This document shows positions 1 to 64,000 of a DNA stretch of 64,000 bases, piece by piece. The stretch lies in assembly GCF_006970865.1 (NCBI RefSeq), contig NZ_CP035503.1:2493001-2557000 (forward strand), in the 5' to 3' direction. The notes under the pieces are model-generated. The model searched no databases and was not told the DNA's origin. It saw nothing but the letters and a program-made list of their open reading frames with translations. Position 1 is the first letter of the stretch; every line of letters begins with the position of its first letter. The DNA is from Rhodoferax sediminis. GTDB lineage: Bacteria; Pseudomonadota; Gammaproteobacteria; Burkholderiales; Burkholderiaceae_C. The position numbers and the translations under genes were made by a program.

Positions 1-1
1 G

Positions 2-745
2 GAAACTGTGGAAGGCACCGCGCTGATCGGCGCCGACGGCCTGTGGAGCCGGGTCCGCGAAGCCGTCGTGGGCGACGGCAAGCCGCGCGTGTCGGGCCAC
101 ATCGCCTACCGCGCCGTACTCAAGCGCGAGGATGTGCCCGCGCATTTGTGGAGCGACGACGTGCTGCTGTGGGGCGGCGAAAAAACCCATCTGGTGACCT
201 ACCCGCTGCGCCGCGGCGAACTGTTCAACCTGGTCGCCGTGTTCCACAGCAACAAGTACGACGAAGGCTGGAACACCTTTGGCGACGTCGCCGAACTCAA
301 CCAGCGCTTTGCCGACGCCTGCCCGCAGGTCAAGGAGTTGCTGTCCAGGATCGAGACCTGGAAGATGTGGGTACTGTGCGACCGCGAGCCGGTGAAGAAC
401 TGGAGCGACGGCCGCGTCACCCTGCTGGGGGACGCGGCGCACCCGATGCTGCAATATCTGGCGCAGGGCGCCGGTCAGGCCATCGAGGACGCCGTCGTGC
501 TGCGCGAGGCACTGCGCTTCACCCGGGGCGATGTGGCGCCGGCCTTTCAAAAATACCAGCAGGCGCGCTACCTGCGTACGGGCCGCGTGCAGCTCACGGC
601 CCGCTTCTACGGCGACATTTACCACGCCGCGGGCGTGCAGCGCGAGCTGCGCAACCAGATGTTCCAGAGTGGCACGGAGTCGGCCGGTTTTGCCGGACTG
701 AAATGGATGTACGACGGCATCGACCCCCAAAACCTGTTCCACTGA
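2..745 (+). CDS. FAD-dependent aromatic monooxygenase, probable 3-hydroxybenzoate 6-hydroxylase (C-terminal part)
   Basis: The reading frame is open to the left edge, so the N-terminal Rossmann FAD motif lies outside the window. About 247 residues remain. They carry the flavoprotein-hydroxylase landmarks: an ADGLWSRVR segment (DG motif) near the visible start and GDAAHP (GD motif, ribityl/pyrophosphate contact) followed by GAGQAIEDA. Such class A hydroxylases add one oxygen to an aromatic ring using NAD(P)H. Gentisate dioxygenase and fumarylpyruvate hydrolase lie immediately downstream, so 3-hydroxybenzoate or salicylate 5-/6-hydroxylation to gentisate is the best guess. The exact substrate is inferred from neighbours only. 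The stop overlaps the next start (TGATG), which shows translational coupling. Confidence 0.8.
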   Translation, partial: ETVEGTALIGADGLWSRVREAVVGDGKPRVSGHIAYRAVLKREDVPAHLWSDDVLLWGGEKTHLVTYPLRRGELFNLVAVFHSNKYDEGWNTFGDVAELNQRFADACPQVKELLSRIETWKMWVLCDREPVKNWSDGRVTLLGDAAHPMLQYLAQGAGQAIEDAVVLREALRFTRGDVAPAFQKYQQARYLRTGRVQLTARFYGDIYHAAGVQRELRNQMFQSGTESAGFAGLKWMYDGIDPQNLFH

Positions 746-2115
746 TGCGCATGAGCGATACCCAATCCCATCCCGCCAGCCTGGGCGAACCCAGCCGCCA
801 GACGCCCGTGCTGGGTGACTACGACGTCGTGGTGCTGGGCGGCGGCCCGGCTGGCATCGCGGCGGCCGTGGCGGCCGCGCGCGCGGGCCGCTCCACACTT
901 TTGATTGAACGCTACGGCTTTCTCGGTGGCATGGGCACGGCGGCAGGCGTCACCAACTTCTGCGGCCTTCATGCCAATGTGCATGGTGACATCCGCCAGG
1001 TGGTGCACGGCGTGGCCGACGACCTGCTGGCGCGCATCGACCGACTCGGCGGGCTCAACGCGCCGCACACGGTGTTCGGCAAAACCTGGGCACAGGCCTA
1101 CGACACCGCGGCCTACAAGATCGCGGCGGACGATCTGCTGCTGTCCGCGGGCGTGCAATTGCTGTTCCATGCGCTCGCGGTGGGTGTGGTGATGGCCTCC
1201 CCGGCGCGCGTGCACGCGCTGCTGATCGAGACCAAGTCCGGCCGGCGCGCAGTAATCGGCCGCTGCTTCATCGACGCCTCGGGCGACGGCGATCTGGCCG
1301 CCTGGGCCGGCGCGCCTTTCGAGAAAGGCGACGGCCAGGGCAATCTGCTGTACCCGTCCGCCATGTTCCGTCTGAACGGCATCGACCCGCAGCGCGCGGG
1401 CTCGGACTGGAGCGTGATCCCACGCCTGATGCTGCAGGCGGAAGCCGCCGGGCGCTACACCTTTCCGCGCAAAACGCCGATCGTGCGGCCGCAGAAAAAC
1501 CCGATTGAGTGGCGCGTGAACCTGACCCAGCTGGCCAATGCGCAGGGCAACGCCATGGACGGCACCAACGCGCAGGAACTCAGCGACGCCGAGATCCTGG
1601 GCCGCCAGCAGATTGCCAGCGTGGCCGGCTTCCTCAAGGAAGTCTCCGGGTTCGAGGCGTCGTACATCGTGGATATCGCACCGCAGGTCGGCATTCGCGA
1701 AACCCGGCGTGTGCGCGGCGAGTACCAGCTCACCGAATCCGACGTGCTGGGCTGCGCCAGTTTTGACGACAGCATCGGCGTCAACGGCTGGCCGCTGGAG
1801 CTGCACACGAAAGGCGATGTGGAATTTCGCTGGCCTTTGATTCCCGAAAGCCGCGGCTTCAACCACCTGCCCTACCGCATGACCGTGCCGCTGGGCCTGG
1901 ATAACCTGTGGGTCGCGGGGCGCTGCGCGTCGATGACCCACGAAGCCCAGTCGGCCGCGCGCGTCACCGGCGCCTGTTTTGTGATGGGCCAGGCGGCAGG
2001 CAGCGCGGCGGATCTGGCCTTGACAGCCGACTGCGCGGCCGCCGCGGTGGACGCCAAAGCCTTGCAGGCCCGTCTAGAGTCCGAGGGTGCCTGGCTCGGC
2101 ACCCACACCGTTTGA
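745..2115 (+). CDS. FAD-dependent oxidoreductase of the FAD_oxidored (PF12831-like) type
   Basis: This is a 456-residue flavoprotein with an N-terminal dinucleotide-binding motif (VVVLGGGPAGIAAAVAAARAG, then an acidic ERYGFLGGMG end of the second strand), typical of succinate dehydrogenase/HcaC-like FAD_oxidored proteins. The C-terminal FAD contact region reads AGRCASMTHEAQSAARVTGAC. The start overlaps the upstream stop; a second ATG two codons later (751) is an alternative. It sits between the hydroxylase and gentisate dioxygenase genes and is not one of the standard gentisate enzymes. It may act on a pathway side product or a precursor. No signal peptide or membrane segment is visible. The function is unknown. 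Confidence 0.75.
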   Translation: MRMSDTQSHPASLGEPSRQTPVLGDYDVVVLGGGPAGIAAAVAAARAGRSTLLIERYGFLGGMGTAAGVTNFCGLHANVHGDIRQVVHGVADDLLARIDRLGGLNAPHTVFGKTWAQAYDTAAYKIAADDLLLSAGVQLLFHALAVGVVMASPARVHALLIETKSGRRAVIGRCFIDASGDGDLAAWAGAPFEKGDGQGNLLYPSAMFRLNGIDPQRAGSDWSVIPRLMLQAEAAGRYTFPRKTPIVRPQKNPIEWRVNLTQLANAQGNAMDGTNAQELSDAEILGRQQIASVAGFLKEVSGFEASYIVDIAPQVGIRETRRVRGEYQLTESDVLGCASFDDSIGVNGWPLELHTKGDVEFRWPLIPESRGFNHLPYRMTVPLGLDNLWVAGRCASMTHEAQSAARVTGACFVMGQAAGSAADLALTADCAAAAVDAKALQARLESEGAWLGTHTV

Positions 2116-2131
2116 TCCTTCAGGAGACATC

Positions 2132-3187
2132 ATGAATGCCCCTCACCCCGCCGCCGCGCTGCGCCAGCAGCTGTACAGCGACATGTCGCCCTTCAACCTG
2201 ACCCCGCTGTGGGAGGTTCTTCATGCCCTGGTTCCGCCCCAGCCCTCATCCCCATGCGTTCCTGCGCTATGGAAATATGAGCAAGTGCGGCCCTTCCTGA
2301 TGCGCGCGGGCGACGCCATCACCGCCGAGGAAGCGGTGCGCCGCGTGCTGGTGCTGGAGAATCCCGCGCTGCGCGGGCAGTCCAGCATCACGCAGTCGCT
2401 GTATGCCGGCCTGCAGCTGATCCTGCCCGGCGAGGTGGCGCCGAGCCACCGCCATGTTCAAAGCGCGCTGCGCTTCATCGTCGAAGGCTCGGGCGCCTAC
2501 ACCGCGGTGGACGGCGAGCGCACCACCATGCAGCCGGGCGACTTCATCATCACGCCGAGCTGGACCTTTCACGACCATGGCAGCGAGGCCGGCGGGCCGG
2601 TGGTCTGGCTCGACGGGCTCGACATCCCGATCGTGCGCTTCCTCGATGCCGGCTTTGCCGAGAACGACACGCGCAAGTCGCAGACCGTGGCACGTGCCGA
2701 AGGCACCAGCCTGGCGCGCTTTGGCTCCAACATGGCGCCGGTGCGCCACGAAGCCCCCTTTGGCGCGACCTCGCCGATTTTCAGCTACCCCTACGAGCGC
2801 AGCCGCGACGCGCTGCAAAAACTGGAGCGCGATGCGCCCGTGGATGCCTGGGATGGCGTCAAGCTGCGCTACATCAACCCGCTCACCGGCGGCTCGCCCA
2901 TGCCGACCATGGCAACCTTCATGCAGCGGCTGCCGGCCGGCTTCGACGGCAAGCCCTGGCGGCAGACCGACGGCGCCGTGTTCAGTGTGGTGGAAGGCCA
3001 GGGTGAAGTGCTGATCGAGCACGGCGCGCAAAGCCAGCGCTTCGAATTCGGCCCGCGAGATCACTTCGTCATTCCATCGTGGCACACTGCGCGCTTCAAA
3101 TCGGCAGCCGGCTGTGTGCTGTTCAGTTTTTCCGACCGCCCGGTGCATCAGGCACTGGGCATCCATCACGAAGAGAGGCTTTCATGA
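2132..3187 (+). CDS. Gentisate 1,2-dioxygenase
   Basis: This 351-residue bicupin cleaves gentisate between the carboxyl-bearing and adjacent hydroxylated carbons to give maleylpyruvate, using Fe(II). The N-terminal cupin shows the metal ligands in APSHRHVQSALRFIVEG (HRH), and PGDFIITPSWTFHDHG supplies the distal histidines. A second cupin repeats PRDHFVIPSWHTARF near the C-terminus. The length fits the family. The start is set by an AGGAGA ribosome site five bases before ATG; an earlier in-frame start overlaps the upstream gene. The stop overlaps the next start (ATGA), so the gene is coupled to the fumarylpyruvate hydrolase gene. The assignment is strong from sequence and context. Confidence 0.93.
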   Translation: MNAPHPAAALRQQLYSDMSPFNLTPLWEVLHALVPPQPSSPCVPALWKYEQVRPFLMRAGDAITAEEAVRRVLVLENPALRGQSSITQSLYAGLQLILPGEVAPSHRHVQSALRFIVEGSGAYTAVDGERTTMQPGDFIITPSWTFHDHGSEAGGPVVWLDGLDIPIVRFLDAGFAENDTRKSQTVARAEGTSLARFGSNMAPVRHEAPFGATSPIFSYPYERSRDALQKLERDAPVDAWDGVKLRYINPLTGGSPMPTMATFMQRLPAGFDGKPWRQTDGAVFSVVEGQGEVLIEHGAQSQRFEFGPRDHFVIPSWHTARFKSAAGCVLFSFSDRPVHQALGIHHEERLS

Positions 3188-3879
3188 GTTACGTTTTCAA
3201 CCCTGCCCCCACCGTTTCGCTGCCCATCAATGGCAAGACCGAGCGCTTTCCCGTGCACCGCATTTACTGCGTCGGCCGCAACTACGAAGAGCACGCCAAG
3301 GAAATGGGTTTCACGGGGCGCGAGCCGCCCTTCTTCTTTCTCAAGCCCGCGGATGCCGTGGTCGTGGTCAACGCCGGCGAAACCGGCACCATGCCTTACC
3401 CCAGCCTGACCAAAAACCTGCACCACGAGATCGAGCTGGTGGTGGCCATCGGCACGGGCGGCAAGGGCATCCTGGCCGCCGATGCGCACAAGCACATTTA
3501 CGGCTACGCCGTGGGCCTGGACATGACGCGCCGCGATCTGCAAAACGACATGAAAAAGCAGGGCCGCCCCTGGGACATCGGCAAGGCCTTCGACCACTCC
3601 GCGCCCATCGGCCCCATCACCCCGGCCGCCCAAGCCGGCGATGTGACCCACGCCGAAATCTACGTCCAGGTCAACGGCGCAGACCGCCAGCACAGCAACG
3701 TGTCCAAGCTGATCTGGAACATTGGCGAGACCATCGAGCATCTCTCTAACGCATGGGAGCTTCAGCCCGGCGACCTGATTTACACCGGCACGCCGGAAGG
3801 TGTCGCCGCCGTGGTGTCGGGCGACACCCTGGTGGGCGAGGTGGCGGGCCTGGGCAAGCTGACGATCAAGATCGCCTGA
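3184..3879 (+). CDS. Fumarylpyruvate hydrolase (FAH family)
   Basis: This 231-residue fumarylacetoacetate-hydrolase-fold enzyme would split fumarylpyruvate into fumarate and pyruvate, the last step of the gentisate route. The family signature is visible: CVGRNYEEHAKEMG at the start, HHEIELVVAIG with the metal-binding acidic residues, GYAVGLDMTRRDLQ, and TGTPEGVA near the end. It overlaps the dioxygenase stop by ATGA and is the last gene before a clear terminator. No glutathione-dependent maleylpyruvate isomerase follows it. That gene must lie upstream of the window, or the enzyme may act on maleylpyruvate directly. The family is certain and the substrate is inferred from context. Confidence 0.9.
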   Translation: MSYVFNPAPTVSLPINGKTERFPVHRIYCVGRNYEEHAKEMGFTGREPPFFFLKPADAVVVVNAGETGTMPYPSLTKNLHHEIELVVAIGTGGKGILAADAHKHIYGYAVGLDMTRRDLQNDMKKQGRPWDIGKAFDHSAPIGPITPAAQAGDVTHAEIYVQVNGADRQHSNVSKLIWNIGETIEHLSNAWELQPGDLIYTGTPEGVAAVVSGDTLVGEVAGLGKLTIKIA

Positions 3880-3898
3880 TCGACCGCACGCCGTCACG

Positions 3899-3925
3899 AA
3901 GGCTCCGCAGGGAGCCTTTTTCTTT
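3899..3925 (+). terminator. Rho-independent terminator of the gentisate operon
   Basis: An 8-bp stem AAGGCTCC / GGAGCCTT with a GCAG loop is followed by a T-rich run. It lies 19 bases after the fumarylpyruvate hydrolase stop and before the NUDIX gene. Confidence 0.85.
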
Positions 3926-3943
3926 TCCCCGTACACTTCGCGA

Positions 3944-4516
3944 ATGATCTTTCGCGGCCCTATCAAACACTGCAAAAACTGTGGCGCGGCCGTGGTGTAC
4001 CGGCTCCCCGACGACGGCGACACGCACGAGCGCGCGGTCTGCCCGGCGTGCGGAACCGTCCACTACGAAAACCCGCTCAACGTCGTCGGCACCGTGCCCC
4101 ATTGGGGCGACCAGGTCCTGCTGTGCAAGCGCAACATCGAGCCGCGCTGGGGCAAGTGGACCCTGCCCGCGGGCTTCATGGAAATGGACGAGACCACGGC
4201 GCAGGGCGCGGCGCGGGAGACCGACGAGGAAGCCGGCGCGCAATTCGAGATGCAGGAACTGTTCAGCGTCATGAACGTGGTTCGCGTCGGCCAGGTGCAC
4301 CTGTTCTACCGCGCCCGCCTGCTCAGCGACCAGTTCAAGCCGGGCCACGAAACGATCGAGGCCAGGTTGTTCACCGAAGCGGAAATCCCCTGGGACGACA
4401 TCGCCTTCCGAACGGTCAAGGAAACGTTGAAGTTCTACTTTGACGATCGCCGCCTGGGGCATTTCACGGTGCATACCGCGGATATTGTTCACGCTGAATC
4501 GCTGAGGCCGATCTAA
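3944..4516 (+). CDS. NUDIX hydrolase with N-terminal zinc ribbon
   Basis: This is a 190-residue protein. Residues 1-40 form a zinc ribbon with CKNCG and CPACG knuckles, as in NADH pyrophosphatase-like NUDIX proteins. The NUDIX box is complete: GFMEMDETTAQGAARETDEE gives the required G, E, RE and EE residues that bind Mg2+ and the diphosphate. It should hydrolyse a nucleoside-diphosphate-linked substrate in the cytoplasm; the substrate cannot be read from the sequence. The gene starts 18 bases after the upstream terminator and appears monocistronic. A deleted fragment resembling residues of the middle and end of this protein occurs at about 30,598-30,715. Confidence 0.88.
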   Translation: MIFRGPIKHCKNCGAAVVYRLPDDGDTHERAVCPACGTVHYENPLNVVGTVPHWGDQVLLCKRNIEPRWGKWTLPAGFMEMDETTAQGAARETDEEAGAQFEMQELFSVMNVVRVGQVHLFYRARLLSDQFKPGHETIEARLFTEAEIPWDDIAFRTVKETLKFYFDDRRLGHFTVHTADIVHAESLRPI

Positions 4517-4599
4517 GCCCGCGCGCGCCGGCCCATCCGCCGCCCTGCAGCGGCGGCCATCGGCGCGTATGCTGATGCTCTTTGCAGGAGCTCATTCCC

Positions 4600-5670
4600 A
4601 TGCGTCATCGCCCCCTCGGCCACACCGGCCTTTTCGTCTCAGAGCTTTGCCTCGGCACCATGACCTTCGGCGGCAGCGAAGGCATCTGGAGCAAGATCGG
4701 CGCCCTGCAGCAACCCGATGCCGAGCGGCTGGTGGGCCAGGCGCTGGACGCCGGCATCAACTTCATCGACACCGCGGACGTGTACGCGGGCGGCGTGTCG
4801 GAACAGATGACCGGCCAGGCTTTGAGGAACCTCAAGGTGCCGCGCGAGAACGTGATCGTCGCCACCAAGGTGTTCGGCCAGACCGGCGACGGCCCGAATG
4901 CACGCGGCGCCTCGCGCAGCCACATCCTGGACGGCGTCAAGGCCAGCCTGCGCCGGCTCCAGCTGGATCACATCGACCTGTACCAGCTGCACGGCTTCGA
5001 TCCCGCCACCCCCATCGAAGAGACCCTGCGCGCGCTGGACCAGCTCGTGCGGCATGGCCAGGTGCGCTATGTCGGCGTTTCCAACTGGGCCGCCTGGCAG
5101 ATCGCCAAGGCTCTGGGCATCGCCGAACGCCTGGGCCTGGCGCGCTTTGCATCGCTGCAGGCGTACTACACCGTGGCGAGCCGCGATCTGGAACGCGAGC
5201 TCATTCCCATGCTGCGCAGCGAAGGGCTCGGCCTGATGGTGTGGAGCCCGCTGGCGGGCGGCTTTTTGAGCGGCAAGTACGGACGCGGGCAGGAGCGAAA
5301 CCCCGCGGACGGCAGCCGGCGCATTGCCTTCGACTTTCCGCCGGTGGACAAGGACCGCGCCTGGGACTGCATCGACGTGATGCGCCCGATCGCACAGTCG
5401 CACGGCGTGTCGGTCGCCCAGGTGGCGCTGGCCTGGCTGCTGCACCAGCCGCAGGTGACGAGCATCATCGTCGGCGCCAAGCGGCCCGAGCAACTCGCCG
5501 ACAACATCGCCGCCACGCAAGTGACCTTGAGCGCGGGCGAGCTCGATCAAATCGACAAGGTCAGCCGCCTGCCGAGCGAATACCCGGGCTGGATGTTCGA
5601 GCGCCAGGGCGAATACCGGCGCCAGCAGATTGCCGACGCCGTTCGCGGGCACGGCGGCACGGCGTCGTAA
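4600..5670 (+). CDS. Aldo/keto reductase
   Basis: This 356-residue (alpha/beta)8-barrel is an NADPH-dependent reductase. The catalytic tetrad is readable: Asp and Tyr in FIDTADVYAGG, Lys in VIVATKVFG, and His in IDLYQLHGFD. The C-terminal cofactor region reads IIVGAKRPEQLADN. The ATG at 4600 follows a CAGGAG ribosome site at 4585-4590 with a suitable gap; a TTG six codons earlier would lie on top of the Shine-Dalgarno sequence, so ATG is preferred. The overall pattern (long loop GGVSEQMTG, C-terminal extension) resembles the AKR9/YajO-like groups. The substrate is unknown. It stands alone between the NUDIX gene and the convergent restriction locus. Confidence 0.87.
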   Translation: MRHRPLGHTGLFVSELCLGTMTFGGSEGIWSKIGALQQPDAERLVGQALDAGINFIDTADVYAGGVSEQMTGQALRNLKVPRENVIVATKVFGQTGDGPNARGASRSHILDGVKASLRRLQLDHIDLYQLHGFDPATPIEETLRALDQLVRHGQVRYVGVSNWAAWQIAKALGIAERLGLARFASLQAYYTVASRDLERELIPMLRSEGLGLMVWSPLAGGFLSGKYGRGQERNPADGSRRIAFDFPPVDKDRAWDCIDVMRPIAQSHGVSVAQVALAWLLHQPQVTSIIVGAKRPEQLADNIAATQVTLSAGELDQIDKVSRLPSEYPGWMFERQGEYRRQQIADAVRGHGGTAS

Positions 5671-5736
5671 AACCAAGCCACGCCGTCTCCACGGAACCAC
5701 GCCGAAAGCCTGATCGGGCGGCAGGCGCTGGCGCGA

Positions 5737-7449
5737 TCAGGCGCTGGCCGTCTCGACCAGGGCCGCCGCCAGTTGCGCTTGCGTGGTCTGACTGGCCGAC
5801 AGGCGCTGGCGCAGGTCGGCGCACAGGCGACGCAGGGATTCGACGCGGGCGACGATGCGGGATTGTTCGGCGAGGGGCGGGAGCGGAATCAAGTAGCGAT
5901 CAAGCGCCTGACCGACAAAATGCTTGATCGTGGCACCCGTGAAGTGTTGATCCAAATTTCCCAACTTCGAGTCGGACTCCAACGAAAGTGCGATTAACTG
6001 CACTGCTATGCCGACTCTCGGCCGTACTCGATGCAGCGCCTTTTGAAAATACATTTCTCTGTCTGGCTCGTTCCAGATTGCACAGCGACCCGGATATCCG
6101 CCTTCGCAAATCAATAGATCGCCTGGGAACAATCGGAACTCTTCCAACTCGCTTGCTTCGAGATTTATTTCTTTGATGTCATCGAGATCAATGTGTCGCC
6201 ATTGAACATTGGTATTGCGAAGGTATGGATAACGCTTCCCGGTATTCTTTGCCTTATCAAGCATCTTGCCTAATCGGTTGTCGGCAATTTGGCCCAACCG
6301 CACCCACTCCCACCCCCGCGGCAACCCAAACGGCTTTTCCTCCTCCGCAATCGGCGCCAGCGGCTTGTCGCGCTTGATCTTGCCCGCGGCGATCAGCCGG
6401 TCTTTCTCGGCGCGGATTTTTTGCAACAGCGCGCTCGCGGGCTCGTCGGCGGGGTCCTGCGGCACGAGCAGGCCGCGCACGGCCAGTTGCAGGATGGTTT
6501 GCTCCAGCGCGTCCACGGCCTCGGGGCGATCCAACAACAGATCGAAGTGGCTGGCGACACGCTGCCAGTTCCCGGCCAGGGCTTCGGGGCTGGGGCTGTC
6601 CGCCAGCGTAGCCAGCAGCGTGCTGATGAGTTGGGTGTGCTGTGCGGTTTCGAGTTGGCCTTTGGCTTCGAGGGCATCGCACAGCCGCATCAGTTCTTCG
6701 ACGCGGGTGACGATGCGGGATTGTTCGGCGAGGGGTGGCAGCGCTATTTTCAACGCGGCTGACTTGGCAAGATAAAGGCATGGCTGGGCACTTTGTTTAA
6801 CCTCGCTCCAAATTTCACGCTGTGTACTTGGTGACATCAGATGGCGCGCAAGGAAGTCCGGTATTACGCCCGATTGAGCGGGACGAAGCACCGTCACACT
6901 TCGCACGAGAACCATCTCAACCGCATCGCGCAGAACGCATAGGCGGCCCGTCGTGGCGCCAACAGACACCATCAAGATGTCTCCCACAGCTGGCTTGCAT
7001 CTTTGCCAGCATTTCTGAGCAATTTCCTGTGGCACAAAATCGGTAACGGTGTAGTTCATGACCTCGTGGCGAACATTCTTGGCCGTAACCAAGGGAACAG
7101 CGCTGGGGTCATCGCATCGCTGAGGAGTGGAATGTTCACCGTCGGTCACCAAAGTGCAAATATCTGCTACCCGTGTCCAGCACCATCCAGACGGAAGTTC
7201 AAACGGCTTCTCGTGCTCCGCAATCTCCGCCGACGGCTTGTCCCGCTTGATCTGGCCCGCGGCGATCATCCGGTCTTTCTTCGCCCGAATCTTCCGCAGC
7301 AGCACGCTGGCCGGCTCATCCCCCGGGTCCTGCGGCATCAGCTTGCCCTGCACGGCCAGCGTCAGGATCAGTTCGCGCAATCTCGCCACGCCGCCCGGGG
7401 CGGTCGCCAGTAAATTCAAGTTTGATAGCAGCATGTGCCCGTCCATCAT
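5737..7449 (-). CDS. hsdS: Type I restriction-modification specificity subunit HsdS
   Basis: This 570-residue protein chooses the DNA target for the HsdM methylase and HsdR nuclease. It has two target-recognition domains, roughly residues 85-250 and 375-545, each followed by the same conserved helix start, LPPLAEQSRIV(T/A)RVE. The spacer segment before each recognition domain is also duplicated (residues 28-89 and 319-380). This gives the expected pseudo-twofold layout for a bipartite site. Its ATG overlaps the hsdM stop (ATGA), so the two are translated together. Recognition domains are the variable part of such systems, so the target sequence cannot be predicted here. Confidence 0.93.
   Translation of the reverse strand: MMDGHMLLSNLNLLATAPGGVARLRELILTLAVQGKLMPQDPGDEPASVLLRKIRAKKDRMIAAGQIKRDKPSAEIAEHEKPFELPSGWCWTRVADICTLVTDGEHSTPQRCDDPSAVPLVTAKNVRHEVMNYTVTDFVPQEIAQKCWQRCKPAVGDILMVSVGATTGRLCVLRDAVEMVLVRSVTVLRPAQSGVIPDFLARHLMSPSTQREIWSEVKQSAQPCLYLAKSAALKIALPPLAEQSRIVTRVEELMRLCDALEAKGQLETAQHTQLISTLLATLADSPSPEALAGNWQRVASHFDLLLDRPEAVDALEQTILQLAVRGLLVPQDPADEPASALLQKIRAEKDRLIAAGKIKRDKPLAPIAEEEKPFGLPRGWEWVRLGQIADNRLGKMLDKAKNTGKRYPYLRNTNVQWRHIDLDDIKEINLEASELEEFRLFPGDLLICEGGYPGRCAIWNEPDREMYFQKALHRVRPRVGIAVQLIALSLESDSKLGNLDQHFTGATIKHFVGQALDRYLIPLPPLAEQSRIVARVESLRRLCADLRQRLSASQTTQAQLAAALVETASA
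6310..6495 (-). repeat. Second copy of the hsdS internal repeat
   Basis: It encodes 62 residues (HsdS 319-380: ...VPQDPADEPASALLQKIRAE...) that align without a gap with HsdS 28-89, encoded at 7183-7368. The copies are about 690 bp apart. This is the conserved central/spacer helix region of the subunit. Confidence 0.85.
7183..7368 (-). repeat. First copy of the hsdS internal repeat
   Basis: It encodes HsdS residues 28-89 (...MPQDPGDEPASVLLRKIRAK...), matching the copy at 6310-6495. Such duplicated conserved regions can recombine to swap or lose a target-recognition domain. Confidence 0.85.
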
Positions 7450-8912
7450 GGGCTGGAGAGCGATTTGGTCAATATTTCCTTGAGCTGGTCACGCAGCGCC
7501 TGTGCTTCACGCTGCAGGCGCGCATAGTCGGCCAGCAGTTGCTCCGGGTCGTGGCTCACAGTGTCCGCGGCGTGCGGATTTTTCTGGTCCAGGTTGTAGC
7601 CGGCCGCCTTGATCTGCTCAATGCCGACCTTCCAGGCGCGTTCGTTTTCCACGCGTGTGGCAAAGCCGTCCTGCTCAGTTCCCCACCAGGCTTTCTCCGC
7701 GTCGAACTCGTCGATACGGATGGGCTTGGTCTTGTTGTAGTTCTTCACGCCCGGCGGATACGGGTGCTCGTAGTACCAGACTTCTTTGGTCGGCTGGCCC
7801 TTGGTGAAGAACAGCAGGTTCGTCTTGATGCCGGTGTAGGGGCTGAACACGCCATTGGGCAGGCGCACGATGGTGTGCAGGTTGCATTCCGCCAGCAACT
7901 GCTCCTTGATGCGCGACTTGACGCCTTCGCCAAACAGCGTGCCGTCGGGCAGCACCAGCGCGCCGCGGCCGTGGTTCTTGAGCAGATGCTTGATGAGCAC
8001 CAGGAACAGGTCGGCCGTTTCCTTGGTGCGCACGTCGGCCGGAAAGTTGTTTTCGGTACCCGGCTCTTCCACGCCGCCAAACGGCGGATTCGTGATGATG
8101 ACATTCACCCGATCCGCCGCACCGTAGTTGCGCAGCGGGCGCGTGAGCGTGTTGTCGTGCGCAATCTGGCTGGGCACCTCCACGCCGTGCAGCATCATGT
8201 TGGTGGTGCACAGCATGTGGGGCAGCTGCTTCTTCTCGACGCCGCGTACGCTGCGCTGCAGCGTGGCCTGGTCCTGCTCGTTCTTCACCTGCTGGCGCAG
8301 GTGCTCCAGCGTGCAGACGAGGAAGCCGCCGGTGCCGCAGGCCGGATCGAGCACGACCTCGCCCAGGCGCGGGTTCACCTGATCGACCATGAACTGGGTG
8401 ACGGCGCGCGGGGTGTAGAACTCGCCCGCGTTGCCGGCGGACTGCAGGTCCTTGAGGATCTTTTCGTACAGGTCGTTGAACTGGTGCCGTTCGGCCTGGC
8501 GGTTGAAGTCGATCGCGTTGAGCTTGTTGATGACCTGGCGCAGCAGCTGGCCGCTTTTCATGTAGTTGTAGGCGTCTTCGAACACGCTGCGCACCACAAA
8601 GCCGCGCGGGTTGCGCTCGGCGTCGCCCGGCAGGGTCTTGAGCCGGGGGAAGAGCTGGCTGTTGACGAAATCCAGCAAGCCGTCGCCCGTCAAGCCCTCG
8701 GCATCGAGCGCCCAATTTCGCCAGCGCAGATGCTCCGGGATCGGGCTTTTGTAGCGATCGCGGGTGATTTCGAGTTCTTCTTCCTGGGCGTCAAAGACCT
8801 TGAGGAACAGCAGCCAGGTGAGCTGCGAGATGCGTTGCGCGTCGCCATCGACGCCGCTGTCCTGGCGCATCACGTCCTGGATGGACTTGATGACCGTTGA
8901 AATATTCGACAT
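7446..8912 (-). CDS. hsdM: Type I restriction-modification DNA methyltransferase subunit HsdM
   Basis: This is a 488-residue N6-adenine methylase subunit. An N-terminal HsdM_N helical domain (residues 1-130) is followed by the AdoMet fold with motif I VLDPACGTGGFLV (188-200) and motif IV NPPFGG (275-280), which flips and methylates adenine. FYTPRAVTQFMVDQ before motif I is typical of the family. It lies 18 bases after hsdR and overlaps hsdS by ATGA, completing an hsdR-hsdM-hsdS operon. All catalytic motifs are intact, so active methylation is expected. Confidence 0.96.
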   Translation of the reverse strand: MSNISTVIKSIQDVMRQDSGVDGDAQRISQLTWLLFLKVFDAQEEELEITRDRYKSPIPEHLRWRNWALDAEGLTGDGLLDFVNSQLFPRLKTLPGDAERNPRGFVVRSVFEDAYNYMKSGQLLRQVINKLNAIDFNRQAERHQFNDLYEKILKDLQSAGNAGEFYTPRAVTQFMVDQVNPRLGEVVLDPACGTGGFLVCTLEHLRQQVKNEQDQATLQRSVRGVEKKQLPHMLCTTNMMLHGVEVPSQIAHDNTLTRPLRNYGAADRVNVIITNPPFGGVEEPGTENNFPADVRTKETADLFLVLIKHLLKNHGRGALVLPDGTLFGEGVKSRIKEQLLAECNLHTIVRLPNGVFSPYTGIKTNLLFFTKGQPTKEVWYYEHPYPPGVKNYNKTKPIRIDEFDAEKAWWGTEQDGFATRVENERAWKVGIEQIKAAGYNLDQKNPHAADTVSHDPEQLLADYARLQREAQALRDQLKEILTKSLSSP

Positions 8913-8930
8913 TCTTGATTCTTAAGGTTT

Positions 8931-11396
8931 TTAGTGCTGTAGCCCTTGTGGGGCGTACAGTTCTCGCTCTAGAAGTTGTAGCGCCTGCAGGTAGTGGTCA
9001 CGCCCGCCAAAGCTGCGCACCAGCTCCACCGGGCTGCCCAGGTCGGTTAGGGGCGGGACGTTGAGCACGTCCATGCTTTCAATCGTTTGCACGCCTTCGT
9101 CCGCATATTTGTCGATCAGCGCCTCGATCACCTGGCGCGCGACCGGGCCGTACTGGGTGAAGACATTGCGCTTCTTCACGCGGTTGGCGCGTTCGCGGCG
9201 CGTCAGCGGCGGCATGTTCCAGGCCACATACAGCAACAGGTCGAACGCGTCCAGGTCCTTGCCCACTTCGTCGGCCAGCGCATCGAGCAGCACGCCCTGG
9301 TTTTCGAGCTCCTGCAGCAGCGCGGCCTTGCGGTCGGCGTCGCTCCAGGCTTGCAGGAACTTGTCGAGCGAGTCGTAGCGCCGGGTCAGGTTGATGCGGG
9401 TGTAGTCGCGCAGGCTCTCGGTGATGAGCTTGCCGTGGGCGTTGAGGTACTGCACGCGCTCGCGCGCCACGGCCACGGTGACCATGCCGCCCACGATGTA
9501 GCGTTTGACTTCAGGCCCTCCCCCGCCTTCGCCGGGACCGGTCGTAATCGGGCCGGCGGGCCACTCGCCAGGGGCGGCCCCGCCCGTGTCTGGTGGCGGG
9601 TCTGCGGGAGGCTCGGGCGGATCGACCGGATCGTCGCCCCGAGGTTCATAAATCTGCACCGGGTCGCCATCGAAGTTCTTGTCGGCAAAGATGTCGGTGG
9701 CGCGCTTGAAGTCCAGGATGGTGAACCAGGTCTTGCCCAGGTCCTCGCGCAGCCGGGTGCCGCGCCCGATGATCTGCTTGAACAGGGTCATCGACTTGAT
9801 GTTCTGGTCCAGCACAATGAGTTTGCAGGTTTGCGCGTCCACTCCCGTGCTCATGAGCTTGGAGGTGGTGGCAATCACCGGGTAGGTTTTCTCGGGGTCG
9901 ATGAAGTTGTCCAGCTCCAGCTTCCCCTCGGGGTTATCACCCGTGATCTGCACCACGTATTTCGGATGATCCCGGCTGATGTCGGCATTCGCATTGGACA
10001 GCGCCTGGCGCATGCGGCTGGCGTGGTCGATGTCTTCGCAAAACACGATGGTCTTGGCGAAGCGGTCGGTGGCCTTGAGGTATTCGGTGATCTTGGCGGC
10101 CACCACTTCGTCGCGCGCCTCCAGCACCAGCTTGCGGTTCATGTCGATGGCGTTGTAGATGCGGTCCTCGATGACATGACCCAGCTTGTCGGTCATGCCC
10201 TCCGGCGGGCGCCAGCCGAAGGTGTCCTTGTCCAGGTCCACCCGAATCACCTTGTAGGGCGCGAGGTAGCCGTCTTCGATGCCCTGGCGCAGGGAGTAGG
10301 TGTAGACCGGCTCGCCGAAGTAATCGGTGTTCGAGATCTCTTTCGTTTCCTTGGGTGTGGCGGTCAGGCCGATTTGCGTGGCGCTGCCGAAATAGGTCAG
10401 GATGGCGCGCCAGGCCGAATCTTCATCGGCGCTGCCCCGGTGGCATTCGTCCACCACGATCAGGTCGAAGAAGTCGGGCGAGAACTGCTTGTAGATGTTC
10501 TGCTCCTCCTCGGTGCCCGAGACGGCCTGATACAGCGACAGGTAGATTTCGTACGACTTGTCCACCAGCTTGGTGCTCTTGTTGACGGCCAGGTCGAGGT
10601 CTTCGATGAAGTGATTGCCAGTGCCAGCATCGACGCGCTCGATGCCCTTGGCATTCGGGCTGAGCTTGGCCATGGCGCCCTTGAACGGGCGGAAGTCGTT
10701 GACCATGGTCTGGTCGATCAGGATGTTGCGGTCGGCCAGGAACAGGATGCGCTTCTTGGCGCCGCTCTTCCACAGCCGCCAGATGATCTGGAACGCGGTG
10801 TAGGTCTTGCCGGTGCCGGTGGCCATGACCAGCAAGATGCGCTGCTGCCGGCGCGCAATGGCCTCGACCGTGAGGTTGATGGCGTTGAGCTGGTAATAGC
10901 GCGGAGTCTTGCTGGGGGAGTACGGATATTCGGCGACGTGGCGTACCTCAGGCGACCAGCCCTTCCAGGCGCACAGCCGCTCCCACAATTCAGAAGGCGA
11001 CGGGAACTGCTCGAGCGCGAGATTGGTTTCCAGCACACCGCTGGCCAGGGTGGCGTCACGAAACACAAAACCGTCGCCATTGCTGGAGAACGAAAACGGC
11101 ACGTTCAAGAGGTCGGCGTAATTGATGGCCTGGGCCATGCCGGCGCCCATGGCGTGGTTGTTATCTTTGGCTTCGATGACGACCAGCGGGATGTTGGCTT
11201 TGTAGAAGAGGACGTAGTCGGCGCGCAGCACCGACCTCTTGTCGCGGCTCGCGCTGTGCCCGCGCACCACCACGCGGCCGGGGCGCAGCGTGTATTCGCG
11301 GTAGATCTGCTCGATGTTGTCCCATCCGGCCTGCGTGAGCGCAGGCGTGATCAACTTGTCGCAAATGTCGGTTTCTGAAAACTTCTTCTTGTCCAA
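8931..11396 (-). CDS. hsdR: Type I restriction endonuclease translocase subunit HsdR
   Basis: This 821-residue protein carries a PD-(D/E)xK nuclease near the N-terminus (D60, then E75-A-K77 in LVVIEAK) and an SF2 motor with Walker A ATGTGKTY (192-199) and the DECH box (316-319). The size and the DFGWRPPEG-like insert resemble the shorter EcoAI/EcoEI class of HsdR rather than the roughly 1100-residue EcoKI class. The start is TTG at 11,394-11,396, preceded by GGGAG. It is the first gene of the operon and begins 98 bases beyond the end of glcF. No frameshift is visible, so the restriction system looks functional. Confidence 0.95.
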   Translation of the reverse strand: MDKKKFSETDICDKLITPALTQAGWDNIEQIYREYTLRPGRVVVRGHSASRDKRSVLRADYVLFYKANIPLVVIEAKDNNHAMGAGMAQAINYADLLNVPFSFSSNGDGFVFRDATLASGVLETNLALEQFPSPSELWERLCAWKGWSPEVRHVAEYPYSPSKTPRYYQLNAINLTVEAIARRQQRILLVMATGTGKTYTAFQIIWRLWKSGAKKRILFLADRNILIDQTMVNDFRPFKGAMAKLSPNAKGIERVDAGTGNHFIEDLDLAVNKSTKLVDKSYEIYLSLYQAVSGTEEEQNIYKQFSPDFFDLIVVDECHRGSADEDSAWRAILTYFGSATQIGLTATPKETKEISNTDYFGEPVYTYSLRQGIEDGYLAPYKVIRVDLDKDTFGWRPPEGMTDKLGHVIEDRIYNAIDMNRKLVLEARDEVVAAKITEYLKATDRFAKTIVFCEDIDHASRMRQALSNANADISRDHPKYVVQITGDNPEGKLELDNFIDPEKTYPVIATTSKLMSTGVDAQTCKLIVLDQNIKSMTLFKQIIGRGTRLREDLGKTWFTILDFKRATDIFADKNFDGDPVQIYEPRGDDPVDPPEPPADPPPDTGGAAPGEWPAGPITTGPGEGGGGPEVKRYIVGGMVTVAVARERVQYLNAHGKLITESLRDYTRINLTRRYDSLDKFLQAWSDADRKAALLQELENQGVLLDALADEVGKDLDAFDLLLYVAWNMPPLTRRERANRVKKRNVFTQYGPVARQVIEALIDKYADEGVQTIESMDVLNVPPLTDLGSPVELVRSFGGRDHYLQALQLLERELYAPQGLQH

Positions 11397-11494
11397 TCTG
11401 CTCCCTGGGATCGCTGTGCAGGCGGGCCAAGCCGCCTACCTTGAGAGTTCAGTGGGCCATTATCGACGACGAACGGCAGCCGCCCCCGCTCGAT

Positions 11495-12748
11495 TCAGGC
11501 GCCGGCCGCCTCATGCGCGGCCAGCGCCTCATCGAGCACCTCGACCCAATGCCTGACGGGCGTGGCAGTGCCCGTCTGCAGGTGCTGGATGCAGCCGATG
11601 TTGGCCGAGACGATGCATTGCGGCGCCAGCGCGGCCAGGTGCCCCAGCTTGCGGTCGCGCAGCTGGTACGCGAGTTCGGGCTGCAGCACCGAGTAGGTGC
11701 CGGCGGAGCCGCAGCACAGGTGGCTCTCGGCGGCGACCCCGACCTCGAAGCCCAGCGCCTTCAGGTGCGTCTCGACCCCGCCGCGCAGCTGCTGGCCGTG
11801 CTGCAGCGTGCACGGTGGATGGAACGCAAGCTGGCGCGCTTCGTCGCTCACGCGCACCCTGCCCTGCAGCTGCGCCACCAGCTCGGGCAGCAGCTCGCTC
11901 AGGTCGCGCGTGAGCGCGCTGATGCGCGCGGCCTTGTCCGCATAGGCCGGATCGTGCGCCAGTGCGTGGCCGTATTCCTTCACCGTCACGCCGCAGCCGG
12001 AAGCGTTCATCACGATGGCCTCGACCTGGCCGGCCTGCACCATGGGCCACCAGGCGTCGATGTTGCGGCGCATGTCGGTCAGCCCGCCCTCGCGGTCGTT
12101 CAGGTGCGTGCGCAGCGCGCCGCAGCAGCCGGCGCCGGGCGCCACCACGGTCTGGATGCCGGCGGCATCGAGCACGCGCGCGGTGGCGCTGTTGATGTTG
12201 GGCATCATGGCCGGCTGCACGCAACCGGCCAGCAGCAGCACCTTGCGCGCATGCTCGCGCACAGGCCACTCCCGGGCGCGGGCGCCGGCCGGCGCGGGCA
12301 CCTTGTTCTTCAATGCGGCAGGCAGCAGCGGGCGCACCAGCTGGCCGAGCTTCATCGCCGGACCGAACAGCGGCGAGGTCAGGCCTTCCTTGAGCAGCCA
12401 GCGCACGGCCTTCTCGGCTGCGGGCCGTTCGACGCGCGCTTCGACGATGTTGCGGCCGATGTCCACCAGATGGCCGTATTCCACGCCCGAGGGGCAGGTG
12501 GTTTCGCAGTTGCGGCAGGTCAGGCAGCGGTCCAGGTGCAGCTGCGTCTTGCGCGTCGGGGTGGCGCCCTCGAGCACCTGCTTCATCAGGTAGATGCGCC
12601 CGCGCGGGCCGTCGAGCTCGTCGCCCAGCAATTGGTAGGTCGGACAGGTGGCGGTGCAAAAGCCGCAGTGCACGCACTTGCGCAGGATGGCCTCGGCCTC
12701 CAGGCCGTCGGGCGTGTTTCTGTATTCGGGAGCGAGATTGGTCTGCAT
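11495..12748 (-). CDS. glcF: Glycolate oxidase iron-sulfur subunit GlcF
   Basis: This is a 417-residue protein. Two ferredoxin-type 4Fe-4S motifs are visible near the N-terminus (CVHCGFCTATCPTY and CLTCRNCETTCPSG). Two CCG domains follow, with GCVQP, GAGCCGA, HPPCTLQHG and CCGSAG segments. GlcF passes electrons from the GlcD/GlcE flavoproteins to the quinone pool during oxidation of glycolate to glyoxylate. Its ATG lies two bases after the glcE stop, so translation is coupled. A type I restriction operon in the same direction begins 98 bases downstream, and no clear terminator separates them. Confidence 0.94.
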   Translation of the reverse strand: MQTNLAPEYRNTPDGLEAEAILRKCVHCGFCTATCPTYQLLGDELDGPRGRIYLMKQVLEGATPTRKTQLHLDRCLTCRNCETTCPSGVEYGHLVDIGRNIVEARVERPAAEKAVRWLLKEGLTSPLFGPAMKLGQLVRPLLPAALKNKVPAPAGARAREWPVREHARKVLLLAGCVQPAMMPNINSATARVLDAAGIQTVVAPGAGCCGALRTHLNDREGGLTDMRRNIDAWWPMVQAGQVEAIVMNASGCGVTVKEYGHALAHDPAYADKAARISALTRDLSELLPELVAQLQGRVRVSDEARQLAFHPPCTLQHGQQLRGGVETHLKALGFEVGVAAESHLCCGSAGTYSVLQPELAYQLRDRKLGHLAALAPQCIVSANIGCIQHLQTGTATPVRHWVEVLDEALAAHEAAGA

Positions 12749-12750
12749 AC

Positions 12751-13845
12751 TCAGAACTCGGCGTACATTCGCCCACGGTTGAAGATCCCGGCGGGATCGA
12801 ATTGCTGCTTCAAGGCGCGGTGGATCCGGTCCAATGGCGGCTTCAAGGGAGAAAAAACGGCCACAGCCCCCGCGGGTTGTTCGCGGTCAGCTATAAAAAG
12901 CGTAGCGTGACCACCCACGGCGGCCGCCGCCGCGCGCAGGCGCGAGGCCTGCGCGGCCGGGGCCTTGAGCCAGCGCTGGGCGCCGCCCCATTCGATCAGG
13001 CACTCGCCAACGTCTAGCGGCGGGGCGCTGCCGGGCACGCTCAGGCGCCACAGGCATTCGTCGCCCTGCCGCGCAAAAAACGGCAGCGCCTGTTCGCGCA
13101 GCGCGGCCCAGCCCGCGGCCGCCGTGGCAGGGTCCAGGCGCTCGCCGCCCATGGCTGAGCAAGCCGCCTCGACCGCCGCCACGGCCCCGCGCAGGCGCAC
13201 CCACAGGCACGGCTGGCCGGCGTCAACGACCCAGCAACTGGCGTTGACCGGCAGCGGCTGGGCACCCCAGCGGTTGAGCTGCTGGAGCGCCGCGGCTTCG
13301 TCCAGCTGGAAACGCAACGTTGCCTCCCTGGGCGCCAGCGGCAAGACCTTGAGCGACACCTCAATGATGACGCCCAACGTACCGAGCGAGCCCGCCATCA
13401 GGCGGCTGACGTCGTAGCCCGCCACGTTTTTCATGACCTGGCCGCCAAAGGTGAGGACCTCGCCGCGCCCGTTGAGCACGGTGGCGCCCAGCACGTAGTC
13501 GCGCAGCGCGCCCACGGCGGCGCGCGCCGGGCCATTGAGACCGGCCGCCACCATGCCGCCGACGGTCGCCCCGGCCCCAAAGTACGGCGGCTCGAAGGGC
13601 AGGCACTGCCCCTGGTCGGCCAGTTCCGCCTCCAGCGCAGCCAGCGGTGTGCCGGCGCGCGCGGTCACCACCAGTTCGCTCGGCTCGTAGCTGGTGACGC
13701 CCGCGAGCGGTGTCATGTCGAGCAGCTCGCCGATCAATGTCTGGCCGTAAAAATCCTTGCTGCCGCTGCCGCGGATGCGCAGCGGCGTGGCGCTGGCAGC
13801 GGCGGCGCGCACGCGCTCGACGATGTGTTGCAGGGCGGGTTCCAT
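12751..13845 (-). CDS. glcE: Glycolate oxidase FAD-binding subunit GlcE
   Basis: This 364-residue FAD_binding_4 (PCMH-type) protein has residues RIRGSGSKDFYG for FAD, GATVGGMVAAGLNGPARA for the pyrophosphate loop, and GGQVMKNVAGYDVSRLMAGS, a signature of the GlcE subfamily. It is shorter than GlcD, as expected. It lies 12 bases after glcD and 2 bases before glcF. Together the three form the membrane-associated glycolate dehydrogenase; the product glyoxylate can feed malate synthase, and isocitrate lyase is encoded at 41,803 in this window. Confidence 0.93.
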   Translation of the reverse strand: MEPALQHIVERVRAAAASATPLRIRGSGSKDFYGQTLIGELLDMTPLAGVTSYEPSELVVTARAGTPLAALEAELADQGQCLPFEPPYFGAGATVGGMVAAGLNGPARAAVGALRDYVLGATVLNGRGEVLTFGGQVMKNVAGYDVSRLMAGSLGTLGVIIEVSLKVLPLAPREATLRFQLDEAAALQQLNRWGAQPLPVNASCWVVDAGQPCLWVRLRGAVAAVEAACSAMGGERLDPATAAAGWAALREQALPFFARQGDECLWRLSVPGSAPPLDVGECLIEWGGAQRWLKAPAAQASRLRAAAAAVGGHATLFIADREQPAGAVAVFSPLKPPLDRIHRALKQQFDPAGIFNRGRMYAEF

Positions 13846-13857
13846 GCGTACAGCCCT

Positions 13858-15357
13858 TCAGAAGCGAGGCAGCTCGGGATGCGCGATCTGCCCGCCGCGC
13901 ACCACCATCTTGCCGTACTCGGCACAGCGCTGCAGGGTCGGAATGACCTTGCCCGGATTGAGCAGCCCCTTGGCATCGAAGGCGCGTTTCACGCCGAACA
14001 TCTGCTCGTTCTCAGCGGCCGTGAACTGCACGCACATGCTGTTGAGTTTTTCCACGCCCACGCCATGCTCGCCCGTCACGGTGCCGCCCATGGCCACGCT
14101 GGTCTCCAGGATGTCGGCGCCGAACAACTCGCAGCGGTGCAGCTCGTCCGGATCGTTGGCGTCGAACAGCACCAGCGGGTGCAGGTTGCCGTCGCCCGCA
14201 TGGAACACATTGCAGCAGCGCAGGCGGTACTTCTTCTCCATCTGCTGGATCGCGAGCAGGATGTCGGCCAGGCGCTTGCGCGGGATGGTGGAGTCCAGGC
14301 ACATGTAGTCCGGGCTGATGCGCCCCGAAGCGGGGAAGGCGTTCTTGCGCCCGCTCCAGAACTTCAGGCGCTCGGCCTCGTCCCGGCTGACCTGGATGGC
14401 GGTGGCGCCGCAGCGCTCCAGCACCTCGCTCATGCGGGCGATCTCCTCGGCCACTTCCTCGGGCGTGCCGTCGCTCTCGCACAGCAAAATCGCCTCCGCG
14501 TTCAGGTCGTAGCCGGCGTGCACGAAGTCTTCCACCGCCGCCGTCATGGGCTTGTCCATCATCTCCAGGCCGGCCGGGATAATGCCCGCCGCAATCACCA
14601 TGGCGACCGCATCGCCGGCCTTGCGCACATCGTCGAAGCTGGCCATGATGCAGCGCGCCAGCAGCGGCTTGGGGATCAGTTTGACCGTGACCTCGGTCGT
14701 CACGGCCAGCATGCCCTCCGAGCCGATCACCAGCGCGAGCAGGTCGAGCCCGGCGGCATCCAGCGCCTCGCTGCCGAACTCGATGGCCTCGCCCTCGATG
14801 GTGAAGCCCCGGACCTGGAGCACGTTGTGCACGGTGAGGCCGTACTTGAGGCAGTGCACGCCGCCCGAGTTCTCGGCCACGTTGCCGCCGATGGTGCAGG
14901 CAATCTGGCTCGACGGGTCAGGTGCGTAGTACAGGCCGTAAGGGGCCGCCGCCTCCGAGATGGCCAGGTTGCGCACGCCGCACTGCACCAGCGCGGTACG
15001 GCTGGCCGGGTCGATCCTCAATATCTTGTTGAACTTGGCCAGGCTCAGCGTCACGCCCAGCGCGTGCGGCATGGCGCCGCCCGACAGGCCGGTGCCGGCG
15101 CCGCGCGCCACCACCGGCACCTCCAGCGCGTGGCAGGTCTGCAGCACGGCCTGCACCTGCTCGTAGGTTTCGGGCAGGGCCACGGCCAGCGGGCGCTGAC
15201 GGTAAGCGGTCAGGCCGTCGCACTCGTAGGGCGTGGTGTCTTCCGTCTGCCAGAGCAGCGCATGCGCAGGCAAAACGGCCTGTAGCCCTTGTATGAGCTT
15301 GGCTTGCAGCTCTGCTTTTTGTAGCAGCGCTGATTCGGGGGACGAAGGTGCGTTCAT
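13858..15357 (-). CDS. glcD: Glycolate oxidase catalytic subunit GlcD
   Basis: This FAD-linked oxidase has about 499 residues from the ATG at 15,357; a GTG ten codons upstream (15,387) is an alternative, and neither has a strong ribosome site. The PCMH FAD domain shows VPVVARGAGTGLSGGAMPHA and CTIGGNVAENSGG. The C-terminal FAD-oxidase cap ends with GTVTGEHGVGVEKL and GLLNPGKVIP, both hallmarks of the GlcD / D-lactate dehydrogenase family. It starts the glcDEF operon and is divergent from the DUF202 pair. D-lactate or 2-hydroxyglutarate oxidation is the main alternative for GlcD alone, but the glcE/glcF context argues for glycolate. Confidence 0.93.
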   Translation of the reverse strand: MNAPSSPESALLQKAELQAKLIQGLQAVLPAHALLWQTEDTTPYECDGLTAYRQRPLAVALPETYEQVQAVLQTCHALEVPVVARGAGTGLSGGAMPHALGVTLSLAKFNKILRIDPASRTALVQCGVRNLAISEAAAPYGLYYAPDPSSQIACTIGGNVAENSGGVHCLKYGLTVHNVLQVRGFTIEGEAIEFGSEALDAAGLDLLALVIGSEGMLAVTTEVTVKLIPKPLLARCIMASFDDVRKAGDAVAMVIAAGIIPAGLEMMDKPMTAAVEDFVHAGYDLNAEAILLCESDGTPEEVAEEIARMSEVLERCGATAIQVSRDEAERLKFWSGRKNAFPASGRISPDYMCLDSTIPRKRLADILLAIQQMEKKYRLRCCNVFHAGDGNLHPLVLFDANDPDELHRCELFGADILETSVAMGGTVTGEHGVGVEKLNSMCVQFTAAENEQMFGVKRAFDAKGLLNPGKVIPTLQRCAEYGKMVVRGGQIAHPELPRF

Positions 15358-15453
15358 GGCGGCGGCGGTTGCGACGAGTGGCTTCACTTTAAGGCAAAAG
15401 CCAAACGCCCCTTATGCGCTGGGTAAAATGCCCCCCAAAGGAAGGAACACTGA

Positions 15454-15810
15454 ATGCGCGAACCCCAATGGCGTCAAGAGGGCGAGGAACCGGATTACCG
15501 GTTTTCACTGGCCAACGAGCGCACCTTCCTGGCCTGGATCCGTACCGCCCTGGCGCTGTTGGCCGGCGGTGTCCTGCTCGACCAGTTCTCCACCAAGCTG
15601 GGCCCGCACATCGTGGTCGTGATCCTGGCCGTCATTCTGGGCGTACTCGCCGCCATTCTTTGCGCGATGGCTTACGTGCGCTGGCGCGCCAACGAAATCG
15701 CAATGCGCCACGCACGCAGGCTGCCGGGCACCATGGCCATCCCGCTGATTTCCGTCGCCCTGCTCGGCATCGCCACGGTGATTGCGCTGTTGCTGGTACT
15801 GCAGGCGTGA
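15454..15810 (+). CDS. DUF202 (YidH-type) membrane protein, first of a pair
   Basis: This 118-residue protein has three predicted membrane segments (about residues 30-46, 54-73 and 94-117). The family signature is FSLANERTFLAWIRTALAL in the first segment. A GGAAGG ribosome site at 15,440 supports the ATG. Its stop overlaps the GTG start of a second DUF202 gene. The biochemical role of DUF202/YidH proteins is not established. The gene pair is divergent from glcD with about 95 bases between them, room for promoters on both sides. Confidence 0.87.
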   Translation: MREPQWRQEGEEPDYRFSLANERTFLAWIRTALALLAGGVLLDQFSTKLGPHIVVVILAVILGVLAAILCAMAYVRWRANEIAMRHARRLPGTMAIPLISVALLGIATVIALLLVLQA

Positions 15811-16142
15811 CCCCCCCGCACGCCCAGGCGCTGCGGCCGCGGGACCCCGGACTGCAGGCCGAGCGCACGGCGCTGGCGTGGAACCGCACCGGCCTGGCGG
15901 TGCTGGCCAACGCCCTGCTGGCGCTGCGCTCGGGCTGGGCGAGCCGGGACGCCCCGATCACCATCCTCGCCTTCGTGCTGCTGGTCGCGGCGGGCGCCGC
16001 CGTGCTTTATGGCGCGTGGCGGCGCCGGCACTTGTTGAATCGCCAGGGCGTGGTTGGGCCGCCCGCGATCGCGATCTCCGCGGCGGCCGTCGTCACCCTG
16101 ATCGCCTGCGCCACCGGGATCGCCTCCATGCTGGTGCGCTGA
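15807..16142 (+). CDS. DUF202 (YidG-type) membrane protein, second of a pair
   Basis: This 111-residue protein starts at a GTG that overlaps the previous stop (GTGA). It repeats the family signature in divergent form, GLQAERTALAWNRTGLAVLAN, and has three membrane segments ending in a C-terminal helix. The arrangement mirrors the yidH-yidG pair of enterobacteria, which suggests a hetero-oligomer in the inner membrane. The function is unknown. Confidence 0.82.
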   Translation: MTPPHAQALRPRDPGLQAERTALAWNRTGLAVLANALLALRSGWASRDAPITILAFVLLVAAGAAVLYGAWRRRHLLNRQGVVGPPAIAISAAAVVTLIACATGIASMLVR

Positions 16143-16287
16143 CGCGCGGCGGCGCAAGCCAGCCTTGGCGTTGCCGGAACTCGCCGCAAGACAACGACTA
16201 TGTGCGGCAGCGAACTGACAGACGCGGCGCCCACACGCAAGCTGAGCCTGTGGTCATCGCTTTTTTTGAACACAGGAGAAAACGAAA

Positions 16288-17196
16288 ATGCGCTATCTGC
16301 TTCTTGCATTGCCGCTGCTGCTCGGCGCGGTCATCCCCGTCGAGGCCCAGGTCAGCGTCGGAGTCAGCATCGGCATCAACGTGCCGGTGTATCCGCAGCT
16401 GGTCCGTATGCCGGGCTATCCCGTTTATTACGATCCGCGCGCGAGTACGAACTACTTCTTCTATGACGGCCTGTACTGGGTGTTCCGGGATGACAACTGG
16501 TATTCGAGCGGCTGGTACAACGGGCCGTGGCAGGCCATACATCCCGAGTACGTGCCGCTGTTTGTGCTGCGCATTCCCGTGCGCTACTACCGCAATCCTC
16601 CGTCCTACTTCCGCGGCTGGGCGGCCGATGCGCCGCCCCGCTGGGGCGAGCGCTGGGGCGGCGGCTGGCAACGGCGACGGGCGGGATGGGATCAATGGAA
16701 CCGAAGGGCCGTCCCCGCAGCGGCGCCGCTGCCGAGCTACCAGCGCCAGTATTCAGGTGCGCGCTATCCCCGGGACGTCGAGCAGCAGCGGTCTATTCGC
16801 TCCAGCGACTATCGCTACCAACCCCGTGAGGCTGTAAGCCGGCAGCAATTCCAGCAGCAGGCGCCAGCGCCGACCCCAACGTCGCGGACGCAGCAACAGC
16901 AGCAGCAACAGCAACAGCAGCAACGTCCACAGACGCGCATGGCGCAGCCGCAGCAGCCACGGCAAGCGCAGCGTCCCCAAGCCGAGCCCCAGAGGCAGGC
17001 CCCCGGGCAGCAGCCCATGCAGTCTCCGCCTCAAGCGCCACGCATGCAGCCGGAACAGCAACATCAGCCGCAGGCCGCGCGACCGGCCGCCGAGCCCCAG
17101 CGGGCTCGCCCCGAGCCGCAGAACCAGGGCCAGGGCCAGGGTCAGGAAAGGAACAGGCCCGGGCCGCAGGAACGGGACAGGGAAAACAGGAACTGA
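16288..17196 (+). CDS. Secreted Tyr/Trp- and Gln-rich protein of unknown function
   Basis: This is a 302-residue protein with a Sec signal peptide (cleavage probably after VEA, residue 19 or 20). The mature N-terminal part is rich in aromatic residues (NYFFYDGLYWVFRDDNWY, WYNGPWQAIHPEYVPLFVLR), and the motif FYDGLYW...WYNGPW recurs in secreted hypothetical proteins of Burkholderiales. The C-terminal half, from about residue 185, is low-complexity Gln/Pro/Arg with an 11-Gln run encoded by a CAG/CAA tract. An AGGAGA ribosome site precedes the ATG. It is convergent with the alpha/beta hydrolase. It may be an envelope-surface or scaffold protein; no enzyme motif is visible. Confidence 0.75.
   Translation: MRYLLLALPLLLGAVIPVEAQVSVGVSIGINVPVYPQLVRMPGYPVYYDPRASTNYFFYDGLYWVFRDDNWYSSGWYNGPWQAIHPEYVPLFVLRIPVRYYRNPPSYFRGWAADAPPRWGERWGGGWQRRRAGWDQWNRRAVPAAAPLPSYQRQYSGARYPRDVEQQRSIRSSDYRYQPREAVSRQQFQQQAPAPTPTSRTQQQQQQQQQQQRPQTRMAQPQQPRQAQRPQAEPQRQAPGQQPMQSPPQAPRMQPEQQHQPQAARPAAEPQRARPEPQNQGQGQGQERNRPGPQERDRENRN
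16848..16925 (+). repeat. CAG/CAA tract encoding poly-glutamine
   Basis: A run of CAG and CAA codons inside the secreted protein gene gives two Gln-rich stretches around the APTPTSRT segment. The longest uninterrupted glutamine run is about eleven residues. The tract is prone to slippage and may vary in length between strains. Confidence 0.8.
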
Positions 17197-17275
17197 TCGC
17201 CAGCGACGGCCATCACGCTTTTCGGCAACCGCTATTTGCAACGTCCCTGCCTCGACTACGCTACAAAAGCCACAT

Positions 17276-18226
17276 TCACCGCGTCTGCAAGAAATCGATC
17301 ACGGCGGCGGCCGTGCGCGCGGGATCCTCTTCGTGCGGCATATGACCGAGGTCGGGAAAAATCACGAGCCGGCTGCCCGCGATGTCGTGGTGAAAGCGTT
17401 CGGCATCGCCGGGCGGAATCAACCGGTCCCGGCCGCCCCACAGAATCAGCGTCGGCAATTTGAGCTGCGCAACCCGGCTGGCGTCGGCGCTAAAGTCCAT
17501 CTGGGAAAATCGCCGGGCCAGCGCACGGCGGTTCCCCGCCCGCACGGTCATGTCGAAGTAGCGGTCGACCAGCTCGGGCGTTACCCTGGAAGGATCACCA
17601 TAGACATTGCGCAGGCTGGCCCTGACCAGGCTTCGCGGCGTGACAAATTCCATCAACCGATTGAGCCCGGGCAGCCGGGCGATCCGGAACCCGATCGGCA
17701 CCGAGGTGGAGATGAACGGGAAGCCGCCGGCATCCACCAAGATCAGCCTGTCGATGCGCTCGGGCATGGCCAGGGCCGCCTCCCACGCCACATTGCCGCC
17801 AAGCGAGTTGCCGCCGAGCATGCAGTGCCGGATGGCCAGCGTGTCGAGCAGGGCGCCGACGAAACGGACATAGGTCGCGATCGTATAGTCCCCGTCGGGC
17901 GAGGGGCCCGTGAGGCCGAATGCAGGCAGGTCGAACGTGATGACGCGGCGCTTGTCCCCGAGGGCATGAACCCATCCCACCCAGGTGTGCAGGCTGGCCG
18001 AAGTCCCGTGAATCAGGACCATCGGGACCGGGTCGTCGCGCGGGCCCTGGTCACGCACATGGACCTGCATGCCCAGCAGCGGGATGAACCGGGATGGCGG
18101 CGGCGCCCAGCGCGCGGTGAGCGTGGCGAGCGGCCGCTCTGGCGCCCAGTTCGCCGCGACGATGCCGACCAGCAATGCTGCAACGACAAGCAGCAGGTCA
18201 ATGATGATTTTGGTGTGGATGGTCAT
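17276..18226 (-). CDS. Alpha/beta hydrolase, membrane-anchored
   Basis: This 316-residue hydrolase starts at the ATG at 18,226; an ATG eleven codons upstream has no better ribosome site. Residues 5-26 form a hydrophobic N-terminal anchor. The fold is clear: oxyanion motif VLIHGTSASLHTW, nucleophile elbow GGNSLGGN (Ser), acid in LWGGRDRLIPP (Asp) and LGHMPHEEDP (His). The catalytic triad is complete, so it should be an active esterase or related hydrolase facing the periplasm. Substrate unknown. It is followed by a convergent gene, with no operon partner on its own strand downstream. Confidence 0.83.
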   Translation of the reverse strand: MTIHTKIIIDLLLVVAALLVGIVAANWAPERPLATLTARWAPPPSRFIPLLGMQVHVRDQGPRDDPVPMVLIHGTSASLHTWVGWVHALGDKRRVITFDLPAFGLTGPSPDGDYTIATYVRFVGALLDTLAIRHCMLGGNSLGGNVAWEAALAMPERIDRLILVDAGGFPFISTSVPIGFRIARLPGLNRLMEFVTPRSLVRASLRNVYGDPSRVTPELVDRYFDMTVRAGNRRALARRFSQMDFSADASRVAQLKLPTLILWGGRDRLIPPGDAERFHHDIAGSRLVIFPDLGHMPHEEDPARTAAAVIDFLQTR

Positions 18227-18358
18227 GCTCGTGAATTTGCGAATTCGGTGTTGACACACCGCTGGTGGTGAAGATCTTCGGCATCGCCTGAAAGAGCACG
18301 GGCCGCGGGTTTGTCTGGCGGCACGCGCCGCGCCTCATTGCGCCAGCAATGGGCGGGT

Positions 18359-20008
18359 TCAGAGCATGCCTTCGGAAACCAGGTGCTGATCGAGCCACAG
18401 GCGCAGGCTCATGAAGGGGCTGCCGCCCGGCTCGCTGTCCAGCACCTGGCCCGCATCCTCGCCCGTACCCACCCATTGCAGGCCGGCGCCGTCGGGTTTG
18501 AGCTCGACGCGGTAGACCCCTCCCAGGTCGTGGAAGTCGAACGCGCTCCGGATCCGCCGTGCCAGCTCGGGGCTGCGGACCATGACGCCCAGTTCGGTGT
18601 TGAGGTAGGCCGAACGTGGATCCAGATTCATCGAGCCCACCAAAACCGTCTTCTCATCGATCAGCGTCAGCTTGGCATGCAGCGCGCCGCGCGAGGAGCT
18701 GAACGGTACCCGAAATAGTTTGCTGCGCTTGATTTCGTGCGGGCTGAGCTCATACAATTCGACCCCCATGCGCAACATGCCGACGCGGTAGTTTCGGTAG
18801 CTCGAATCGACCACCGGCTCGTCGCTGGCGTCCAGGGAGTTGGTCACGACCCGGATCGCCACGTTGTGCTTGCGCGCTTCACGCAGATGCGCCATGCCGA
18901 GTGGCCCGGGAATGAAGTAGGGTGAGGAGATCAGGATCTCGGAGCGCGCCGCCTGCACCTGCTCGATGTACTTGCGGATCAGCAGCGCGGGAGCGTTGGC
19001 CGCCGCCCGCCCGGGATCGGCCTTGGACGGCGGATCTGCATAGGCGCCGGCCCAGGCCTTGATGAAATGAAGCTGCCCGCGGTCGATTTCCACGCCCAGC
19101 GGCGGCTCGCCATAAATGTCGACCGCGGGCACGTCGCCAGGCAGCGGTGCCAGTTCCGGCCGCACGGCGGCGTCGAACCTTTGCCGCAGGTCTTGCGCAC
19201 TGTCGGGGCTCGCCACGATGGCGCGCAGCGGGTAGACCTCGTCGCTGTTCCAATAGGTGTCGAAAATCTGCGACAGCTCGTGCACCAGCGGGCCGGTGGC
19301 CAGCAGGTCGAAGTCCACGAAGTTCGCTTGCGAGCTTCGCAGAAAGTACTCGTCGGCGAGGTTGCGTCCGCCCACCAGGGCCATGGCACCATCGGCCAGG
19401 AACAGCTTGTTGTGCATGCGGTGGTTCAACCGCTTTAAGTCCGAGAGGAAATTCAGGTTGCGCAACAGCGGGTTGCTGTGGGCGAAGGTGAACGGGTTGA
19501 ACAGCCGGATCTCGACGTTGGGGTAGCTCGCCAGCCCGAGCAGCAGCGGGTCCAGAGGAGCGGTATAGAGATCATCAAGCAGCAGGCGCACGCGCACGCC
19601 GCGCTGCGCCGCGTTGCGCAGGCTGCGCAGGATGAGGCGCCCGGTTTTGTCGTTGCCGAGCAGGTAGTACTGCAGATCGAGCGACGCTTGAGCCCGCCGG
19701 ATCAGCTCCAGCCGGGTGTCCAGGGCAAACACGGACTGCGGCAGCGGGCGCAGCCCCGACTGCTCTTGCTCCGCAGGGTATTGGGCGGCGATCCGCCCCA
19801 GGGCGGTGGCGCTGGACGCCGGGATGGCCGTGGAGGACTCGCGCACCGCGGGCCGCTCGGGCAGGCTGCCGCACGCGGCCAGGGAAACCAGGAGCGCCGC
19901 CAGCAAGGCCCGAACGACCCATGGCCACGCCAAAAAGAGTCTGCCGCTCAAGAGACTGTTGCCGGGGCAGCGGAGCTGCATCAGACCCAGACCGCGAAGC
20001 GTTTCCAT
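18359..20008 (-). CDS. Phospholipase D-family lipoprotein, cardiolipin synthase C-like
   Basis: This protein has up to 549 residues with two HKD motifs, HNKLFLADGAMALVGGRN and HAKLTLIDEKTVLVGSMN. The pair forms one phosphatidyltransferase active site, as in ClsC/YmdC, which joins phospholipids into cardiolipin. A lipobox LVSLAAC near residue 45 suggests an outer- or inner-membrane lipoprotein. The leader is long; an internal ATG nine codons later (19,981) may be the true start. The 28-bp direct repeat that bounds the accessory zone begins only 13 bases upstream of the first ATG, so native upstream sequence may have been replaced. Confidence 0.85.
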   Translation of the reverse strand: METLRGLGLMQLRCPGNSLLSGRLFLAWPWVVRALLAALLVSLAACGSLPERPAVRESSTAIPASSATALGRIAAQYPAEQEQSGLRPLPQSVFALDTRLELIRRAQASLDLQYYLLGNDKTGRLILRSLRNAAQRGVRVRLLLDDLYTAPLDPLLLGLASYPNVEIRLFNPFTFAHSNPLLRNLNFLSDLKRLNHRMHNKLFLADGAMALVGGRNLADEYFLRSSQANFVDFDLLATGPLVHELSQIFDTYWNSDEVYPLRAIVASPDSAQDLRQRFDAAVRPELAPLPGDVPAVDIYGEPPLGVEIDRGQLHFIKAWAGAYADPPSKADPGRAAANAPALLIRKYIEQVQAARSEILISSPYFIPGPLGMAHLREARKHNVAIRVVTNSLDASDEPVVDSSYRNYRVGMLRMGVELYELSPHEIKRSKLFRVPFSSSRGALHAKLTLIDEKTVLVGSMNLDPRSAYLNTELGVMVRSPELARRIRSAFDFHDLGGVYRVELKPDGAGLQWVGTGEDAGQVLDSEPGGSPFMSLRLWLDQHLVSEGML

Positions 20009-20021
20009 AGGGTTCCCACGC

Positions 20022-20145
20022 TGTGAAACCGCTTGAAAGATAGCCTGTAGAGCTCATGAATGCTATGTTCCACTTTTGAGATATTCATTTTGTACCCCCG
20101 TCTGTACCCCCGTTTTGACTTTGATACCCCCTGCTTTGGGGTTCA
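20022..20145 (+). repeat. Island-boundary repeat, copy A
   Basis: The first 28 bases (TGTGAAACCGCTTGAAAGAT then AGCCTGTA) are identical to 30,401-30,428. Similarity continues for about 100 bases: CATGAATGCTA, GATATT, two T(G/T)T(A/T)CCCCC motifs, CTTTGATACCCC and a small GGGG hairpin remnant. It lies immediately upstream of the phospholipase D gene. It could be an attachment-site duplication or a dispersed intergenic repeat. Confidence 0.8.
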
Positions 20146-20214
20146 GAAAACTGAGCCTGGTTACGAGCCGCCAGCTTATCAAAGTGTGGAGCGGGTGGCG
20201 CTTGGTGACCACCA

Positions 20215-20316
20215 GCAGCTGGTTGGCATCCGCGCACCCGGCAGCCGTCGCGGCGGCTGCGGGCGTTCATAGACTGGGCCGCCGACGCGTTCGGCAGGTC
20301 GCCGCCCTCTTCCTGA
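20215..20316 (+). pseudogene. Possible LysR-type regulator C-terminal fragment
   Basis: One frame reads HPRTRQPSRRLRAFIDWAA then DAFGRSPPSS and a stop. RxFIDWxAxxF is the usual last helix of LysR-family regulators. Nothing before it can be read as the rest of such a gene, and no start is available, so only a tail of about 30 residues would remain. The match is short and rests on recall of the family ending. Confidence 0.4.
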
Positions 20317-20714
20317 GCAGGGTTGCGCGGCTTGGCGCTGGGCAAGCAGGGGGTCGGTGAACCTGTTCAAAGCTTCCCTCGCGACAGTCAGCTGATGGCC
20401 CGAACCGGGTGCTCATGATTTCCGGGTGACCGACTGCTCCCGCTGTAAAGCTGTCCGCTGCCTTGCGCGGCCTGACTATCGTTTACCGCCCGGCAACCGC
20501 ATAGCGGCATATCGGCAAACGACAGCATCAGCGCCGCGCGCGCATTGCCGATTACATGACCTGGTAGTGACCTGTGTCAAGGCTCGATTTCTTGATTGTG
20601 CCTATAGTTTTTTAACCATTTCGGGAGTTTTGCATTGAATTGCATGACGCTGGTGCCGGCGCAATCGGTGCGCGGGCGCGGGTCAAGTTTTGAAATCGAG
20701 CCAAGGAGTGAAAA
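20317..20714. other. Non-coding stretch before the Spy-like gene
   Basis: About 400 bases contain no supportable gene. They hold an imperfect palindrome TGAC-CTGT-GTCA at 20,568-20,579 resembling a weak FNR/ANR half-site pair, an AT-rich segment near 20,600-20,640 that could be a promoter, and an AAGGAG ribosome site for the next gene. Confidence 0.5.
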
Positions 20715-21257
20715 ATGAAACTGAAGAATGTTCTCGCAGCCTTTGCGGCTACTGTGGCCTTGACCGGTGCGGCGGTAGCACAGCCCTACGGCATGGGGCC
20801 CGGGATGATGGGCGGCTACGGGGGTGGCTACGGCGGCATGGGGCCGGGGATGATGGGTGGCTACGGGGGTGGCTACGGCGGCATGGGGCCGGGGATGATG
20901 GGTGGCAGCGATGGCGGGTACGGAATGGGTCCTGGAATGATGTTCGGGTGCTCGAACGATGCATACGCGGGTCTGGATCTCACTCCGGAGCAGCAGAAGG
21001 CCATTGCGGGCATCCAGGAGCAGACCTCCAGGGCGATGTGGCAGTTCATGGGCACGATGCATGGACAGGGCTACCACATGCAGGGCATGTTCGGTCCAGG
21101 TCCACTCGACGAAGCAGCCGCGCGCAAGGCGTTCCAGGCCATGGCCGAGACGCAAAAGGCCATGTTCGAGTTGCAACTCGACGCGCGCAAGAAAATTGAC
21201 GCCGTTCTAACCAAGGACCAGCGCGAGAAGCTGGGCCGCTACTGGCGCAGCCGCTGA
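20715..21257 (+). CDS. Spy/CpxP-like periplasmic protein with Met/Gly-rich repeats
   Basis: This 180-residue protein has a Sec signal peptide (cleavage after AVA, about residue 22). Residues 23-80 are three copies of a Met/Gly/Tyr-rich unit ((G)GMGPGMMGG...YGGGY), probably able to bind copper or other soft metals. Residues 90-180 carry an LTxxQ-type helical region (LDLTPEQQKAIAGIQEQ and VLTKDQREKLGRYW), the signature of the Spy/CpxP/ZraP group of periplasmic stress chaperones and metal sensors. AAGGAG precedes the ATG. The SHOCT gene follows in the same direction after 18 bases. Metal or envelope stress response is inferred from the family. Confidence 0.8.
   Translation: MKLKNVLAAFAATVALTGAAVAQPYGMGPGMMGGYGGGYGGMGPGMMGGYGGGYGGMGPGMMGGSDGGYGMGPGMMFGCSNDAYAGLDLTPEQQKAIAGIQEQTSRAMWQFMGTMHGQGYHMQGMFGPGPLDEAAARKAFQAMAETQKAMFELQLDARKKIDAVLTKDQREKLGRYWRSR
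20790..20910 (+). repeat. 45-bp tandem repeat within the Spy-like gene
   Basis: Units begin at 20,790, 20,835 and 20,880 (GGCATGGGGCC(C/G)GGGATGAT...). Each unit encodes a 15-residue GMGPGMMGGYGGGYG element. The first two units are nearly identical and the third is partial. Confidence 0.9.
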
Positions 21258-21275
21258 TACAGAGCGTGGTCAACA

Positions 21276-21521
21276 ATGGGCTACGGCAATATGATGAATT
21301 GGGGTGGTGGCTGGGGTGGAGGTCACATGTTCGGCTTCGGACTTTTTGCATGGGTTGTGGTCATCGTCGGCATCGTGTTGCTGGTCAGATGGTTGAGCGG
21401 CGGAGGCCGGTCATCGGGTCGGCGCGATGAAGACCGCGCGCTGGCTATCCTGCGCGAACGCTATGCGCGCGGCGAGATCGACAAAGCGGAGTTCGATGCG
21501 CGCAAGCAGGATCTCAGCTGA
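21276..21521 (+). CDS. Small membrane protein with SHOCT domain
   Basis: This 81-residue protein has a Gly/Trp/Met-rich N-terminus (NMMNWGGGWGGGHMFGFG), one membrane helix (FAWVVVIVGIVLLVRW, residues 25-40) and a C-terminal SHOCT domain (DRALAILRERYARGEIDKAEFDARKQDL, residues 53-80), a short helix pair that helps oligomerisation. SHOCT proteins often accompany heavy-metal efflux and CpxP-like genes, which matches the upstream neighbour. The function beyond that is unknown. Confidence 0.85.
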   Translation: MGYGNMMNWGGGWGGGHMFGFGLFAWVVVIVGIVLLVRWLSGGGRSSGRRDEDRALAILRERYARGEIDKAEFDARKQDLS

Positions 21522-21800
21522 ATGAGATGCGCCATCTGGCGCCGTGCGACCGGTAACTGAGCAGAGCATTGCCGACAAAATGCCTCAAACTTTTGGCAAG
21601 TGACTTCAAAGTTCAGAATCGTTGAAGCAATGGTTTTGCCTTACACCCCCCCAAGTGAGGCACCGTCGAGTGGTTCGATTGCTGTATTGGAGTCTTTGTG
21701 GCATCGCGGCGCCCTCAACGGACTCACTGCGTAGTGAGCCGCTTCGGGCACGGCTGACCTGCCCATTGAAGCTGGCGTTTCTATTAAGGAATGATTTGTC
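21522..21800. other. Intergenic region before the ArsA fusion gene
   Basis: No gene is supported here. The final 20 bases contain AAGGAAT, a plausible ribosome site for the ArsA fusion. No ArsR-like or ArsD-like reading frame and no clear arsenic operator is visible. An inverted stretch CTCACTGCGTAGTGAG (21,724-21,739) forms a near-perfect 7-bp-stem hairpin, possibly a terminator remnant or operator. Confidence 0.4.
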
Positions 21801-23798
21801 ATGGAAGTCGTCGTCTTAGGGTCAGGTTGCAGTAAATGTCACCGCACAGCTGGCTTGGTTGAGCGAGTCGCCAAAAACCTGAGTATCCCAGTCCATCTCA
21901 CCATGAATGAAAGTAAGGAAGAACGCGAACGGCTCCGAATTCATGCCACCCCCGCCGTGACGGTCAACGGCAATCTCGTCCATAGTGGCGGCATCCCCTC
22001 CCACGAAAAAGTCGAAGTCTGGTTAAAGCCCAAACCATTGGATTTACTGAATCAGCCGACAAGGCACTTATTCTTCACGGGCAAAGGTGGTGTGGGTAAG
22101 ACATCCCTGTCCACTGCGGTTGCACTTCATTTGGCAGATTGCGGCAAGAAGGTGCTTCTGGTCAGCACGGACTCGGCCTCCAATCTGGACGAAATGCTGG
22201 GCGTCACGCTAAGCAATCACCCCACCCCCGTCCCGGGAGCACCCGGCTTGTCTGTCTTGAACATTGACCCGGACGCTGCGGCTGAGGCCTATCGACAACG
22301 CGTCGTCGACCAAATGGCGCGAGACGCCACCACCGCAGAAATCTCGACCGTGCGTGAGCAGCTGTCCGGTGCCTGCACGACCGAGATTGCATCGTTCGAC
22401 GAGTTCTCATCACTGCTTGCCGATAGAGACCAGGAGTACGACCACATTGTTTTTGACACCGCTCCGACCGGCCACACGCTGCGGCTGCTGAGCTTGCCCA
22501 AGGCCTGGAGTGGTTTTCTGGCCAACAATGACCAGGGTGCATCCTGTCTCGGACCGCACTCTGGTCTGAAGATGCAAGAAATTCGCTTCAAGGCTGCACT
22601 CGACGCGCTGTCCAATCCTGCTCTGACCTCCGTCGTCTTGGCGACGCGCCCCGACAAAGGCGCGATCGCAGAAGCTTCCCGGACCTCCGATGAATTGAAG
22701 GAGCTGGGTCTGAATAACCAGCGCCTGGTGGTCAACGGCGTGTTCCATGCGAGCAATAAAACAGATGAGGTCGCAAATGCCTTTGAAGCGCTGGGTACAC
22801 AAGCGTTAGATGAGATGCCGGACAACCTGCGCGCTCTCCCACAAGACCAGGTTCCGCTGCGCGCCTTCGATACCGTCGGGCTCCCTGCCCTGCGTGCATT
22901 GCTCAATACCAACACCCATACAGCCACAAGCGACACGGCATTTACAGCCCCCACCATGAAGCACGGGATTGGCTTGGGCGCCCTGGCTGATGAACTGGCA
23001 CGGGCCGGGCGTGGTCTCATCATGGTCATGGGCAAGGGCGGCGTGGGCAAGACCACGGTTGCCGCAGCCCTCGCGCTGGGGCTGGTTCAACGTGGAAAAA
23101 CCGTGCATCTGAGCACCACTGACCCGGCGGCGCATCTCGCCGGTACGCTAGAGGGCGTGGTGGACGGCCTGCGGGTCGACCGGATTGACCCCATTGTTGA
23201 GACCCAGCGCTATGTCGACAAAATCATGGCGACCAAAGGTGCCAGGCTGAACGAGCAGGAGCGTGACTTGATGCTGGAAGACCTCAAGTCACCCTGCACC
23301 GAAGAAGTCGCCGTTTTCCATGCGTTTTCACGTATGGTGAGTGAGGCGCGCAGTGCTTATGTGGTGTTGGACACCGCACCTACAGGTCACTCGATGCTGC
23401 TGATGGATGCCACTGGTGCCTATCACCGCCAGATGATGCGTGAGCTCGAAAGCCACGGCTCAGCTCACTTGGTCACACCGTTGATGCGCTTGCAAGACCC
23501 CGAGTACACCAAGATTATTCTGGTCACGCTGCCGGAAACGACGCCAGTGTTACAAGCGAAAGTGCTGCAGGACGATCTGCGCCGTGCCAACATTGAACCT
23601 TTTGCCTGGGTCATCAACAAAAGCATTTTGGCGGCCGACACCCACGACCCATTATTACAAGCGCGTTTGACAGGTGAAGTCCAGCAGATGGAGAAGGTTG
23701 AACATGGCCTGGCCAAGAAAACCTACGTGCTGCCATGGCTGACGCGTCCGCCCATTGGCATGGAGGCGCTGGGCAGGCTGGTTGCTCAATCCGAGTAA
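21801..23798 (+). CDS. arsA: ArsA-type arsenite-stimulated ATPase with N-terminal thioredoxin-fold domain
   Basis: This is a 665-residue fusion. Residues 1-76 form a thioredoxin-like domain with a CxxC pair (GSGCSKC, C10 and C13) and the cis-Pro region ATPAVTVNG. Residues about 85-385 and 400-665 are two ArsA halves, each with a deviant Walker A (GKGGVGKTS at 94, GKGGVGKTT at 411) and DTAPTGH. The three cysteines that bind As(III)/Sb(III) in the plasmid ArsA family are present: SGAC192TTE, GASC249LGP and SPC499TEE. It should power an arsenite pump, but no arsB, arsD or arsR is nearby. The N-terminal domain may deliver the metalloid, as ArsD does; that is inference. Confidence 0.88.
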   Translation: MEVVVLGSGCSKCHRTAGLVERVAKNLSIPVHLTMNESKEERERLRIHATPAVTVNGNLVHSGGIPSHEKVEVWLKPKPLDLLNQPTRHLFFTGKGGVGKTSLSTAVALHLADCGKKVLLVSTDSASNLDEMLGVTLSNHPTPVPGAPGLSVLNIDPDAAAEAYRQRVVDQMARDATTAEISTVREQLSGACTTEIASFDEFSSLLADRDQEYDHIVFDTAPTGHTLRLLSLPKAWSGFLANNDQGASCLGPHSGLKMQEIRFKAALDALSNPALTSVVLATRPDKGAIAEASRTSDELKELGLNNQRLVVNGVFHASNKTDEVANAFEALGTQALDEMPDNLRALPQDQVPLRAFDTVGLPALRALLNTNTHTATSDTAFTAPTMKHGIGLGALADELARAGRGLIMVMGKGGVGKTTVAAALALGLVQRGKTVHLSTTDPAAHLAGTLEGVVDGLRVDRIDPIVETQRYVDKIMATKGARLNEQERDLMLEDLKSPCTEEVAVFHAFSRMVSEARSAYVVLDTAPTGHSMLLMDATGAYHRQMMRELESHGSAHLVTPLMRLQDPEYTKIILVTLPETTPVLQAKVLQDDLRRANIEPFAWVINKSILAADTHDPLLQARLTGEVQQMEKVEHGLAKKTYVLPWLTRPPIGMEALGRLVAQSE

Positions 23799-23920
23799 CC
23801 GGAACCCAGGACTGAGTGGAAGCTACTATTTAAGTGGATTGCCTGAAAGACGCCTGGATTCAACACGCTGCGGAATTGCGTGGTCCATTCCTGCTTTTTA
23901 CAAAAACCGGAGAATCCAAT

Positions 23921-24094
23921 CTAACACCAACTCGCGGCACCGGCCGCGGGCGATCGAATCAGCTCCTTGATGTTGGCTTCGATGACTCCATAGCCAACAT
24001 TGCCGTACAGCTTCTGGCGTCCATTGTTGAGGATGTAGGTAGGGCTGCCCTGAACCATGAGCAGTTGTTGGTCACGATGGTCCGCCTCAAGGTC
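23921..24094 (-). pseudogene. DsbA-family thioredoxin fragment (C-terminal tail)
   Basis: The minus strand encodes about 57 residues ending in ASWC and a stop. Readable parts are QGSPTYILNNGRQKLYGNVG and VIEANIKELI, typical of the last part of DsbA/FrnE-like disulfide-oxidoreductase proteins. The catalytic CxxC and the first two thirds are absent; the frame upstream runs into unrelated sequence. It looks like a relic left by rearrangement between arsA and the PepSY gene. Confidence 0.6.
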
Positions 24095-24158
24095 GGCAAA
24101 TGCCACACCGCTTGACCCTATCCCATAAAACCTGACCATCCAAAAGCAGGAGCTCCCC

Positions 24159-24533
24159 ATGAAACACTCTCTCCGCCTGCGCGTTGGTTTGCTGGCCCTT
24201 TCACTGGGCTTGGCTGCCCCGCCAATTTGGGCCGACGACGATTGTGATGCGCCAGTTGGGCGCTGGCAATCGCGCGAGGCTGTACGCCAGATGGCAACCC
24301 GGCAAGGCTGGCAGATCCAGCGGCTGAAGATTGACGACGGTTGCTATGAAATTCGCGGGACGGACAGCCAGGGCCGCAGCTTTAAGGCCAAGATCGACCC
24401 GGAAACCCTGAAGGTATTGAAGATGAAGCAAGGGGACCGCGAGCGTGATCGGGAACGTGACCGTGATCGTGAGCACGCCGCGCCATCGCCCCTGATTACC
24501 CCTGGCACCGCGCCGCGCGGCCAGATTGACTAA
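24159..24533 (+). CDS. Periplasmic PepSY-domain protein
   Basis: This 124-residue protein has a Sec signal peptide (cleavage after WA, about residue 25). Residues 35-88 form one PepSY-like domain: REAVRQMATRQGWQIQRLKIDDGCYEIRGTDSQGRSFKAKIDPETLKVLK, with two cysteines (C29 and C62) that could form a disulfide. The tail is a charged RDRERD repeat. CAGGAG precedes the ATG. It starts a co-directional group with the DUF2271, PepSY-flavodoxin reductase and ApbE genes. Small PepSY proteins of this type often accompany such membrane reductases, possibly as an accessory or inhibitor-like partner. Confidence 0.82.
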   Translation: MKHSLRLRVGLLALSLGLAAPPIWADDDCDAPVGRWQSREAVRQMATRQGWQIQRLKIDDGCYEIRGTDSQGRSFKAKIDPETLKVLKMKQGDRERDRERDRDREHAAPSPLITPGTAPRGQID

Positions 24534-24556
24534 CCGTTTCTTATCGGAGTATCACC

Positions 24557-25033
24557 ATGTCCAAACCTCTTTTGACCACTTTGGCCGCCGCCTGCGCGCT
24601 GGCCTTGCCCGCCCTGGCGCACAGCCGCCAGGTCACGCTGAGCGCCCAGCTCAAGAACTATGGCGGCAACGGTGCCTACCTGGCCGCTTACCTGACCGAT
24701 GCCAAGGGCGCCTATGCCGGCACGCTGTGGGTGGCTGGCGGCAAGGCCAAGTACTACAAGCACCTGTCCGACTGGAATCGACTCTCCAGCGGTGACGCCA
24801 AGCGCCTGAACGGCGTCACTGGCGCCAGCGTAGGCGCAGGGCGCACGCTCAAGGTCACGGCCAACTTGGCCGATGCCCTGATTGACGCGGGCTATGAAAT
24901 CCACATCGACGCTGCCGCGGAAGACATGCGCGACAGCCCGTCGGAAATCCGCGTTCCGCTGTCCACCGGCAACGCCGGCAAACCGCAGGCCGGCAAGCAG
25001 TACATACAGTCGCTGACCTTCCAACTACAGTAA
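24557..25033 (+). CDS. DUF2271 periplasmic protein, candidate flavinylated electron carrier
   Basis: This is a 158-residue protein with a Sec signal peptide (cleavage after LAH or AHS, about residue 22). The DUF2271 domain spans about residues 25-156. A T88-G-A-S91 sequence in LNGVTGASVG matches the short (S/T)GA(S/T) pattern at which ApbE attaches FMN to Ser/Thr in other proteins. GGAG precedes the ATG. It lies 23 bases after the PepSY gene and 11 bases before the reductase, in the same operon as apbE. Covalent FMN binding by this protein is inferred from the motif and context and has not been shown here. Confidence 0.8.
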   Translation: MSKPLLTTLAAACALALPALAHSRQVTLSAQLKNYGGNGAYLAAYLTDAKGAYAGTLWVAGGKAKYYKHLSDWNRLSSGDAKRLNGVTGASVGAGRTLKVTANLADALIDAGYEIHIDAAAEDMRDSPSEIRVPLSTGNAGKPQAGKQYIQSLTFQLQ

Positions 25034-25044
25034 AGGACCAGCGC

Positions 25045-27270
25045 ATGGACTGGAAGGCCATCCACCGCTGGCTGGGCCTGACGGCTGGCACCTTGGCTTT
25101 CGTGCTGGGCCTTACCGGCTCCATGCTGGCGTTCGACCCGGTGCAGCAGGCGTGGCAAGCACCCGCCGCACCACGCGACCTGTCAGTGGCCACGCTGGTG
25201 GAGCGCGTGACACGCACGGTTCCAGGCGCCGAGGAAATCCGCCACCTGCCCTCGGGGGCCATCGTGGTGTTCAGCTTTAACGGTGACCAGGCGCAGGCGT
25301 CTTATGTGAATCCGGCCAATGGTCAGGTGCTGGGCGCCTGGCAGCCTTCGGCGCCGCCGCGATGGGTGAAAAGCCTGCACCGCTCGCTGCTCCTGGGCGA
25401 CGCCGGGCGCTGGGGTGCGGCGGGTATTGCGCTGGCTATAGGCTTGATGTGCCTGTCCGGCTTGGTGCTGCTGCTGCGCCGCATGGGCGGCTGGCGGCGT
25501 CTGGTCGCGCGGGTGCGTGGCTCGCTGGCCCAGCGCATCCACGTGGTTGTGGGCCGGGCGGTGCTGGCGCTGCTGCTCCTGACGTCGCTCACGGCGCTGA
25601 CCATGAGCGCCTCGACCCTGGGGCTGGTCGCGCTGGACGCGGGGGCCGATCCTGATGTGGCCTCCGTGGTGCCTGGGGACACGGGCCAGACCGCCCCACA
25701 GTCACTGCCCGGCGCGCAACTTCCCATGCTGCAAGGCCTCTCCATACAGGACTTGCGCAAGCTCAATTTTCCGGACTCTGCTGACCCTGTAGACACCTGG
25801 AAGGTCCTCACCGGCCAGGGCGAAGTCTGGATTGATCGTTACTCGGGGCAGACACTGGCTTCGCAAGACACAACTTTTGCACAGCGCCTTTACGACTGGG
25901 CGCTGGTGCTGCACACCGGCGAAGGGGCCTGGCCTTGGGCGGTGGTGCTCGCCTTTGTGGGCGCCAGCGTGCTGCTGTTCTGGTGGTCGGGCGTTGTCAT
26001 GTGGTGGCAGGCACGCCGCCAGGCGCCCCACATCACCGGCAACAGCCCGTTGACACAGGCCGACATGCTCATCTTCGTCGCCAGCGAAGGTGGAAGCACC
26101 TGGGGTTTTGCACAGGCGCTGCAGGACGCGCTGGCCTACAGCGGGCACCGCGTGCACACCGGCGCGCTGGAGCATTTCCAGACCACGGCCGCCACGCGGC
26201 AGGTGTTCATACTGGCGGCAACGTATGGCGAGGGCCAGGCCCCGGCGCACGCCAGCCAAGCCTTGGAGCGCATCGAAAAACTTGGCGCCAACTCCGTGCC
26301 GGTGACGGTGCTGGGCTTTGGTGACCGTCAGTATCCTGCTTTCTGTGGCTTTGCCGAGGCGCTGGAGCAGACCCTGCGCGCACAGGGCTGGACTGAACTG
26401 CTGCCGCTCGAGCGCATCCACCAGCAATCGGCCCAGCAGTTCGCGCGCTGGGGTGAAGCCTTGGCACAGGCACTGGGCGAGCCCCTGGTGCTGGACTATG
26501 TGCCGCGCGTGCCGCCCACCACCCCACTCACGCTCGTGGCGCGCCAGGCCTACCGCAAGCACAGCGGCGAGCCCACGGCGATCCTGCGCTTCGCGTGGCC
26601 CGCGCAGAGTGCGATGGAGCGCCTGCGCGGGAAGGGCCTGGCACGTTTTGCGGCGGGCGACCTGGTGGGCATCGTGCCGCCGGGCTCGGCCGTGCCGCGC
26701 TTCTACTCGCTGGCGTCGGGCTGGGCGGACGGGTTTCTGGAAATCTGCGCACGCCAGATGCCCGGCGGCCTGTGCTCTACGCACTTGCTGGGCCTGCAGG
26801 TAGGGGACAGCATCGCAGCCTTCATCCGCTCCAACCCAGGCTTTGCGTTGCCGCGCACGCGCCGGCCCGTGCTGCTGATCGGGGCGGGCACGGGTGTGGC
26901 GCCACTGGCTGGTTTCATCCGCCGCAACGACAGGCACACCCCCATGCACCTGTATTTTGGTGGCCGCGACCCGGCGCAGGATTTCTACTTTGGCCCCGAG
27001 ATCCAGCGCTGGCTGGGCGAAGGGCGCCTGGCAAGTGTGCAGGCGGTGTTCTCGCGAGTCCCCGAAGGTGGTGGTTATGTGCAGGATGCCCTGCGCCGTG
27101 ACGCCGAGCGCCTGCGCGGCCTGGTGGCCCAGGGCGCCCTCGTGCGTGTCTGCGGCAGCCGTGCCATGGCGAAAGGCGTGGCCGAGGCGCTGGACGCAGT
27201 GCTCGCGCCGCTACAACTGAGCGTGTCGAAGCTCAAAGCAAAGGAACGCTATGCCGAAGATGTCTTCTGA
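25045..27270 (+). CDS. PepSY transmembrane / flavodoxin / NAD(P)H-flavin reductase fusion
   Basis: This is a 741-residue membrane reductase. Predicted helices lie at about 9-30, 124-145, 168-197 and 297-321, with PepSY-type periplasmic loops between. Histidines H7, H112, H166 and H290 lie beside the helices and could ligate haem. The cytoplasmic C-terminal half has a flavodoxin-like FMN domain (MLIFVASEGG from 341, LAATYGEGQAPAHAS) and a CysJ/P450-reductase-like FAD and NAD(P) module (PRFYSLASG, GGLCSTHLL, IGAGTGVAPLAGFIR). Electrons would pass from NAD(P)H through FAD and FMN, across the membrane, to a periplasmic acceptor. The apbE start overlaps its end by 20 bases. Confidence 0.9.
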   Translation: MDWKAIHRWLGLTAGTLAFVLGLTGSMLAFDPVQQAWQAPAAPRDLSVATLVERVTRTVPGAEEIRHLPSGAIVVFSFNGDQAQASYVNPANGQVLGAWQPSAPPRWVKSLHRSLLLGDAGRWGAAGIALAIGLMCLSGLVLLLRRMGGWRRLVARVRGSLAQRIHVVVGRAVLALLLLTSLTALTMSASTLGLVALDAGADPDVASVVPGDTGQTAPQSLPGAQLPMLQGLSIQDLRKLNFPDSADPVDTWKVLTGQGEVWIDRYSGQTLASQDTTFAQRLYDWALVLHTGEGAWPWAVVLAFVGASVLLFWWSGVVMWWQARRQAPHITGNSPLTQADMLIFVASEGGSTWGFAQALQDALAYSGHRVHTGALEHFQTTAATRQVFILAATYGEGQAPAHASQALERIEKLGANSVPVTVLGFGDRQYPAFCGFAEALEQTLRAQGWTELLPLERIHQQSAQQFARWGEALAQALGEPLVLDYVPRVPPTTPLTLVARQAYRKHSGEPTAILRFAWPAQSAMERLRGKGLARFAAGDLVGIVPPGSAVPRFYSLASGWADGFLEICARQMPGGLCSTHLLGLQVGDSIAAFIRSNPGFALPRTRRPVLLIGAGTGVAPLAGFIRRNDRHTPMHLYFGGRDPAQDFYFGPEIQRWLGEGRLASVQAVFSRVPEGGGYVQDALRRDAERLRGLVAQGALVRVCGSRAMAKGVAEALDAVLAPLQLSVSKLKAKERYAEDVF

Positions 27271-28240
27271 ACCTGCTGCGCCCTGCAAACGCACCACCCT
27301 GCACGGCCCGACCATGGGCACGCGCTGGTCCGCCAGCATGGACGCCGAGACCATCGTGGATCTGAAGGCCCTGCGCCAGGACCTTGCCTTTGCGGTGCAG
27401 CAGGTGGACACACAGATGTCCCCCTGGAAGCCCGACAGCGACCTGGTGCGCCTGAACCGCGCGAGCGTGGATACCTGGGTGGACCTGCCCTTTGAGATGC
27501 TCGAGGTGCTGAGCTGTGCCATGGATGTCCAGCGCTTGAGCGCTGGCGCGTTTGATCCGTGCGTCGGGGCGCTGGTCGATGCCTGGGGTTTTGGCGCAGT
27601 GCGCGATGCACCTGACACCGAGGCGATCCGCGAAGCGCGCCAGGCTGCGGCGCGAACTACGCATGGGTGCCTGGAGCTCGACCACCCCGCAGGCCGCGCC
27701 CGCAAACGTGCCCCCTTGCAGGTTGACCTGTGCGGCATTGCCAAGGGTTATGCGGTGGACCGCATGGCCGCCGTGCTGCACCAGCACGGGGTGCGGCACG
27801 CGCTCGCGGCGCTCGATGGGGAGCTCCGCGCCGTGGGCAGCCAGGCCGGCGGTGCGCCCTGGGCCGTGGCGCTCGAATGCCCCGAGCCGGGGCGTCGCGC
27901 GGTGCGGGGGGTGCTCGAATTGGATGACCTGTCCGTGGCCACCTCGGGCGACTACCGGCACTACCTGGACGTGGGCGGTGCGCGCCTGGCGCACACCATG
28001 GACGCGCGCCGCGCCGCGCCGGTGAACAATGCTGTCGCCTCGGTCACCGTGCTGGCGCGCACCGCCATGCACGCGGATGCCTGGGCGACTGCCCTGCTGG
28101 TCGCCGGCCCTGGCGAAGGTCTGGCGATGGCGCAGCGCATGGGGCTGGAAGCGCTGTTTCTGCTGCGTCGCCCCGAAGGGCTCGTGGAGATGGGTCTTGG
28201 GCGGTTCGACTCTTCCACAATGCAGCAAGACGCTGTATGA
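27251..28240 (+). CDS. apbE: FAD:protein FMN transferase (ApbE family)
   Basis: This 329-residue protein covers the full ApbE fold: GPTMGTRWSAS at the start, MSPWKPDSDLVRLN, AFDPCVGALVDAWGF, DLCGIAKGYAVDRM for FAD and Mg2+ binding, and VNNAVASVTVLARTAMHADAWATALLVAG with the conserved Asp near the active site. ApbE moves FMN from FAD to Ser/Thr of a target protein. The likely target is the DUF2271 protein two genes upstream. No signal peptide or lipobox is visible at this start, although ApbE enzymes usually work outside the cytoplasm. The start overlaps the reductase gene. Confidence 0.92.
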   Translation: MPKMSSEPAAPCKRTTLHGPTMGTRWSASMDAETIVDLKALRQDLAFAVQQVDTQMSPWKPDSDLVRLNRASVDTWVDLPFEMLEVLSCAMDVQRLSAGAFDPCVGALVDAWGFGAVRDAPDTEAIREARQAAARTTHGCLELDHPAGRARKRAPLQVDLCGIAKGYAVDRMAAVLHQHGVRHALAALDGELRAVGSQAGGAPWAVALECPEPGRRAVRGVLELDDLSVATSGDYRHYLDVGGARLAHTMDARRAAPVNNAVASVTVLARTAMHADAWATALLVAGPGEGLAMAQRMGLEALFLLRRPEGLVEMGLGRFDSSTMQQDAV

Positions 28241-28282
28241 AAGGCAGTTCACCATCGCAGTCACGGTCGGCCCCAGCGGCAG

Positions 28283-28516
28283 GCCGCCCCGCTACTTAAA
28301 CAAGACCTGCTGGGAATCCTGCCGCTCATGCACTGCACCAAAGGCATCAGGGATCGTGCACTGCTGCTCCTCGGGTTCGCGGCAGCCCTGCGCCGGTCTG
28401 AGCTGGTGGCCCTGAATGTCGAGGACCTCCAGTTTGTGCGCGAGGGGATGATCGTCTGTCTGCGCCGCAGCAAGACCGACCCCGAAGCCGTAGGCCGCAA
28501 GATTGCCGTGCCTTGA
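28283..28516 (+). pseudogene. Tyrosine recombinase (integrase) fragment
   Basis: One frame reads LLKQDLLGILPLM, then GIRDRALLLLGFAAALRRSE and LVALNVEDLQFV, and stops soon after KTDPEAVGRKIAVP. This is the start of the catalytic domain of phage-type integrases. The first catalytic arginine (LRRSEL) is present, but the His-x-x-Arg and Tyr parts are missing and no N-terminal DNA-binding domain precedes. It is a dead remnant that documents mobile DNA in this zone. Confidence 0.75.
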
Positions 28517-28632
28517 GGTCGTGCCCAGGTAGCGATTGTTCTGAGAGTCGTTGACGCCCGTCTGACCACAGACGAGGCAGGCAAAGATTGCGCCGGTTGG
28601 CATGGATATTCAGTCCGAATTCCTTAGATGAA

Positions 28633-28646
28633 TTGACCTACATCAA
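28633..28646. promoter_or_regulatory. FNR/ANR-like box
   Basis: TTGAC-CTAC-ATCAA differs from the consensus TTGAT-N4-ATCAA at one base. It is centred about 100 bases upstream of the secreted protein gene at 28,740, in a suitable position for oxygen-responsive activation if the promoter lies in between. Confidence 0.5.
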
Positions 28647-28739
28647 GGTGCGGAAATCGGGTAACGCGACACTGACAAAAACGACGATGGCTTCGCGCGG
28701 GGCCGGCGTTCGGATTGCCAAAATCAAACGAAAGCGTCT

Positions 28740-29165
28740 ATGAAGAACCCGATCACCCCTACTGTCCTCGCCGCGCTTCTGGCAATGTCTTTCATCATGC
28801 CGGCATGGTGCGCCGATGCTGCCACCGACGCGGCACAGGTCACGCAACAGGCCAGCGAGATGCCCGCATTGGAAAGGGCCGCTGCACAGGCCGCGGGATG
28901 GAAGTCGGTGACTGTCCACTCCGCCGCCCACCAGCTTACGATCACTGTGACGGACAGCCCGCAGGCGAGCCCTGCCGAGCGCGAAGCCCAGGCTTCCAAG
29001 ATGGTCGCCGCAATCGAAGCCCGGATTGAGAAGAAGCCTGCGTTCGCCCAGATCAGCGTCATCCATGTGGACTATGTGAAGCGTGCGGGCCAGACCACTT
29101 CTCCAGTGCAGGGCTTCGACTTTTACCAGACTCCCGCAGGAGCTTTCGTCCCGCACAAGTCGTGA
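28740..29165 (+). CDS. Secreted hypothetical protein
   Basis: This 141-residue protein has a Sec signal peptide (cleavage after WCA, about residue 25). The mature part begins DAATDAAQVTQQASEMPALERAAA and contains one compact alpha/beta-looking segment (WKSVTVHSAAHQLTITVTD ... RIEKKPAFAQISVIHVDYV), then ends FDFYQTPAGAFVPHK. There is no recognisable motif and no cysteine in the mature part. No good ribosome site precedes the ATG. An FNR-like box lies upstream. The function is not known. Confidence 0.7.
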   Translation: MKNPITPTVLAALLAMSFIMPAWCADAATDAAQVTQQASEMPALERAAAQAAGWKSVTVHSAAHQLTITVTDSPQASPAEREAQASKMVAAIEARIEKKPAFAQISVIHVDYVKRAGQTTSPVQGFDFYQTPAGAFVPHKS

Positions 29166-29205
29166 GCGCCTTCCCTTGCCCGAAAGGGCCCATGAACGCA
29201 CATGC

Positions 29206-29505
29206 ACGGTCGGCGAAAAGGCCAACGATCAAGGGATCGCGGCCATCAGGCGGACGCTGATCGAAACCCGGGGAGTGCGCAGCGTCCACGACATTCGCGC
29301 GTGCAAGATGGGCGACATGATCGTGGTCGATGCGCATCTCGAGGTGGACGCCACGATCAGCGTTGAAGAGGGTCACGACATCGCGGTGATCGCACGCCAG
29401 CGCGTCCTGCCGCGGCACCGCGTGCTCAACCTGATGACGCACGTGGACCCGTGGCGCCGGCCGGAGCTGGACCACGCAGCGACGGGCTCGTCGCCCACGC
29501 AATGA
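29206..29505 (+). pseudogene. Cation diffusion facilitator (CDF) transporter fragment, C-terminal domain
   Basis: The frame reads DQGIAAIRRTLIETRGVRSV, HDIRACKMGDMIVVDAHLEV, SVEEGHDIAVIARQRVL and LMTHVDPW. This is the ferredoxin-like dimerisation domain at the C-terminus of CDF metal exporters, including the conserved HDIR and DAHLEVD stretches. The six transmembrane helices that do the transport are missing, and the preceding DNA belongs to the secreted hypothetical gene. It could be translated as a stand-alone domain, but a truncated relic is more likely. Confidence 0.65.
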
Positions 29506-29577
29506 ACAACGCTTCGCCGTCGGCACAGGCGTTCTACGTCGACTGGGCCACCTGACCTGCGGGCGGAGAATGTGCAC

Positions 29578-30165
29578 ATGGCCTCCGCATCGCTTCTCTT
29601 CCTTGCCATCTTTGCCGTGAACGTCATGCCGGCCTTCGCGCCGCCGACGTGGATGATCATGTCCTATTTCGGCCTGCACTACCCGGACGCCAGCCCATGG
29701 GTGGCAGCGGGTGTCGCGGCGGTCGCCGCCAGTGGCGGCCGTGCGGTCCTCGCGCAATTCGCACAGCGCGTCGTGTGTAGTCGATTTGTCTCGCCCCAAA
29801 TGCGGGCCAGCCTGTCCGAGGTCGCCCAGGAGATCGCGCGCCGGCGTACAGCCAGCGCCCTCGGTTTTTTGCTCTTCGCTTTCAGCCCCTTGCCGTCCAA
29901 CGTGCTCTTCCTGGCCTATGGGCTGACGCGGGCGCCGTTGTGGCTCCTGGTTGGCCCCTTCTTCGTGGGACGGCTCGTCAGCTACGCGATTGCATTCGTC
30001 GGCGCATCCGCGCTGTCGCAGCATTTTGAGTTGGAGTTGAGCTTCTCCGATTCACTGCTGTATTTCGTGGCGACGCAGCTTGCGCTGCTCGTGATCGTCT
30101 ACGGCTTCGCTAAAGTTGACTGGCGCAGAGTTCGAACCGAGCGCCGACTGCGATGGCTCTCGTGA
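29578..30165 (+). CDS. Five-helix membrane protein, possibly VTT/DedA-like
   Basis: This 195-residue protein has about five hydrophobic helices. The ATG at 29,578 lies nine bases after GGAG; a GTG two codons earlier is too close to it. The segment AFSPLPSNVLFLAYGLTRAP followed by LVGPFFVGRLVSYAIAF resembles the VTT (SNARE-associated/DedA-type) core, with a Pro-rich re-entrant loop and a Gly-Arg pair. An N-terminal VMPAFAPPTW loop is a similar half. A role in lipid or small-molecule transport is possible but not shown. It follows the CDF fragment. Confidence 0.65.
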   Translation: MASASLLFLAIFAVNVMPAFAPPTWMIMSYFGLHYPDASPWVAAGVAAVAASGGRAVLAQFAQRVVCSRFVSPQMRASLSEVAQEIARRRTASALGFLLFAFSPLPSNVLFLAYGLTRAPLWLLVGPFFVGRLVSYAIAFVGASALSQHFELELSFSDSLLYFVATQLALLVIVYGFAKVDWRRVRTERRLRWLS

Positions 30166-30353
30166 CGCAATGTGGGGGCGCGTACTACTCCTCGGGGTAT
30201 GACAGTGGGCGTTCTCATTGGAGAACGGGGGTTATAAAATCAGACAAACCCAAAAACGACCCACCTGCACCGCATTTGTACCCCACGTTTGCGCTCGCAG
30301 TCAATATCGCGCTTTGTACACTCTTGCAGCGTAAGTGACTGATTTACCAATGA
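30166..30353. other. Intergenic region before the second boundary repeat
   Basis: No gene is supported. It contains a TTTGTACCCCACG motif at about 30,278, similar to the T(G/T)T(A/T)CCCCC motifs of the boundary repeats, and short direct GAGAACG/GTTCTC inversions near 30,210-30,225. Confidence 0.45.
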
Positions 30354-30385
30354 AAAAGGCCTCCAAGAATCGCTCCTTGGAGGCC
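30339..30385 (-). terminator. Rho-independent terminator reading leftwards
   Basis: A 10-bp perfect stem GGCCTCCAAG / CTTGGAGGCC with an 8-base loop (30,358-30,385) is followed on the minus strand by TTTTTCATT. It would end transcription coming from the Wzz-like gene, about 320 bases away, or belong to a lost element gene. Confidence 0.8.
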
Positions 30386-30400
30386 TCTGTCTTACCTAGT

Positions 30401-30525
30401 TGTGAAACCGCTTGAAAGATAGCCTGTAATCCGCATGAATGCTAGATTTCAACTCTCAGATATTGATCTTGTTCCCCCATTTGTTCCCCCGCTTTGCCTT
30501 TGATACCCCGTTTCGGGGCTCCGCA
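30401..30525 (+). repeat. Island-boundary repeat, copy B
   Basis: Its first 28 bases are identical to copy A at 20,022. The following 100 bases align with copy A in order (CATGAATGCTAGA, CAGATATTGA, TTGTTCCCCCA, TTGTTCCCCCG, CTTTGATACCCCG, CGGGGCTC). The part from about 30,493 to 30,595 also aligns with copy C. The orientation is the same as copy A. Confidence 0.82.
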
Positions 30526-30597
30526 AGCTCAACCCGACCTCTGGCCACCAACACATCAAAAAATAGATCAGGCTGTCGCTCGATTGCCGCGCTCGCC

Positions 30598-30715
30598 GGC
30601 CATGTGCACCTGTCTTACCGCGCCCGGCTGTCAGTGACCTTGTTCAAGCCGTGCCACGAAACGATCGCAGGCCAGGGCAATTCACCGTGCACAGCGATGA
30701 CATCGCCTATGTGGC
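30598..30715 (+). pseudogene. Deleted NUDIX hydrolase fragment
   Basis: The DNA aligns with the NUDIX gene at 4289-4415: GGCCA(T/G)GTGCACCTGT, TACCGCGCCC, TTCAAGCCG and CCACGAAACGATCG are shared. The encoded GHVHLSYRARLS and LFKPCHETIAG match GQVHLFYRARLL and FKPGHETIEA. It then jumps to GQFTVHSDDIAYV, which matches the C-terminal GHFTVHTADIVHA of the intact protein. About 30 residues between the two parts are deleted, and the NUDIX box is absent. Confidence 0.7.
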
Positions 30716-31939
30716 GTACTTTTCTCCACGTCCGCCATTTTCTTGTTTGATGGATTCGGCTGCGCCTAAGCTCGACGTGCGGTTGGCAGAAGATAAGCCG
30801 CGGCTATGTAATTCTTCTTCGTCCCAAGTCGACCACACCAGTAACCACAACTGCGCGCGAAATTGGTAGATCAATGAAACGAGCAGCCCTAGCACGGCGA
30901 ATGAAAAAATAATTTTCAGAGGCGAAATGAATGGCTTCACCGGAATTTCAGGAGCCACCACAAAACGTGGCGTCTCCAGATACTTGACTTTTATGCTTGT
31001 GTATTGGCTCAGATAGTCAAGAAAAAGCTGCTTGTCATACCCTTCCACGGACTTCGACAATCTTGTTTGCACATCGGCAAGCAGTGCCACCATCAAATCC
31101 CGCCCGGAAAGCGAGGCTTGAGTCATTTTTCGTTGCGCCTCCAACATTTCACCTTCGGCACGAGACTGCATCAATCCGCGTGTGCTGCGTGCGATTTTCT
31201 CCTTGATATCCAAAACCTTGGTTTCAACAGCCGCCATCTGAGAGGGCAGAGGCATATAGCGCTCTCCACCGTCCCCAAGACTGATTACCTGGCGCGCCTC
31301 CAGCTTATTGACACTGGGATATTTCACAGAAATCCGCTTCAGCTGCCCAAGGCGCTCTTCCAGCATCGAGACGTTATATTTCTGCGCACCCTGTTCGGCC
31401 GCCGTCGAGTCGATGAACGCCTCACGGTCAGCCATAGTCTTTTTAATTTTCGCAATCAGCAATTCACGCAAGTTTGCATCAATGACGTAGGCTGCCAACA
31501 GCGCGGTTTTCTTTTGGGCTTCGTCTGGGGTGCTCGCCTTGGTGGTGATGCGGTAACCGATCAAGGCAGAGCCCTCGCCCAGCTTCAAGGCGTCACCCGC
31601 AAATTCTTTCAAGTCCGCCTTTGAAAACCGTAAAACAGGCTCAAACCAGTTGGACGGCCCAGCGACTACAGTTCCACGCAAAGCATCCATACGCACAACC
31701 AGGGCATCAGAAGTCCCCCCGTCCTTTCGATCGTGTTCGACGCTCAAAGCATATCGATCAAAATTTTGGGGGCTCCCGATGACCTCGGACATCACTTTGG
31801 ACTCTTGAAGCGTAAGAGGAAAAGCGATGGAGGCCGTGGATTTATAGGAAAGGAGAGCGGTGTAGGCAAGAACTGCACCGAGTGCGGTGAAAGCCACCAC
31901 AACGACGGATATCTTCCAAAATCGATTCAAGTTCGTCAT
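30707..31939 (-). CDS. Wzz/chain-length-determinant-like membrane protein
   Basis: This 410-residue protein starts at the ATG at 31,939, which has GATGAGGAT in front; an upstream extension of the frame runs into repeat copy C and is not used. Helix 1 covers about residues 8-30 and helix 2 about 325-350 (ISPLKIIFSFAVLGLLVSLIYQF). Between them lie a large periplasmic coiled region and a Pro-rich PEIPVKPFISP motif before helix 2, the hallmark of Wzz/polysaccharide co-polymerases. Such proteins set O-antigen or exopolysaccharide length. No polymerase or glycosyltransferase is nearby. The base composition looks more AT-rich than the neighbouring core genes. Confidence 0.75.
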   Translation of the reverse strand: MTNLNRFWKISVVVVAFTALGAVLAYTALLSYKSTASIAFPLTLQESKVMSEVIGSPQNFDRYALSVEHDRKDGGTSDALVVRMDALRGTVVAGPSNWFEPVLRFSKADLKEFAGDALKLGEGSALIGYRITTKASTPDEAQKKTALLAAYVIDANLRELLIAKIKKTMADREAFIDSTAAEQGAQKYNVSMLEERLGQLKRISVKYPSVNKLEARQVISLGDGGERYMPLPSQMAAVETKVLDIKEKIARSTRGLMQSRAEGEMLEAQRKMTQASLSGRDLMVALLADVQTRLSKSVEGYDKQLFLDYLSQYTSIKVKYLETPRFVVAPEIPVKPFISPLKIIFSFAVLGLLVSLIYQFRAQLWLLVWSTWDEEELHSRGLSSANRTSSLGAAESIKQENGGRGEKYAT

Positions 31940-31989
31940 ATCCTCATCCCTGTTTAGCGCTCTTGGCATTTGGGTAATCAATTTGTAAG

Positions 31990-32100
31990 CTCGCTTCGCC
32001 TTTGATTCGCTTGTTGTGGGGCTCTGAAGATCTAGCCCAGCCACTGGCCACCAACCCATCAAAGATAGATCAAGCTGTCGCTTGATTGCCACGCCAGCCC
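31990..32100 (+). repeat. Partial boundary repeat, copy C
   Basis: It aligns with the right part of copy B: GCCTTTGAT, GGGGCTC, CTGGCCACCAAC, CATCAAA, ATAGATCA(A/G)GCTGTCGCT and GATTGCC occur in the same order and spacing. The left part with the 28-bp core and the CCCCC motifs is absent. Copies B and C flank the Wzz-like gene in the same orientation. Confidence 0.75.
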
Positions 32101-32207
32101 CCTACCCCGCCAGCTTCTTTGCCACCAGCCTATCGACGGCCCGCTGCTGCGCCGCTGTAAGTGCGGCCCGCGCCTGCTCGGCATGAAACATGGCAAAGGC
32201 TATCCAC

Positions 32208-32634
32208 GTCGACCAATGGCCCGACACACCAGCCAAGCAAACCGCCTGGGCGGTGTTCGAGCGACTGGCACAGTTGGAGCCGGCCAGCGACATAGAGCCC
32301 CATATCTGGCGCTTTACCCCGGAGGCTCAAGCCTTGTTTGCGGAGTGGATTGTTCCCTTTGAAACAGAGCTACGCGGCGATGCGCTGCACCCGGCGATGG
32401 TGTCGCACCTGGCCAAATACCGAAAGCTGATCCCGGCGCTGGCGCTGGTGTTCGCCTTGATTGACACATCGGACACGGGCGGCGTGATTGGCGAGCGCGA
32501 ACTGATCCGGGCGCTGGCCTGGGGCGAGTACCTGCGCACCCATGCCAACCGGCTATACGCGGTGGCGGTGATTCCTGAATCAACGGGCGCACAAGCGCTG
32601 CTGGCAAAGATCAAGGGCGGCAAGCTGTTGGACA
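32208..32634 (+). pseudogene. DUF3987-type protein fragment
   Basis: The frame reads VDQWPDTPAKQTAWAVFERL, IWRFTPEAQALFAEWI, HPAMVSHLAKYRKLIPALAL and GERELIRALAWGEYLRTHA. This is the C-terminal half of DUF3987 proteins, which sit in prophages and integrative elements next to primase-like genes. The N-terminal part is missing, and the match ends near AKIKGGKLLD, after which the frame runs on into unrelated sequence. It is a relic of an element inserted at the neighbouring tRNA gene. Confidence 0.7.
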
Positions 32635-32639
32635 CATTA

Positions 32640-32840
32640 GCGTGTCGAAAAATATTTTTTCACAGCTGCCGTTACCGAGCCACTACGGTCACTTCTCGGC
32701 TCATGGTGTCGCGCAACAGCCACGTTGTCACTTCAAGCTGACCCAGTAGCGGGATGAGGTGGCTGCTCGCAGGCGACTAAAGTCCTTTGCCTGATTACCA
32801 GCATCTTCCTCAGTGGGGGCAATCTGAATCAAGGCCACCA
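32640..32840. other. Non-coding stretch between the DUF3987 fragment and the tRNA terminator
   Basis: No gene is supported. I found no repeat of the tRNA 3' end and no insertion-sequence ends in it. Confidence 0.5.
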
Positions 32841-32842
32841 GA

Positions 32843-32881
32843 AAAGACAAAGGGGTTAGCAGGTACCTACCGGCTAACCCC
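32843..32881 (-). terminator. Terminator of the tRNA-Pro transcript
   Basis: GGGGTTAGC / GCTAACCCC (32,852-32,860 with 32,873-32,881) form a 9-bp perfect stem. On the minus strand it is followed by TTTGTCTTTTC. It lies 10 bases beyond the tRNA 3' end. Confidence 0.85.
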
Positions 32882-32890
32882 CGTCAATAA

Positions 32891-32967
32891 TGGTCGGTGT
32901 GAAAGGATTCGAACCTTCGACCCCTTGCACCCCATGCAAGTGCGCTACCAGGCTGCGCCACACACCG
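32891..32967 (-). tRNA. tRNA-Pro(GGG)
   Basis: The minus strand folds into a standard cloverleaf: acceptor CGGTGTG/CACACCG, D-arm GCGCAGCCTGGTAGCGC, anticodon stem CTTGC/GCAAG with loop ATGGGGT (anticodon GGG), T-arm AAGGTTCGAATCCTT, and an encoded CCA end. It is 77 nt long. In betaproteobacteria this tRNA gene is a frequent target of integrative elements. The accessory zone lies on its 3' side, as such insertions do. Confidence 0.95.
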
Positions 32968-32993
32968 ACAAGCCTTAAATTATAACCGGCCCC

Positions 32994-33443
32994 TCAGTAC
33001 GCAACGGACAGAAGATCGCGGATTTCGAACAGTTCGCGGCGCACCAGTTGCAGTTTTTGCGAGACCAGCGCGTCCTCTTCGGCGGGGGTGCTGTCTTCGA
33101 AGTCGACAAAGTCCGGGTCCTCGACCTCCAGCACCTCGACGCCGTCGAGCATGACCTCGCCGTTGCGGCGTTTGTCGCGCTCGACCTGGACCAGTTCCTG
33201 CAGCTTGTTGCGCGCGCCGCTGATGGTGAAGCCCTGGTCGTACAGCAGATCGCGGATGCGGCGGATCATCAGCACCTCATGGTGCTGGTAGTAACGGCGG
33301 TTGCCGCGCCGCTTCATGGGCCGCAACTGTGTGAACTCCTGCTCCCAATAACGTAGCACATGCGGCTTGACGCCACACAGGTCGCCGACCTCACCGATAG
33401 TGAAGTAGCGTTTGGCGGGGATGGAAGGGAGGGATTTCTCCAT
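32994..33443 (-). CDS. MerR-family transcriptional regulator
   Basis: This is a 149-residue protein from the ATG at 33,443; an upstream ATG three codons earlier is possible. Residues about 12-80 form the winged helix MerR domain: YFTIGEVGDLCGVKPHVLRYWEQEF, then RRYYQHHEVLMIRRIRDLLYDQGF. The C-terminal part is acidic and helical (EVLEVEDPDFVDFEDSTPAEEDA) and has no cysteine cluster, so a metal is unlikely as signal. It is the usual neighbour of ihfA in this clade, at the end of the thrS-pheT-ihfA block and before tRNA-Pro. Target genes are unknown. Confidence 0.9.
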   Translation of the reverse strand: MEKSLPSIPAKRYFTIGEVGDLCGVKPHVLRYWEQEFTQLRPMKRRGNRRYYQHHEVLMIRRIRDLLYDQGFTISGARNKLQELVQVERDKRRNGEVMLDGVEVLEVEDPDFVDFEDSTPAEEDALVSQKLQLVRRELFEIRDLLSVAY

Positions 33444-33551
33444 TGAAATCAATATGGTACGCGAGAAACCTGCAAGGTTACTCTAAGTCAGCTCGCGGTG
33501 CAAAGACTCATCTACCCCGTTCCGCGGAATTGACGCAAGTGTTGCTTTAGT

Positions 33552-33881
33552 TCACACCGGCGCCGGCAGGTCACCCTGGATCTGTTCCTTGAGCTTGTGG
33601 CTGGCGTGAAAGGTCACCACGCGCCGCGCCTGGATCGGGATCGCCTCGCCGGTGCGCGGATTGCGCCCGGGACGCGGAGCCTTGGTGCGAATCTGAAAAT
33701 TCCCAAAACCGGAGATCTTGACGTCCGTGCCCTCGACCAGGCTGTCGGCCATCAAGGTGAAGAACGCGTCGATCATGTCCTTGGATTCGCGCTTGTTCAG
33801 CCCGATCTGCTCGAACAGCAACTCCGCAAGCTGCGCTTTCGTCAAGGCCGGGGTTTCGAGACTATCGACCTCAAATTCCAT
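33552..33881 (-). CDS. ihfA: Integration host factor subunit alpha
   Basis: This is a 109-residue DNA-bending protein of the HU/IHF family. It has LTKAQLAELLFEQIGLNKRESKDMIDAFF at the start and the family signature FGNFQIRTKAPRPGRNPRTGE in the beta-arm, with the intercalating Pro at the tip. IHF is a heterodimer with IhfB (elsewhere) that bends DNA for transcription, replication and site-specific recombination. The gene lies 45 bases after pheT, as in E. coli. AGGAGG-type bases (AAGGAGGACACC) precede the ATG. Confidence 0.96.
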   Translation of the reverse strand: MEFEVDSLETPALTKAQLAELLFEQIGLNKRESKDMIDAFFTLMADSLVEGTDVKISGFGNFQIRTKAPRPGRNPRTGEAIPIQARRVVTFHASHKLKEQIQGDLPAPV

Positions 33882-33926
33882 GGTGTCCTCCTTTAGGGAT
33901 TTTTTGTTGTGACTTTCAAATGCGGG

Positions 33927-36344
33927 TCAGGCCCGCAGGCGGGCACCAAACTGGCTGATCAGCCGCGCAATGATGGCCTGCACCTGCGCCTCGATCTGCT
34001 CGTCGGCGAGTGTGGCCTCGTCGCTGTTGAGGGTCAAGCGCACCGCCAGGCTTTTCTCGCCCTCGTTCATGCCGCCGCCGGACTGTTTGGGGCGGTATAC
34101 GTCGAACAGGGTGGCACCGCGCAGCAAGCCACCCGTTGCGGCGGCGTAGATGGCCTCGATGAGCGCGGTGTGCGTCACCTTCTCCGGCACGATCACGGCA
34201 ATGTCGCGCACCACGGCCTGGTATTTGGCCACCGGCTTGAACACGGGCACGTCACGCGCCAGCACGGCATCGAGCGCCAACTCGAACAGGACGGGCGCCT
34301 GCGCCAGGTTGTAGCCCTGGCGCCATTTGGGATGCAGTTCGCCGACAAAACCGATGGTCTCGCCATTCACCAGCACCCGGGCGCAGCGTCCCGGATGCAG
34401 GGCCGGATGCTCTGCGGGCTCGAAGGTCGCGCGCCGTGGCGCCAGCAGCGCCTCGATATCGCCTTTGACGTCGAAAAAATCGACGCCTTGTTCTTTACGG
34501 CCCCATTGCAGCGCGTCGGTGCCGCCGTAGGCCAGGGCCGCCACGCGCATGGGCTGGTCGAAACCTTCGACAGTGGTGTCCGTGCTCTTGACCGATGCGT
34601 CGCGCAAAAACACGCGGCCCACTTCAAACACGCGCACCCGCTCCGCCTTGCGGTCCAGGTTGAACTTCAAAACTTGTAGCAAGGAGCCCAGCAAGGACGA
34701 GCGCATGACGCTCATCTGGCTCGCAATCGGATTCTGCAGCTTGATCGGATTCGGGTTGCCGGCCAGTTCATGCTCCCAGCGTTCTTCGACGAAGCTGAAG
34801 TTGATGGTTTCCTGATAACCCAGCCCCGCCAAGGCGCGGTGCACCGCGAAAGGGCCGCGCTGGGCCTCAAGGCGAACGCGGGCGGTGATCGGCGCCAGCG
34901 GCGGCGTGGTGGGCAGGTTGTTGTAGCCGACCATGCGCGCGACTTCTTCGATCAGGTCTTCCTCGATCTGCAGATCGAACCGGTACGAGGGCGGCGTCAC
35001 GGTGAGCGTGCCCTCGCCTGCCACGACCGGCAGCCCCAGGCGTTTCAATGCGTCGGCACACTGCGCCTGCGTCAGCGGCATGCCCAGGATCTTGGCGGCG
35101 CGCGCCACGCGCAGCGTCACGGGCGACGATGGGGGCAGATTGACCTGCGCATCATCAATAGGGCCGGCCTCGCCGCCGCAGATGTCGATGATCAGCTGCG
35201 TGATGCGCTCGAGGTGCTCCACCGTCAGGCCCGGGTCCACACCGCGCTCGAAGCGATGCCCCGCCTCGGTCGAGAAGTTGTAGCGGCGCGAGCGCCCGGC
35301 AACCGCCTTGGGCCACCAGAAGGCGGCCTCCACATACACATTGCGGGTGTCGTCGGACACCGCCGTGGCGTCGCCGCCCATGATGCCGGCGAGCGACTCG
35401 GGCTGCAGGTCATCGGCGATCACGCCGACCTTGTCGTCCACGGTCACGGTGCTGCCGTTGAGCAGCTTGAGCTGCTCGCCGGGCCGGCCCCAGCGCACAT
35501 CGAGCCCGCCATGGATTTTGTCCAGATCGAAGATGTGGGTCGGACGGCTGAACTCGAACAGCACGTAATTGGAAATATCGACCAGCGCCGTCACGCTGCG
35601 CTGGCCGCAGCGCGCCAGACGGTCCACCATCCAGGATGGCGTGGCGGCTTGGGTATTGACATTGCGCACGATGCGGCCCGAGAAGCGGCCGCACAAATCG
35701 GGCGCGCTGATCTTGACGGGCAGCTTGCCCTGATGACGCACCGGCACGGGCGGGAAGGTCGGGGTCTTGAGCGGCGCGCCGGTCAGCGCCGACACTTCAC
35801 GCGCCACGCCGTAAATGCTCAGGCAATGCGCCAGATTGGGCGTGAGCTTGAGCGTGAACAGCGTGTCGTCGAGGTCCAGGTGCTGGCGGATGTCCTGGCC
35901 CACGGTCGCGCTCGCGGCCAGTTCCAGCAGGCCGCCATGGTCCTCCGACAGCTTGAGTTCGCGGGCCGAGCACAGCATGCCCTGGCTTTCCACGCCGCGC
36001 AGCTTGCTTGCCCGGATCACAAAGGGTTTGCCATCTTCGCCGGGCGGCAGCTCTGCCCCCACCAGCGCGCACGGCACCTTGATGCCGGCACGCGCATTGG
36101 GCGCACCGCAAACGATGTTCAGCAGCGCGCCCTGCCCGACATCGACCTGGCACACGCGCAGGCGATCGGCATCGGGGTGCTGCACCGCTTCCCTGATCTC
36201 GCCCACCACGATTTTGGTGAACGGCGGCGCCACGGGCCTCAGCTCTTCGACCTCGAGCCCGGCCATGGTCAGGGTCTCGGCCAGTTGCTGCGTGGTGAGC
36301 GGCGGGTTGCAGAACTCGCGCAGCCAGGATTCCGGGAATTGCAT
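33927..36344 (-). CDS. pheT: Phenylalanyl-tRNA synthetase beta subunit
   Basis: This is an 805-residue protein, full length for the family. An N-terminal tRNA-binding (EMAP-like) domain (about 40-150), B3/4 editing domain, B5 domain (SSPVTLRVARAAKILGMPL), catalytic-like core (VARMVGYNNLPTTPP) and C-terminal ferredoxin-fold anticodon-binding domain (FKPVAKYQAVVRDIAVIVPE to the end) occur in order. It forms an alpha2-beta2 enzyme with PheS and removes tyrosine mischarged on tRNA-Phe. It lies 18 bases after pheS. Confidence 0.97.
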   Translation of the reverse strand: MQFPESWLREFCNPPLTTQQLAETLTMAGLEVEELRPVAPPFTKIVVGEIREAVQHPDADRLRVCQVDVGQGALLNIVCGAPNARAGIKVPCALVGAELPPGEDGKPFVIRASKLRGVESQGMLCSARELKLSEDHGGLLELAASATVGQDIRQHLDLDDTLFTLKLTPNLAHCLSIYGVAREVSALTGAPLKTPTFPPVPVRHQGKLPVKISAPDLCGRFSGRIVRNVNTQAATPSWMVDRLARCGQRSVTALVDISNYVLFEFSRPTHIFDLDKIHGGLDVRWGRPGEQLKLLNGSTVTVDDKVGVIADDLQPESLAGIMGGDATAVSDDTRNVYVEAAFWWPKAVAGRSRRYNFSTEAGHRFERGVDPGLTVEHLERITQLIIDICGGEAGPIDDAQVNLPPSSPVTLRVARAAKILGMPLTQAQCADALKRLGLPVVAGEGTLTVTPPSYRFDLQIEEDLIEEVARMVGYNNLPTTPPLAPITARVRLEAQRGPFAVHRALAGLGYQETINFSFVEERWEHELAGNPNPIKLQNPIASQMSVMRSSLLGSLLQVLKFNLDRKAERVRVFEVGRVFLRDASVKSTDTTVEGFDQPMRVAALAYGGTDALQWGRKEQGVDFFDVKGDIEALLAPRRATFEPAEHPALHPGRCARVLVNGETIGFVGELHPKWRQGYNLAQAPVLFELALDAVLARDVPVFKPVAKYQAVVRDIAVIVPEKVTHTALIEAIYAAATGGLLRGATLFDVYRPKQSGGGMNEGEKSLAVRLTLNSDEATLADEQIEAQVQAIIARLISQFGARLRA

Positions 36345-36362
36345 CTTGGGGTTCCCTTGTTG

Positions 36363-37439
36363 TTATTGAAATTGCGACAGGAAACGAATGTCGCCGTCAA
36401 AGAACAGGCGCAGGTCGTTTACGCCATAGCGCAGCATGGTCAGGCGGTCCGGCCCCATGCCGAAGGCAAAGCCGATGTAGTGCTCGGGATCCAGCCCCAT
36501 GTTGCGCACCACGTTCGGGTGCACCTGGCCGGAACCCGCGACTTCGAGCCAGCGCCCGGCCAGCGGACCCTGCTGGAACTGGATGTCGATCTCGGCGCTG
36601 GGTTCGGTGAACGGAAAAAAGCTGGGGCGGAAACGCAGCACCAGATCCTCACTCTCGAAGAATGTGCGGCAAAAGTCCGTGAACACGACCTTGAGGTCCT
36701 TGAAGCTCACGTTCTCGCCAATCCACAGGCCTTCGCACTGGTGGAACATCGGCGAATGCGTGGCATCGCTGTCCACGCGGTAGGTGCGCCCCGGCGCGAT
36801 CACGCGGATCTCCGGCATGCCCGCGACACCCGTGTCGCCTTTTGCTTTTGCCGCGTCGATGCGCGCGCGGTGCTTTTTGACATGCTGCACCGCATAGCGG
36901 ATCTGCATCGGGCTGGTGTGCGTGCGCAGCAGATTCGGCGCCGCCTCGGTGCCGCCTTCGACATAAAAGGTGTCGTGCATGGAGCGCGCCGGATGGTCCT
37001 CGGGCGTGTTCAGCGCGGTGAAGTTGAACCAGTCGGATTCGATTTCGGGGCCTTGCGCCACGTCGAAGCCCATGGAGCCGAAGATCGCCTCGATGCGCTC
37101 CAGCGTCAGCGACACCGGATGCAGACCGCCCTGCCCGCGCTGGCGGCCCGGCAGGGTCACGTCCAGCGCCTCGGCCTTGAGCTGCGCCTGCAGCTCTGCA
37201 TCAAGCAGTGCCTGGCGCCGCTCGCTCAAGGCCGCCTCGATCGCCTGCTTGGCCAGGTTGATGGCCGCGCCGCGCGACTTTTTCTCGTCCACGCCCAGCG
37301 CCGCCATGCCCTTCATCAACTCGGTGATGCGCCCGGATTTGCCCAGAAACCGGGCCTTGGCGTTTTCCAGGTCGGCCGGGGTGGCCGCCTGCGCGAAGCC
37401 GGCCCTGGCGCTCTCGACTAATGCATCCAACTCGTTCAT
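36363..37439 (-). CDS. pheS: Phenylalanyl-tRNA synthetase alpha subunit
   Basis: This class II synthetase has 358 residues from the ATG at 37,439 (MNELDAL); an ATG five codons upstream is less likely. The N-terminal coiled coil (residues 1-90) binds tRNA; the catalytic core has [19 protein letters not shown] and [31 protein letters not shown] motif 2 residues and [18 protein letters not shown] (motif 3 Arg). It charges tRNA-Phe with phenylalanine. It is followed closely by pheT. Confidence 0.97.
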
Positions 37440-37452
37440 AAATTCTCTTGTC

Positions 37453-37530
37453 AATGAAAAAGGGCCAGTGCCTTTTCAAGCTCCAGCCCTTGTTTCCGTT
37501 GCCCTGGAAGCTATCAAACCGATAGCAACC
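37453..37530 (-). promoter_or_regulatory. Hairpins between rplT and pheS
   Basis: Two possible RNA structures precede pheS: GCTATC / GATAGC near 37,510-37,526, and AAAAGG-N7-CCTTTT with a following U-run near 37,458-37,476. The second looks like a weak terminator. I found no phenylalanine-rich leader reading frame, so an attenuator is not supported; partial termination or processing is possible. Confidence 0.3.
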
Positions 37531-37540
37531 CCGCGTGAAC

Positions 37541-37900
37541 TCAAGCAGCCAGCTTGGCCTTGACCTGCTCCACGATGTTGGCAAAAGCGGCCTTGTCGTG
37601 CACCGCGATGTCGGCCAGCATTTTGCGGTCGACCTCGATCGCGGCCTTCTTCAGGCCGTTGGCGAACTGGCTGTAGGTCAGGCCGCATTCACGCGCAGCG
37701 GCGTTGATACGGGCGATCCAGAGCTGACGGAACACCCGCTTGCGGGTACGACGGTCACGGTAGGCATATTGCCCGGCCTTCATCACCGCTTCTTTGGCGA
37801 TGCGGAAGACATTGCCGCGGCGGCCGCGGAAACCCTTGGCAAGGGTCAGAACTTTTTTGTGGCGGGCGCGAGCCGTTACACCACGTTTGACGCGAGGCAT
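37541..37900 (-). CDS. rplT: 50S ribosomal protein L20
   Basis: This 119-residue protein starts [20 protein letters not shown] and has the L20 signature [21 protein letters not shown]. It binds 23S rRNA early in large-subunit assembly. L20 represses its own operon in enterobacteria by binding the mRNA before rpmI; whether that holds here cannot be read directly. It lies 25 bases after rpmI. Confidence 0.97.
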
Positions 37901-37925
37901 GTGAGTACTCCTTGTTCGTCGTTGG

Positions 37926-38129
37926 TTAAATGCCAGTGCCTGGCAGCATCTGTGCCATGTGACCCATATTGGTCTCATGCACCGCGATGGAACCACGCAG
38001 ATGGCGTTTGTTCTTGGTGGTCTTCTTGGTCAGGATGTGACGCTTGAAGGCTTGACCGCGCTTGACGGTGCCACCGGGACGAACGCGGAAACGCTTTTTC
38101 GCGCCGCTCTTGGTCTTCATTTTGGGCAT
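37926..38129 (-). CDS. rpmI: 50S ribosomal protein L35
   Basis: This 67-residue basic protein starts [20 protein letters not shown], the L35 signature, and ends [11 protein letters not shown] longer upstream frame exists, but the ATG at 38,129 has GAAGGAG a suitable distance away. Its place between infC and rplT is the conserved order. Confidence 0.96.
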
Positions 38130-38273
38130 GTGAATGCTCCTTCTTCGTTGTGCTCGTGAGGCGTCTGCAAACCGATCGCAGACTTGTTGGCCCCGAGCCA
38201 CTTTTTGCGGCGAGCGTTAGCCCACCACTTTTTGGCAACTCACCGGTGACCAGACCGGCAAGCCGCAAATTCC

Positions 38274-38909
38274 TTACGTCGACGCCGTCTGCGGCGCCGC
38301 TGCCGGCTGCTGCTGCGTGGCAGCGGGTTGCGCTGGCGCCTCTGACGCCGGCTTTGCCACTACCTTCTTCTTGGCCGGCGCGATCATCATGATCATCTGG
38401 CGCCCCTCGAGCTTGGGAAACTGCTCGACCACGATCAGATCCACCAACTCGTTGCGAATGCGCTGCAGCAGCGCCATGCCGATATCCTGGTGCGTGATCT
38501 CGCGGCCGCGAAAGCGCAGCGTGATCTTGCATTTATCGCCTTCCGCCAGGAAGCGCCGAATGTTGCGCATCTTGATGTTGTAGTCGCCATCGTCGGTGCC
38601 GGGGCGGAACTTGATTTCCTTGATCTCGATGACCGTCTGCTTGGCCTTCGCGTCCGCCGCCTTTTTTTGTTCCTGGTACTTGAACTTGCCGTAGTCCATC
38701 AAACGACAGACTGGCGGGTTCGCTGTGGCCACAATTTCAACCAGATCCACGTCCAGCTCGCCCGCCATGCGCAGCGCTTCCATCAGGCTGACGATGCCCA
38801 ACGGCTCGTTCTCGGGCCCGGACAGACGGACTTCCGGGGCCATGATTTCACGGTTCAGGCGGTGTTTGCGCTCTTCGCGGTGGCGACGATCACGAAATTC
38901 GGTAGCGAT
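38274..38909 (-). CDS. infC: Translation initiation factor IF-3, AUC start codon
   Basis: This protein has 211 residues. The conserved N-terminus ([20 protein letters not shown]) begins upstream of the first ATG and is preceded by ATC at 38,907-38,909, with GAAGGA eight bases before. That makes AUC the start, in line with the rare AUU/AUC starts through which IF-3 limits its own synthesis. The N-domain (to about residue 85), linker and C-domain ([35 protein letters not shown]) are intact. The C-terminus carries an extra Ala/Gln/Pro-rich tail of about 35 residues. IF-3 binds the 30S subunit and checks start codons. Confidence 0.95.
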
Positions 38910-39016
38910 AGTTCAAATCCTTCACATCATTTACTACAAAAAATGTAGCTAACACCGTACAGTCCACGCGGACAAGCGGCTGTTTTTATTCAAATCAGCC
39001 TTTGCATACCTGCAAA

Positions 39017-40924
39017 TCAACGCTTGTTGGCAATGTCACCGGCGATGAGTTGCGCGAACGCATCGAGGGACATCACGCCGAGGTCAGCATTGCCCCGGGC
39101 GCGCACTGCGACGGCACCTGCTGCCTTCTCCTTGTCACCCACGACCAGGATGTAGGGCAGCTTTTGCATCGAATGCTCCCGTATTTTATACGCAATTTTC
39201 TCGTTGCGCAGATCCAGCTCGACCCTAAGCCCTTGATTTTTCAGCGCTTTGACCACGTCCCGGGCATATTCGGCCTGCGCATCGGTGATATTGAGCACAG
39301 AAACCTGCACCGGCGCGAGCCAGGTGGGCAGCGCGCCGGCGTGTTCTTCGATCAGGATACCGATGAAGCGCTCCAGACTGCCGACGATGGCCCGGTGCAG
39401 CATGACGGGCCGGTGCCGCGCGCCGTCCTCGCCCACGTACTCGGCGTCCAGCCGCTCGGGCATCGAGAAATCGACCTGCATGGTGCCGCACTGCCACTGG
39501 CGGCCAATCGCGTCTTTCAGCGTGTATTCGATCTTCGGGCCGTAGAAGGCGCCCTCGCCCGGAGAAATCTCGAAGTCGCAGCCCGAGGCACGCAGGCACT
39601 CGATCAGCGCGTGCTCGGCCTTGTCCCACACTTCGTCGGAGCCGATGCGCTGTTCGGGTCGCGTTGCCACCTTGTAGATGATGTTCTTGAAGCCGAAGTC
39701 CGCGTAGACCTTCTGCAAGAGCGTGGTGTAGGCGACGCACTCGGACAGGATCTGGTCTTCGGTGCAGAAGATGTGGCCGTCGTCCTGCGTGAAACCGCGC
39801 ACGCGCATGATGCCGTGCAGGCCGCCCGAGGGCTCGTTGCGGTGGCACTGGCCGAATTCGCCATAGCGCAGCGGCAGGTCCCGGTAGCTCTTGATGCCCT
39901 GCTTGAAGATCAGGATATGGCCCGGGCAGTTCATCGGCTTGAGCGCATATTCGCGCTTTTCCGACTCGGTCGTGAACATGTTCTCGCGGTACTTGTCCCA
40001 GTGCCCGGTTTTTTCCCACAGGCTCTTGTCGAGCAGCTGCGGGCCCTTGACTTCCTGGTAGCCGTTGTCCTGGTAGACGCGGCGCATGTACTGCTCGACC
40101 CCCTGCCATATCGTCCAGCCCTTGGGGTGCCAGAACACCAGGCCCGGCGCATGGTCGTCCACATGGAACAGGTCGAGTTCGCGGCCCAGCTTGCGATGGT
40201 CGCGCTTTTCGGCCTCCTCCAGCATCGTGAGGTACTGCTGCAGTTCGTCCTTGGTGGCCCAGGCCGTGCCGTAGATGCGCTGCAGCATCTCGTTGCGGTG
40301 ATCCCCGCGCCAGTAGGCGCCGGCCACCTTCATGAGCTTGAAAAACTTGAGCTTGCCGGTGCTCGGCACGTGCGGGCCGCGGCACAGATCCTCGAAGCTG
40401 CCTTCTCGGTACAGCGAGACGTCCTCGCCGGCCGGAATGCTGGCGATGATCTCGGCCTTGTAGTGCTCGCCAATGCCCTTGAAGTACGCGACCGCCTCGT
40501 CGCGCGGCAGCACGCGGCGCGTCACGGGCTCGTCCCTGGCGGCGAGCTGCGCCATGCGCTTTTCGATCGCTGCCAGATCGTCGAGCGTGAACGGGCGCTT
40601 GTACGAGAAGTCGTAGAAAAAGCCGTTCTCGATCACCGGGCCGATGGTGACCTGCGCCTCGGGAAACAGCTCTTTGACCGCATAGGCCAGCAAGTGGGCG
40701 GTCGAGTGGCGGATCACCTCCAGGCCGTCGGCATCCTTGGCCGTGATGATGGACAGCGCAGAGTCCTTGTCCAGGCGGTAGCTGGTATCCACCACCTTGC
40801 CATCGACCTTGCCGGCCAGCGCGGCCTTGGCCAGCCCGGCGCCGATCGATGCCGCCACGTCGGCCACCGTCACCGGGCCGGAAAAGTCGCGTTGGGAGCC
40901 GTCGGGGAGCGTGATCTGAATCAT
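39017..40924 (-). CDS. thrS: Threonyl-tRNA synthetase
   Basis: This 635-residue enzyme has all domains: TGS (1-62), editing domain with HSTAHLLA (H73, H77) and a later HxxxC-type site, class II catalytic core with the zinc-binding Cys in MNCPGH and motif 2 region [15 protein letters not shown], and a C-terminal anticodon-binding domain. It charges tRNA-Thr and clears serine. The ATG at 40,924 has no good ribosome site. The region just upstream holds a terminator hairpin and a Thr-rich leader peptide, so expression is probably controlled by threonyl-tRNA supply. It heads the thrS-infC-rpmI-rplT-pheS-pheT-ihfA group. Confidence 0.97.
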
Positions 40925-40939
40925 GATGTTTGAACTTGT

Positions 40940-40971
40940 AAAAAAATAAAGCGCGGTCCATGCCGCGCTTT
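40940..40971 (-). terminator. Terminator hairpin in the thrS leader (attenuator)
   Basis: On the minus strand AAAGCGCGG / CCGCGCTTT form a 9-bp perfect stem with a CATGGA loop, followed by ATTTTTTT. It ends only 15 bases before the thrS ATG and lies after the Thr-rich leader peptide, so it would stop thrS transcription unless prevented. A CCGCGC segment right after the leader stop (41,005-41,010) is complementary to the GCGCGG of its left arm, giving an antiterminator. Confidence 0.85.
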
Positions 40972-41011
40972 ACTACGAATTTTATAGCTGAATGCGCCCA
41001 AGGCGCGCGGA

Positions 41012-41062
41012 CTAGCGACCTTTTTGGCCTGTAAACCTCGTCGGTGTAGTTCGCGGTGTCAT
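41012..41062 (-). CDS. Threonine-rich leader peptide of thrS
   Basis: This 16-residue reading frame, MTPRTTPTRFTGQKGR, has five threonines (positions 2, 5, 6, 8 and 11). It starts at ATG 41,060-41,062 with GAGAAAGG upstream and stops with TAG 41,012-41,014. Its stop is about 40 bases before the left arm of the terminator upstream of thrS. A ribosome stalled at the Thr codons would leave CCGCGC (41,005-41,010) free to pair with the terminator's left arm; a ribosome that reaches the stop would cover it. Both observations match a classical attenuation leader. The peptide is too short to have a separate function. Confidence 0.8.
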   Translation of the reverse strand: MTPRTTPTRFTGQKGR

Positions 41063-41174
41063 AACCGGGTGCCTTTCTCGCTCTTGTGGGGTTGGCAGTT
41101 CGCCTGCTTATTCGGTTGCAATTTTAACCTGTTGTCAGGCAGGGGGCTGCGGACGGCTGTTAGTATCGCCCGCT

Positions 41175-41717
41175 ATGCGTAAATCCGCCATCCCCGTTCT
41201 TGCGGTGCTGACGCTGGTCCTGGCCGGCTGCAGCAGCGCACCGCCGAGGCCCGACGTGGCAGCGCTCTCGCCCTCAACGACTCAGCCGGCGCAGGCACTG
41301 GCCGCAACTCCACCGACCGCAGGCGACGACAGGTCTGATGCCGCCACGGCGGCCGACGCACCAGCGGCAGCCGTGGTCCCGACGGCGCAGCGTGGCCTTG
41401 CGAGCTGGTATGGTCCCCGCTTCCATGGCCGGCGCACCGCTTCGGGCGAACGCTTTGACATGCATGCGCTGACCGCGGCCCACCTCAAACTCCCGCTGGG
41501 CAGCTACGCCCGTGTGACGCTGCTGAGCAGTGGCAAGAGTGTGGTGGTGCGCATCACCGACCGGGGCCCGCACGCGGCGCACCGCGTCATCGACCTGAGC
41601 CGGGCTGCCGCCGTTCAGCTCGGCCTGCTCAAGCGCGGCGTGGGCGAGGTCGCGGTGCAACAGGTCGCCCCGCCCGATCAGGTCGCCCTGGCCGGCCAAG
41701 CCAATTCGGCCGAGTAA
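41175..41717 (+). CDS. rlpA: RlpA-like lipoprotein (septal ring lytic transglycosylase family)
   Basis: This is a 180-residue lipoprotein: signal sequence and lipobox LVLAGC (Cys 19), an Ala/Thr/Pro-rich linker (20-70) and the double-psi beta-barrel domain GLASWYGPRFHGRRTASGER to RVIDLSRAAAVQLGL. The catalytic-site residues of RlpA, His in the FH region and Asp in ITDRGP, are kept. RlpA cuts glycan strands lacking stem peptides at the division septum. No SPOR domain is present at the C-terminus, so this is a short form. It is divergent from thrS, and the two share about 110 bases of promoter region. Confidence 0.88.
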   Translation: MRKSAIPVLAVLTLVLAGCSSAPPRPDVAALSPSTTQPAQALAATPPTAGDDRSDAATAADAPAAAVVPTAQRGLASWYGPRFHGRRTASGERFDMHALTAAHLKLPLGSYARVTLLSSGKSVVVRITDRGPHAAHRVIDLSRAAAVQLGLLKRGVGEVAVQQVAPPDQVALAGQANSAE

Positions 41718-41726
41718 GCGGGAGCG

Positions 41727-41759
41727 CAAAAAAGCCCGGCACCTTGCGACACCGGGCTT
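41727..41759 (-). terminator. Terminator of aceA
   Basis: AAGCCCGG / CCGGGCTT (41,732-41,739 with 41,752-41,759) is followed on the minus strand by a TTTTTT run. A second GC-rich hairpin GCCCGCCG / CGGCGGGC lies just upstream at about 41,764-41,785. It lies between the convergent rlpA and aceA genes and may serve both. Confidence 0.85.
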
Positions 41760-41802
41760 GATGGGCCCGCCGACAAACCGGCGGGCGATGCGCCAAAGAC
41801 GC

Positions 41803-43122
41803 TCAGTGGAACTGCTCTTCCTCGGTGGAGCCGGTCAGTGCCGTCACGTTGGACTTGCCGCCCTGGATGGTGGTGGTCACGTCGTCGAAATAACCGGTGC
41901 CGACTTCCTGCTGGTGTGACACGAAGGTGTAGCCGCGTTCGCGCGCTGCGAATTCGGGCTCCTGCACTTTCTCGATATAGGCCGTCATGCCGCGCGCCAC
42001 GTAGTCCTGGGCCAGATCGAACATGTTGTACCACATGTTGTGAATGCCCGCGAGCGTGATGAACTGGTATTTGTAGCCCATCGCGCCGAGCTCTTTCTGG
42101 AACTTGGCGATGGTCGCATCGTCCAGGTTTTTCTTCCAGTTGAACGACGGCGAGCAGTTGTAGGCCAGCATCTTGCCGGGGTGCACCTTGTGCACGGCGT
42201 CGGCAAACTTCTTCGCAAAAGCCAGGTCGGGCGTGCCGGTTTCGCACCACACCAGGTCGGCGTAGTGAGCATAGGCCACGGCGCGCGAGATGGCCTGGTC
42301 GATGCCCTTCCTGGTCTTGTAAAAACCTTCGGCGGTACGTTCGCCGGTGAGAAACGGCTTGTCGTTCTCGTCGTAGTCGCTGGTCAGCAGGTCGGCCGCT
42401 TCGGCGTCGGTGCGGGCGATCACCAGGGTCGGCACGCCGCTCACGTCGGCCGCCATGCGCGCGGCGATGAGTTTTTGCACCGCTTCGTTGGTGGGCACCA
42501 GCACCTTGCCGCCCATGTGGCCGCATTTCTTGACCGACGCGAGCTGGTCTTCGAAGTGCACGCCGGCCGCACCTGCCTTGATCATCGCCTTCATCAGCTC
42601 AAAGGCGTTCAGTACGCCGCCGAAACCGGCTTCGGCATCGGCCACGATGGGCGCGAAGTTGTCGATATAGCCCTTGTCGCCCGCATCGATACCCTTGGCG
42701 TGCTGGATCTCGTCGGCGCGGCGGAAGGTGTTGTTGATGCGCTCGACCACGGTCGGCACCGAATCGACCGGGTACAGCGACTGGTCTGGGTACATGGCGG
42801 CGTAGGAGTTGTTGTCGGCGGCGACTTGCCAGCCCGACAGGTAGATGGCCTTGATGCCGGCCTTGACCTGCTGCATTGCCTGGCCGCCGGTGAGCGCGCC
42901 CAGGCAGTTGACGTAGGCCTCGGTGTTGACCAGGTCCCACAGCTTTTCGGCACCGCGACGCGCCAGCGTGTGCTCGATCGGGAACGAGCCGCGCAGGCGC
43001 ACCACCTCGGTGGCGCTGTAGCCGCGCTTGATGCCCTTCCAGCGCGGATTGGTGGCCCAGTCTTTTTCCAGGGCAGCAGCTTGTTGTTCGCGGCTCAGTT
43101 GTTCGGTCAGGGATTGCGGCAT
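41803..43122 (-). CDS. aceA: Isocitrate lyase
   Basis: This 439-residue enzyme splits isocitrate into glyoxylate and succinate, the first step of the glyoxylate shunt. The catalytic cysteine motif KKCGH is at 198-202 (C200). Other family markers are [38 protein letters not shown] and [11 protein letters not shown]. The size fits the shorter bacterial form. It is monocistronic, with a terminator behind it and a 16-bp palindrome in front. Malate synthase is not in the window. It would support growth on acetate or fatty acids and aromatic-derived acetyl-CoA. Confidence 0.97.
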
Positions 43123-43198
43123 GGATCTCTCCGTTGGTTGATTGAAAAAGTAGCGTCATCGGTGCCGGGGTATGGGCGATGTCGGTGCACTGATTCTA

Positions 43199-43214
43199 AG
43201 TCTTGTACAAGACT
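43199..43214. promoter_or_regulatory. 16-bp palindrome upstream of aceA
   Basis: AGTCTTGTACAAGACT is a perfect inverted repeat, 77 bases upstream of the aceA start. A TAGAAT -10-like hexamer follows on the minus strand, so a protein bound here would sit on the promoter. A TCTTATAGAAGA inverted stretch is just behind it. The CTTGTACAAG core resembles GntR-type operators, but the regulator is unknown. Confidence 0.6.
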
Positions 43215-43522
43215 AAATTCACTCTTATGTCTTATAGAAGACGCAAAATTATTTCCAATAAAATCAATAACTTGCAACCAAGAATCCACAATACAAAAAT
43301 CAAACTCTCATATTGAGAAATTATTTTGCGACGCAGCAATTTCATAATTTGCATTGTGAAATGACATTTGCGATATATGAAAACGACCCGCGGCTGAAAC
43401 CCTCCTCCTGACACTGTTCGATCCGGACCAGTCGCCCGCCGCCGATGCACACCGGCCACGGCGCGGACAGCGCGCACTCGGGCATGATGGCAAGCGTCTG
43501 CGTTACTTGAAGTTCCAAGCCC
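43215..43522. other. Non-coding region between aceA and the EamA transporter
   Basis: About 300 bases with no supported gene. The first 170 bases are AT-rich and hold the aceA control region (palindromes near 43,199 and 43,232). The rest is GC-rich and non-coding as far as I can see. Confidence 0.5.
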
Positions 43523-44524
43523 TTGCGCCCTGCCCATCGTCCGCCTCACCGTGTCCTCGCCTACGGCTGCCTTGCACTGAGCATGTCGCTGGTGGGCAGC
43601 TATGTGGCCCTGTCCAAGCCGCTTGTCGCCGCCCTGCCGGTGTTCCTGCTGGGCTGGCTGCGCTTTGGCATCGGCGCCCTGGCCATGCCGCATTGGCTCA
43701 GGAAACCACCGGAGGAGCCGCCCTTCACGGCGCAGACCCGCGGGCTGGTTTTCCTGGAATCGTTCCTGGGCAACTTCATGTTCACCATCTGCATGCTGTA
43801 CGGCGTGAGCATGACCAGCGCCGTGTCGGCCGGCGTCATCATGGCGTCGATTCCGGCGGCCGTCGCGCTCATGAGCTGGGCCTTCCTGCGCGAGCACATC
43901 GGAGCGCGCATCTGGGCGGCCGTGGCCTGCGCCGCGCTCGGCATCGGTTTGCTTGCACTATCGAAACAGGAGCATCTTGCGCCCGCCACACAAGGGCTGC
44001 AGGCCCATTTGAATGATAGCAAGGCGTGGCTCGGCAACCTGCTGATCGTCGGCGCCGTGCTGTGCGAAGCGTCCTACGCGGTGATCGGCAAGAAGCTCAC
44101 CGGCGCGCTGGGCCCCAAGCGCATCACCTCGCTCATCAACCTGTGGGGCTTTGCGCTGATGACGCCGATAGGCCTGTACCAGGCCCTGCACTTCGACTTC
44201 GGCGCGGTCCACGCGGGTATCTGGCTGCTGCTGGTGTTCTACGCGCTGGCGGCCAGCGTGTGCACCGTCTGGCTGTGGATGACGGGCCTTAAAGGAGTGC
44301 CCGCCGCGCTGGGCGGCGTTTTCACCGTGATGCTGCCAATCTCGGCCGCGCTGGTCGGCGTGCTGGTGCTGGGCGAGAGCCTGAGCCGCGTGCAACTGCT
44401 GGCCTTCGCAATTGCACTGGTCGGCGTAATGCTGGCGACCTTGCCCACGCGGCAGCAGATCAAGGCGGCGAACACAGCGAAGGGCCGCCTCGAGCAAGTT
44501 CAGCCCCCTCGGGGGGAAGCGTAG
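43523..44524 (+). CDS. EamA/DMT-superfamily transporter
   Basis: This is a 333-residue inner-membrane protein with about ten helices in two EamA repeats (residues about 12-147 and 170-310, each ending with an ALVGVLVLGE- or WAFLREHIGARIW-like conserved Glu region). The start is taken as TTG at 43,523; no ATG precedes, and the first in-frame ATG (43,583) would remove part of helix 1. DMT proteins export amino acids, metabolites or drugs; the substrate is unknown. The C-terminal ten residues (KGRLEQVQPPRGEA) are encoded by a GC-rich dispersed repeat that also overlaps the stop. Confidence 0.83.
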   Translation: MRPAHRPPHRVLAYGCLALSMSLVGSYVALSKPLVAALPVFLLGWLRFGIGALAMPHWLRKPPEEPPFTAQTRGLVFLESFLGNFMFTICMLYGVSMTSAVSAGVIMASIPAAVALMSWAFLREHIGARIWAAVACAALGIGLLALSKQEHLAPATQGLQAHLNDSKAWLGNLLIVGAVLCEASYAVIGKKLTGALGPKRITSLINLWGFALMTPIGLYQALHFDFGAVHAGIWLLLVFYALAASVCTVWLWMTGLKGVPAALGGVFTVMLPISAALVGVLVLGESLSRVQLLAFAIALVGVMLATLPTRQQIKAANTAKGRLEQVQPPRGEA

Positions 44525-44552
44525 TACGCGCAGCGACAAGCGTGGGGGTCAG
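44501..44552. repeat. GC-rich palindromic dispersed repeat, copy 1
   Basis: CCCCCTCGGGGGG followed by AAGCGTAGTACGC, then CAGCGACAAGCGTGGGGG. Similar elements lie at 58,984 and 62,349. It overlaps the 3' end of the EamA gene and may act as a terminator-like structure. Confidence 0.55.
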
Positions 44553-44553
44553 C

Positions 44554-45051
44554 CTAGATCAGAGGGGCGGCGCTGACCACGATGCCGTCTTCGTCGGCGT
44601 AGAGCCAGTCGCCGGGCCGCACCCAGACACCCTGGAGCTGCACCGCCGCATCGCGCTGGCCCTCGCCGCGCTTCTCGGTAGGCAGCGGAATGGCGGCGAG
44701 CGCCCGGATGCCGATCCGATGCGCCGCCAGCTCCGTCACATCGCGCACGCAGCCGTCAATCACCACGCCGGCCCAGCCGTTTTTGGCCGCGGCGGCGCCC
44801 AGGTTGCCGCCCAGCAGCGCACGGCGCAGCGAGCCCCCGCCGTCGACCACCAGCACCCGTCCGTCACCCGCGGAATCGACCGCTGCCTTCACCAGCGAGT
44901 TGTCTTCGAAGCACTTGATGGTGACCACCGGGCCGCTGAACCTGCGCACTGCGCCGAAGTCGCGAAACACGGGCAGCAGTACCCGGAACTGGCCTGACAC
45001 ATCGCCCTTGTGGGCATCGCACAGATCGCAGGTGACGAGGGAAGAGGTCAT
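44554..45051 (-). CDS. RraA-family protein (4-hydroxy-4-methyl-2-oxoglutarate aldolase / RNase regulator fold)
   Basis: This is a 165-residue protein from the ATG at 45,051; an upstream in-frame extension has no support. The fold signature is VLVVDGGGSLRRALLGGNLG and GWAGVVIDGCVRDV, holding the Arg-Asp (RD) residues that bind the metal and substrate in the aldolases of this family. E. coli RraA instead restrains RNase E. Both functions use the same fold, and the presence of the RD pair makes aldolase activity possible. It is convergent with the EamA gene. Confidence 0.85.
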   Translation of the reverse strand: MTSSLVTCDLCDAHKGDVSGQFRVLLPVFRDFGAVRRFSGPVVTIKCFEDNSLVKAAVDSAGDGRVLVVDGGGSLRRALLGGNLGAAAAKNGWAGVVIDGCVRDVTELAAHRIGIRALAAIPLPTEKRGEGQRDAAVQLQGVWVRPGDWLYADEDGIVVSAAPLI

Positions 45052-45317
45052 TTTGACGGGCCTTTTTGAGCGTTGAATGGAGCAAATTTTGACGGTGCAT
45101 CCAGCGCGCTGGAGCAGTCCACTTTGGCAAGGATACGAAATTTCGCGCGCTACAGAGGAGAAACCGCCTGAAAACCTGCAATGAAAAAACAACACGCCCT
45201 AGGGGAAAAACAGCTTTTTCCCTATGAAACTGGCTTTTTCTCCAGTAGCATCCGATTTGCCAGTGGAGAAGCAGTTTTTCGCTGGTGATTAATCAACTTC
45301 AAGAAGGACAATCAATC
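45052..45317. promoter_or_regulatory. Intergenic region between the RraA and SWIB genes
   Basis: About 265 bases between divergent genes, so promoters for both should be here. It holds an inverted repeat AGGGGAAAAA / TTTTTCCCT at about 45,200-45,223, another T-rich GGCTTTTTCTCC stretch, and AAGGA before the SWIB gene. Confidence 0.5.
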
Positions 45318-45743
45318 ATGGCAACTGCGAAAAAAGCGCCGGCTAAAAAAGCGCCGGCAAAAAAGGCCGCTCCGGCCAAGAAAGCGGCGCCTGCGAAAAA
45401 AGCAGCGCCTGCGAAGAAAGTAGCCGCCAAGGCGCCCGCCAAGAAGGCAGCCCCGGCCAAGAAGGTTGCAGCGAAAAAAGCGCCCGCCAAAAAGCGCACG
45501 CCGAACCCTGCGTTCATGAAGGCCCTGACCCCCAGCGCCGCGCTGGCCGCCGTGGTCGGTGCACTGCCCCTGCCCCGCACCGAGGTGGTGAGCAAGCTGT
45601 GGGTCTACATCAAGAAGAACAAGCTGCAGGATGCGGTCAACAAGCGCATGATCAACGCCGACGCGAAGCTGAAGGAAATCTTCGGCAAGGCGCAGGTGTC
45701 GATGTTCGAGATGGCCGGCCTGATCGGCAAGCACCTCAAGTAG
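45318..45743 (+). CDS. Histone H1-like / SWIB-domain DNA-binding protein
   Basis: This is a 141-residue protein. Residues 1-60 are an AK-rich tail, MATAKKAPAKKAPAKKAAPA..., like eukaryotic histone H1 tails. Residues 62-141 form a SWIB/MDM2 domain: NPAFMKALTPSAALAAVVG, TEVVSKLWVYIKKNKLQD, LKEIFGKAQVSMFEMAGLI. AAGGA precedes the ATG; an earlier in-frame start is unlikely. It should bind DNA non-specifically and compact the nucleoid, with the SWIB part possibly adding protein contacts. Such fusions are known from Chlamydia and some beta- and gammaproteobacteria. A terminator follows. Confidence 0.88.
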   Translation: MATAKKAPAKKAPAKKAAPAKKAAPAKKAAPAKKVAAKAPAKKAAPAKKVAAKKAPAKKRTPNPAFMKALTPSAALAAVVGALPLPRTEVVSKLWVYIKKNKLQDAVNKRMINADAKLKEIFGKAQVSMFEMAGLIGKHLK

Positions 45744-45779
45744 GCGCCTACGTCCAGCAGCCCATCACTGCTGACGAAC

Positions 45780-45804
45780 AAGCCGGTGCAAGCCGGCTTT
45801 TTTT
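45780..45804 (+). terminator. Terminator after the SWIB gene
   Basis: AAGCCGG / CCGGCTT with a short loop, followed by TTTTTTT, lies about 37 bases after the stop. Confidence 0.9.
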
Positions 45805-45867
45805 ATGGCCGCCCCGATTTTAATAATCAAATTAGACCTGTGGCCTTCATGGAATATGAGTATGTCG

Positions 45868-47547
45868 CTATTTTTTTTGTAGCGATGCGTTGGTGATGCT
45901 GCTCAGGGTAGCGCGCGTGGTGATCACTTCCGGGTCCAGCATGACCTCGATCAGCGTGCCCTCCTGGCGCGCCAGCGCGGCCAGCAGCTCGGCCTCGAAC
46001 TGCGCCGTGTGCGTGATGCGCGCACCAAAGTAGCCATAGGCCCGCGCCAACGCGGCGAAGTCGGGGTTGTGCAGCTGCGAGCCGCTCACATGCCGCGGGT
46101 ATTCTTTTTCCTGGTGCATGCGGATGGTTCCGTACATGCCGTTGTTGAGCAGCACGATGATGGTTTTGGCGCCGTGCAGTACGGCCGTGGCGAGCTCCTG
46201 GCCGTTCATCAGGAAGTCGCCGTCGCCCGCCATGGTGAACACCACCCGCCCGGTGGTGATGGCCGCGGCAATGCCTGCCGGCACGCCGTAGCCCATGGCG
46301 CCCAGCGTGGGCGCCAGCTGCGTCTTGAGGCCCCGGGCCAGCCCGTGGTGCCTGAAGAAGCGGTGCACCCAGCTGGCAAAGTTGCCGGCTCCGTTGGTCA
46401 GTACCGCATCCGGCGGCAAATGCTGCTGCAGCAGGGCGACGATGGCGGGCATGTCAATGTCGCCGGGCAGCGGCTGCGGCTCCAGGTTGGCCACGTAGTC
46501 GGCGTGGCAGGCCTGCGTCCAGACTTGCCACGGCGTTGCGGTGGGCGCGGCCAGGCCGTCCAGGCTGAGTGCGGCCGCGTTCATGGTGGCGTTGATCGCC
46601 AGGTCGGCCTGGTACACGCGGCCCAGCTCTTCGGCACTGGCATGGATGTGCACCAGCTTTTGCTTTGGCCGGGGCGCTTCGATCAGCGTGTAGCCGGCGG
46701 TGGTGGCCTCGCCCAGGCGCGGCCCGATCGCGATGATCAAGTCACTGCCCTTCACGCGCGCCGCGAGCTGGGGGTTGATGCCAATGCCCACATCACCGGC
46801 GTACAGCGCGTGGTGGTTGTCGAAGGTGTCCTGAAAACGAAAGGCGTTGGTCACCGGCAGCTGCCAGCGCTCGGCAAAGCGCTGCAGCGCCTGCGCCGAC
46901 GGCGGTGTCCAGCCGCTGCCACCCGCAATGATCAGCGGCCGCTCTGCTTTCAATAGCAGCTCGCGCAGTCGCTGCAAGGGCTCGGGGCCGATAAAGGTCT
47001 GAACCGGTTCGACACGCGGGAGCGGCGCGGCATCCACGGTCTGGGTCAGCATGTCTTCGGGCAGCACCAGCACCACGGGGCCGGGGCGGCCGTTCATGGC
47101 AGTGGCAAAGGCGCGCGCCACGTATTCGGGAATGCGCCGCGCGTCGTCGATGCGTTCCACCCGCTTCGCCAGCGGGCCGAAGAAGCTGAAGTAGTCCACC
47201 TCCTGGAACGCCTCGCGGTCGCGCGCATCGCTGGCCACATCGCCGACCAGCAGCACCATCGGTGTGGAGTCCTGGAACGCGGCGTGCACGCCGATCGAGG
47301 CATTGGTGGCGCCCGGGCCGCGTGTCACACAACAGATGCCCGGCCGGCCGGTCAGCTTGCCGTGCGCTTCGGCCATGAAGGCGGCCCCGCCCTCCTGGCG
47401 GCAGATGACGAATTTGATTTTGTCCTGGTGCGCGTGAAAACCGTCCAGCACGGCCAGGTAGCTCTCGCCCGGCACGCCAAAGGCGAATTCGGCGCCTTGC
47501 TCGATCAGGCACTCGACCAGCAGATGCCCCGCCAGTTGTTGGGTCAT
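45868..47547 (-). CDS. Thiamine-diphosphate enzyme, acetolactate-synthase-like
   Basis: This is a 559-residue enzyme. The N-terminal Pyr domain has GVPGESYLAVL and the proton-relay Glu in RQEGGAAFMAE (E52), the middle domain binds nucleotide-like (GPRLGEATTAGYTLIE), and the C-terminal PP domain has the ThDP motif GDGDFLMNGQELATAVLHG ending in NN. It follows the fold of acetolactate synthase, but a regulatory small subunit is not adjacent. The substrate could be a 2-oxo acid; other ThDP family members such as indolepyruvate or benzoylformate decarboxylase are alternatives. It stands alone. Confidence 0.85.
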   Translation of the reverse strand: MTQQLAGHLLVECLIEQGAEFAFGVPGESYLAVLDGFHAHQDKIKFVICRQEGGAAFMAEAHGKLTGRPGICCVTRGPGATNASIGVHAAFQDSTPMVLLVGDVASDARDREAFQEVDYFSFFGPLAKRVERIDDARRIPEYVARAFATAMNGRPGPVVLVLPEDMLTQTVDAAPLPRVEPVQTFIGPEPLQRLRELLLKAERPLIIAGGSGWTPPSAQALQRFAERWQLPVTNAFRFQDTFDNHHALYAGDVGIGINPQLAARVKGSDLIIAIGPRLGEATTAGYTLIEAPRPKQKLVHIHASAEELGRVYQADLAINATMNAAALSLDGLAAPTATPWQVWTQACHADYVANLEPQPLPGDIDMPAIVALLQQHLPPDAVLTNGAGNFASWVHRFFRHHGLARGLKTQLAPTLGAMGYGVPAGIAAAITTGRVVFTMAGDGDFLMNGQELATAVLHGAKTIIVLLNNGMYGTIRMHQEKEYPRHVSGSQLHNPDFAALARAYGYFGARITHTAQFEAELLAALARQEGTLIEVMLDPEVITTRATLSSITNASLQKK

Positions 47548-47642
47548 GGTTGCCTCATGGATGGGATGGATAAAAAAGATCGGCTTTGATTATCCATACC
47601 CATCTGCCCGCTGCGCCGGTCAAGCAGCGCGCGGGCCGATCA

Positions 47643-48896
47643 TCAGGCGGCAGCCAGTGTGGTGCGCCGCGCGCGCCGCACATTGAAGGCGCTCACAATC
47701 AACACGCCCTGCACCACGGCCAGCCCGAGGAACACGCCGCGGTACTGGTGCTGGTCCATCAGGGCGCCGAAAATCAACGGCGAAATGGCCTGGCCGATAT
47801 CCAGCCCCGAATACACCACGCCGTAGACCCGGCCGGTGGAGTTTTCCGGCGTCGAGCGTTTCACCAGCAGGTCACGCGACGGGCCGGCGATGCCGGTGGC
47901 AAACCCCATGGCGCCAAACAACGCGGGCACGGCCACCTCGGCCGCATCGGCAAAACCACCATAGCCAAGCGCCAGCGCGATCACGGCGGCCAGGCCAAAA
48001 CCGATACCCACAATGCGCTCGCAGCGGTTCGGATCGGACACCATGAAGCCGCCCGCCACCATGCCGCCGGCGCTGGCCACCATGTACACCGTGAGGCACA
48101 CAGCCACCAGCGGCACCGGCACCGCGTGCAGGTGCCGTGCGGCCTCGGGGGCAAACGCCTGCACCACGCTGAGCGCCATGGCGTAGAAGAAAAAGAAGGC
48201 AAAGCACATCCAGATCGCCGGCACGCGCAGAAAACCCATGGTGCCGCCCTCCACTTGGGCGCCACCATGCGCTGGCGGCGCCACTTTCAGCGCCAGCCTG
48301 TCGCGATGGAACAGCAGCACCGCCAGCACGGTGAAAATCAGCACCCCTGCGCAGGCCAGCGCCACACGCCACGAAAAAGCCAGGGTCAGCGGCACCAGCA
48401 TGGCCGGCGCCAGCGCCCAGCCCAAACTGCCGGTGATGCCATGCACGCTGTAGGCATGACCCAGCCGCGAGGCGCTGACCTTGCGGTTCAACAGCGTGTA
48501 GTCCACCGGATGAAAGACGCCGTTGCCAAGACCCGCGAGCACGGAAAAGCCGGCTGTCATCCAGTACCCGGTGCTGACGGAGAAGCCGAACGCCGCCAGC
48601 CCGAGCAGGGCCAGGCCGCCGAACAGGATCGGGCGCGGCCCGAACCGGTCGACCATGAAACCCGAGACGAACTGCACCACGCACGAGACCGCAAAGAAGA
48701 CGGTCATCAGGAACCCGAGCTCGGCATAACTGGCGTGCAGCGCGTCCTTCAGCCACGGGAACAGTGGCGCCAGCAGCAACTGGCTGTAATGGCTGATCAT
48801 GTGGCCCAATCCGACCAGACCAATCAAGCCCGCGTCCTGGCGCAGCCGTGCAGAGTCCGGCGGCGGGCGCGGACTCAGGGTGGTTGAAGTATTCAT
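47643..48896 (-). CDS. Major facilitator superfamily transporter
   Basis: This is a 417-residue protein with twelve predicted helices. It starts at the ATG at 48,896 (MNTSTTLSPRPPPDS); earlier in-frame starts lack support. Family features are the loop 2-3 GFMVDRFGPRP motif and GLGNGVFHPVDYTLL, common in fosmidomycin-resistance-like and FSR family exporters. An AraC-family gene is divergent 77 bases away and probably controls it. The substrate is unknown; efflux is the best guess from the family. Confidence 0.86.
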   Translation of the reverse strand: MNTSTTLSPRPPPDSARLRQDAGLIGLVGLGHMISHYSQLLLAPLFPWLKDALHASYAELGFLMTVFFAVSCVVQFVSGFMVDRFGPRPILFGGLALLGLAAFGFSVSTGYWMTAGFSVLAGLGNGVFHPVDYTLLNRKVSASRLGHAYSVHGITGSLGWALAPAMLVPLTLAFSWRVALACAGVLIFTVLAVLLFHRDRLALKVAPPAHGGAQVEGGTMGFLRVPAIWMCFAFFFFYAMALSVVQAFAPEAARHLHAVPVPLVAVCLTVYMVASAGGMVAGGFMVSDPNRCERIVGIGFGLAAVIALALGYGGFADAAEVAVPALFGAMGFATGIAGPSRDLLVKRSTPENSTGRVYGVVYSGLDIGQAISPLIFGALMDQHQYRGVFLGLAVVQGVLIVSAFNVRRARRTTLAAA

Positions 48897-48973
48897 GGCG
48901 CCATCGTAATATCGCGCTTGAATGCGGAAATGCGGCAAAACGACAGCTTTCACCGATTTCCGGCCAAAACACG

Positions 48974-49804
48974 ATGCCGCGCAACGCCTCCATTACCTTC
49001 ACGCCCGTTGGCAACACCGACCTCTATACGCCCAGTGTCCAGCGCCCGGTGCGTGTGCGCGCCCGCACCTTGCCGGTGGACACACACTTCGAGCCACACC
49101 GTCACCCCTGGGCCCAACTGGCCTATTGCGCCACCGGCATCGTGCAGGTGACGGCAAGCCCGAACGACGCCAAGGCCGAGGAGGTGACCTACATCGTGCC
49201 GCCGTCGCGCGCGGTCTGGATTGCGCCGGGAGCCCTGCACGCCGTCAACGTGCGCGAAGCCGCCGAACTGCGCACGCTGTACCTCGATGCGAGTACAACG
49301 CCGCAGGGCTGGCAAGGCTGCCGCGTGATCGTGGTCTCGCCACTGCTGCGCGAGCTCATTCATGCGCTCGATGCGCCCATGACGGCGCCGCGCGAGGCCC
49401 TGCTGGCCGCGCTGGTGCAGGACGAGATCACTCACGCTGATACGCAGTCGCTGGGCGTGCCGCTGCCGCACCTGCAGACCGGCGACAAGCGACTGCGCGC
49501 GCTGTGCGAGGCCGTGCTGCGCGCGCCCGCCGAGCGCGCCACACTGGCCGGCTGGGCGGCCGACATCGGTGCCAGCGAGCGCACCATGGCGCGCCTGTTC
49601 CGCGACGAGCTGGGCACCAGCTACCAGCGGTGGCGCCAGCAGGCGGTATTGGCCCATGCGCTGCCGCTGCTGGCGCGCGGCACGCCCGTGAGCGAGGTGG
49701 CAGCCGCCAGCGGCTACGCCAGCGACAGCGCGTTCTCGGCCATGTTCAAGGCCGCCATGGGGCACTCACCGAGCCGCTTTGCGGCGTCGGTGCGGGGGCA
49801 GTGA
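48974..49804 (+). CDS. AraC-family transcriptional regulator
   Basis: This 276-residue protein has an N-terminal cupin-type sensor (FEPHRHPWAQLAYCATGIVQV to VWIAPGALHAVNV) and a C-terminal double helix-turn-helix with LAGWAADIGASERTMARLFRDELGTSYQRWRQQ and PVSEVAAASGYASDSAFSAMFKAAMGHSPSRF. The start is the ATG at 48,974. It is divergent from the MFS gene, so it probably regulates that exporter in response to a small ligand. No ligand can be named from sequence alone. Confidence 0.9.
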   Translation: MPRNASITFTPVGNTDLYTPSVQRPVRVRARTLPVDTHFEPHRHPWAQLAYCATGIVQVTASPNDAKAEEVTYIVPPSRAVWIAPGALHAVNVREAAELRTLYLDASTTPQGWQGCRVIVVSPLLRELIHALDAPMTAPREALLAALVQDEITHADTQSLGVPLPHLQTGDKRLRALCEAVLRAPAERATLAGWAADIGASERTMARLFRDELGTSYQRWRQQAVLAHALPLLARGTPVSEVAAASGYASDSAFSAMFKAAMGHSPSRFAASVRGQ

Positions 49805-49829
49805 GTCCCACCAGCAACGGCGCGCCCTG

Positions 49830-50297
49830 TCACTGACCCAAAAGTACCTGCGCGATGATGCCCGTTGCAATCGCAACCAGCACATAGTCGCCCCCGGTTT
49901 GCACCCATTGGTAACCGCGCGGCGGAGCACTCAGGTGGTGCTCCCGCCAATCGTCCACGACATACTGATGGTTGCGATATTCGTTGGGCAGACGACCACC
50001 CCGGCGGAAATTATGGTCCGGCCCGGCACCGGTATCAGCGTTCGCACCGCTGGTCAGGTTGACGGCGTCGCCACGACGCATTTGCGGACCGTCCCGCCGG
50101 TCATTCGCACGGTTCTGGTTCTGATGTTGCGGACCGTCCCGCCAGTCATTCGCACGGTTCTGGTTCTGATGTTGCGGGCCGGCATGCCGGTAGTCGCCAC
50201 GCTGTGGTGGCTGGTTGTCACCACCTTGCGCCAGTGCAATACCCGCAAAAGCCATTGACATTGCCGCCAGGGCAAAGATTGCAGCTCTACTCTTCAT
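49830..50297 (-). CDS. RcnB-like periplasmic protein
   Basis: This is a 155-residue protein with a signal peptide (cleavage after ALA, about residue 23) and a start at 50,297 with AGGAGA in front. The middle is a His/Gln/Asn/Asp-rich repeat (QHQNQNRANDWRDGP twice). The C-terminal part, YVVDDWREHHLSAPPRGYQWVQTGGDYVLVAIATGIIAQVLL, is the RcnB domain of enterobacterial nickel/cobalt homeostasis proteins. The role in metal handling here is inferred. Confidence 0.8.
   Translation of the reverse strand: MKSRAAIFALAAMSMAFAGIALAQGGDNQPPQRGDYRHAGPQHQNQNRANDWRDGPQHQNQNRANDRRDGPQMRRGDAVNLTSGANADTGAGPDHNFRRGGRLPNEYRNHQYVVDDWREHHLSAPPRGYQWVQTGGDYVLVAIATGIIAQVLLGQ
50082..50180 (-). repeat. 45-bp tandem repeat within the RcnB-like gene
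   Basis: Units with period 45 (for example GTCCCGCC(G/A)GTCATTCGC at 50,091 and 50,136) encode a QHQNQNRANDxRDGP element twice, with a partial third copy. Confidence 0.88.
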
Positions 50298-50406
50298 CTC
50301 GGATTCTCCTAAGTGCGGCGAGATAATTATTCTGGCGCGGCAGGGCGCGCACCGCTGTAGGCGCATTCCGTCTTTACATTGCTTTGCACAGTTGCGTCGC
50401 AGGCCG

Positions 50407-50739
50407 TTAGCGATCGGCAGGAGGCTTGGGCTGCTTGACTTCCACGTCCTGTATATCCTGCGGCCTGCGGGGGGATTCATCGGCCCGCCGCGATCCGGAC
50501 GAGCGAGCCGGCCACTGATCGGCCGCGTGGTAGAACCGGCTCCATTGCGCGCGCGGATCGACGTGAAAAACCCAGGGGCTGACGGGCCGGCCCGTGAGTC
50601 GCGCCCAGAGCCGGCGCACACCCCACAGCACCAGCAGCAATGCGCCCGCCAGCAGCAGGCTGGCAATGAAAACCAGCGCCATCAGCAGCAAGAAAATGCG
50701 CAGCACGAAACGGACAACAACGGCGATCAGATCGGACAA
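50407..50739 (-). CDS. Small hypothetical membrane protein
   Basis: This is a protein of about 110 residues with one or two membrane helices (FVLRIFLLLMALVFIASLLLAGALLLVLWGV, residues 9-40). Its TTG start at 50,739 lies behind AAAGGA with ideal spacing; an ATG ten codons earlier (50,769) is the alternative. The tail is Arg/Pro-rich and charged (ARLTGRPVSPWVFHVDPRAQ ... QDIQDVEVKQPK). No family is recognised. It is divergent from cbpA. Confidence 0.65.
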   Translation of the reverse strand: MSDLIAVVVRFVLRIFLLLMALVFIASLLLAGALLLVLWGVRRLWARLTGRPVSPWVFHVDPRAQWSRFYHAADQWPARSSGSRRADESPRRPQDIQDVEVKQPKPPADR

Positions 50740-50817
50740 AATTGAATTCCTTTGCCCGAATTTGAACATAGCGGGCCGGGCGCGCAACCTATGATGTACA
50801 TCTCCACGGAGGTCTGA

Positions 50818-51786
50818 ATGGAATTCAAGGACTACTACAAGGTCATGGGGCTGGCGCGCGACGCGACGCAGGATGACATCAAGCGCGCGCACCGGCGGCT
50901 GGCGCGCAAATACCACCCGGACGTCAGCAAGGAGCCCAATGCCGAAAAGCAATTCAAGGAGGTCGGCGAGGCCTATGAGGTGCTGCGCGATCCCGAAAAG
51001 CGCGCGGCCTACGACCGGCTCGGACCCAACTACCAGGCCGGACAGGATTTCCGCCCGCCCCCCGACTGGAACGCGGGCTTCGAATCCGCCGGTACTGGCG
51101 CCGGCGGTGCCGGTGCGGAAGATTTCAGCGATTTCTTCGAGTCGCTGTTCGGGCGCAGCTTTGGCGGCGCACGCAGTGGGCGCGGTGCGCAGGCCTCGTT
51201 CCACGCACAGGGCGAGGACCGCCACGCCAAAATCCAGATCGACCTGGAGGACGCCTACAACGGCGCCACGCGCATCATCACGCTGCAAGTGCCGCAGGTG
51301 GATGCCCAGGGGCATGTGTCGACGCGCGAGCACCAGATTGAATTCACCATTCCGCGCGGCGTGCGGGCCGGCCAGCACATCCGGCTGGCGGGTCAGGGCT
51401 CGCCCGGCATCGGACAGGGCGGCGCCGGGGATCTGTACCTGGAAGTCGAATTTCGCACACACGCGCACTACCGGGTCGACCGGCACGACGTCTACCTCGA
51501 TCTGCCGGTCACGCCCTGGGAGGCGGCACTGGGGGCCGAAGTGAAGGTCCCCACGCCCACCGGCGAGGTCGAGCTGAAAATACCCGCCGGCTCCGCGGCC
51601 GGGCGCAAGCTGCGGCTCAAGGGCCGCGGCATTCCGGGGGCGACCTCTGCCAGCACGCCCGGTGATTTTTATTTTGTGCTGCAAATCGCCCTGCCCCCCG
51701 CCGACAATGAAGCGGCAAAGTCGCTGTACCAAGGCATGGCCGCGCAGTTCAAATCGTTCAATCCCCGCACCAAACTGGGAGTCTGA
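50818..51786 (+). CDS. cbpA: Curved DNA-binding protein CbpA (DnaJ-like co-chaperone)
   Basis: This is a 322-residue type II J-protein. The J-domain with HPD (residues 33-35) spans 1-70, followed by a Gly/Phe-rich linker ([20 protein letters not shown]) and the two beta-barrel C-terminal substrate-binding domains ([19 protein letters not shown]..., [22 protein letters not shown]). No zinc-finger is present, which separates it from DnaJ. It can stimulate DnaK and also bind DNA. GGAGG precedes the ATG, and the cbpM gene follows 2 bases after the stop. Confidence 0.95.
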
Positions 51787-51788
51787 GC

Positions 51789-52109
51789 ATGAGCCCCAAC
51801 ACCACACAGTCGCAAGCCACCGTATTCATTCTGGAAGAGCAGACCGGGTTGACGCTGGCCGAGCTCTGCCGGGCCTGCATGGCGCAAACCGGCTTCATCG
51901 CCGAGCTGGTCGAGGAAGGCGTGCTCACGCCGGCGGGCCAGGCCCCCGATCAGTGGCGCTTCACGGGCGTTCAGGTGCGCCACGCCAGCGTGGCCGTGCA
52001 CCTGCAGCGCGACTTGGGCGTGAACGTCGCCGGCGCCGCCCTGGCGCTGCAATTGCTGGACGAACTCGAGGCGCTGCGCGCACGGCTCAGGGCTGCGGGC
52101 GCAGCTTGA
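51789..52109 (+). CDS. cbpM: Chaperone modulator CbpM
   Basis: This 106-residue protein has a MerR-like helical start (TLAELCRACMAQTGFIAELVEEGVLTPAG) followed by QVRHASVAVHLQRDLGVNVAGAALALQLLDELE. CbpM binds the J-domain of CbpA and blocks its activity. It lies directly after cbpA, the conserved operon. Its last 23 bases overlap the convergent PaaI-type gene. Confidence 0.92.
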   Translation: MSPNTTQSQATVFILEEQTGLTLAELCRACMAQTGFIAELVEEGVLTPAGQAPDQWRFTGVQVRHASVAVHLQRDLGVNVAGAALALQLLDELEALRARLRAAGAA

Positions 52110-52590
52110 ACGGGTCGCGGTCAGCGCCATCGCCGAGCAGCGGGCCCATCTTGAAAATGCCGCTGACGCGCAGCACGGGCGCGCCGTCGGCCGTCACCAG
52201 GCCCTGTGCGAACAGCATGTTGCGCGTGGTGCGCAGCACATCGGCCTGGCCCTGCACCCAGGCACCCAGGGGCGACGCGCCCAGGTAGTCGATATTGAGA
52301 CTGATGGTGGGCAAAAAGCGGCGCTCGCCCTGCATCTGGTAGATCGCGGCGCAGGGCATCAGCATGTCGGCAAACGAGGCCAGCATGCCGCCGTGGCAGA
52401 TGTTCAGGGGGTTGGTGTGCTGCGGCGCGACCCGAAAGCCGAGCAGCACACGATCTCCGCTCCATTTGGCGAACAGCGGCCCGTTGTGGGCCATGAAAGG
52501 GCCGCCAATGCTGACGGGGTGAAAGCCTTCGGGAATGTCTGCAGGGTTTGGGGTAGAGATCACGACGGGAAACAGGAGGTTGGGATGCAT
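52087..52590 (-). CDS. PaaI-family hotdog thioesterase
   Basis: This is a 167-residue hotdog-fold protein with the active-site region NICHGGMLASFADMLMP (Asp in the helix after HGG) and SLNIDYLGASPLGAWVQGQADV. It should cleave an acyl-CoA thioester; the chain type is unknown. It lies just after clpB on the same strand, with only 23 bases between the clpB stop and its own start, and its end overlaps cbpM. Confidence 0.88.
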   Translation of the reverse strand: MHPNLLFPVVISTPNPADIPEGFHPVSIGGPFMAHNGPLFAKWSGDRVLLGFRVAPQHTNPLNICHGGMLASFADMLMPCAAIYQMQGERRFLPTISLNIDYLGASPLGAWVQGQADVLRTTRNMLFAQGLVTADGAPVLRVSGIFKMGPLLGDGADRDPFKLRPQP

Positions 52591-52613
52591 GGCATCCTAA
52601 CCTCCCGATACCG

Positions 52614-55214
<2,601 letters not shown>

Positions 55215-55235
55215 GGGAATTGAACTCCTGATGGC

Positions 55236-55267
55236 TATGAGCTAGTGCTTGTCCCTGCATTTTCAAG
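55236..55267 (-). promoter_or_regulatory. Possible sigma-32 promoter of clpB
   Basis: On the minus strand CCCCTTGAAAA (CTTGAAA at 55,261-55,267) matches the sigma-32 -35 consensus. The -10 match (CACTAGCT, 13-14 bases on) is weak. It lies about 45 bases before the clpB start, where one expects it. Confidence 0.4.
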
Positions 55268-55297
55268 GGGCCATGCCATGCAACCGATTGATCTGGC

Positions 55298-56533
55298 TCA
55301 AACTCTCTTCGGTGCGTCGAGCGAAAACCCGGCAATCTTTTTGTAGTTCTCGGAGATCCGACGCAACTCGTCCTGGCTGATCAGATCGTCAATGTTGTCA
55401 AACGGCTTGCCGCCGCTGAGTTCGTCGGCCTTCATGATGATGAAATCAGGCGGCACCGAGCGGTTCGTGAGCACAATGCGGGCGGTGGGCTCCAGCCGCA
55501 ACGCTTCATAGGCTTGCAACGCCGCCAGCGGATCGCTGTTTTGGACCAGCAGTTCGGCCAGTGTTCGTCCGTCAATAATGGCTTGCGCCGACCCGTTGGA
55601 GCCACGCGGATACATCGGATGGGCGGCGTCTCCCATCAGGGTGACACGGCCAAACGTCCATTGCGGCACGGGGTCCCTGTCGACCATCGGGTACTCGAGA
55701 ATCTGCTCGGCGCCGGAGATCAGCGCGGGCACGTCGAGCCACGGGAAGCGCCAGTCCTTGAAGATGGGCAAAAAGTCACCGAGATTGCCTTGGTGGTTCC
55801 AGTCATTCATGCTCGCGTCGTCGCGCCGGATTTCGGCCACCCAGTTGATCAACTGGGTGGCCTCTTCGTCCACGCTGTCGACGATCGGGTAGATCACCAT
55901 CTTGCCGGTCTCGATCGAGCCGATTCGCAGGTAGCTCTTGCCGGTCAGAATGGGTTTGTGCCGGGTCACGCCGCGCCAGGTGTTGATGCCGGCAAAAGCG
56001 ACTTTCTCGGCCGGGTAGAACTGGCGGCGCACCGAGGAGTTCACGCCGTCGCAGGCAATCACCACGTCGGCGCGCACCGGCGCCAGCTGGGCGCCCGTGG
56101 AGCTTTTTACAAAGTGCAGGGTCGCGCCCGCGCCGTCCTGGTCGACGCGCATGCAGCGGTGGTCGGTGTGAATGGCTGGCGCCCCCAACCGCTCCAGCGC
56201 GACCTCGTACAGCAGCCGATGCAATTTGCCGCGATGCAGGCCGATCTCGGGGGTGGCGTAACCGGCATGGCGCCCGCGCGGCTCCTTGTAGATAAACTGG
56301 CCAAAGCGGTTGAAGAACACGCTCTCCAGGTTCTCGATACCGATGGCTTCGAGCCGGTCCTGCAGGCCCAGCGCCGCCAGTTCACGCATGGCGTGCGGCA
56401 GCAGCGTGATGCCTACGCCCAGCTCGCGGACCTGCGGCACGGTTTCAAACACTTCACACGACAGGCCGCGCTGCTGGAGTGCCAAAGCAAAACTGAGGCC
56501 GGCAATGCCTCCCCCCACCACTGCAATCTTCAT
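55298..56533 (-). CDS. FAD-dependent monooxygenase, PhzS/salicylate-hydroxylase-like
   Basis: This 411-residue flavoprotein has GGGIAGLSFALALQQRG at the start (FAD Rossmann), a DG segment (IACDGVNSSVRRQFYP) and the GD motif GDAAHPMYPRGSNGSAQAI. It oxidises an aromatic or heteroaromatic substrate with NAD(P)H and oxygen. It has a Bug receptor gene 30 bases upstream and a MarR-type gene beyond, so it probably belongs to a small inducible catabolic operon. The substrate cannot be told from sequence. It lies between clpB and the Mo-cofactor genes. Confidence 0.87.
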   Translation of the reverse strand: MKIAVVGGGIAGLSFALALQQRGLSCEVFETVPQVRELGVGITLLPHAMRELAALGLQDRLEAIGIENLESVFFNRFGQFIYKEPRGRHAGYATPEIGLHRGKLHRLLYEVALERLGAPAIHTDHRCMRVDQDGAGATLHFVKSSTGAQLAPVRADVVIACDGVNSSVRRQFYPAEKVAFAGINTWRGVTRHKPILTGKSYLRIGSIETGKMVIYPIVDSVDEEATQLINWVAEIRRDDASMNDWNHQGNLGDFLPIFKDWRFPWLDVPALISGAEQILEYPMVDRDPVPQWTFGRVTLMGDAAHPMYPRGSNGSAQAIIDGRTLAELLVQNSDPLAALQAYEALRLEPTARIVLTNRSVPPDFIIMKADELSGGKPFDNIDDLISQDELRRISENYKKIAGFSLDAPKRV

Positions 56534-56563
56534 CTATCGCTCCCGCGGTCTGCGTGGTTCATG

Positions 56564-57547
56564 TCACTCGGCCGTGATGTGCTGCGACTTGATGAGTTGC
56601 GCCCACCGGACAGAATCCTTCTCGACCAGTCGCTGAAACTCTTGCGGCGTGCCGCTGGCCGGGTCCATGCCCTGCACCTCGAAAGCGCTGCGCACCTGCG
56701 GGGTTGCCACGATATCCCCTATCTCGTGGTTCAGGCGCGCCACCAGGTCCGGCGCCATGCCGCGCGGCGCAAAGATGCCGTACCACATGGCCACGTTCAC
56801 ATTGCCGGCATGGGCCTCGGCCAGCGTCGGCACATCAGGCAGCAAGGGGTGGCGTTTGTCGCTGCCAATGCCCAGGGCCACCAGCTTGCCGGCCTTCACA
56901 AATGGCAACGCGACGTGAATCGGCAGAAACATCGCGTCAATCTGCCCACTGAGCAAGTCGGTCAACGCCGGCCCTGTCCCACGATAGGGAATATGCGTCA
57001 GGAACACACCGGTCATGGCCTTGAACAACTCCATGGACAGGTGATGCGGCGTGCCGACGCCGGGCGAGCCGTAGTTGATCTGGCCCGGCTTGCGGCGCGC
57101 CGCCGCGATCAAATCGGTCACGGTTTTGTAGCCGGTTTTAGGGTTCGTCACCAGAATCAGTTGGCCCCAACTGGTCAGCGCCACCGGCGTCAGATCGTGC
57201 ACCGGATCGAAGCTCAGATTGGGATAAAGGCTGCGATTCATGACCAGGGTGTTGACCGATACCAGCAGGGTCGAGCCGTTCGGGGCCGCGCGCACCACCG
57301 CCTCGGTGCCGATGTTGCCCGAGGCGCCAACCCGGTTTTCCACCACCACCGGGCGGCCCAGCCGCTCGGCGAGCCTGGGCCCCACCGTGCGCGCAATCAG
57401 ATCAATGCCCGTGCCGGGCGAGAACGGCACGATCAGGCGGATCGGCGCATCGGGCAGCGCGGTCTGCGCCAGCGCGCCGACACCGACGAGCGCCAATACC
57501 AACGTGCCGGCGACGCGCAGTGCCAGGTGTTTGAAGACGGAAACCAT
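56564..57547 (-). CDS. Bug-type periplasmic substrate-binding protein (TctC family)
   Basis: This 327-residue periplasmic receptor has a signal peptide (AGTLVLALVGVGALAQ) and the Bug fold: IRLIVPFSPGTGIDLIART, VVVENRVGASGNIGTEAV, and YGSPGVGTPHHLSMELFKAM. Such proteins bind carboxylates with high affinity; no tripartite tricarboxylate transporter membrane genes are beside it. The ATG at 57,547 has GGAG six bases before it, so it is preferred over the ATG four codons upstream. It is the first gene of the unit with the monooxygenase gene 30 bases behind. Confidence 0.9.
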   Translation of the reverse strand: MVSVFKHLALRVAGTLVLALVGVGALAQTALPDAPIRLIVPFSPGTGIDLIARTVGPRLAERLGRPVVVENRVGASGNIGTEAVVRAAPNGSTLLVSVNTLVMNRSLYPNLSFDPVHDLTPVALTSWGQLILVTNPKTGYKTVTDLIAAARRKPGQINYGSPGVGTPHHLSMELFKAMTGVFLTHIPYRGTGPALTDLLSGQIDAMFLPIHVALPFVKAGKLVALGIGSDKRHPLLPDVPTLAEAHAGNVNVAMWYGIFAPRGMAPDLVARLNHEIGDIVATPQVRSAFEVQGMDPASGTPQEFQRLVEKDSVRWAQLIKSQHITAE

Positions 57548-57562
57548 GGATGACTCCATTTT

Positions 57563-57576
57563 GTTTGCATGCTAAC
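57563..57576. promoter_or_regulatory. Likely MarR operator
   Basis: GTT-T-GCATGC-T-AAC is an inverted repeat with six-base arms around a GCATGC core. It lies between the Bug start and the MarR frame, typical of a MarR-family binding site. It covers the first possible MarR ATG (57,569), which makes that start doubtful. Confidence 0.55.
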
Positions 57577-58117
57577 TATTTTCACCAAGAACCAACGAGG
57601 CACAATCCATGAATTCCCTAAGCCTGCAAGCCTGCCCGTGCCCCCTGCCCGCTCCCTCACACGCCTGTACAGCCGTCCCGGCTTCCTGTTGCGCCGCGCG
57701 CACCAGATATCGGCGGCCGTGTTCGAGGAAGAATGCCGCAGCGTCGGCCTGACACCTGCACAGTTCGGGGTGCTGACCGTGCTGCGCGCCACGCCGGGGC
57801 TGGACCAGTCGAGTCTGGCGCGTGCACTCGGGTTCGACAAGGTGACGGTGCTGCGTGTGCTGCGCGGACTGGAGGCCCGCGGACTGGTCGCCCGATCAGC
57901 GGTTCCACAGAATCGGCGCAACCTGTCGATTTCGTTGTCGGATACTGGCGCCGCCCTGCTGAAGCGGGCGCAAACGCCGGCCGAGAGGGCCTACCGCCGC
58001 CTGATGGCACCCTTGAGTGCCGAACAACAAGCCTTGCTGGTGGAATTGCTGCAGCAGCTCACCGAAGGGCTGGAAGACGATGCACGGGCGGTCTTTGTGC
58101 CACCAGATCAAACCTAG
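57569..58117 (+). CDS. MarR-family transcriptional regulator
   Basis: The open frame has 182 residues. Winged-helix features are clear: GFLLRRAHQISAAVFEEEC, LTPAQFGVLTVLRATPGLDQSSLARALGFDKVTVLRVLRGLEARGLV and RRNLSISLSDTGAALL. The N-terminus is uncertain: ATG 57,569 lies in a palindrome with no ribosome site, while an ATG with GAGG in front (57,609) is in another frame. A one-base slip in the C-rich stretch near 57,636-57,646 would join the two. It is divergent from the Bug gene and should repress the module until an aromatic ligand binds. Confidence 0.82.
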   Translation: MLTIFTKNQRGTIHEFPKPASLPVPPARSLTRLYSRPGFLLRRAHQISAAVFEEECRSVGLTPAQFGVLTVLRATPGLDQSSLARALGFDKVTVLRVLRGLEARGLVARSAVPQNRRNLSISLSDTGAALLKRAQTPAERAYRRLMAPLSAEQQALLVELLQQLTEGLEDDARAVFVPPDQT

Positions 58118-58134
58118 CCCGGCACAACCGCCGC

Positions 58135-58608
58135 TCAGGCGTTGCTCGCCCTGATACCCCATTTGGCCAGCGCCGCGTCATCGCTGACCCGCGCATCGAC
58201 CCAGCGCGCACCCTCGGGCGTCTGCTCTTTCTTCCAGAACGGCGCCTGGGTTTTCAGATAATCCATCAGGAACTCGCAGGCCTGGAAACTCTGGCCGCGG
58301 TGCGAAGACGTCACGGCCACCATCACGATCTGGTCGAGCGGCAGCAGCAGACCGACGCGATGGATCACCCGCGCGGCATAGATGTCGAAGCGCCGGTGCG
58401 CCTCGTCGATCATGGCCTCGATGGCCTTTTCGGTCATGCCGGGGTAGTGCTCCAGCTCCATCGCGCTGATCGCGTTGCCATCATTGCGGTCGCGCACCGT
58501 GCCGATGAAGCTGCAGACGGCGCCCACCCGCTTGTCGCCTGCACGCAGCGCGTCGATTTCAGTTGCAAGGTTGAAATCACCCGTCTGGATCGAGACCTTA
58601 GAGGTCAT
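58135..58608 (-). CDS. moaE: Molybdopterin synthase catalytic subunit MoaE
   Basis: This 157-residue subunit shows GAVCSFIGTVRDRNDGNAISAMELEHYPGM, the conserved IHRVGLL stretch, SSHRGQSF and the catalytic Lys-containing LKTQAPFWKKEQTPEG. It pairs with MoaD to make the dithiolene of molybdopterin from precursor Z. It follows moaD by four bases. Confidence 0.95.
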   Translation of the reverse strand: MTSKVSIQTGDFNLATEIDALRAGDKRVGAVCSFIGTVRDRNDGNAISAMELEHYPGMTEKAIEAMIDEAHRRFDIYAARVIHRVGLLLPLDQIVMVAVTSSHRGQSFQACEFLMDYLKTQAPFWKKEQTPEGARWVDARVSDDAALAKWGIRASNA

Positions 58609-58612
58609 GCTG

Positions 58613-58867
58613 TCAGCCCCCTGTCACCGGCGGGAAAAAAGCCACTTCGGCGCCGTCCGCCAGCGCCGCCGCCTCGTCGCTCATGACCTGGTTGAGCGCC
58701 ACGCGCACGGCGCGGCCGCGCGCCAGACTCTCGGTGTACGCGCCGCCGCGCGCGATCAGCTCGTCACGCAGCGCCAGCAGGCTGGCGGCCGACGTGTCCA
58801 CCCGCTCGCTACCCTGCCCGATGGCCTCTCGGATGGAGGCGAAATAACGCACCGTGATCTTTTTCAT
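58613..58867 (-). CDS. moaD: Molybdopterin synthase sulfur carrier subunit MoaD
   Basis: This 84-residue ubiquitin-fold protein ends in VTGG; the C-terminal Gly-Gly is adenylated and turned into a thiocarboxylate by MoeB-type enzymes. MKKITVRYFASIREAIGQGS is a typical N-terminus. A longer upstream frame is not needed. It is followed by moaE at four bases; moeA lies 154 bases ahead, separated by a GC-rich repeat. Confidence 0.93.
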   Translation of the reverse strand: MKKITVRYFASIREAIGQGSERVDTSAASLLALRDELIARGGAYTESLARGRAVRVALNQVMSDEAAALADGAEVAFFPPVTGG

Positions 58868-58983
58868 CGCCGGGCCGCCCCAAGATGAAAAGCGGCACTC
58901 TCGGGGCTGAGGCCCGCGGCTCCAAGCCTGCTTGCGCAGGTTTGGACGGATCGAAGAGCAGCCGCGTCTCGCGGCAGCATGTC

Positions 58984-59020
58984 CAGCGACCCGCGCAGCG
59001 GTGGAGCGTGGGGGTAATTT
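58984..59020. repeat. GC-rich palindromic dispersed repeat, copy 2
   Basis: CAGCGACCCGCGCAGCGGTG followed by GAGCGTGGGGGT, similar to the right part of copy 1 (44,530) and copy 3 (62,362). It lies between moeA and moaD. An earlier segment CTGAGGCCCGCGGCTCCAAG may be part of the same unit. Confidence 0.5.
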
Positions 59021-59021
59021 T

Positions 59022-60257
59022 TCACGACAGCAACTCCGCAAACGAAATGAACTGCACCATGGCGCCGTGGCTGATGGTCTGCCCGGGCGGGTTGTCGACC
59101 ACGCCGTCGCCCCAGACGGTCGAGGTCAGCACGCCGGAGCTCTGGTTCGGAAACAGATCGAGCCCGCCCGCCGCGTTGCGCCGCACGCGCAAAAATTCAC
59201 GGCGTTTATCGCCTCGGGCCCATATGAAATGGGCGGGGAGCGCTATCGGTTTGGGAGCGAGCTCCGTCGCGCCCTGCAGTTTGCGCAGGAACGGGCGCAC
59301 CAGCAGCAAGAAGGTGATGAAGCTCGACACCGGGTTGCCCGGCAGTCCGGCGAAGTGCGCCTGCGCTATGCGCCCATAGGCGAACGGCTTGCCGGGCTTG
59401 ATCCCGATCTGCCACAGGTTCAACTCGCCGAGCGCCTGCACGGCCGGCTTGATGTGGTCTTCCTCGCCGACCGAGACCCCGCCACTGGTCAGGATCAGGT
59501 CGTGCTGCGCGCTGGCAGCGCGCAGGGCATCGATGGTGGCGTCGCGTCGGTCCGGCACGATGCCCAGATCGGTCACCTCGCAGCCCAGCCGTTTGAGCAA
59601 GGCGCGCAGAAAAAAGCGGTTGGAGTTGTAGATGGCGCCAGGCCTCATCTGCTCGGGCGCGACGTCGCCGGGCATCACCAGCTCGTCCCCGGTGGAAAAC
59701 AGCGCCACCCGCGGACGGCGCGCCACCAGCAGCGTATCCATGCCAATACCGGCCGCCAGACCAATACCGGCGGGCGTCAGCAGCTCTCCTTTTGAGAGCA
59801 CCACGGCGCCGCGCATGACGTCTTCGCCGCCGCGCCGGATCCACTGGCCGGGCTTCGGCACCCGCATCACGCGAATGGCCGCCGGCGCACCAGCCACCAC
59901 TTCGCAGTCTTCCTGCATGACCACGGCGTCGGCGCCGGGCGGAATCGGCGCGCCCGTGAAGATGCGCGCCGCCGTGCCGGCCTGCAACGCGGCGCCCGCG
60001 CTGCCGGCGGGGATGCGCTGCGAGACGGGCATTAACGCGCCCGTGGCCGTCACATCCGCGCAGCGCAGTGCATAACCGTCCATCGCGCTGTTGTCCTGCG
60101 GCGGCACCTGCAGGCTTGACACCACGTCCTGCGCCAGCACGCGGCCATCGGCATCGAAGGTGGAAACCCGCTCGGACTCGAGTACTGGCACGGCACGGTC
60201 CAGCAACTCTGCCAGGGCGTCGTCGAGGGACCTGAGGGGCGGACGCGGGTCATTCAT
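59022..60257 (-). CDS. moeA: Molybdopterin molybdenumtransferase MoeA
   Basis: This 411-residue enzyme inserts molybdate into adenylated molybdopterin. It starts at the ATG at 60,257 (MNDPRPPLRSLDDALAELL). Markers are PPQDNSAMDGYALR, FTGAPIPPGADAVVMQED, VALFSTGDELV, LTSGGVSVGEEDHIKP, and GLPGNPVSSFITFLLLV. Domain order follows E. coli MoeA. The mobB stop overlaps its start (ATGA). Confidence 0.95.
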   Translation of the reverse strand: MNDPRPPLRSLDDALAELLDRAVPVLESERVSTFDADGRVLAQDVVSSLQVPPQDNSAMDGYALRCADVTATGALMPVSQRIPAGSAGAALQAGTAARIFTGAPIPPGADAVVMQEDCEVVAGAPAAIRVMRVPKPGQWIRRGGEDVMRGAVVLSKGELLTPAGIGLAAGIGMDTLLVARRPRVALFSTGDELVMPGDVAPEQMRPGAIYNSNRFFLRALLKRLGCEVTDLGIVPDRRDATIDALRAASAQHDLILTSGGVSVGEEDHIKPAVQALGELNLWQIGIKPGKPFAYGRIAQAHFAGLPGNPVSSFITFLLLVRPFLRKLQGATELAPKPIALPAHFIWARGDKRREFLRVRRNAAGGLDLFPNQSSGVLTSTVWGDGVVDNPPGQTISHGAMVQFISFAELLS

Positions 60258-60787
60258 GCATGCAGCTCCGAACGGTAAACGAACTGGTCCTGATTGTCGG
60301 CCAACCACGCCGCCACCGCGTGCGGCGCATTCAAATCCAGCACCGGGCGGATGGTGGTTTGCGGCAGCTGCCGCGGGGAATCAGTGGCAATGGCGACGAT
60401 GAAATCATCCTTGGTATAGCACGCCGGCTTGCCCGCCGCGGCGCGCCAGACCTCGACCTTGGGCAGGTCGCTGCGCTTGAAGCCCTCCACCAGCACCCAG
60501 TCCACCGCGTCATCGAGCTCGGCAATCAGCTCGTGCACCGACAGCTCGGTGGGGCGCTCGAATTCCCGCATCAGGGCCAGCCGCCGGTCGGAGGCGACGA
60601 CCACCTCGAACGCGCCGGCCTGGCGGTGCCGGTACGTGTCTTTGCCCACGTGGTCAATGTCAAAGCGGTGGTGCGCATGCTTGACCACCGAGACGCGCTG
60701 GCCACGCTGTTTGAACACCGGGATCAGGCCTTCAATCAGGGTGGTTTTGCCCGAGCCCGAATAGCCCGCGAAGCCAACAACTTTCAT
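60254..60787 (-). CDS. mobB: Molybdopterin-guanine dinucleotide biosynthesis adaptor protein MobB
   Basis: This 177-residue P-loop GTPase-like protein has GYSGSGKTTLIEGLIPVF (Walker A) at the start and VLVEGFKRSDLPKVEVWRA. It assists MobA in attaching GMP to molybdopterin for the bis-MGD form used by nitrate reductase and formate dehydrogenase. It overlaps moeA by ATGA; thrC lies 70 bases upstream on the same strand. Confidence 0.94.
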   Translation of the reverse strand: MKVVGFAGYSGSGKTTLIEGLIPVFKQRGQRVSVVKHAHHRFDIDHVGKDTYRHRQAGAFEVVVASDRRLALMREFERPTELSVHELIAELDDAVDWVLVEGFKRSDLPKVEVWRAAAGKPACYTKDDFIVAIATDSPRQLPQTTIRPVLDLNAPHAVAAWLADNQDQFVYRSELHA

Positions 60788-60857
60788 TGAATTTCCCCCA
60801 AGTTGCTCTACTTTTCATAGCTAACTGTGAACACCCTATAAGGGCGACAGCCACTTT

Positions 60858-62318
60858 TTATTTGCAATGCTGGGCGACGTAGGCCTGCACCGCGGTGGCA
60901 TCCGCAATCATCAGGGTCACGCGCCGGGGCAATTGCTCGATGCCGTCGAACCGGGCCGGCCGATCGGGTTCCCGGCCCAGCGCCTCGACGATGGTCTGCG
61001 CAAACTTGATGGGCAGCGCGGTCTCCAGCACGATCATCGGCACACCCGCCACGAGGTGCTCGCGCGCAACCTTCACGGCGTCGGCGGTGTGCGGATCGAC
61101 CATCACGCCCAGGCGCTCGAAGCTGTCCCGGATGGTCGCCAGCCGGTCGGCATGGGTGCTCTTGCCGCTGACAAAACCGTAGCGCTGCGCCGCCTGAACG
61201 AAGGCCGGCTCGGCGCTCAGGTCAAAGCGTCCGTCTTTGGCCAGGGCGTCGCCAAACAGCGCCTTGACGCGGGCGCCGTCGCGGCCCAGCAGGTCGAACA
61301 CGAAGCGCTCGAAGTTGCTGGCCTTGGAAATGTCCATCGACGGGCTGGAGGTCTCGTGCGTGTCGGCGCTGGCGCGCACGCGGTACACGCCGGTGCGGAA
61401 GAACTCGTCGAGCACGTCGTTCTCGTTGGTCGCCACCACGAGCTGGTCGATCGGCAGGCCCATCATGTGCGCCACGTGGCCGGCGCAGACGTTGCCGAAG
61501 TTGCCGCTGGGCACTGTGAAACTGACCTTTTCGGGGGCAGCGCCGGGCGCGGGTGCCTGTACAGTTGCCTGGAAGTAGCCCGCAAAGTAATACACCACCT
61601 GCGCCATCAGGCGCGCCCAGTTGATGGAATTGACGGTGCCGATCTTGTAGCGGCGCTTGAACGCCAGGTCGCCCGAGACCGCCTTGACGATGTCCTGGCA
61701 GTCGTCGAACACGCCCTCGACGGCAATGTTGTGGATGTTGTCGTCCTGCAGGCTGAACATCTGTGCCTGCTGGAACGGGCTCATGCGCCCGTTCGGGCTG
61801 AGCATGAAGACGCGCACGCCGGCCTTGCCGCGCATCGCGTATTCGGCTGCGCTGCCGGTGTCGCCGCTGGTCGCGCCCAGGATGTTGAGCTGCTCACCGC
61901 GGCGCGCCAGCTCGTACTCGAACAGGTTGCCGAGCAGCTGCATCGCCATGTCCTTGAAGGCCAGCGTCGGCCCGTTGGACAGCGCCTCCAGATAAAGTGG
62001 CGCGCGCGCACCGGCAACCGGGCTGTCCTCGAGCTTCCTCAAAGGCACGATCTCGCGCGTGCCAAACACCTCCTGCGAATAGGTCTTGCGGCAGATCGCG
62101 CGCAGGTCGTCGGCGGGAATGTCGTCGATGTACAGCGACAGCACCTCGAACGCCAGATCGGCATAGGGCAGCGGGCGCCACTTTGCCAGCGTGGGGGCGT
62201 CCACCTGCGGGTAGTGCTCGGGCAGGTACAGCCCGCCATCGGGCGCCAGGCCTTCGAGCAGAATTTCACAGAACTTGCGCGGCGTGGCATCGCCGCGGGT
62301 CGAAAGGTAATGCATCAT
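60858..62318 (-). CDS. thrC: Threonine synthase
   Basis: This 486-residue PLP enzyme converts O-phosphohomoserine to threonine. The PLP lysine is K122 in GPTLAFKDMAMQLL. Other features are HYLSTRGDATPRKFCEILLEGLAPDGGLYLPE at the start, LGATSGDTGSAAEYAMRGK, VPSGNFGNVCAGHVAHMMG and the C-terminal LETALPIKFAQTIVEA. The length fits the class I bacterial form. It lies 79 bases after hom, with a GC-rich repeat in between. Confidence 0.96.
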   Translation of the reverse strand: MMHYLSTRGDATPRKFCEILLEGLAPDGGLYLPEHYPQVDAPTLAKWRPLPYADLAFEVLSLYIDDIPADDLRAICRKTYSQEVFGTREIVPLRKLEDSPVAGARAPLYLEALSNGPTLAFKDMAMQLLGNLFEYELARRGEQLNILGATSGDTGSAAEYAMRGKAGVRVFMLSPNGRMSPFQQAQMFSLQDDNIHNIAVEGVFDDCQDIVKAVSGDLAFKRRYKIGTVNSINWARLMAQVVYYFAGYFQATVQAPAPGAAPEKVSFTVPSGNFGNVCAGHVAHMMGLPIDQLVVATNENDVLDEFFRTGVYRVRASADTHETSSPSMDISKASNFERFVFDLLGRDGARVKALFGDALAKDGRFDLSAEPAFVQAAQRYGFVSGKSTHADRLATIRDSFERLGVMVDPHTADAVKVAREHLVAGVPMIVLETALPIKFAQTIVEALGREPDRPARFDGIEQLPRRVTLMIADATAVQAYVAQHCK

Positions 62319-62348
62319 TGCCCGCCCGGCCGCCCGAAGGGCAATGAA

Positions 62349-62390
62349 CGCCCCCGCGGGGGGCAGAGAACGAAGTGAACGTGGGGGCTC
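62349..62390. repeat. GC-rich palindromic dispersed repeat, copy 3
   Basis: CGCCCCCGCGGGGGGCAGAG followed by AACGAAGTGAACGTGGGGGC, lying between hom and thrC. It shares the CCCCCnCGGGGGG core and the CGTGGGGG end with copy 1. Confidence 0.5.
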
Positions 62391-62397
62391 TTCATGT

Positions 62398-63747
62398 TCA
62401 GGCCAGCTCTTCCTTGCGGATGCGCGTGATCGGTGCCAGCACGCTGGGCAGCGCCTGCATGCGCGCGATGGCCGCGTTCATGGTGCCTTCGCGGGTGTCG
62501 TGCGTGAGGATGATCAGGTCGGTTTGCGGCACGCCTTGTGTGCCCTCCGTTGCACCACCTTCGCCACCCACTTCGTCGGCCTCGCGCTGCAGCACCGCGT
62601 CGATGCTGATGCCGGCGTCGGCCACGATGCCGGTCACCTGGGCCAGCACGCCCGCCTCGTCGGCCACGCGCAGGCGCAGGTAGTAGCTGGTCACCACCTC
62701 GCTCATGGGCAGCACGCGCAGGTCGCTCATGGCATCGGGGTGGAACGCGAGGTGCGGCACGCGCTGCGCGGCATCGGCCGTGTGCAGCCGCGTGATGTCG
62801 ACCAGGTCGGCAATCACGGCGCTGGCGGTCGGCTCGGCGCCCGCGCCCTTGCCGTAGTACAGCGTGGTGCCCACGGCGTCGCCGTTGACCATCACCGCGT
62901 TCATGGCGCCTTCGACGTTGGCGATCAGGCGCTTGGCCGGTACCAGGCTGGGGTGCACGCGCAGCTCGATGCCCTGCGGCGTGCGCTTGGTGATGCCCAG
63001 CAGCTTGATGCGGTAGCCGAGTTGCTCGGCGTATTTGATATCGGTCGCGGCCAGTTGGGTGATGCCCTCCACATGGGCCTTGTCGAACTGCACCGGGATG
63101 CCGAACGCGATGGCCGACATGAGCGTCGCCTTGTGCGCCGCGTCCACGCCTTCGATGTCGAACGTGGGGTCGGCCTCGGCATAGCCCAGGCGCTGCGCGT
63201 CCTTCAAGGCCACACCAAAGTCCAGGCCCTTGTCGCGCATCTCGGAGAGGATGAAGTTGGTGGTGCCGTTGATGATGCCGGCAATCCACTGGATGCTGTT
63301 GGCCGCCAGGCCCTCGCGCAGCGCCTTGATGATCGGAATGCCGCCCGCCACCGCCGCCTCGAAGGCCACCATCACGCCTCTAGCGTGCGCGGCCGCGAAA
63401 ATCTCGGTGCCATGCACCGCCAGCAGCGCCTTGTTGGCGGTGACCACGTGCTTGCCCGCCGCGATCGCTTCAAGCACCAGTTGCCGGGCGATGCCGTAGC
63501 CGCCAATGAGTTCGACCACGATGTCGATCTCGGGGTTGGCGATCACGGCGCGCGCGTCGGCCACCACCGTCACGCCCGCGCCGACGACCGCCTGCGCACG
63601 CGCCACGTCCAGATCGGCCACCATGGTGATCGCGATGCCGCGGCCGGCGCGGCTCTTGATCTCGTTCTGGTTGCGTGCCAGCACCTTGAACGTACCGCTG
63701 CCCACGGTGCCGACGCCCAGCAGGCCTACTTGAATGGGTTTCATCAT
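62398..63747 (-). CDS. hom: Homoserine dehydrogenase
   Basis: This 449-residue NAD(P)-dependent enzyme has an N-terminal Rossmann fold (QVGLLGVGTVGSGTFKVL), the catalytic domain with GGIPIIKALREGLAANSIQWIAGIINGTTNFILSEM, and a C-terminal ACT domain from about residue 365 (SYYLRLRVADEAGVLAQVTGI) that senses threonine. It reduces aspartate semialdehyde to homoserine. It follows alaT by 22 bases, as is usual in this clade. Confidence 0.97.
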   Translation of the reverse strand: MMKPIQVGLLGVGTVGSGTFKVLARNQNEIKSRAGRGIAITMVADLDVARAQAVVGAGVTVVADARAVIANPEIDIVVELIGGYGIARQLVLEAIAAGKHVVTANKALLAVHGTEIFAAAHARGVMVAFEAAVAGGIPIIKALREGLAANSIQWIAGIINGTTNFILSEMRDKGLDFGVALKDAQRLGYAEADPTFDIEGVDAAHKATLMSAIAFGIPVQFDKAHVEGITQLAATDIKYAEQLGYRIKLLGITKRTPQGIELRVHPSLVPAKRLIANVEGAMNAVMVNGDAVGTTLYYGKGAGAEPTASAVIADLVDITRLHTADAAQRVPHLAFHPDAMSDLRVLPMSEVVTSYYLRLRVADEAGVLAQVTGIVADAGISIDAVLQREADEVGGEGGATEGTQGVPQTDLIILTHDTREGTMNAAIARMQALPSVLAPITRIRKEELA

Positions 63748-63769
63748 TGGTTATGGGTAAAAAGTGCTC

Positions 63770-64000
63770 TCAGGCCACGCTGAGTATTGGCTTGGCGCTA
63801 CGCTTTCGATAGCTTTCCAGGAATTTGGCGATGCGGCCGACGGCCTCGCGCAAATCGTCTTCGTGCGGCAGGAAGACGATGCGGAAATGGTCCGGCGTGG
63901 CCCAGTTGAAGCCCGTGCCCTGCACCAGCATGACGCGGGTTTCCTGCAGCAGTTCCAGAAAGAACTGCCGGTCGTCCGCAATCGGGTAGACCTTCGGATC
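63770..64000 (-). CDS. PLP-dependent aminotransferase, AlaT/AlaA-like (C-terminal part)
   Basis: Only the last 76 residues are present; the gene continues beyond the right edge. They read DPKVYPIADDRQFFLELLQE, TRVMLVQGTGFNWATPDHFR and IVFLPHEDDLREAVGRIAKF. GTGFN and the substrate-binding Arg in HFRIVFLP are typical of glutamate-pyruvate aminotransferase AlaT/AlaA. It precedes hom on the minus strand. Confidence 0.88.
   Translation of the reverse strand, partial: DPKVYPIADDRQFFLELLQETRVMLVQGTGFNWATPDHFRIVFLPHEDDLREAVGRIAKFLESYRKRSAKPILSVA

Follow-up and report, generated by a model that had tools for sequence, protein, structure and literature searches.

The window, the whole stretch of 64,000 nucleotides of Rhodoferax sediminis DNA that was analysed, carries thrS on the (-) strand, followed on its 3' side by infC, rplT, pheS, pheT and ihfA, which were identified with NCBIfam models, and by rpmI, which was assigned by eye. 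The infC gene apparently starts at a non-AUG codon, ATC at 38909-38907 (-), 66 nt upstream of its first in-frame ATG. A short open reading frame preceded by its own ribosome-binding site lies between thrS and its divergent upstream neighbour, rlpA (Table 1). Thr codons occupy positions 2, 5, 6, 8 and 11 of this leader (ACA, ACT, ACA, ACG and ACA). The leader stop codon is separated by 40 nt from a perfect 9-bp terminator stem with the loop CATGGA, whose T-run lies 15 nt from the thrS ATG, and a CCGCGC segment at 41010-41005 is complementary to GCGCGG in the left arm of that stem. The frame with its five Thr codons, the ribosome-binding site, the stem, the seven U, both spacings and the complementary segments had all been listed in a preliminary description of this DNA, and each was recovered in place on the (-) strand.

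Table 1. Features of the thrS leader region. Positions are those of the window.
Feature	Position	Strand	Details
Promoter -10-like TAAAAT	41121..41126	(-)	64 nt upstream of leader ATG; -35 poor (2/6)
Conserved block ACAAGAGCGAGAAAGGCA containing the leader ribosome-binding site	41070..41087	(-)	many columns at least 90% in alignment A1 (69 relatives)
Leader ribosome-binding site GAGAAAGG	41072-41079	(-)	
Leader ORF MTPRTTPTRFTGQKGR, stop TAG	41012..41062	(-)	ATG 41062-41060, TAG 41014-41012; 16 codons
Region 1 CGCGAACTA, within the Thr codons	41047..41055	(-)	able to pair with region 2; duplex -12.8 kcal/mol, p 0.21
Region 2, stop codon and TCCGCGCGCC	41002..41014	(-)	able to pair with region 1 or region 3
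Region 3, terminator left arm AAAGCGCGG	40963..40971	(-)	terminator scan and relatives
Region 4, terminator right arm CCGCGCTTT	40948..40956	(-)	terminator scan and relatives
Seven-U run	40940..40946	(-)	
thrS, threonine--tRNA ligase	39017..40924	(-)	TIGR00418, 730.8 bits (cut-off 383.65)

To assess how often such an arrangement arises in this DNA, we counted short frames (8-30 aa; ATG, GTG or TTG starts) on both strands of the 64 kb. There were 1,595, 103 of them Thr-rich, and only two Thr-rich frames had a terminator behind them: the thrS leader and the 3' end of aceA. The leader terminator was also picked up by a terminator scan. ACA and ACT supply four of the five Thr codons of the leader, compared to 10 of the 163 Thr codons across seven coding sequences of the window. 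Terminator-like sites were not in excess in the 1-kb stretch (1, against 1.0 in shuffles), and the leader RNA folded mildly better than shuffled sequences (z of -1.79 and -1.68; equalled by 9 and 12 of 200 shuffles). Taken by itself, the window gave a significant value neither for pairing of regions 2 and 3 (2:3, p 0.25) nor for pairing of regions 1 and 2 (1:2, p 0.21).

We then compared the thrS loci of relatives. A first set was gathered from 30 genomes, mostly of the family of the window (f1, Comamonadaceae as judged from its named relatives), and from 80 contigs that include Acidovorax, Rhodoferax, Polaromonas, Hydrogenophaga, Limnohabitans, Delftia, Roseateles and Rubrivivax. Removal of L063 and L073, which had no upstream DNA, reduced it from 110 to 108 loci; the sequences are related, so that counts over this set are not independent. 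A frame starting ATGACACCGCG was present in 77 of the 108 loci, was 10-16 codons long in 71 of these 77, and was followed by a terminator detected with a mechanical finder in 75 of the 77. By eye, one of the two loci missed by the finder, L097, has a terminator and the other, L040, a degenerate one. The leader was altered yet recognisable in L007 (MTARTSRRGFTGQ) and L037. In the latter, a Polaromonas contig, the start codon has become ATA and the Thr codons have decayed, the appearance of a leader in the course of loss. The preliminary description had looked to close relatives for conservation of the Thr codons and the terminator. This held for the 77 loci that keep the leader; no recognisable leader was found in 29 of the 108, 17 of which retain a hairpin of the thrS-leader type. 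Six leaderless loci (L032, L042, L057, L059, L061 and L082) carry a GCGCGG/CCGCGC hairpin with a U-run just before thrS, located by eye about 25-28 nt after a TAAAAT, and in all of these except L032 a GCGTTT before the hairpin offers a possible partner for AAGCGC in the left arm.

The leader behaves as a coding sequence. Downstream of codon 5, Thr accounted for 165 of 657 codons in frame, whereas the two alternative frames had 7 and 23 of 582 (75 loci). Codon 6 was Thr in 61 of the 75 loci and was spelled ACG (23), ACA (22), ACC (14) or ACT (2). Third positions thus vary while Thr is retained, the pattern expected from selection on Thr. Codons 2 and 3 were set by the search pattern and are uninformative on conservation. 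Codons 4 and 5 were nearly invariant even at their third positions (CGA 70 and CGG 5; ACT 71 and ACG 4, of 75), which hints at a constraint at the RNA level as well. We conclude that the 16-codon frame is a real, conserved coding frame, predicted to be translated.

The preliminary description required transcription to begin upstream of the leader. Of the 76 leader loci with the DNA needed (it is missing from one of the 77), 52 have a TANAAT hexamer at 40-70 nt before the leader ATG, and in 39 of these the spacing is 47-53 nt; letter shuffles gave 1.0 and an interval farther upstream 0. The -10-like hexamer fits this expectation; the -35 is poor, and a consensus promoter scan of the window detected nothing upstream of the leader and missed the TAAAAT site too.

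To find out how far the leader extends, we built a covariance model from 69 leaders (alignment A1). In the genome of the window the model scored the leader upstream of thrS at 121.8 bits, and the next distinct place at 13.2. In a draw of 300 genomes across the order, which we infer from the named loci to be GTDB Burkholderiales, the best 29 new loci all lay directly upstream of thrS and had a frame beginning M-T-P or M-R-P; two of these 29, L117 and L120, duplicate L002 and L030. Two broader counts were rejected as measures of distribution because both mix true and chance matches: the model matched 163 of the 300 genomes at E<=0.1, and a search of 100 of the 120 other-family loci described below gave 109 matches on both strands at E<=1. 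Leaders of family f8 (L129, L130 and L131), such as MTPRTTTWLWENR, contain one or two Trp codons too.

A scan independent of amino acid identity was applied to 120 thrS upstream regions of other families (L145-L264), hand-chosen among the matches listed. It called frames of 8-30 aa with at least three of one amino acid within five codons and a terminator behind, no more than 260 nt from thrS. Over 19 amino acids, Thr gave 39 matches, Val 18 and the rest at most 6; Thr gave 0 in shuffles (three per locus). The 18 Val matches are probably frames through a tRNA-Val gene, and two of the 39 Thr matches (L149 and L190) may be due to chance, as the listed frame exits a tRNA gene. Thr matches were found in 18 of the 38 further families; the 20 families without a Thr frame in this strict scan include f11, f18, f25, f26 and f36. 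The same scan of the first set returned Thr in 62 of 108 loci, followed by Glu with 13, and again 0 for Thr in shuffles. The Thr leader is therefore broader than the preliminary description supposed, reaching at least 18 of 38 further families. In family f5, a match at the start of thrS was found in 38 of 43 genomes, and all 27 loci examined (20 newly taken and 7 from the 120; the frame with most Thr shown for each) have a short frame with 3-6 Thr.

The leader peptides are diverse between families, as illustrated by MTPRTTTRLWGNR, MNTNTTRTTTTRHT, MFRTRTTTQSC, MSFRTTTTGSLNLA, MQLNRTTTTS and MPRTRTTTGVFSRRG. This diversity bears on the possibility that the conserved start MTPRT stalls the ribosome as a nascent peptide, in response for example to an antibiotic or a metabolite, or that another ligand is sensed. 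The near-invariance of codons 4 and 5 (CGA 70/75, ACT 71/75) and the occurrence of an M-T-P-R-T start in several families would fit such an arrest peptide. Other families, however, retain the Thr run alone (MQLNRTTTTS, MNTNTTRTTTTRHT and MSFRTTTTGSLNLA), the Thr enrichment extends past the fixed block, and RNA pairing of region 1 can account for the low variation, and we regard arrest as very unlikely.

We next asked whether the RNA pairings expected of an attenuator have left a trace in the alignments. Compensatory changes in the terminator stem, anticipated by the preliminary description, were seen at 3 of 11 predicted pairs of the A1 consensus; the covariation term was negligible (-0.22), so that this trace is weak. 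In other families, GTGCGG/CCGCAC replaces GCGCGG/CCGCGC. RNAalifold on A1 returned the terminator and a 4-bp hairpin at the start only, and thus supports neither 1:2 nor 2:3. In the family of the window, mean energies were -14.5 kcal/mol for 2:3 (shuffles -11.7) and -13.6 kcal/mol for 1:2 (shuffles -11.7). These pairings exceeded shuffles mainly as group means, each reaching p<=0.05 in 26 of 75 loci; a second computation gave 26 of 74 loci for 2:3 and 12 of 74 for 1:2. Covariation was slight, as the share of foreign partners binding better was 0.42 for 2:3 and 0.50 for 1:2.

Support for pairing was stronger in f5. Region 1 and the post-stop stretch averaged -17.1 kcal/mol, compared to -10.8 for shuffles and -14.3 for foreign partners. 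The leader ribosome-binding site and the post-stop stretch averaged -14.4, compared to -8.4 for shuffles and -9.0 for foreign partners, and only 9% of foreign partners bound better, which indicates covariation. With the later post-stop part only, the latter helix gave -11.9 (shuffles -6.8, foreign partners -6.9; 23% of foreign partners better). The f5 2:3 pairing reached -10.3 (shuffles -7.1), without covariation. The ribosome-site helix nests with 1:2 and with the terminator (3:4) and crosses 2:3, and should therefore favour termination when no ribosome is present. A comparable blocking of leader translation by distal RNA is known from the E. coli trp operon. The same helix, strong in f5, was rejected for the family of the window, where covariation gave it no support.

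To model the effect of a ribosome, we folded the RNA up to the terminator loop with the ribosome footprint masked and read out the pairing probability between the terminator left arm and the post-stop stretch. In the first set (f1, 75 loci) the mean was 0.28 with no ribosome, 0.55 with a ribosome at codon 6 and 0.20 with a ribosome at the stop; in f5 (27 loci) it was 0.01, 0.54 and 0.04, respectively. The codon-6 value exceeded the value without a ribosome in 66 of 75 first-set loci and in all 27 f5 loci. Shuffling the post-stop stretch showed that masking itself also raises the value, to a lesser extent (0.38 to 0.47 in f1, 0.24 to 0.43 in f5). By codon, the first set gave 0.69 at codon 1, 0.55 at codon 6 and 0.32 at codon 11, and f5 gave 0.61 at codon 4, 0.54 at 6, 0.34 at 7 and 8, and 0.06 at 11. 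The antiterminator values peak at codons 1-3, away from the Thr run. In the first set, codons 2 (set by the search pattern), 5 and 6 were those most often Thr; in f5 these were codons 4, 6, 7 and 8. The Thr codons thus come before the position at which a ribosome that stalls would prevent the antiterminator, although they lie off the peak. Averaged over each family, these folds predict that the antiterminator gains when the ribosome is held on a Thr codon. The window alone gave 0.45 with no ribosome, 0.55 at codon 6 and 0.53 at the stop, and 0.26, 0.51 and 0.26 with other boundaries, so that the predicted shift in the window itself is small, boundary-dependent and weak. Stalling is predicted to favour an antiterminator on average in f1, more strongly so in f5, and weakly in the window.

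Taken together, the conserved anatomy, the Thr coding, the complementarities and the switching predicted at the family level argue for a ribosome-mediated (leader-peptide) transcription attenuator through which the supply of charged tRNA-Thr would set the expression of thrS, a reading, already that of the preliminary description, to which we assign a probability of about 0.87. According to this model, transcription would begin some 50 nt before the leader, with a ribosome that translates the Thr-rich leader following RNA polymerase closely. When charged tRNA-Thr is scarce, the ribosome would stall at the early Thr codons (2, 5, 6 and 8) and cover region 1, leaving region 2 free to pair with region 3, and transcription would continue into thrS. 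When charged tRNA-Thr is ample, a ribosome reaching the stop codon would cover region 2 and the 3:4 terminator would form. Finally, if no ribosome initiates, 1:2 would form and transcription would end. Read-through may also affect the infC-rpmI-rplT-pheST-ihfA genes.

To place the leader in a broader context, 40 loci outside the order (L265-L304) were chosen from 132 genomes with a match. The amino-acid scan found a Thr-rich frame with a terminator in one of the 40, L299 (MSTTTAQR), which may be independent or due to chance; terminators were found in 18 of the 40. A tRNA-Val(GAC) gene lies upstream of thrS in 78 of the 120 loci of other families and in 29 of the 40 outgroup loci, compared to 0 of 108 in the first set.

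These neighbours raise the possibility that the hairpin is an ordinary terminator of an upstream transcript, tRNA-Val being encoded directly upstream in many families, and that the frame before it is a meaningless product of chance. Besides the position of tRNA-Val in 78/120 order and 29/40 outgroup loci, the terminators of 18 outgroup loci and the hairpin that persists without a leader in 17 relatives are consistent with this explanation. However, a chance frame would not account for Thr coding that is frame-specific and accompanied by synonymous change, for Thr standing out among the amino acids tested, or for a leader length held at 10-16 codons in 71 of 77 loci. Moreover, rlpA is divergent in the window, where the -10-like site separates this gene from the leader. 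We therefore give this explanation a very low probability, on a par with that of the arrest peptide.

An anticodon-arm-like motif that appears to resemble the E. coli ThrS operator was detected with a loose pattern in 17 of the 40 outgroup loci but in none of the 120 and none of the 108 loci from the order; the pattern was composed after viewing outgroup sequences, which makes this group difference descriptive. A strict operator pattern found nothing in any of the three sets (40, 120 and 108), and the hits of a stem-based search (1 of 40, 3 of 120 and 1 of 108) do not separate the groups. These counts bear on a further alternative, namely that ThrS binds its own leader RNA and represses translation, the mode known for E. 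coli thrS (passages of PMC11088916). Set against it is the motif found in 17/40 outgroup loci and in 0/120 and 0/108 loci of the order, through one post hoc pattern where two other searches gave no separation, and we consider autoregulation of this kind the least probable of the three alternatives.

Returning to the attenuator, in a simple history an arrangement with tRNA-Val followed by thrS would be ancestral, and the order would have lost the operator and turned the intergenic stretch into an attenuator. In a joint reading, to which we give even odds, the whole order (betaproteobacteria, GTDB Burkholderiales) swapped an ancestral ThrS-binding operator for a Thr-codon attenuator between tRNA-Val and thrS; some families gained a covarying clamp between the leader ribosome-binding site and the post-stop RNA; the family of the window (Comamonadaceae) lost tRNA-Val at this position and has a dedicated promoter; and the control of thrS came to respond to charged tRNA in place of the enzyme.

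Repression of its own mRNA through tRNA mimicry has made ThrS of E. coli a textbook case, and the Thr leader attenuator likely marks a changed control logic for thrS. If the switch works as proposed, a large neighbouring lineage controls thrS by charged tRNA and not by the enzyme, and the locus would be a natural case of regulatory replacement at one conserved gene. The leader could also provide a ready-made threonine-starvation reporter for betaproteobacteria.

The leader is a candidate RNA family, with no Rfam 15 match in the loci searched. T-box riboswitches also control synthetase genes by tRNA charging, by binding tRNA directly and with no leader frame; neither T-box nor Thr_leader matched at the gathering score in the window or in 20 loci. 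The sole Rfam match at E<=5, L20_leader, was rejected (14.5 bits, cut-off 58.7). According to passages of a 2013 paper (PMC3766115), Rfam at that time contained amino acid attenuators for His, Leu, Thr and Trp, most of them located upstream of biosynthesis genes, and passages of PMC5688073 report 82 short 5'UTRs in Burkholderia cenocepacia, some of them before tRNA synthetases. In titles, abstracts and passages, our literature search returned no description of a thrS leader peptide in this lineage; a survey of attenuation of amino acid and aminoacyl-tRNA operons (Lopatovskaya 2010), known to us by title, could hold an earlier prediction. The kind of element is already known, and we found no description of the thrS example in the parts of the literature that the search covered.

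The pheST and thr attenuators of E. coli combine a leader peptide with alternative 1:2, 2:3 and 3:4 pairings; pheST likewise encodes a synthetase, and the thr leader senses Thr codons. Both share the leader-peptide layout with the thrS leader but differ in their target genes. As described in passages of PMC8632094, the closest system is the uORFC-8-2 motif upstream of cysS in Rhodobacterales, in which a leader with cognate codons and a terminator precede a synthetase gene and ribosome-mediated attenuation is proposed; it concerns Cys and cysS in alphaproteobacteria, whereas the thrS leader concerns Thr in another lineage, and the two are likened by description. The E. coli thrS operator (passages of PMC11088916) has the same target gene and likewise feeds back on ThrS, but there the protein recognises the RNA and acts at the level of translation; a resembling motif was not found in the loci of the order with the loose pattern. 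Finally, the E. coli thr leader contains eight ACC codons (passages of PMC1183508), whereas the thrS leader in the window spells Thr mostly with the rare codons ACA and ACT.
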